The notes under the pieces: model-generated
What the model was told of the DNA's origin: nothing
The model's database searches: none
The model's input: the letters and a program-made list of their open reading frames with translations, nothing else
Source: Chrysochromulina parva
Lineage: Eukaryota; Haptophyta; Prymnesiales; Chrysochromulinaceae
Direction: 5' to 3'
DNA: 14,258 bases
Assembly: GCA_002887195.1 (NCBI GenBank)
Contig: PJAB01001469.1
Location: forward strand, 1 to 14,258
Program-made: the position numbers and the translations under genes
Part shown: positions 1 through 14,258 of the stretch, piece by piece
Layout: every line of letters begins with the position of its first letter
How positions within the stretch are numbered: position 1 is the stretch's first letter

Positions 1-124
1 GACGGACGCGCAAACGGACCTCCTCTGAAGCCGTAGCACCATGGTAGGTGAGGGCCTCGACGGCGTCGCGTAGCTCGGCATCCACAGTGTGGCATGTGGC
101 CTCCGTCTCCTCCGGTGTGATAAC
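1..124 (-). CDS. Possible partial exon running off the left edge, unidentified
   Basis: On the minus strand the first 124 bases are open in one frame and look coding, with mostly G or C in third positions and a mixed, acidic composition that includes TPEETEA and VDAELRDAVEAL. The frame is closed upstream by a TGA at 125-127 and has no in-frame ATG, so if it is real it is an exon or a fragment whose 5' part lies to the right. Beyond that TGA the same frame stays open to about 325 in basic, low-information sequence. I do not recognise a family. It would be divergently transcribed from the methyltransferase gene next to it. Chance openness in GC-rich DNA is a real alternative. Confidence 0.22.
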
Positions 125-300
125 TCAATTACCGGTAAAAAGACACCGGGGGAGCTGGGACATCCTGGATCTCGTTTCCGGAAAACTCATTTGTTTTCGT
201 ACTGGTGTGGTTTTGAGAGACCTGCGTCGTCGAGATTTCTTTTCACACTTGGTCCTCGTGCGAACAGTAATGCGTGCACGCAATCTTAGCCTCCTTCGGG

Positions 301-1245
301 ATGATCTTTTGCGCCCTCCTGCCAATGATCATGGCGAATACGAACAAATTGCTGCACCAGTTCCGCGTCGTTGCGGTCGGTCCACAGCAACCTGGCAACG
401 TCGGCATGATCGCTCGTGCGTGCGCTAACTTTGACTGCGACGATCTAGCTCTGGTGGCCCCGGAATACGACCGCCTAGAGGAGGAGAGCGCCAGCTACGA
501 GCGACGATTCGCCGTGCAATCGCACGCGTTGTCGCTCCTGCGGAACGCACCCGTGCACGCTGGCCTTGAGCAAGCATTATCCGGATGTGCGGCCGCTGTG
601 GCGTTCACTCGGCGTAGGGGTTCCGACCGACAGCAATCATACCTTCCTGTCGGCAAGCTTGCCGAGCTGGCAGCAAAGGCAGGCGACGGTCGTGTCGCGC
701 TCGTGTTTGGCCGTGAGGACAGCGGCCTCAAGCAGTCCGAGCTGCTGCAGTGCTCTCACTACTGCGAGATCCCCACCTCAGCGATTCAAGGCAGCATGTC
801 CCTTCCTGCCGCTGCTGTGTTTGCCCTCGGCCGCTGTTTTGAGGAGGCCCTTGCAATGGAGGAGAGTGGGGACTTCCACCGGTTCAACGCGCGCCAGCTG
901 GGTGGCGACACGACCAGTGTCCGCGCTGTTCGTAACCGGCCGACGGCCATCGGCCATCGCCACGACAGCAATAGCATGGCCATGAGCGGCCGCGATCGTC
1001 TCGCGACGCTGGACGAGATTTCCATCTTCATGCGTCGATGGGAGCAGCTCGCAAGCCACGGGGAAGTCGGGCTGCACGGTGATGGCGCGCTCGTTCGCAC
1101 TTCGCGAGGCACGCGAACAGCCACGAGCCAGGGAAAGGCGAGCGTACTGTTGCGGCGGATGCTACAACGTGCTCAGCTGACGGGACGCGAGCTACGTGCT
1201 CTCCACGGCGCGTTGCGCTCGTTAGAAGAGAAGAATGCCGTGTAG
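301..1245 (+). CDS. TrmJ-type SpoU/SPOUT RNA 2'-O-methyltransferase
   Basis: Predicted to transfer a methyl group from S-adenosylmethionine to a ribose 2'-OH of RNA. Bacterial TrmJ acts on tRNA position 32. Counting from the ATG at 301 (314 aa), the SpoU motifs occur in order: GPQQPGNVGMIARA at 27-40 with Asn33, LVFGREDSGL at about 134-143, and IPTSAIQGSMSLPAAAVFAL at 157-176, the region that forms the C-terminal knot. The C-terminal part (about 230-310) keeps the TrmJ pattern of a LATLDEI helix and then LLRRMLQRAQLTGREL, so this is the full bacterial-style architecture and not only the catalytic domain. ATGs at 301, 325 and 331 are all possible starts; the open frame extends to 274 without an ATG. 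The final SpoU motif reads SMSL where many relatives have SLN. The N terminus is short and hydrophobic and could be an organelle leader. The exact RNA target is inferred. The gene ends in TAG and is convergent with the next gene. Confidence 0.88.
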   Translation: MIFCALLPMIMANTNKLLHQFRVVAVGPQQPGNVGMIARACANFDCDDLALVAPEYDRLEEESASYERRFAVQSHALSLLRNAPVHAGLEQALSGCAAAVAFTRRRGSDRQQSYLPVGKLAELAAKAGDGRVALVFGREDSGLKQSELLQCSHYCEIPTSAIQGSMSLPAAAVFALGRCFEEALAMEESGDFHRFNARQLGGDTTSVRAVRNRPTAIGHRHDSNSMAMSGRDRLATLDEISIFMRRWEQLASHGEVGLHGDGALVRTSRGTRTATSQGKASVLLRRMLQRAQLTGRELRALHGALRSLEEKNAV

Positions 1246-1342
1246 TTCTCGGGCCTGTATTCGTGTGCTATATTCGTGTGCAAACTAAAAATCGTTGTTG
1301 AGTTCCGTTCCAGTCGCGACATATAAAGGCCAGCCAAAATCT

Positions 1343-2440
1343 TTATTCAGAAATCCGCCGCGAGAGACTCGTGTGTCTGCTCTGGTGCGACGCAGCCAGT
1401 ACCGTCGTGCCAGTAGTAGCTAGCGTGTTCCTCTCCCAGCCCGCTGCGATGATGTCGTCGGTGAGGCATCGCGCCCAAATCCGGTGGCCTCGCGCATTCG
1501 GGTGCAGCCGGTCGGGCATGAGTTCCTTGACCACCTCGGACTCAGTGCCCTCAGGCGCAATGAAGCTGCTGCCGCAATCCACAAATCGCGCGCGGAGAGA
1601 GCTGCTTCGCGCCAGCCGCCCGATGGCCGCGGCGACCAGACTATTGACCTCGTGGATCGCGGGCGTGAACGACTCGTATGGCTGGCCGTCCGCGTTGCAG
1701 CGAGGCGGGCAAAGGCGCGCGAGGGTGTGCGCGCCATCGCCCCGAGGCAATAGAGCGTTTACCAGCACACGGCCGCGGGTCCGGTTGAGTACAGCGTTTG
1801 CCACGGCAAGCACGCCACGCGCCACATCCTCGGGCGCATGGCCAGCCCCGAGGTTGTTGGTGCCAATCAGCAGCACTACGAGCAGCCTCGGATCGGCCGC
1901 CATCGGCCCACTGAGTTCTCCGTGTGACAGCCTCCATAGCAAGTGCTGCGTCTGGTCGCCCGAGATGCCAAGCACGACTGGGTCCATCCATCGCTGCGCG
2001 AGCGTCTGTTGAAGCACGAGTGGCGCTCCGGCCGCACGCTCTACCGGCTCGCCATACGAGGTTCCTCCCCACGCTTCTGTGATGGAGTCACCGAGAAGGA
2101 CCAGCCGTGAGCGGTCGTCGTACGGAGAGGCCGGCTGGTACTGAGAGCAGACTCTGGCGAGTTGCTGCTGGTATTCGTGCCACCGGGAAATCTGGCGCCG
2201 GCGTCTCGAGCTCCATGGCGTGCGAGGGCTCGCGCTATCTGAGCGCTCCTCGGTCAAGGTGGCCATCTCAATGAGATGCAGCAGAACGGCATACACACAA
2301 CATACCACCACGAGCAGACATGCGACAAGCCGCTGCGCCCAAGTCGAACGTTGAACCCGTGCAATCAACGCGGTGCGTTGCTCCTGCGCCTGGGCGCTCA
2401 TTTCGCGGAGGACGAGATCCGCGATGTTAGGCATCGGCAT
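1343..2440 (-). CDS. Membrane-anchored SGNH/GDSL hydrolase (PAF-acetylhydrolase-like)
   Basis: A 365-aa SGNH-fold esterase or lipase. Block I is LVLLGDSITEAWGG with nucleophile Ser119, block II is LGISGDQTQHLLWRL with the oxyanion Gly at about 158-161, block III is LLIGTNN at 191-196, and block V is PDRLHPN with Asp310 and His313. The spacing resembles the platelet-activating-factor acetylhydrolase IB catalytic subunits. Residues about 37-59 (LVACLLVVVCCVYAVLLHLI) form one strong transmembrane segment after a short basic N terminus, so I infer a type II single-pass anchor with the catalytic domain in a lumen or outside the cell. The substrate cannot be read from sequence; phospholipid, acyl ester or acetylated glycan are all possible. 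A second Met lies two codons in. The gene ends in TAA and is head-to-head with the AlkB-like gene. Confidence 0.87.
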   Translation of the reverse strand: MPMPNIADLVLREMSAQAQEQRTALIARVQRSTWAQRLVACLLVVVCCVYAVLLHLIEMATLTEERSDSASPRTPWSSRRRRQISRWHEYQQQLARVCSQYQPASPYDDRSRLVLLGDSITEAWGGTSYGEPVERAAGAPLVLQQTLAQRWMDPVVLGISGDQTQHLLWRLSHGELSGPMAADPRLLVVLLIGTNNLGAGHAPEDVARGVLAVANAVLNRTRGRVLVNALLPRGDGAHTLARLCPPRCNADGQPYESFTPAIHEVNSLVAAAIGRLARSSSLRARFVDCGSSFIAPEGTESEVVKELMPDRLHPNARGHRIWARCLTDDIIAAGWERNTLATTGTTVLAASHQSRHTSLSRRISE

Positions 2441-2919
2441 GTCGAAGCGATGTGAGTTTCAACGAAACCTAAGGAAACTTCCCGCTCTGGTTCACGAAAG
2501 CGGTGTCTTCTTCGGACCCGTCCGAAACGAGGACGCTCGAATTTTCAATGATGCTGAAAAACGTAGCCACCGACTGTGGAACCAACCTCACATACCCCGC
2601 ATAAAGCGAGCAATTGGACGTTCTCTGTGACGCTTGGACCCGCGCACTGGAAGCCCGCGTCGATAGCGACAGAATGTTGGACGCCAGGGTGCTGCATTGG
2701 GAAATGGCGCCGAAACCCTTGATCTGCAGCGTTGCCACCATTGATAGCAATCCCAGCTTTGATATGACTTGCAGAGTCGCCGTGACCGATGCCGGAGATG
2801 AGGTGGCTGATGCGCTGGGATCCAGCACCAACGAGTCGCTCGGCGCTCTGGATGATGCCAGCACACACGGTGCAAGATCCGATCGAAGCGGCTATACTGC
2901 GAGAACTGCCACCACCAGC

Positions 2920-3912
2920 ATGAACGTGAGGCCAAAGGGTGCGCTGCCTGGCATGTGCGGCTTTCCGGGTTGCCCGCTCGCAGAGAAGCACTCAGGGCTC
3001 CATCAGCTCTCGGAGTCGGCCGCTACGCTCGGCAAGAGGCATCGCGCATCGAAGACGTTCCAGATGTGCTCAAATGCAAAGCGCCCGAGCCTTGAGCCTA
3101 TCTTTTCTTCCAAGTACATCGAGACCGCCGTAGAGCTGCGATTCAGCGACCTGCCGCCCTTTGGCGTGGTCGCTCCGCCGGAGGCGGCAGCACGGTTTGG
3201 GAACTCGCTGTGCTGCGCCCGCAACATAGCACTCTCCACGGACCTCGACGAGCTCACCGAATCGCTCATCGCTCAGCCTAAAACGCTGCCGTGGGGCAGC
3301 GCCCAGTCGTCGACACAGTCGCGCTCACGTAAGAAGCTCATCTGGCTCGACGAGGGCTCCCGCGAGCAGGCCACCCAGCTCATGACGAACGGGCCGAACG
3401 CAGCACCGCGCCAGAAGCTCCACGAGGAGCTCGTCGCGAATGGCAGCGGGGACGTCCGTGGCAGCTCACTCTGCAGTCTGGGCCTGGCCAACGAGCTGCG
3501 CCAGTGCTTCGAGGTCGACGACGTGCCACTTGCCTTCCAGCCGAACTATGCGCACGCTGACTTCCCGCTGCACTACGACCTCCCGGGGGCAGACGGGTTT
3601 GGCAGGAGCATCGTTACGCTCAACGTCAAGGCCAAGGCGACCATCCTCATCGAGGAGTCGCTGGATCACCCCCAGTGCCGCTGGCGCTTCGAGCTGCAAC
3701 CGGGCGACGCATGGGCCATGCGCGGCTACGCTCGCACGCGCTGCGCCCACGGCGTGTCGGTGATGGGGATCGCAGTGCCCACCCCTTGCACGGCTGGCTG
3801 CCGCGCCTGCCGCGTGAGCCTCAACCTGCGCTGTGGTGCGCACGATGAGGGCGAGGTGGCCGAGATTGAGCGTGATTGGCTCGCGAGCCCGGAAGGGGCC
3901 GAGCGCATGTAG
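2920..3912 (+). CDS. AlkB-like 2-oxoglutarate/Fe(II) dioxygenase with N-terminal Cys/His cluster
   Basis: The C-terminal half carries the double-stranded beta-helix signature of AlkB-type oxygenases. It has PNYAHADFPLHYD with the metal ligands His218 and Asp220, then a SIVTLNV strand, then LQPGDAWAMRGYARTRCAHGV with the distal ligand His277, and finally RVSLNLR with Arg298 and Arg304 as candidate 2-oxoglutarate-binding residues (numbering from the ATG at 2920, 330 aa). The family oxidatively demethylates nucleic acids or proteins; which one applies here cannot be told. Residues 13-28 hold a compact C-x4-C-x5-H-x3-H cluster that could bind zinc. The start is uncertain: the frame is open upstream with ATGs at 2674, 2704 and 2764, giving up to 412 aa, but the Cys/His cluster begins right after the 2920 ATG. 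The open frame ends in TAG. It diverges from the SGNH hydrolase. Confidence 0.8.
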   Translation: MNVRPKGALPGMCGFPGCPLAEKHSGLHQLSESAATLGKRHRASKTFQMCSNAKRPSLEPIFSSKYIETAVELRFSDLPPFGVVAPPEAAARFGNSLCCARNIALSTDLDELTESLIAQPKTLPWGSAQSSTQSRSRKKLIWLDEGSREQATQLMTNGPNAAPRQKLHEELVANGSGDVRGSSLCSLGLANELRQCFEVDDVPLAFQPNYAHADFPLHYDLPGADGFGRSIVTLNVKAKATILIEESLDHPQCRWRFELQPGDAWAMRGYARTRCAHGVSVMGIAVPTPCTAGCRACRVSLNLRCGAHDEGEVAEIERDWLASPEGAERM

Positions 3913-4763
3913 AGATGACACGTCGGTCGCCGGGTATGGGCGGCGGGGTGACCCGCAGGAATAGGGGACCCCGGGGCGGCTCTTGTGCGGTTCTTGCGTC
4001 TGAGCGCTCGCGCAAGCCCATGAGTAGCCCCTCGCGCGTACTTGGAGGCTGCCGTGAGTGGCTCTCGCGTTTCGCGGCGTGAGGTGGCCACCGCGCACAC
4101 GCAGCGCTCTCGGAGGTCTCGGACTCGCGGTCGCGGCGCGCTCTGCGGGGTAGCTGGGTGTGAGGTGTCGGGTATCGAGGATAGTGGACACGTTCCGGAC
4201 GGGGGGCGGCCTACAACACCGTACACGCTTAGTATGCCTGGGGGTGTCCCCCTCGCCACGTGTGCGCTGCCTGTTGGCATGTTTTACTTTACTTTACTTT
4301 TTTTACGGGGGGCGGCCTACCTAGCCGCTCGCGCCATCGCGGCGCGGCGGCGTCCGGCGACGGCCGACGCCGACGGCGATCCGCGGCGCGTCCGACTCGC
4401 GACGCGGTCGGCTCGACGGGCTCGACGCGGCGGTGTGCGTCGACGTGGATCCTGAGCGAGTCAGAGCGTGTAGGGCCACGGCGTGCACAACTGCCGTGGG
4501 CGCTTTTCTACGTCGAACGTGCATGCTTAACACCTGATGAGTGGGAAACCCCACGTTAATCGTTGAACATGACAATCGCGGTCTGGTACACAGGCGCTCG
4601 AGGGTCACACACCCCGCTCGCGACGCGGGGGTGGCGATCCCCTCTGTCGTCTCGCCGAAGTACTGGCGGCCTCTAACAATAGGAGTCGCCCCGAACAAGG
4701 GCCCCGGGCGCTCCTGCGCCCTCATCCCTTTCAGGGGGGAAGCTGCCCCTCAAAGAGGCCTCA
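3913..4763. other. 850-bp GC-rich stretch without a recognisable gene
   Basis: The stretch separates the 3' ends of the AlkB-like gene (+) and the Kintoun-like gene (-). Several open frames exist on both strands, but their translations are Arg/Ala/Pro-rich, overlap one another and match no family I know. It contains a repeated 16-mer, a short TTTAC microsatellite around 4281-4304, and several GC hairpins, for example a perfect 6-bp stem CCCCGC/GCGGGG near 4611-4632. Nothing here can be assigned. Confidence 0.5.
4199..4320. repeat. Direct repeat of a 16-mer, 106 bp apart
   Basis: The 16-mer ACGGGGGGCGGCCTAC occurs at 4199-4214 and again, identically, at 4305-4320. The second copy follows a TTTAC-type microsatellite. 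The repeat could be the edge of a small duplication or an insertion footprint. No inverted termini were seen. Confidence 0.6.
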
Positions 4764-5684
4764 TCAGTCGAGCTCGTACAATAGCTTATCAGGCGCGGGC
4801 GTGGGCGCGGGTGCCGGTGCCGGCACGGTTGCCGGCGCCGGCGCCGGCGCGGGCGCCGGCGCGGGCGCTGCCTTGGCCGCGGGCACCTCGAGCCCAGGCC
4901 ATTCGCCACTGATCGCCTTCTCGAGCACGACCATCATGTTGTTATCGGCCGCGTCGTACCGGCAGCCGTCCACGTTGACCGTGCCCGCGAGCTGCAACTC
5001 CAGCTTGTGCGTGTGCGGCGCGGCGCCGCTGATGGGCTCCGAACGGAAGGTCATCGCGAGGCGGCGTGGCTCGAACTTTGCGTCGACCGAGTCGCTGATC
5101 ACCGAGGGCACCTGCAGGATGAGCGCGACGTATTGGTCGTTCTGGCGCCACTCGACGGGCACCTCGGCGGAGGCGGAGGCGGCAGTAGGCGGCGTGGCGA
5201 CCGCGGGCGCGATCGAGGATGCCGTGGGCTTTGACGGCGGCGGCGGCAACGGGGCGGGCGCCGAGGTAGCCGCTTTCGGGGGGGGCTCCGGGGCGGCAGG
5301 CTTGGCGGCGGGGTCGGGAGCCGGCGCAGGAGCTGGCACTGGCGCTGGCGCCGATGGGGGCGCGGTAGGCGGCGTCATCGGCGTGGGCGCGCTAGACACG
5401 GATGCGCGCGGCATGGTTAGGGTCAGGACGTGAGCCTTCTTGTCGAACTTGGCCGCCGCCTCCTCATCCTTCACCTTGTGCGGCAGCGCCATGTCAAGCT
5501 CCACGTCGCCCACAATCAGGTGCAAGCGCTCCGGGCTAATGTTCAGGTCGACCTCGCCGGCCTTGTTGACGAGGGGCAGCTCCACGCGCACGCAGACGCT
5601 ATCGTCGGAGACTGTAACCGAGTGCTGCGGCGGCGTCGGCATTTCGGGACAGGCAGGCGGCGGGAGGTGAGTCGCTTTCGTCAC
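4764..5684 (-). CDS. PIH1/Kintoun (DNAAF2)-like protein with two CS-like domains
   Basis: A 306-aa protein. Residues about 22-93 resemble the CS-like domain of PIH proteins: VCVRVELPLVNKAGEVDLNI, then LDMALPHKV, then AKFDKKAHVLTLTMPR. Residues about 175-262 form a second CS/p23-like domain (VEWRQNDQYVALILQVPSV, then a MTFRSEP strand, then NMMVVLEKAISGEWPG). This order matches the middle and end of Kintoun/DNAAF2, a cytoplasmic co-chaperone for axonemal dynein pre-assembly with Hsp70/90 clients. The N-terminal PIH1 domain is absent, and the 240 bp upstream before the tRNA does not encode it. The linker (94-172) and the tail (270-300) are Pro/Ala repeats. It ends with a double TGA TGA. The assignment is by pattern; another PIH-CS or p23-like co-chaperone is possible. 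Confidence 0.62.
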   Translation of the reverse strand: MTKATHLPPPACPEMPTPPQHSVTVSDDSVCVRVELPLVNKAGEVDLNISPERLHLIVGDVELDMALPHKVKDEEAAAKFDKKAHVLTLTMPRASVSSAPTPMTPPTAPPSAPAPVPAPAPAPDPAAKPAAPEPPPKAATSAPAPLPPPPSKPTASSIAPAVATPPTAASASAEVPVEWRQNDQYVALILQVPSVISDSVDAKFEPRRLAMTFRSEPISGAAPHTHKLELQLAGTVNVDGCRYDAADNNMMVVLEKAISGEWPGLEVPAAKAAPAPAPAPAPAPATVPAPAPAPTPAPDKLLYELD

Positions 5685-5923
5685 ACGATGAGTGGCCCGC
5701 TGCGCGGAAAAAGTTTTCCTCGTTGGTACGTTTCCCGCGAATAGAAGACTAAAGGGGAGACTAAATCAAGGGGCAACGCGAGCCGCGCGCGGCGCGCGCG
5801 CGCGCGAGTGGGCGCGCGGGGCGCTCGGGCACGGCGACGCCGGCGCCGCCAGGAATGCAATTTCTTCATTACAAACCATTGCGTACTGAGGTCGGTATGA
5901 ATGACATCGGACGTACTCTTTTT
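5685..5923. other. Intergenic spacer with CG-dinucleotide tract
   Basis: The spacer lies between the start of the Kintoun-like gene (-) and the tRNA gene (+). It includes an almost pure CG/GC tract at about 5785-5825 and an AT-rich stretch before the tRNA (5858-5923). No gene is visible. It should hold the Kintoun-like promoter. Confidence 0.5.
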
Positions 5924-5996
5924 GCCCGTGTAGCTCAGTGGATAGAGCGTTGACCTCCTAAGTCAAGGGTCGCGGGTTCGACCCCCGTCTCGGGTG
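5924..5996 (+). tRNA. tRNA-Arg (anticodon CCU)
   Basis: A 73-nt cloverleaf can be drawn in full. The acceptor is GCCCGTG / CTCGGGT plus discriminator G, the D stem GCTC/GAGC, the anticodon stem TTGAC/GTCAA with loop CTCCTAA (anticodon CCT at 5957-5959), the variable loop GGGTC, and the T stem GCGGG/CCCGT with loop TTCGACC. It reads AGG codons. The A box (TAGCTCAGTGG, 5931-5941) and B box (GGTTCGACCCC) are intact, and a T-run terminator follows. There is no intron and no encoded CCA, as in eukaryotic nuclear genes. Oddities are G1-U72 and G49-U65 wobbles and one U6-U67 mismatch in the acceptor. Whether it is functional or a repeat-associated copy is open because its 3' end is tandemly duplicated downstream. 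Confidence 0.93.
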
Positions 5997-6129
5997 TGAT
6001 TTTTATGTGCGGGACCCCCGTCTCGGGTGTGATTTTTATGTGCGGGACCCCCGTCTCGGGTGTGATTTTTATGTGCGGGACCCCCGTCTCGGGTGTGATT
6101 TTTATGTGCGGGACCCCCGTCTCGGGTGT
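5981..6129 (+). repeat. 33-bp tandem array built from the tRNA-Arg 3' end
   Basis: The 17-mer ACCCCCGTCTCGGGTGT begins at 5981 (inside the tRNA T loop), 6014, 6047, 6080 and 6113, exactly 33 bp apart, and the bases between copies are identical. Each unit holds the 3' T-stem strand, the 3' acceptor strand, the discriminator base, the trailer with the T5 terminator, and then TATGTGCGGG. Compared with the tRNA, the repeated GCGGG-ACCCCCG lacks the four loop bases TTCG, so each unit can still form a shortened T-stem hairpin. Confidence 0.95.
6000..6004 (+). terminator. RNA polymerase III terminator of tRNA-Arg
   Basis: A run of five T residues starts 4 nt after the discriminator base, the usual position for Pol III termination. 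The same T-run is copied in each unit of the downstream tandem array. Confidence 0.8.
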
Positions 6130-6134
6130 TGGGT

Positions 6135-6316
6135 CCCTTATACGGGACGTGGCCTCCCCCGTCACCACCGCCGTCACCGCCACAGCCCTCTCCTCCCCCA
6201 CCATGTTCGCCACCTCCGTCGCCGCCGCCGCCCTCACCACCACCACCTTCCGCCGCCCTCACCACCACCACCTTCCCCGCCGCCACCGTCCCCACCACCG
6301 CCGTCACCGGTGATGG
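6135..6316. repeat. Low-complexity CCN/CACC-rich tract
   Basis: An imperfect pyrimidine-rich triplet tract of CCACC, CCGCC and TCACC blocks follows the tRNA-derived array. Translated, it gives runs of Pro/His or, on the minus strand, Gly/Glu/Asp. At its left edge GTCCC-TTATAC-GGGAC forms a small hairpin. The tract inflates open frames on both strands and is best treated as simple sequence. Confidence 0.75.
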
Positions 6317-7225
6317 TCGTGGCGCTGCCACTCGAGCCAAGCAGGCTGGGGTCCAAGAGCTTGCCGGCCGCGTTCCAGCCGCTCGTGTTTTCTAACACGC
6401 CGCGGCTGCCAAGTAGCGGACCCGTCAGCACGGCGAGCCAGCCCGGTGTCGCCAGGTGGCCCACGACAAATACCGTGTTTGCACGAGGGCGCGCTGAGGC
6501 TCAGTCAGAGGCCGCCGCGGCGTCCGACAAGAAGGCGGCGTCTAAGCGCGTCTTCTGGATTCTTTCCCGAGCCTCCGCGGGCAGCTCGTGGAGGACAGCG
6601 GCGCGTGCCAGCAGCAACAGTCCCTTGTTTCGGTCCTGCGGGGCCCCGCCCCTTGGAACTTTTACGCCGCGCTCGGTCGCGCTCGGTGCCGAGCTCCGAG
6701 CGGCCGGGCGGCCGTCTGAGGCAAAGAAGTGGGAGAAGGAGACACACAAGCGGGACAAGCGCATGCACGCGTACCGGTTCTTCTTTGGCGACGCTGCGCA
6801 ACACGCCGCCGCCACTGGCCGCCGTGGCGAGGATCGCGTGGCCGTTGGCGGCGCGTCTCCCCTGGGCAACCTGCGCGCGTATGCGGCTGCGATCGAGCGG
6901 CGCAACAGGTGCAGCAGGAGCAGCATGTGCACGAGCATGCTGGGCTCGACACGGTCGTTACGCGACCGTGTCGAGCGCCAATTTGCGTTCCCCGAGGGGG
7001 GCGCGCCGTCGGGCGCGTCGTGCTCGAAGAGGCGCCACCACCGCCCGCCACCAGAAATCTCGGAAAACTCGAGGCGGCGCTCAGGGCGCGTGTTCGGTGC
7101 TCAGCGGCCATGCTGTCGGCAACGAACCCGTCGCCAGCCTTGTAAAGGTTCAGCACGGTGCTGAGGCACGGCGGCGAGGCGCTGAGCCGCAGCGCGTGCT
7201 CGGCACGTAGCTCGGTCACCCTCAC
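6234..7225 (-). pseudogene. Unidentified coding-like remnant, minus strand
   Basis: Minus-strand translation gives protein-like stretches in more than one frame. They include LSTVLNLYKAGDGFVADSMA (about 7100-7200), AVLHELPAEARERIQKTRLD (about 6540-6600) and TVFVVGHLATPGWLAVLTGP (about 6430-6480). The last two are in one frame, separated by a single in-frame TGA at about 6498-6500; the first is in another frame. Codons favour G or C at third positions. I do not recognise a family. The plus strand is also open for a long distance here (6007-7164), so coding by either strand is uncertain. A decayed gene next to other broken fragments is the simplest reading. Confidence 0.25.
6944..6976. repeat. 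Perfect 14-bp inverted repeat with 5-nt loop
   Basis: GCTCGACACGGTCG at 6944-6957 is followed by TTACG and then its exact reverse complement at 6963-6976. Transcribed from either strand it would form a very stable hairpin. It is not followed by a T-run. Its role is unknown. Confidence 0.85.
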
Positions 7226-7289
7226 ACTTTCCGCCCACTCAGGCTCATTCCGCCCCTCTGGTACTGCCTCAGGCTCGACGGGCGGCGCC

Positions 7290-7530
7290 CGAATGCAGCG
7301 GTGGTGGCGGCTCCTCCACCGGCGGCGCTCAAGGCAGCGGCGGCGGCTTCACCGGCGGCGCTCGTCGCATCATCGGGCTGTCTGAGGCGAAGGCGCTCCA
7401 GCTCGACCGGGCGCTCCATTCGGCAGGTACTACGTCGGGGCGCAGTACGGCAAAACGGCGCCGAGCGTGGTGAGCACTAGCATGCACCTGCTGGTCGCTG
7501 CGAGAAGACAGGGGCACGGCCCTCCTTCAT
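7290..7530 (+). pseudogene. Frameshifted coding-like fragment, unidentified
   Basis: A Gly/Ser-rich stretch leads into GLSEAKALQLDRALHSAG in one plus-strand frame, and the protein-like sequence continues one frame over as YYVGAQYGKTAPSVVSTSMH and ends at TAA (7528-7530). The switch falls at about 7425-7430 (CATTCGGCAGGTAC) and could be a 1-bp deletion or a splice boundary. No family was recognised. Confidence 0.3.
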
Positions 7531-7531
7531 A

Positions 7532-7569
7532 ATACATGCAGGATACATGCAGGATACATCAGGATACGT
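7532..7569. repeat. 11-bp tandem repeat (ATACATGCAGG)
   Basis: Two perfect 11-bp units at 7532-7542 and 7543-7553 are followed by a 10-bp variant ATACATCAGG and a partial unit. Poly-C blocks AAACCCCCCC and GAACCCCCCCCCC lie downstream (7577-7615). Confidence 0.85.
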
Positions 7570-7853
7570 ATTGTATAGGAAACCCCCCCAATTTGTATCC
7601 AGGAACCCCCCCCCCGCACCCCACAGCTCGGCGTCCGGTGTAACATGTTCGCCACTCACGAGCAGCAGTGGGTCGCAATGCTGCGATCGGCTAGCGATCG
7701 GCCGCGGTCATTTCCGTCCCGCCCCTCACCCGAAATCCGCCACCCCCCTTCCCCCCCCCTCTCACAATGCATGCGCGCGCCTGCACGGGGCCACAAAGTT
7801 TCAAAGAGCAAACGCGAACTTTGTGCGACGCACTTCACGCGGGCCGTGCGCAC

Positions 7854-8150
7854 CTCACGCGAGCCAACGGCGTCAAGAAGCAGCAGTTGGCACTACTCTC
7901 CACGATGCTTCTGCCCATCAGCATGGCCTCTCGGGCGGTCGTCTCGCGTTTCTTTCGACAAGGTGCTTCTCCGATGCGCATCTTCGTGGGTGCTGCGTAC
8001 GCGAGGCTTCTGCAAGGCGCGCTCGCGACGGGTTTGGTGTTCCTCCTGCGCACTTGCGTGCCCGCAGGCGCCGGCGTGCCTCTCTGGCTGCTCGGCCTTG
8101 GCCTCCTTGTGGCCCCCGCCCATGGTCCCACCCGGCGCATCGCTCGGTAA
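7854..8150 (+). pseudogene. SLC33A1-type acetyl-CoA transporter-like fragment, central part
   Basis: The frame LTRANGVKKQQLALLSTMLLP and onward (including SRFFRQGASPMRIF, YARLLQGALATGLVFLL and LWLLGLGLLVAP) follows the mid-protein pattern of SLC33A1/AT-1 transporters: a gly-x-x-lys-glu-x-LAlL helix, then a proline-containing membrane helix, then Ser-Arg, Pro-x-x-x-Phe, and two further membrane helices. It ends at TAA (8148-8150) without the C-terminal helices. Those helices are found 360 bp further on, on the other strand. Upstream sequence does not supply the N-terminal helices. Family assignment is by motif memory. Confidence 0.5.
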
Positions 8151-8191
8151 TGAGCCCATCCGCCATATGGTAGCCAGATGGTGAGTGCTCA

Positions 8192-8553
8192 TGCGCCGCT
8201 GGCCGCGTGGCTGCGCGAGCACCGGTTCCGCACGGGCAGCGGTGGGGGTGGCAGTGGCGGTGCCGGCGGCGGCCCCGCAGCGCCCGTTGGTTGCATGGTC
8301 AAGCTGACCACCAAGTCGCTGCAGGTGCTCGAGAAGCAAGGGCACAAGGACGCGACGAAACTGGCCAAGGTGAAGCGCCGCGACGCGCTCGATGACGCGT
8401 GGATCTCCCGTCGAGGTCGCGACAGAGCTCGAGTGGCTGAGCGCGGCCGGATTCGAACCGGCGACGAAACTGCTTCGTCAGGAGGAGGAGTCGATGGCGG
8501 CCAAGCTGCTCACGCCCGACTCGGCGCTCGCCCAGCTGCGTTGTCTCGCCTAA
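8192..8553 (+). pseudogene. Frameshifted coding-like fragment, unidentified
   Basis: One frame gives a Gly-rich stretch and then MVKLTTKSLQVLEKQGHKDA and TKLAKVKRRDALDDAW (to about 8403). The next frame, with an ATG at 8392, gives VEVATELEWLSAAGFEPATK, LLRQEEESMAAKLL and TPDSALAQLRCLA and ends at TAA 8551-8553. Both halves are charged, helical-looking and high in third-position GC, as if one ORF had lost or gained a base at about 8400. The GFEPAT piece overlaps two hairpins that resemble antisense tRNA, so part of this may be a translation artefact. It lies between the two SLC33A1-like pieces. Confidence 0.28.
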
Positions 8554-8850
8554 CTGCAGAGGCCGCGGCCACCAAGCCGCCCGGGATCCACGCGATGCCG
8601 AGGATCGTCGAACCGACGGCGACCATATAGAAGCCCTTGGCAGAGCCTGGCGTGTCGTTGATGGCGCCCTTTAGCGCCAGCACAATGGTGCCAGAGAGGC
8701 CATTGACCGCCAAGATTGGCCAGGGTGTTCACTGTTCAGCATCGTCAGGTAGGTGCCGCCGATGCGCGCGTCGCTGACGCGGTTGAAAACGGCCATCTGC
8801 GCGATGAACATCGACGAGGAGGCGACCGCGCCGAGAGCGAGCAAGTCACA
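8510..8850 (-). pseudogene. SLC33A1-type acetyl-CoA transporter-like fragment, C-terminal part, frameshifted
   Basis: Minus-strand translation gives SSMFIAQMAVFNRVSDARIG followed by GTYLTMLN, then in another frame NTLANLGGQWP, then in another TIVLALKGAIND and GFYMVAVGSTILGIAWIPGG. The core matches the family hallmark, in which a Ser-Asp-Pro-x-Ile-Gly-Gly-Thr-Tyr-Met-Thr-Leu-Leu-Asn-Thr segment is followed by a Leu-Gly-Gly-Asn-Trp-Pro segment and a final membrane helix. The frame breaks twice within 60 bp. Near 8725 there is an apparent 7-bp insertion between MLN and the next ACC; near 8700 one extra base follows the WP codons. A TGA closes the frame upstream at about 8866. This is a decayed C-terminal piece, on the strand opposite to the central piece. 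Confidence 0.65.
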
Positions 8851-9121
8851 CCGGTTTGCCTTCGTTCATCGTTGCGTGCGGTGTCCGTTCTGTCCGAGCG
8901 TTTGAGTAAAACGGTAAAAGTGACTTTGACAGAAAAATTGGGTTAAACGCGTAAAAGTTTCCCCTTTGACTTCGAGAGCGCCGGTTCGTGTTCTAAGCAC
9001 TAAGGTCAGGTCTAGCACCCCGGTCCCGGGCCACTCGGCGCGTGATCCGTGACGAGCTGAAACGCCCGCAGGTAGCGGCCCGTGATCTTTTTGAGAGTTG
9101 AGCTTTGAGGTCCGGCCCGCC
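8851..9121. other. Spacer without recognisable gene
   Basis: An AT-richer stretch at 8890-8965 (AAACGGTAAAAGTGAC and similar) is followed by GC-rich sequence. No coding-like frame with recognisable motifs was found on either strand. Confidence 0.4.
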
Positions 9122-9215
9122 CCGTCTCCAATTGGCGAATCGCGCCCGTCTCGGGTGATTTTTGTCGTGTTGAGGTCCGACTCACCGTCTCGGGTGATTT
9201 TCGTTGTATCGTGTT
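9122..9215 (+). repeat. Diverged repeats resembling the tRNA-Arg 3'-end unit
   Basis: CCGTCTCGGGTGATTTT occurs at 9146-9162 and 9185-9201 (39 bp apart), and a weaker CCGTCTCC at 9122-9129. Both strong copies are followed within about 15 bp by GTGTTGAG. The shared core CCGTCTCGGGTG is the T-stem/acceptor 3' end of the tRNA-Arg at 5924-5996, followed as there by a T-run. Confidence 0.6.
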
Positions 9216-9795
9216 GAGTTCCCGAGCCCGGAAGCCCCCATGCCCGGGTCTCCGGTATGATGCCATTCCGAGCTCCACATGGACATGGCACATGCGCCGG
9301 CGTTTTGAGCCGCGGAACTCCGCTCTCCGGGTCTCGGGTGAAATATTTGTTGCTTTTGAGCCCCCGTCAAGCCCCCGGGACCCTTAAAAACGGAACGGAA
9401 CACGGTCGAGGACACGAGAGAGCGAACGACGCGGAAACGCGCGAAGCGTCACGTACTCGGTCGCACGGTCGCCTCCCAGCTCGCGCCATTCCGCCCGGCC
9501 GCCGATAGCTGAATCTATAATCACCCGACCTTATCATCACTTGCGCACAGCATTCAACGGCCGCCACACAATCTCTGCCCAATCTCGCGCCCCGCATGGC
9601 CGGCGAATCCAACACTGCTGCGTCTGGTCGTCGTGCCTGTCGCTCTCGCGCACCGGACACACTCACCCGGACAGTGTATGGACCTCCCGGCGCAATTCAT
9701 CGCGGGTGTTTCGTCGAGTGGCTTCATCTCTGTTGGCAAGCATGGAAGGTGCAGCAGCGTGACCAGCCGCGGCGAAGCGCGCGGGTGTGTGTGTC
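9216..9795. other. 580-bp region downstream of the GST-MsrA gene, its probable 3' UTR and spacer
   Basis: No recognisable gene on either strand. On the minus strand this would contain the 3' UTR of the GST-MsrA gene, where a eukaryotic SECIS element would be expected. By eye I looked for ATGA, a loop AA and a distal GA on the minus strand. The best fold has arms at plus 9650-9656 and 9687-9693 with TCAT at 9697-9700 (ATGA on the minus strand), and its apical loop lacks the AA. It is not convincing. Confidence 0.4.
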
Positions 9796-11121
9796 CTACA
9801 AGCCCCATGCGGTGCCCGGCCCGCCTAGCGAGTCCCCGCCCTCGTTCTCACTCCAGTCGGGAAAGGGCTTGTTGTCGCGCACAAAGTGCTGATGATACTC
9901 TTCGGCGAGGTGCCAAGCACTCGGTGGGAGCACAGGAACGAGCTCCGCCATACCGGCCTCAGCCAAGACCGCCTTTGCTGTGCGAGTCTGCACGCCATCC
10001 CGCGCCCAGATCGCAATGCGAGTTTGCGCACGGCATAAGAGAGGGGATTCGCCCGCCATCGACGTGCCATTCGTTGGCCTCAGCCGTTGTACTCGTGCGT
10101 CCTGCGTGATACGGCGCACAAGCGCTTCGTAGCTCAGGACAGCCGGGTCGAATTCGAGCCGCATCGCCTCGGTATGTGTGTTGCGCTGGCTGCACACGTA
10201 TTCGTACGTGAGGGGTAAGTCGGCCGACGGGTCGCCGTCTCGATCGCCTCCAGTGTAACCCACCCACGAGTTGATCACGCCAGGGAGCTGTGCATACTCG
10301 AGCTGCGGCTGGTGGAATCATCCGAGGCCCACCGTGGCCGTCTCCGTCGGAAGATGCGCCTCGCCAGGCGCACCCGGGCTCACATGGCAGACGTAGTACT
10401 GCCGTGCGGCTGTCGCCATCTCGGCATGTCCTGCCGTCGTCGCCATGACCGACGGTCGCGCCGCCACGGCCTTCATCCATGCGGCAGTGCGCGTGAGGCT
10501 CCGCTGCCGGCACAAGTCGAGCACATCGAACCCTCGCCAATACGGGAGCATCGCGAGCATGCGTTCAACCCAAGGTGCAGCCACGCATTCCGCGAGAGAG
10601 AAGCTGCTCCCCAGAAGGAACACTGCCGGGCACGCCTCCTGTCAGCTCAACTTCATGTCCGCCATCCAAAGCCTATCTTCTACGGCTTGCAACGACTCCA
10701 TGAGCCCAACGCAGCCGAATCTCGCCTCATCCTCGGACTCAGCCCCAAGCACCGCGTAGTACGCAGGCTCAACGGACTCAGTCCAAAGCTTGACGAAGGA
10801 TTCAATTTCCGGCGCACGGGACGCTGGAAGCAGGTCCACCTCGTCGGCCTTGTACGTGTGTGCAATGTGGCGGGCAATCTCGACGCTTTCGCTGATAACG
10901 TTGCCATCATCTAGCTCAAGCAATGGCACCTTTCCAGTCGGAGATAGTGCAAGAAATGCCTCCGGCTTGTCGCGCAGGTCGATGAGTGCGTGCTCAAACG
11001 AAGTTTGAGTTTCGAGCAGTGCGATCCACGGCCGTTGTGCAAATGGGCAGATGCCGCTGTTGAACAAGCGCAGCGCCTCTGCGAGCGGTAAACCGACCAA
11101 TAGCAACGCGTTCACTCTCAT
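9796..11121 (-). CDS. Predicted GST-MsrA fusion selenoprotein (TGA at the MsrA active site)
   Basis: From ATG 11119-11121 to TAG 9796-9798 the frame has 441 sense positions and only two interruptions, both TGA. Residues 1-16 look like a signal or leader. A GST N-terminal domain follows: GICPFAQRPWIAL with Cys25, then GKVPLLELDDG and ISES. The GST C-terminal domain follows, with VFLLGSSFSLAEC and AVAARPSVMATT. TGA at 10642-10644 (position 160) lies between these domains. TGA at 10318-10320 (position 268) is preceded by ATVGLG and followed by FHQPQLEYAQLPGV, VGYTGG, TYEYVCSQRNTHTEAMRLEFDP and AEEYHQHF, the MsrA series. Catalytic Cys to PGV is spaced exactly as in MsrA (11 residues between), so the TGA replaces that Cys; the usual Trp after Phe is His. 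MsrA reduces methionine-S-sulfoxide, and Sec forms exist in algae such as Chlamydomonas. Alternatives: separate broken genes or sequence error. Confidence 0.68.
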
Positions 11122-11178
11122 GGTCAGACCCCGATCACACGCAAATGTGCTGGGGTTAGGGCCTGTGAACGATAACAA

Positions 11179-11599
11179 GAGTCTCGAGGTATGCTCGAGT
11201 ATGGGGCGTACATATTTCGATTATTGGTTAACATAGCTCGCGAGCTACAGCTAGTCCCCTGGTACGTGGTGTAGAGTGTGAATTGCCATGTAATTGAGTA
11301 CTTAGTACTAATACGGTCGCGGTACACAGGCTACGCTACAGCGGTCGTCGAGTGTCCTCAGTGCGACGAATTCATTCTGTTCGTGGGACGACAGTCGAGA
11401 AACTCATATCCGGTTCGCGCCATTGACGCAGACTTTCAACAGAACGACGGACGTCCACGTCGCGACGACGACGACTCTGACGCTCGAGGCTACCCGCCAC
11501 AGAGCGTGATCGCCGCTCAATGGCAAGTGAAGCGGTGTGACCTCTGCGGCCGTGCGGCCGCTGACGTCAGCACGTCAATCTGCACGAGTACTCATGTAG
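11179..11599. other. Intergenic region: heme oxygenase 3' side and GST-MsrA promoter side
   Basis: 420 bp between two minus-strand genes. The half nearer the GST-MsrA start (11180-11340) is AT-richer and carries GTAC at 11208, 11262, 11298, 11305 and 11322, including GTACTTAGTAC. An open plus-strand frame (11278-11715) gives basic, low-information protein and overlaps the heme oxygenase gene, so I do not call it. No RNA gene was seen. Confidence 0.5.
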
Positions 11600-12646
11600 T
11601 TACGCGGTGGCGGCGCGGGATCGGCTTCCAATACCGAGCGCTCGTTTCAGGGCGTCGGAGGCGAGGGCCCAGAGCGCCTTTGCGGGGTTCCCGTCGAGCT
11701 CGTCAAACAGCTTGATGTTCAACGCGAACACGAGATTCGCCTCATCGACGATCTCCTGCTTCTGCTTGTCTGACAGCTCGAGCGCGTTGAGCTGCGTGTA
11801 CCATTCTTCAATGAAAGGCTTCGCAGCAGGAATCTCGTCGAATTGGTAAAAGGCCGTGCCGCGGCCGTCGTCGAGAGAAAGACTCCTCCGCGCCATGCCG
11901 CCCATCATCTGCCCGCCGAACAGATCGCCGAGGTAGCGCGTGTACATGTGCGCTATGAGCAGGTGAGGCTGCGTGCCTGCGATCTTGCGCACTCGAGAGG
12001 CATACTCCTGCGTGGCCGGCGACGGCCGGACGGTACTGCGCCACTCCGTGCCAAAGTAGTAAGCCATGTCCTCCTCAAGTGCAGGCATGCGACGCAGCGA
12101 GTTGTAGTCGAGAGCCTTAACGCCGGCGTCTTTGGTCTCGTCAAAGGACTTCTCCATGGCCTCGTACACAAAGTACAGCGAGCACACCAGCTGGCTGAAG
12201 GCTGTTTTGGTGGCGATGCCTCGGAAGAAACCGGTGACAAAGGCGGTATTCTCGGCAACTGAGTGCGACTTGCGTGTCCCGTCATCCAGAGCGAGGGCAA
12301 GGCCAGCCGCGCGTGCCGATGTCTCTGCCACGGGCTTAATCTCCATCGCCTGTGAGACACGGCTTTGCTGCTCCTTCTTCCCAATGCTCTGCATGCGAAC
12401 CTGTGAGACACGGATCTGTTGCGCCGGTTCGGCAGCCGTCGTCGAAATAGCTGCTGGCTCGGCATCTGCAGTCCCAAAGGGAGTTGGGTTCAGCTCAGGC
12501 ACTGCGCTCCATACGAATCCTTCTGGAGGCATAATGGTGCTCATCCTGACCTGCATCGTTCGGCCCATGCTGACCTGCACCGCCGGGCGCGCCAACATCG
12601 GCGTCCGCGCGTAGGATTGTGTTGCCAGGAGAGAGATGGCCAGCAT
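11600..12646 (-). CDS. Plastid-type heme oxygenase
   Basis: 348 aa. It opens heme to biliverdin, CO and iron using ferredoxin, the first step towards bilins. The catalytic domain spans about 112-335. RKSHSVAENTAFVTGFFRG carries the proximal heme ligand His128, YFVYEAMEKSFDE follows, and the distal-helix signature is HMYTRYLGDLFGGQMMGGMA (233-252). GTAFYQFDEIP and VDEANLVFALNIKLFDEL complete the red-lineage/cyanobacterial HO pattern. Phe replaces the Ser usual in GDLSGGQ. The first 110 residues are a leader: a hydrophobic start MLAISLLATQS fits a signal peptide for a complex plastid, and the rest is a Ser/Ala/Met-rich transit and linker region. The linker has an internal repeat (RVSQ twice, with a repeated CCTGTGAGACACGG in the DNA). 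It ends in TAA and is head-to-head with the CpcT-like gene. No intron. Confidence 0.95.
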   Translation of the reverse strand: MLAISLLATQSYARTPMLARPAVQVSMGRTMQVRMSTIMPPEGFVWSAVPELNPTPFGTADAEPAAISTTAAEPAQQIRVSQVRMQSIGKKEQQSRVSQAMEIKPVAETSARAAGLALALDDGTRKSHSVAENTAFVTGFFRGIATKTAFSQLVCSLYFVYEAMEKSFDETKDAGVKALDYNSLRRMPALEEDMAYYFGTEWRSTVRPSPATQEYASRVRKIAGTQPHLLIAHMYTRYLGDLFGGQMMGGMARRSLSLDDGRGTAFYQFDEIPAAKPFIEEWYTQLNALELSDKQKQEIVDEANLVFALNIKLFDELDGNPAKALWALASDALKRALGIGSRSRAATA

Positions 12647-12846
12647 ATGATGAATCGCTTCTTGGAAGTTTCAAGGTACCCGCGTGCGGTGCTGAATTAA
12701 GTGAAGAAACGGATTAGAAGCATAACTTTTCACTACCGTTAGGAGAGGAATTACCAACTTCTTTGCCTTGGCCTGTTGCCTCTAACTTCCTCCCTGAGCC
12801 GCTCGGCAGCGTCGGCGCATCTCCAGCCCAACGGAGGTCGACGCCA

Positions 12847-12979
12847 GTACATACACGCCCTGAGTTGTACACGAGACCACTGGGGACTGGCGGTACATTT
12901 ACAAGTACTAAACCGTGAAGGACCGTACATGTGTTGCCTCGTGGGGTTGATGAGCGATGCCCATACAAGTACAATGTAC
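12847..12979. promoter_or_regulatory. GTAC-motif cluster in the shared heme oxygenase/CpcT-like promoter region
   Basis: GTAC starts at 12847, 12867, 12893, 12905, 12925, 12969 and 12976, seven times in 133 bp, against about 0.5 expected for a tetramer. An eighth lies at 12676. The last two form the palindrome GTACAATGTAC. GTAC is the core bound by SBP-domain regulators such as the Chlamydomonas copper/hypoxia regulator CRR1. That link is only an analogy; no such factor is visible here. Confidence 0.35.
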
Positions 12980-13066
12980 TGTAGGAGACACCCAAGTCCG
13001 CTGATGAGTTCATGGATGATGGATCTTCTAATCCCGAGATCATCGCTGCAGTAATTTTCATCGCCA

Positions 13067-13915
13067 ATGCCGCGTTCAGCGATGTTGGCACGGATTCAAG
13101 TGCTTCTCCTGGCATCCTCCACCGCTGCGGGCTGGGTAGCAGACCGTGTCGCAGCGAGCATCGTTGGCCGCCCCTCAGCGATCCGCGGTCCGGCATCATA
13201 CGCGCCCATAATGACCGTATCTTTGTCTCGCACGAGCCTTGCCGCAGCAGCTGCTGCAGCCTCAACCCCGGAGAGCTTGCATGCCTCGAGCGTCCTCTCG
13301 CGCTTCCTGAGCCAGTTCCGTGGCCACTTTGACAACCATGAGCAGGTCGAGACCGAGAAACTTGCGGGTCTCACGCCTCGTGAGGGCGGTGGCCATGAGC
13401 ACATCCATTGCAGCCTGCAGCCGGTCACGCTCCACGACCGGCCGCAGGGCCAATACGTGCTCGCCTCGTACTACTTCAACGGCGACCCGGACGCCGTGTT
13501 CCGTGAGCGCCTTTACGCATTCGACGAGCTCCCTCGCGACCCCCAGTTCGGCACGTGTGTGCGCATGCGCATCTACAAGATGCGGCTTAGCACTGCTGAA
13601 CGGCTGCGCGCGGGCATGACGCTGAACGATGTCGCGTGGAGCGCGGCAGAGGACTTGCACGCGTCCTTGCACGTGCCCGAGGCGGACGTCTTCTGGCGAT
13701 GGTGCGGCGAGCGCTTCGAGGGCTCGATGCGCACCCAGTCGATCGAGATCATCTCGGAGCGATCTGGCCGTGCCATCCGGGTGCGCGACGACGTGGCGCT
13801 CTGGCAGGACGCCCTGTGGGTCAACGACCGGGCCACAGACGCCGAGACAGGCGCGTACGTCTACGGCAACATTCACGACATACCATACAAGATGGCACGC
13901 GTCAACGCCGAGTAA
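13067..13915 (+). CDS. CpcT/CpeT (CRL-like) chromophore-lyase family protein
   Basis: 282 aa. The family domain spans about 78-280. It shows FRGHFDNHEQVE at 84-95, HIHCSLQPV, YVLASYYFNGDPDAVFRERLYAF at 130-152, VRMRIYKM at 165-172, and the diagnostic end DALWVNDRATDAETGAYVYGNIHDIPYKMARV, the counterpart of the DRG...WGS...F pattern. CpcT attaches phycocyanobilin to phycobiliproteins; the plant relative CRUMPLED LEAF (CRL) sits in the plastid envelope and affects plastid division. Residues 1-80 are a leader: MLARIQVLLLASSTAAGW looks like a signal peptide and is followed by a Ser/Ala/Arg-rich transit-like stretch, consistent with a complex plastid. A Cys conserved in CpcT before the last segment is not obvious. 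A second ATG lies at 13082. It ends in TAA. The bilin lyase role is inferred; a CRL-like role is equally possible. Confidence 0.82.
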   Translation: MPRSAMLARIQVLLLASSTAAGWVADRVAASIVGRPSAIRGPASYAPIMTVSLSRTSLAAAAAAASTPESLHASSVLSRFLSQFRGHFDNHEQVETEKLAGLTPREGGGHEHIHCSLQPVTLHDRPQGQYVLASYYFNGDPDAVFRERLYAFDELPRDPQFGTCVRMRIYKMRLSTAERLRAGMTLNDVAWSAAEDLHASLHVPEADVFWRWCGERFEGSMRTQSIEIISERSGRAIRVRDDVALWQDALWVNDRATDAETGAYVYGNIHDIPYKMARVNAE

Positions 13916-14258
13916 GTAAGCAAGTTTGTTACTCGTAAAGTAAAACTTAAACTAATACTAAAAGCCGAAATACAGTCATGTCTCATGAATACAGTGCGTG
14001 GCACGAGGCGCAGTGGCACGACTCACGTGCGACGTGCGAGCCAGCGCTCGCAGCCGTGTGGTCGCGGCGGTCTATAAGCATGCTCACTCTGCTCGCACAC
14101 CTTTCACTCGATATCCTCGACGGACGACCCGCCGGCGCTGATACGTCTCTGCCCTCATTCATATGACAAGCCCATACATGTCCAGCTACCGTAAGTACGC
14201 ACCATGCTACCGTAAGCACCCTCTCTCCTTGATCGCCCTCTAATCAGTCGGGAAGGGG
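13916..14258. other. 3' flank of the CpcT-like gene, no recognisable gene
   Basis: An AT-rich stretch at 13916-13975 is the likely 3' UTR. A short open frame at 13978-14166 has no recognisable features. Near the end CTACCGTAAG occurs twice (14186 and 14207) as a small direct repeat. Nothing else is seen up to the window edge. Confidence 0.5.

Follow-up and report, generated by a model that had tools for sequence, protein, structure and literature searches.

The minus-strand frame at positions 9796 to 11121 of the DNA analysed here (the window: 14,258 nucleotides, one contig of the 45 Mb, 2199-contig genome assembly of Chrysochromulina parva) is a predicted GST-MsrA selenoprotein gene. We consider it probable that its product is a single chain of a GST and an MsrA-like domain with selenocysteine (Sec) at residue 268, which would be regenerated by a glutathione relay via the GST. 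Taken by itself, the presence of Sec at position 268 of such a chain is likely, and we state it with good confidence. The fusion belongs to a kind already described from another haptophyte, and the gene is probably a new relative of it.

Results and Discussion

Translation of the minus strand yields 441 residues from ATG to TAG (9796..11121), with the TGA codons at residues 160 and 268 read as residues and no other stop in the frame. The original prediction of one frame running through a GST and then an MsrA, free of TAA and TAG until 9796, was confirmed by translation and Pfam. Codon usage is coding-like in all three segments (+0.24 bits per codon up to the first TGA, +0.15 from there to the second and +0.17 beyond it). 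Negative values were obtained for the other two sense frames and for every sense frame of either flank; in the first segment, two antisense frames reach small positive values (+0.12 and +0.01). Among 20,000 first-order Markov sequences of matched length and composition, 1.6% were likewise free of TAA and TAG. Since an open frame alone is weak evidence in such GC-rich DNA, the case for a gene is carried by homology. A global reassignment of TGA was considered and is unlikely, because TGA terminates other open reading frames, among them 4764-5684 and the SepSecS frame. The former (minus strand) encodes a CS-domain protein, whose Pro-Ala-rich stretches lie over a tandem repeat of the GGCGCG type at 4792-4868.

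The N-terminal part, residues 16-247 (10381..11076, minus strand), is a GST domain. Pfam matches GST_N_2 (4.6e-18) and GST_C_2 (3.5e-06) were obtained in the fusion frame, and a sequence search of the PDB, an AlphaFold2 model (pLDDT 86) and Foldseek assign the domain as omega/DHAR-like, by fold also tau-like. The GST fold carries a Cys-type active site (CPF.Q), predicted from the alignment to be Cys25 of CPFAQR (11047..11049), the counterpart of a TGA codon in the paralogue L003 described below. GSTs of the omega/DHAR type are glutaredoxin-like. The last GST helix ends at residue 247 and the first MsrA strand starts at 260 in the models, leaving about 12-13 residues between the folded domains; the gap between the Pfam matches of GST and PMSR amounts to 42 residues. 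Neither value agrees with the linker of about 35 residues proposed earlier.

The C-terminal part, residues 261-418 (9868..10341, minus strand), exceeds the Pfam cut-off for PMSR clearly (1.1e-16, 61.9 bits vs 23.7), and the match spans residue 268. The AlphaFold2 model of this domain (pLDDT 81) resembles a solved MsrA with a Foldseek E value of 3.1e-11. The NCBI equivalog cut-off for MsrA, however, is missed (TIGR00401, 57.7 bits vs 108.1). The chain closes with the tail GPGTAWGL (9799..9822). It is near-identical in 19 of 20 proteins of the subfamily introduced below, where GPGT is followed by AWGL or a sequence close to it.

The second TGA (10318..10320, minus strand) lies exactly at the catalytic position of MsrA, as had been predicted. 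ATVGLG stands directly before residue 268, and the 11 residues FHQPQLEYAQL and then PGV come after it; in the alignment, 9/9 rows of Cys-type MsrA have the GCFW Cys at this place. Around this position the substrate pocket is altered. Tyr306 (10204..10206) and Glu318 (10168..10170), both active-site residues, are retained in 27/27 rows, and Phe269 and His410 are kept as well. His270 (10312..10314) stands at the place of a Trp found in 9/9 Cys-type rows, a column that is comparable for the window gene alone since the relatives start later. Thr367 (10021..10023) replaces a second Tyr; here the subfamily shows 16 Thr and 2 Gln in 18/18 rows as opposed to Tyr in 9/9 Cys-type rows. The Tyr that follows the HQ motif is changed to Phe413; pocket residues were mapped by motif position on the Cys-type rows. 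With Trp and one Tyr substituted, the full set of Phe, Trp, two Tyr and Glu is incomplete, and we therefore use the name MsrA-like. A Cys after the HQ motif occurs in none of the 18 subfamily rows (one of them shortened at its end) compared to eight of nine Cys-type rows.

To place the MsrA-like part, databases were searched with it, giving 30 proteins: a subfamily of 20 (P0004-P0023) and 10 remoter MsrA proteins with Cys in GCFW. All 20 subfamily members are predicted open reading frames that start downstream of residue 268, and the Cys form was seen in none of them. Since a stop codon at or after the active site would make predicted reading frames start downstream, as they do in 20/20 relatives, we infer that the relatives too may carry TGA at the catalytic site. 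A search for the DNA around these relatives in viral and genome collections found none. With every database frame beginning past the catalytic residue, the subfamily's active site does not show in the current annotation of P0004-P0023; the catalytic portion of proteins of this type is thus missed by gene callers.

The search with the whole protein returned only two GSTs among the best 7994 candidates. One of these, P0002, is a GST with 49% identity over residues 13-253, in which the linker RxYYVxHVSPGAPG is kept and residue 160 falls into a gap. A GST domain was listed in 0 of 10 MsrA proteins of fusion length from the search with the MsrA part. A Cys-containing homologue that keeps the GST fusion, which the original prediction had proposed to look for, was not found in the protein searches (the whole-protein search covering the best 7994 candidates) or in the genome search. 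Intact separate GST and MsrA genes, named there as evidence against the fusion, were likewise not found for this MsrA subfamily in the same searches.

Predicted selenocysteine use in the genome

The genome contains a tRNA-Sec, with the anticodon TCA and 70.7 bits against a cut-off of 47, and SepSecS (1.9e-124). SelD gave 0 matches in the genome and the eEFSec domain one sub-threshold match (25 vs 27 bits) in low-complexity sequence, L038, which was rejected as eEFSec for that reason; the assembly may be incomplete. Apart from the window gene, 16 genes carry TGA at catalytic positions, namely eight GPx, four Rdx, three MsrA and one GST. Eight of the 11 GPx matches have one TGA, in each case at the NVASxUG position, and all four Rdx matches, which include two near-identical copies, have it at the CxxU position. 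TGA is found in five of 10 MsrA matches: in four at the active site (the window gene and three others) and in the fifth near the C-terminal end. SECIS-like hairpins were observed downstream of the 15 GPx, Rdx and MsrA genes among these 16 predicted selenoprotein genes (L014-L017, L019-L022, L024-L027, L002, L006, L031). The GST, L003 (C102:8684-9355), is a stand-alone protein with TGA at the catalytic Cys position (TSRTUPYAQR) and is predicted to be a Sec-GST; the SECIS candidate that follows it is weak (score 27.5). None of the 20 genome matches to GST_N_2 contains a stop within the matched part; the TGA of the C102 gene lies just outside.

Sec268 is well supported because the genome holds tRNA-Sec and SepSecS, because 16 other genes have TGA at catalytic positions and because no Cys form occurs among 20 relatives. 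On these grounds the proposal that TGA is read as Sec and joins GST and MsrA has good support, whereas the SECIS element expected downstream was not found.

Search for a SECIS element

The 3' flank (9301..9795, minus strand) was searched for SECIS elements and yielded none above background. The scan looked for hairpins of the form AUGA ... AA ... GA that are flanked by a helix. Sister genes served as positives (740 nt scanned) and pieces taken upstream or from the antisense strand as background (520 nt), compared to 525 nt for the window gene. Best scores downstream of the 16 sister genes are 26.6-45.5. Of the 146 background pieces, 34% attain a score of 23.8 and at least 15 a score of 27.5, with a maximum of 34.7. 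The window gene attains 23.8 in 525 nt, below 16/16 sister loci and within background, and 26.9 within 1.5 kb. The separation of positives and background is partly circular, since 14 positives were chosen by the same kind of scan, and the four lowest positives (26.6-28.9, including L003 and L031) fall in the background range.

Rfam gave no SECIS in 8900-10000, and at gathering thresholds only a tRNA in the whole window; SECIS_1 had no match genome-wide, where the control was silent too. This silence is not counted against the fusion gene, since Rfam was equally empty for 7/7 sister loci tried. A stable hairpin at 9585-9712 (z -1.78, a stability reached by 12 of 200 shuffles) does not qualify as SECIS, because its inner helix is short and an apical AA is missing. 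Other features of the window include short repeated motifs like TCACCCGAGAC at 9100-9400, noted by eye downstream of the fusion gene, and a perfect 33-base tandem repeat of 4.5 copies at 5980-6129 that adjoins the tRNA gene 5924-5996. No SECIS can be claimed for the fusion gene. An intron in the 3' UTR, a divergent SECIS or its loss are possible reasons. The label is kept at "predicted selenoprotein" on this account, the sequence scanned being genomic flank.

The missing SECIS speaks most strongly against a working gene. It favours a decaying copy, i.e., a once-working Sec fusion that was disabled by UGA 160 and has lost or damaged its SECIS, so that full-length protein would no longer be produced. 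The higher scores of 16/16 sister genes and the location of UGA 160 at a non-conserved place fit such a history. Against it stand 441 codons without a frameshift, TAA or TAG, the coding-like codon use of all three segments, and the metagenomic relative P0004, which is 94% identical, has 93 member sequences and an intact C-terminal part. We regard decay as unlikely.

The first TGA (10642..10644, minus strand), touched on only in passing in the original prediction, requires separate consideration. Residue 160 lies within the GST C-terminal domain, in a non-conserved loop after the predicted helix 130-159, and the codon is itself not conserved and without an evident catalytic role. An intron at this place is unlikely: VE.RL.M and FSLAECVAAP on either side are conserved in P0002, so that only a tiny intron could be accommodated. 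An assembly or sequencing error would mean a sense codon in truth at residue 160, less likely at 268, and hence one Sec or none. At 160 this agrees with the one close GST relative, which has neither Sec nor Cys there, and no counter-evidence was obtained; at 268, in contrast, the same error would need to recur in 20 relatives. As an account of the gene, error appears improbable. The chances that UGA 160 encodes Sec are about even, the alternatives being a damaging change and an assembly error.

That the locus encodes two proteins, a GST ending at a TGA and an MsrA-like protein from a downstream start, is suggested by the downstream starts of the relatives' database reading frames but is very improbable, given that the first listed start is a GTG at 10278, unlikely in a eukaryote, that the MsrA-like product would be without its catalytic residue, and that the GST would end already at residue 160, inside its own C-terminal domain.

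Proposed mechanism

For the single GST-MsrA-like selenoprotein chain we infer Sec insertion, a reducing relay and a substrate as follows. The tRNA-Sec would decode UGA 268, perhaps UGA 160 likewise, directed by a SECIS that the scans did not locate. The selenol of Sec268 may then attack a sulfoxide substrate, and the oxidised Sec268 would be reduced by glutathione. Glutathione is predicted as the reductant because the MsrA part is without a C-terminal Cys that could resolve the oxidised Sec. The fused omega/DHAR-like GST, with Cys25 in CPFAQR, could serve as a built-in glutaredoxin-like reductant for Sec268; the Sec-MsrA literature and the glutaredoxin-likeness of omega/DHAR GSTs are the basis for this relay. 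The altered pocket suggests that the substrate may be other than protein methionine sulfoxide.

A more far-reaching version, which we find doubtful, is a self-contained, glutathione-fuelled selenoenzyme. The GST would act as a tethered glutaredoxin and the Sec-only MsrA-like domain on another sulfoxide, e.g., of the dimethyl-sulfoxide type in marine algae. Since termination at UGA 268 would still release a complete GST, how much plain GST is made relative to GST-reductase would depend on the selenium supply.

The neighbours of the fusion gene include a heme oxygenase gene (11600-12646, minus strand; Pfam 6e-61) and a gene for a bilin lyase of the CpeT/CpcT-like type (13067-13915, plus strand; 1.5e-15), possibly a bilin pair adjoining it.

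Comparison with known systems

The fusion had been thought undescribed. According to the relevant passages of Jiang et al. 2020 (BMC Genomics 21:699, PMC7539508), two selenoprotein genes are fused as GST-MSRA in the haptophyte Emiliania huxleyi; the fusion has 4 exons and EST support and is presented there as the first of its sort. Titles found in our literature searches named no further GST-MSRA fusion. The GST-MsrA arrangement is thus of a described kind, and the window gene is probably a new member. Both share the order of GST and MSRA in one chain. Compared with the 4 exons in those passages, the frame of the window gene needs no intron. Set against the E. huxleyi fusion as given there, it has Cys in the GST active site and an additional TGA at residue 160; it thereby has TGA in both domains, the one in the GST lying away from the active site. 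The GST Cys active site, the extra TGA and an MsrA subfamily without the pocket Tyr and the C-terminal Cys are apparently its particulars.

GSTs of the omega and dehydroascorbate-reductase classes (e.g., 6srb, 5d9v, 1eem) show the same CPF.QR Cys-type active site and fold but, unlike the window gene, no MsrA fusion. The Sec-MsrA paralogues of the same genome (C878, C1766, C805) carry TGA at the same catalytic position (GUFW). They have no GST match in the genome searches made here, keep the Tyr after Gln at the pocket position, in contrast to the window gene, and show downstream SECIS scores of 28.9-39.0, above that of the latter.

A parallel in catalytic make-up is the MsrA of Clostridium oremlandii, a selenoprotein of the 1-Cys type (PMC4333827; 4lwj, 4u66), to which the MsrA domain model corresponds with a Foldseek E value of 5.5e-09. 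According to that paper, the enzyme contains a single Sec but no Cys, and thioredoxin does not recycle it; as predicted for the window gene, it combines a catalytic Sec with the lack of a C-terminal resolving Cys. Its pocket is described there as consisting of the hydrophilic residues Tyr47, Glu55 and Tyr90 and the hydrophobic residues Phe17, Trp18, His137 and Tyr140. GCFWG and Tyr90 in C. oremlandii stand against GUFHQ and Thr367 in the window gene, by motif position, as the C. oremlandii sequence was not part of the alignment. As described, the clostridial enzyme is without GST and has a C-terminal helical domain, which Pfam does not show in the window gene. Glutaredoxin/glutathione can regenerate the Clostridium Sec-MsrA and a red-algal MsrA, as stated in the pertinent part of PMC6316033.

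With the window gene, a second GST-MsrA selenoprotein fusion joins the one from E. huxleyi, and its MsrA half is linked with a broader subfamily. The genome with its 16 other predicted recoded genes is also a source of algal SECIS candidates, including the seven loci for which Rfam was blank. The haptophyte fusion makes it possible to test whether a fused GST recycles a Sec reductase with glutathione.
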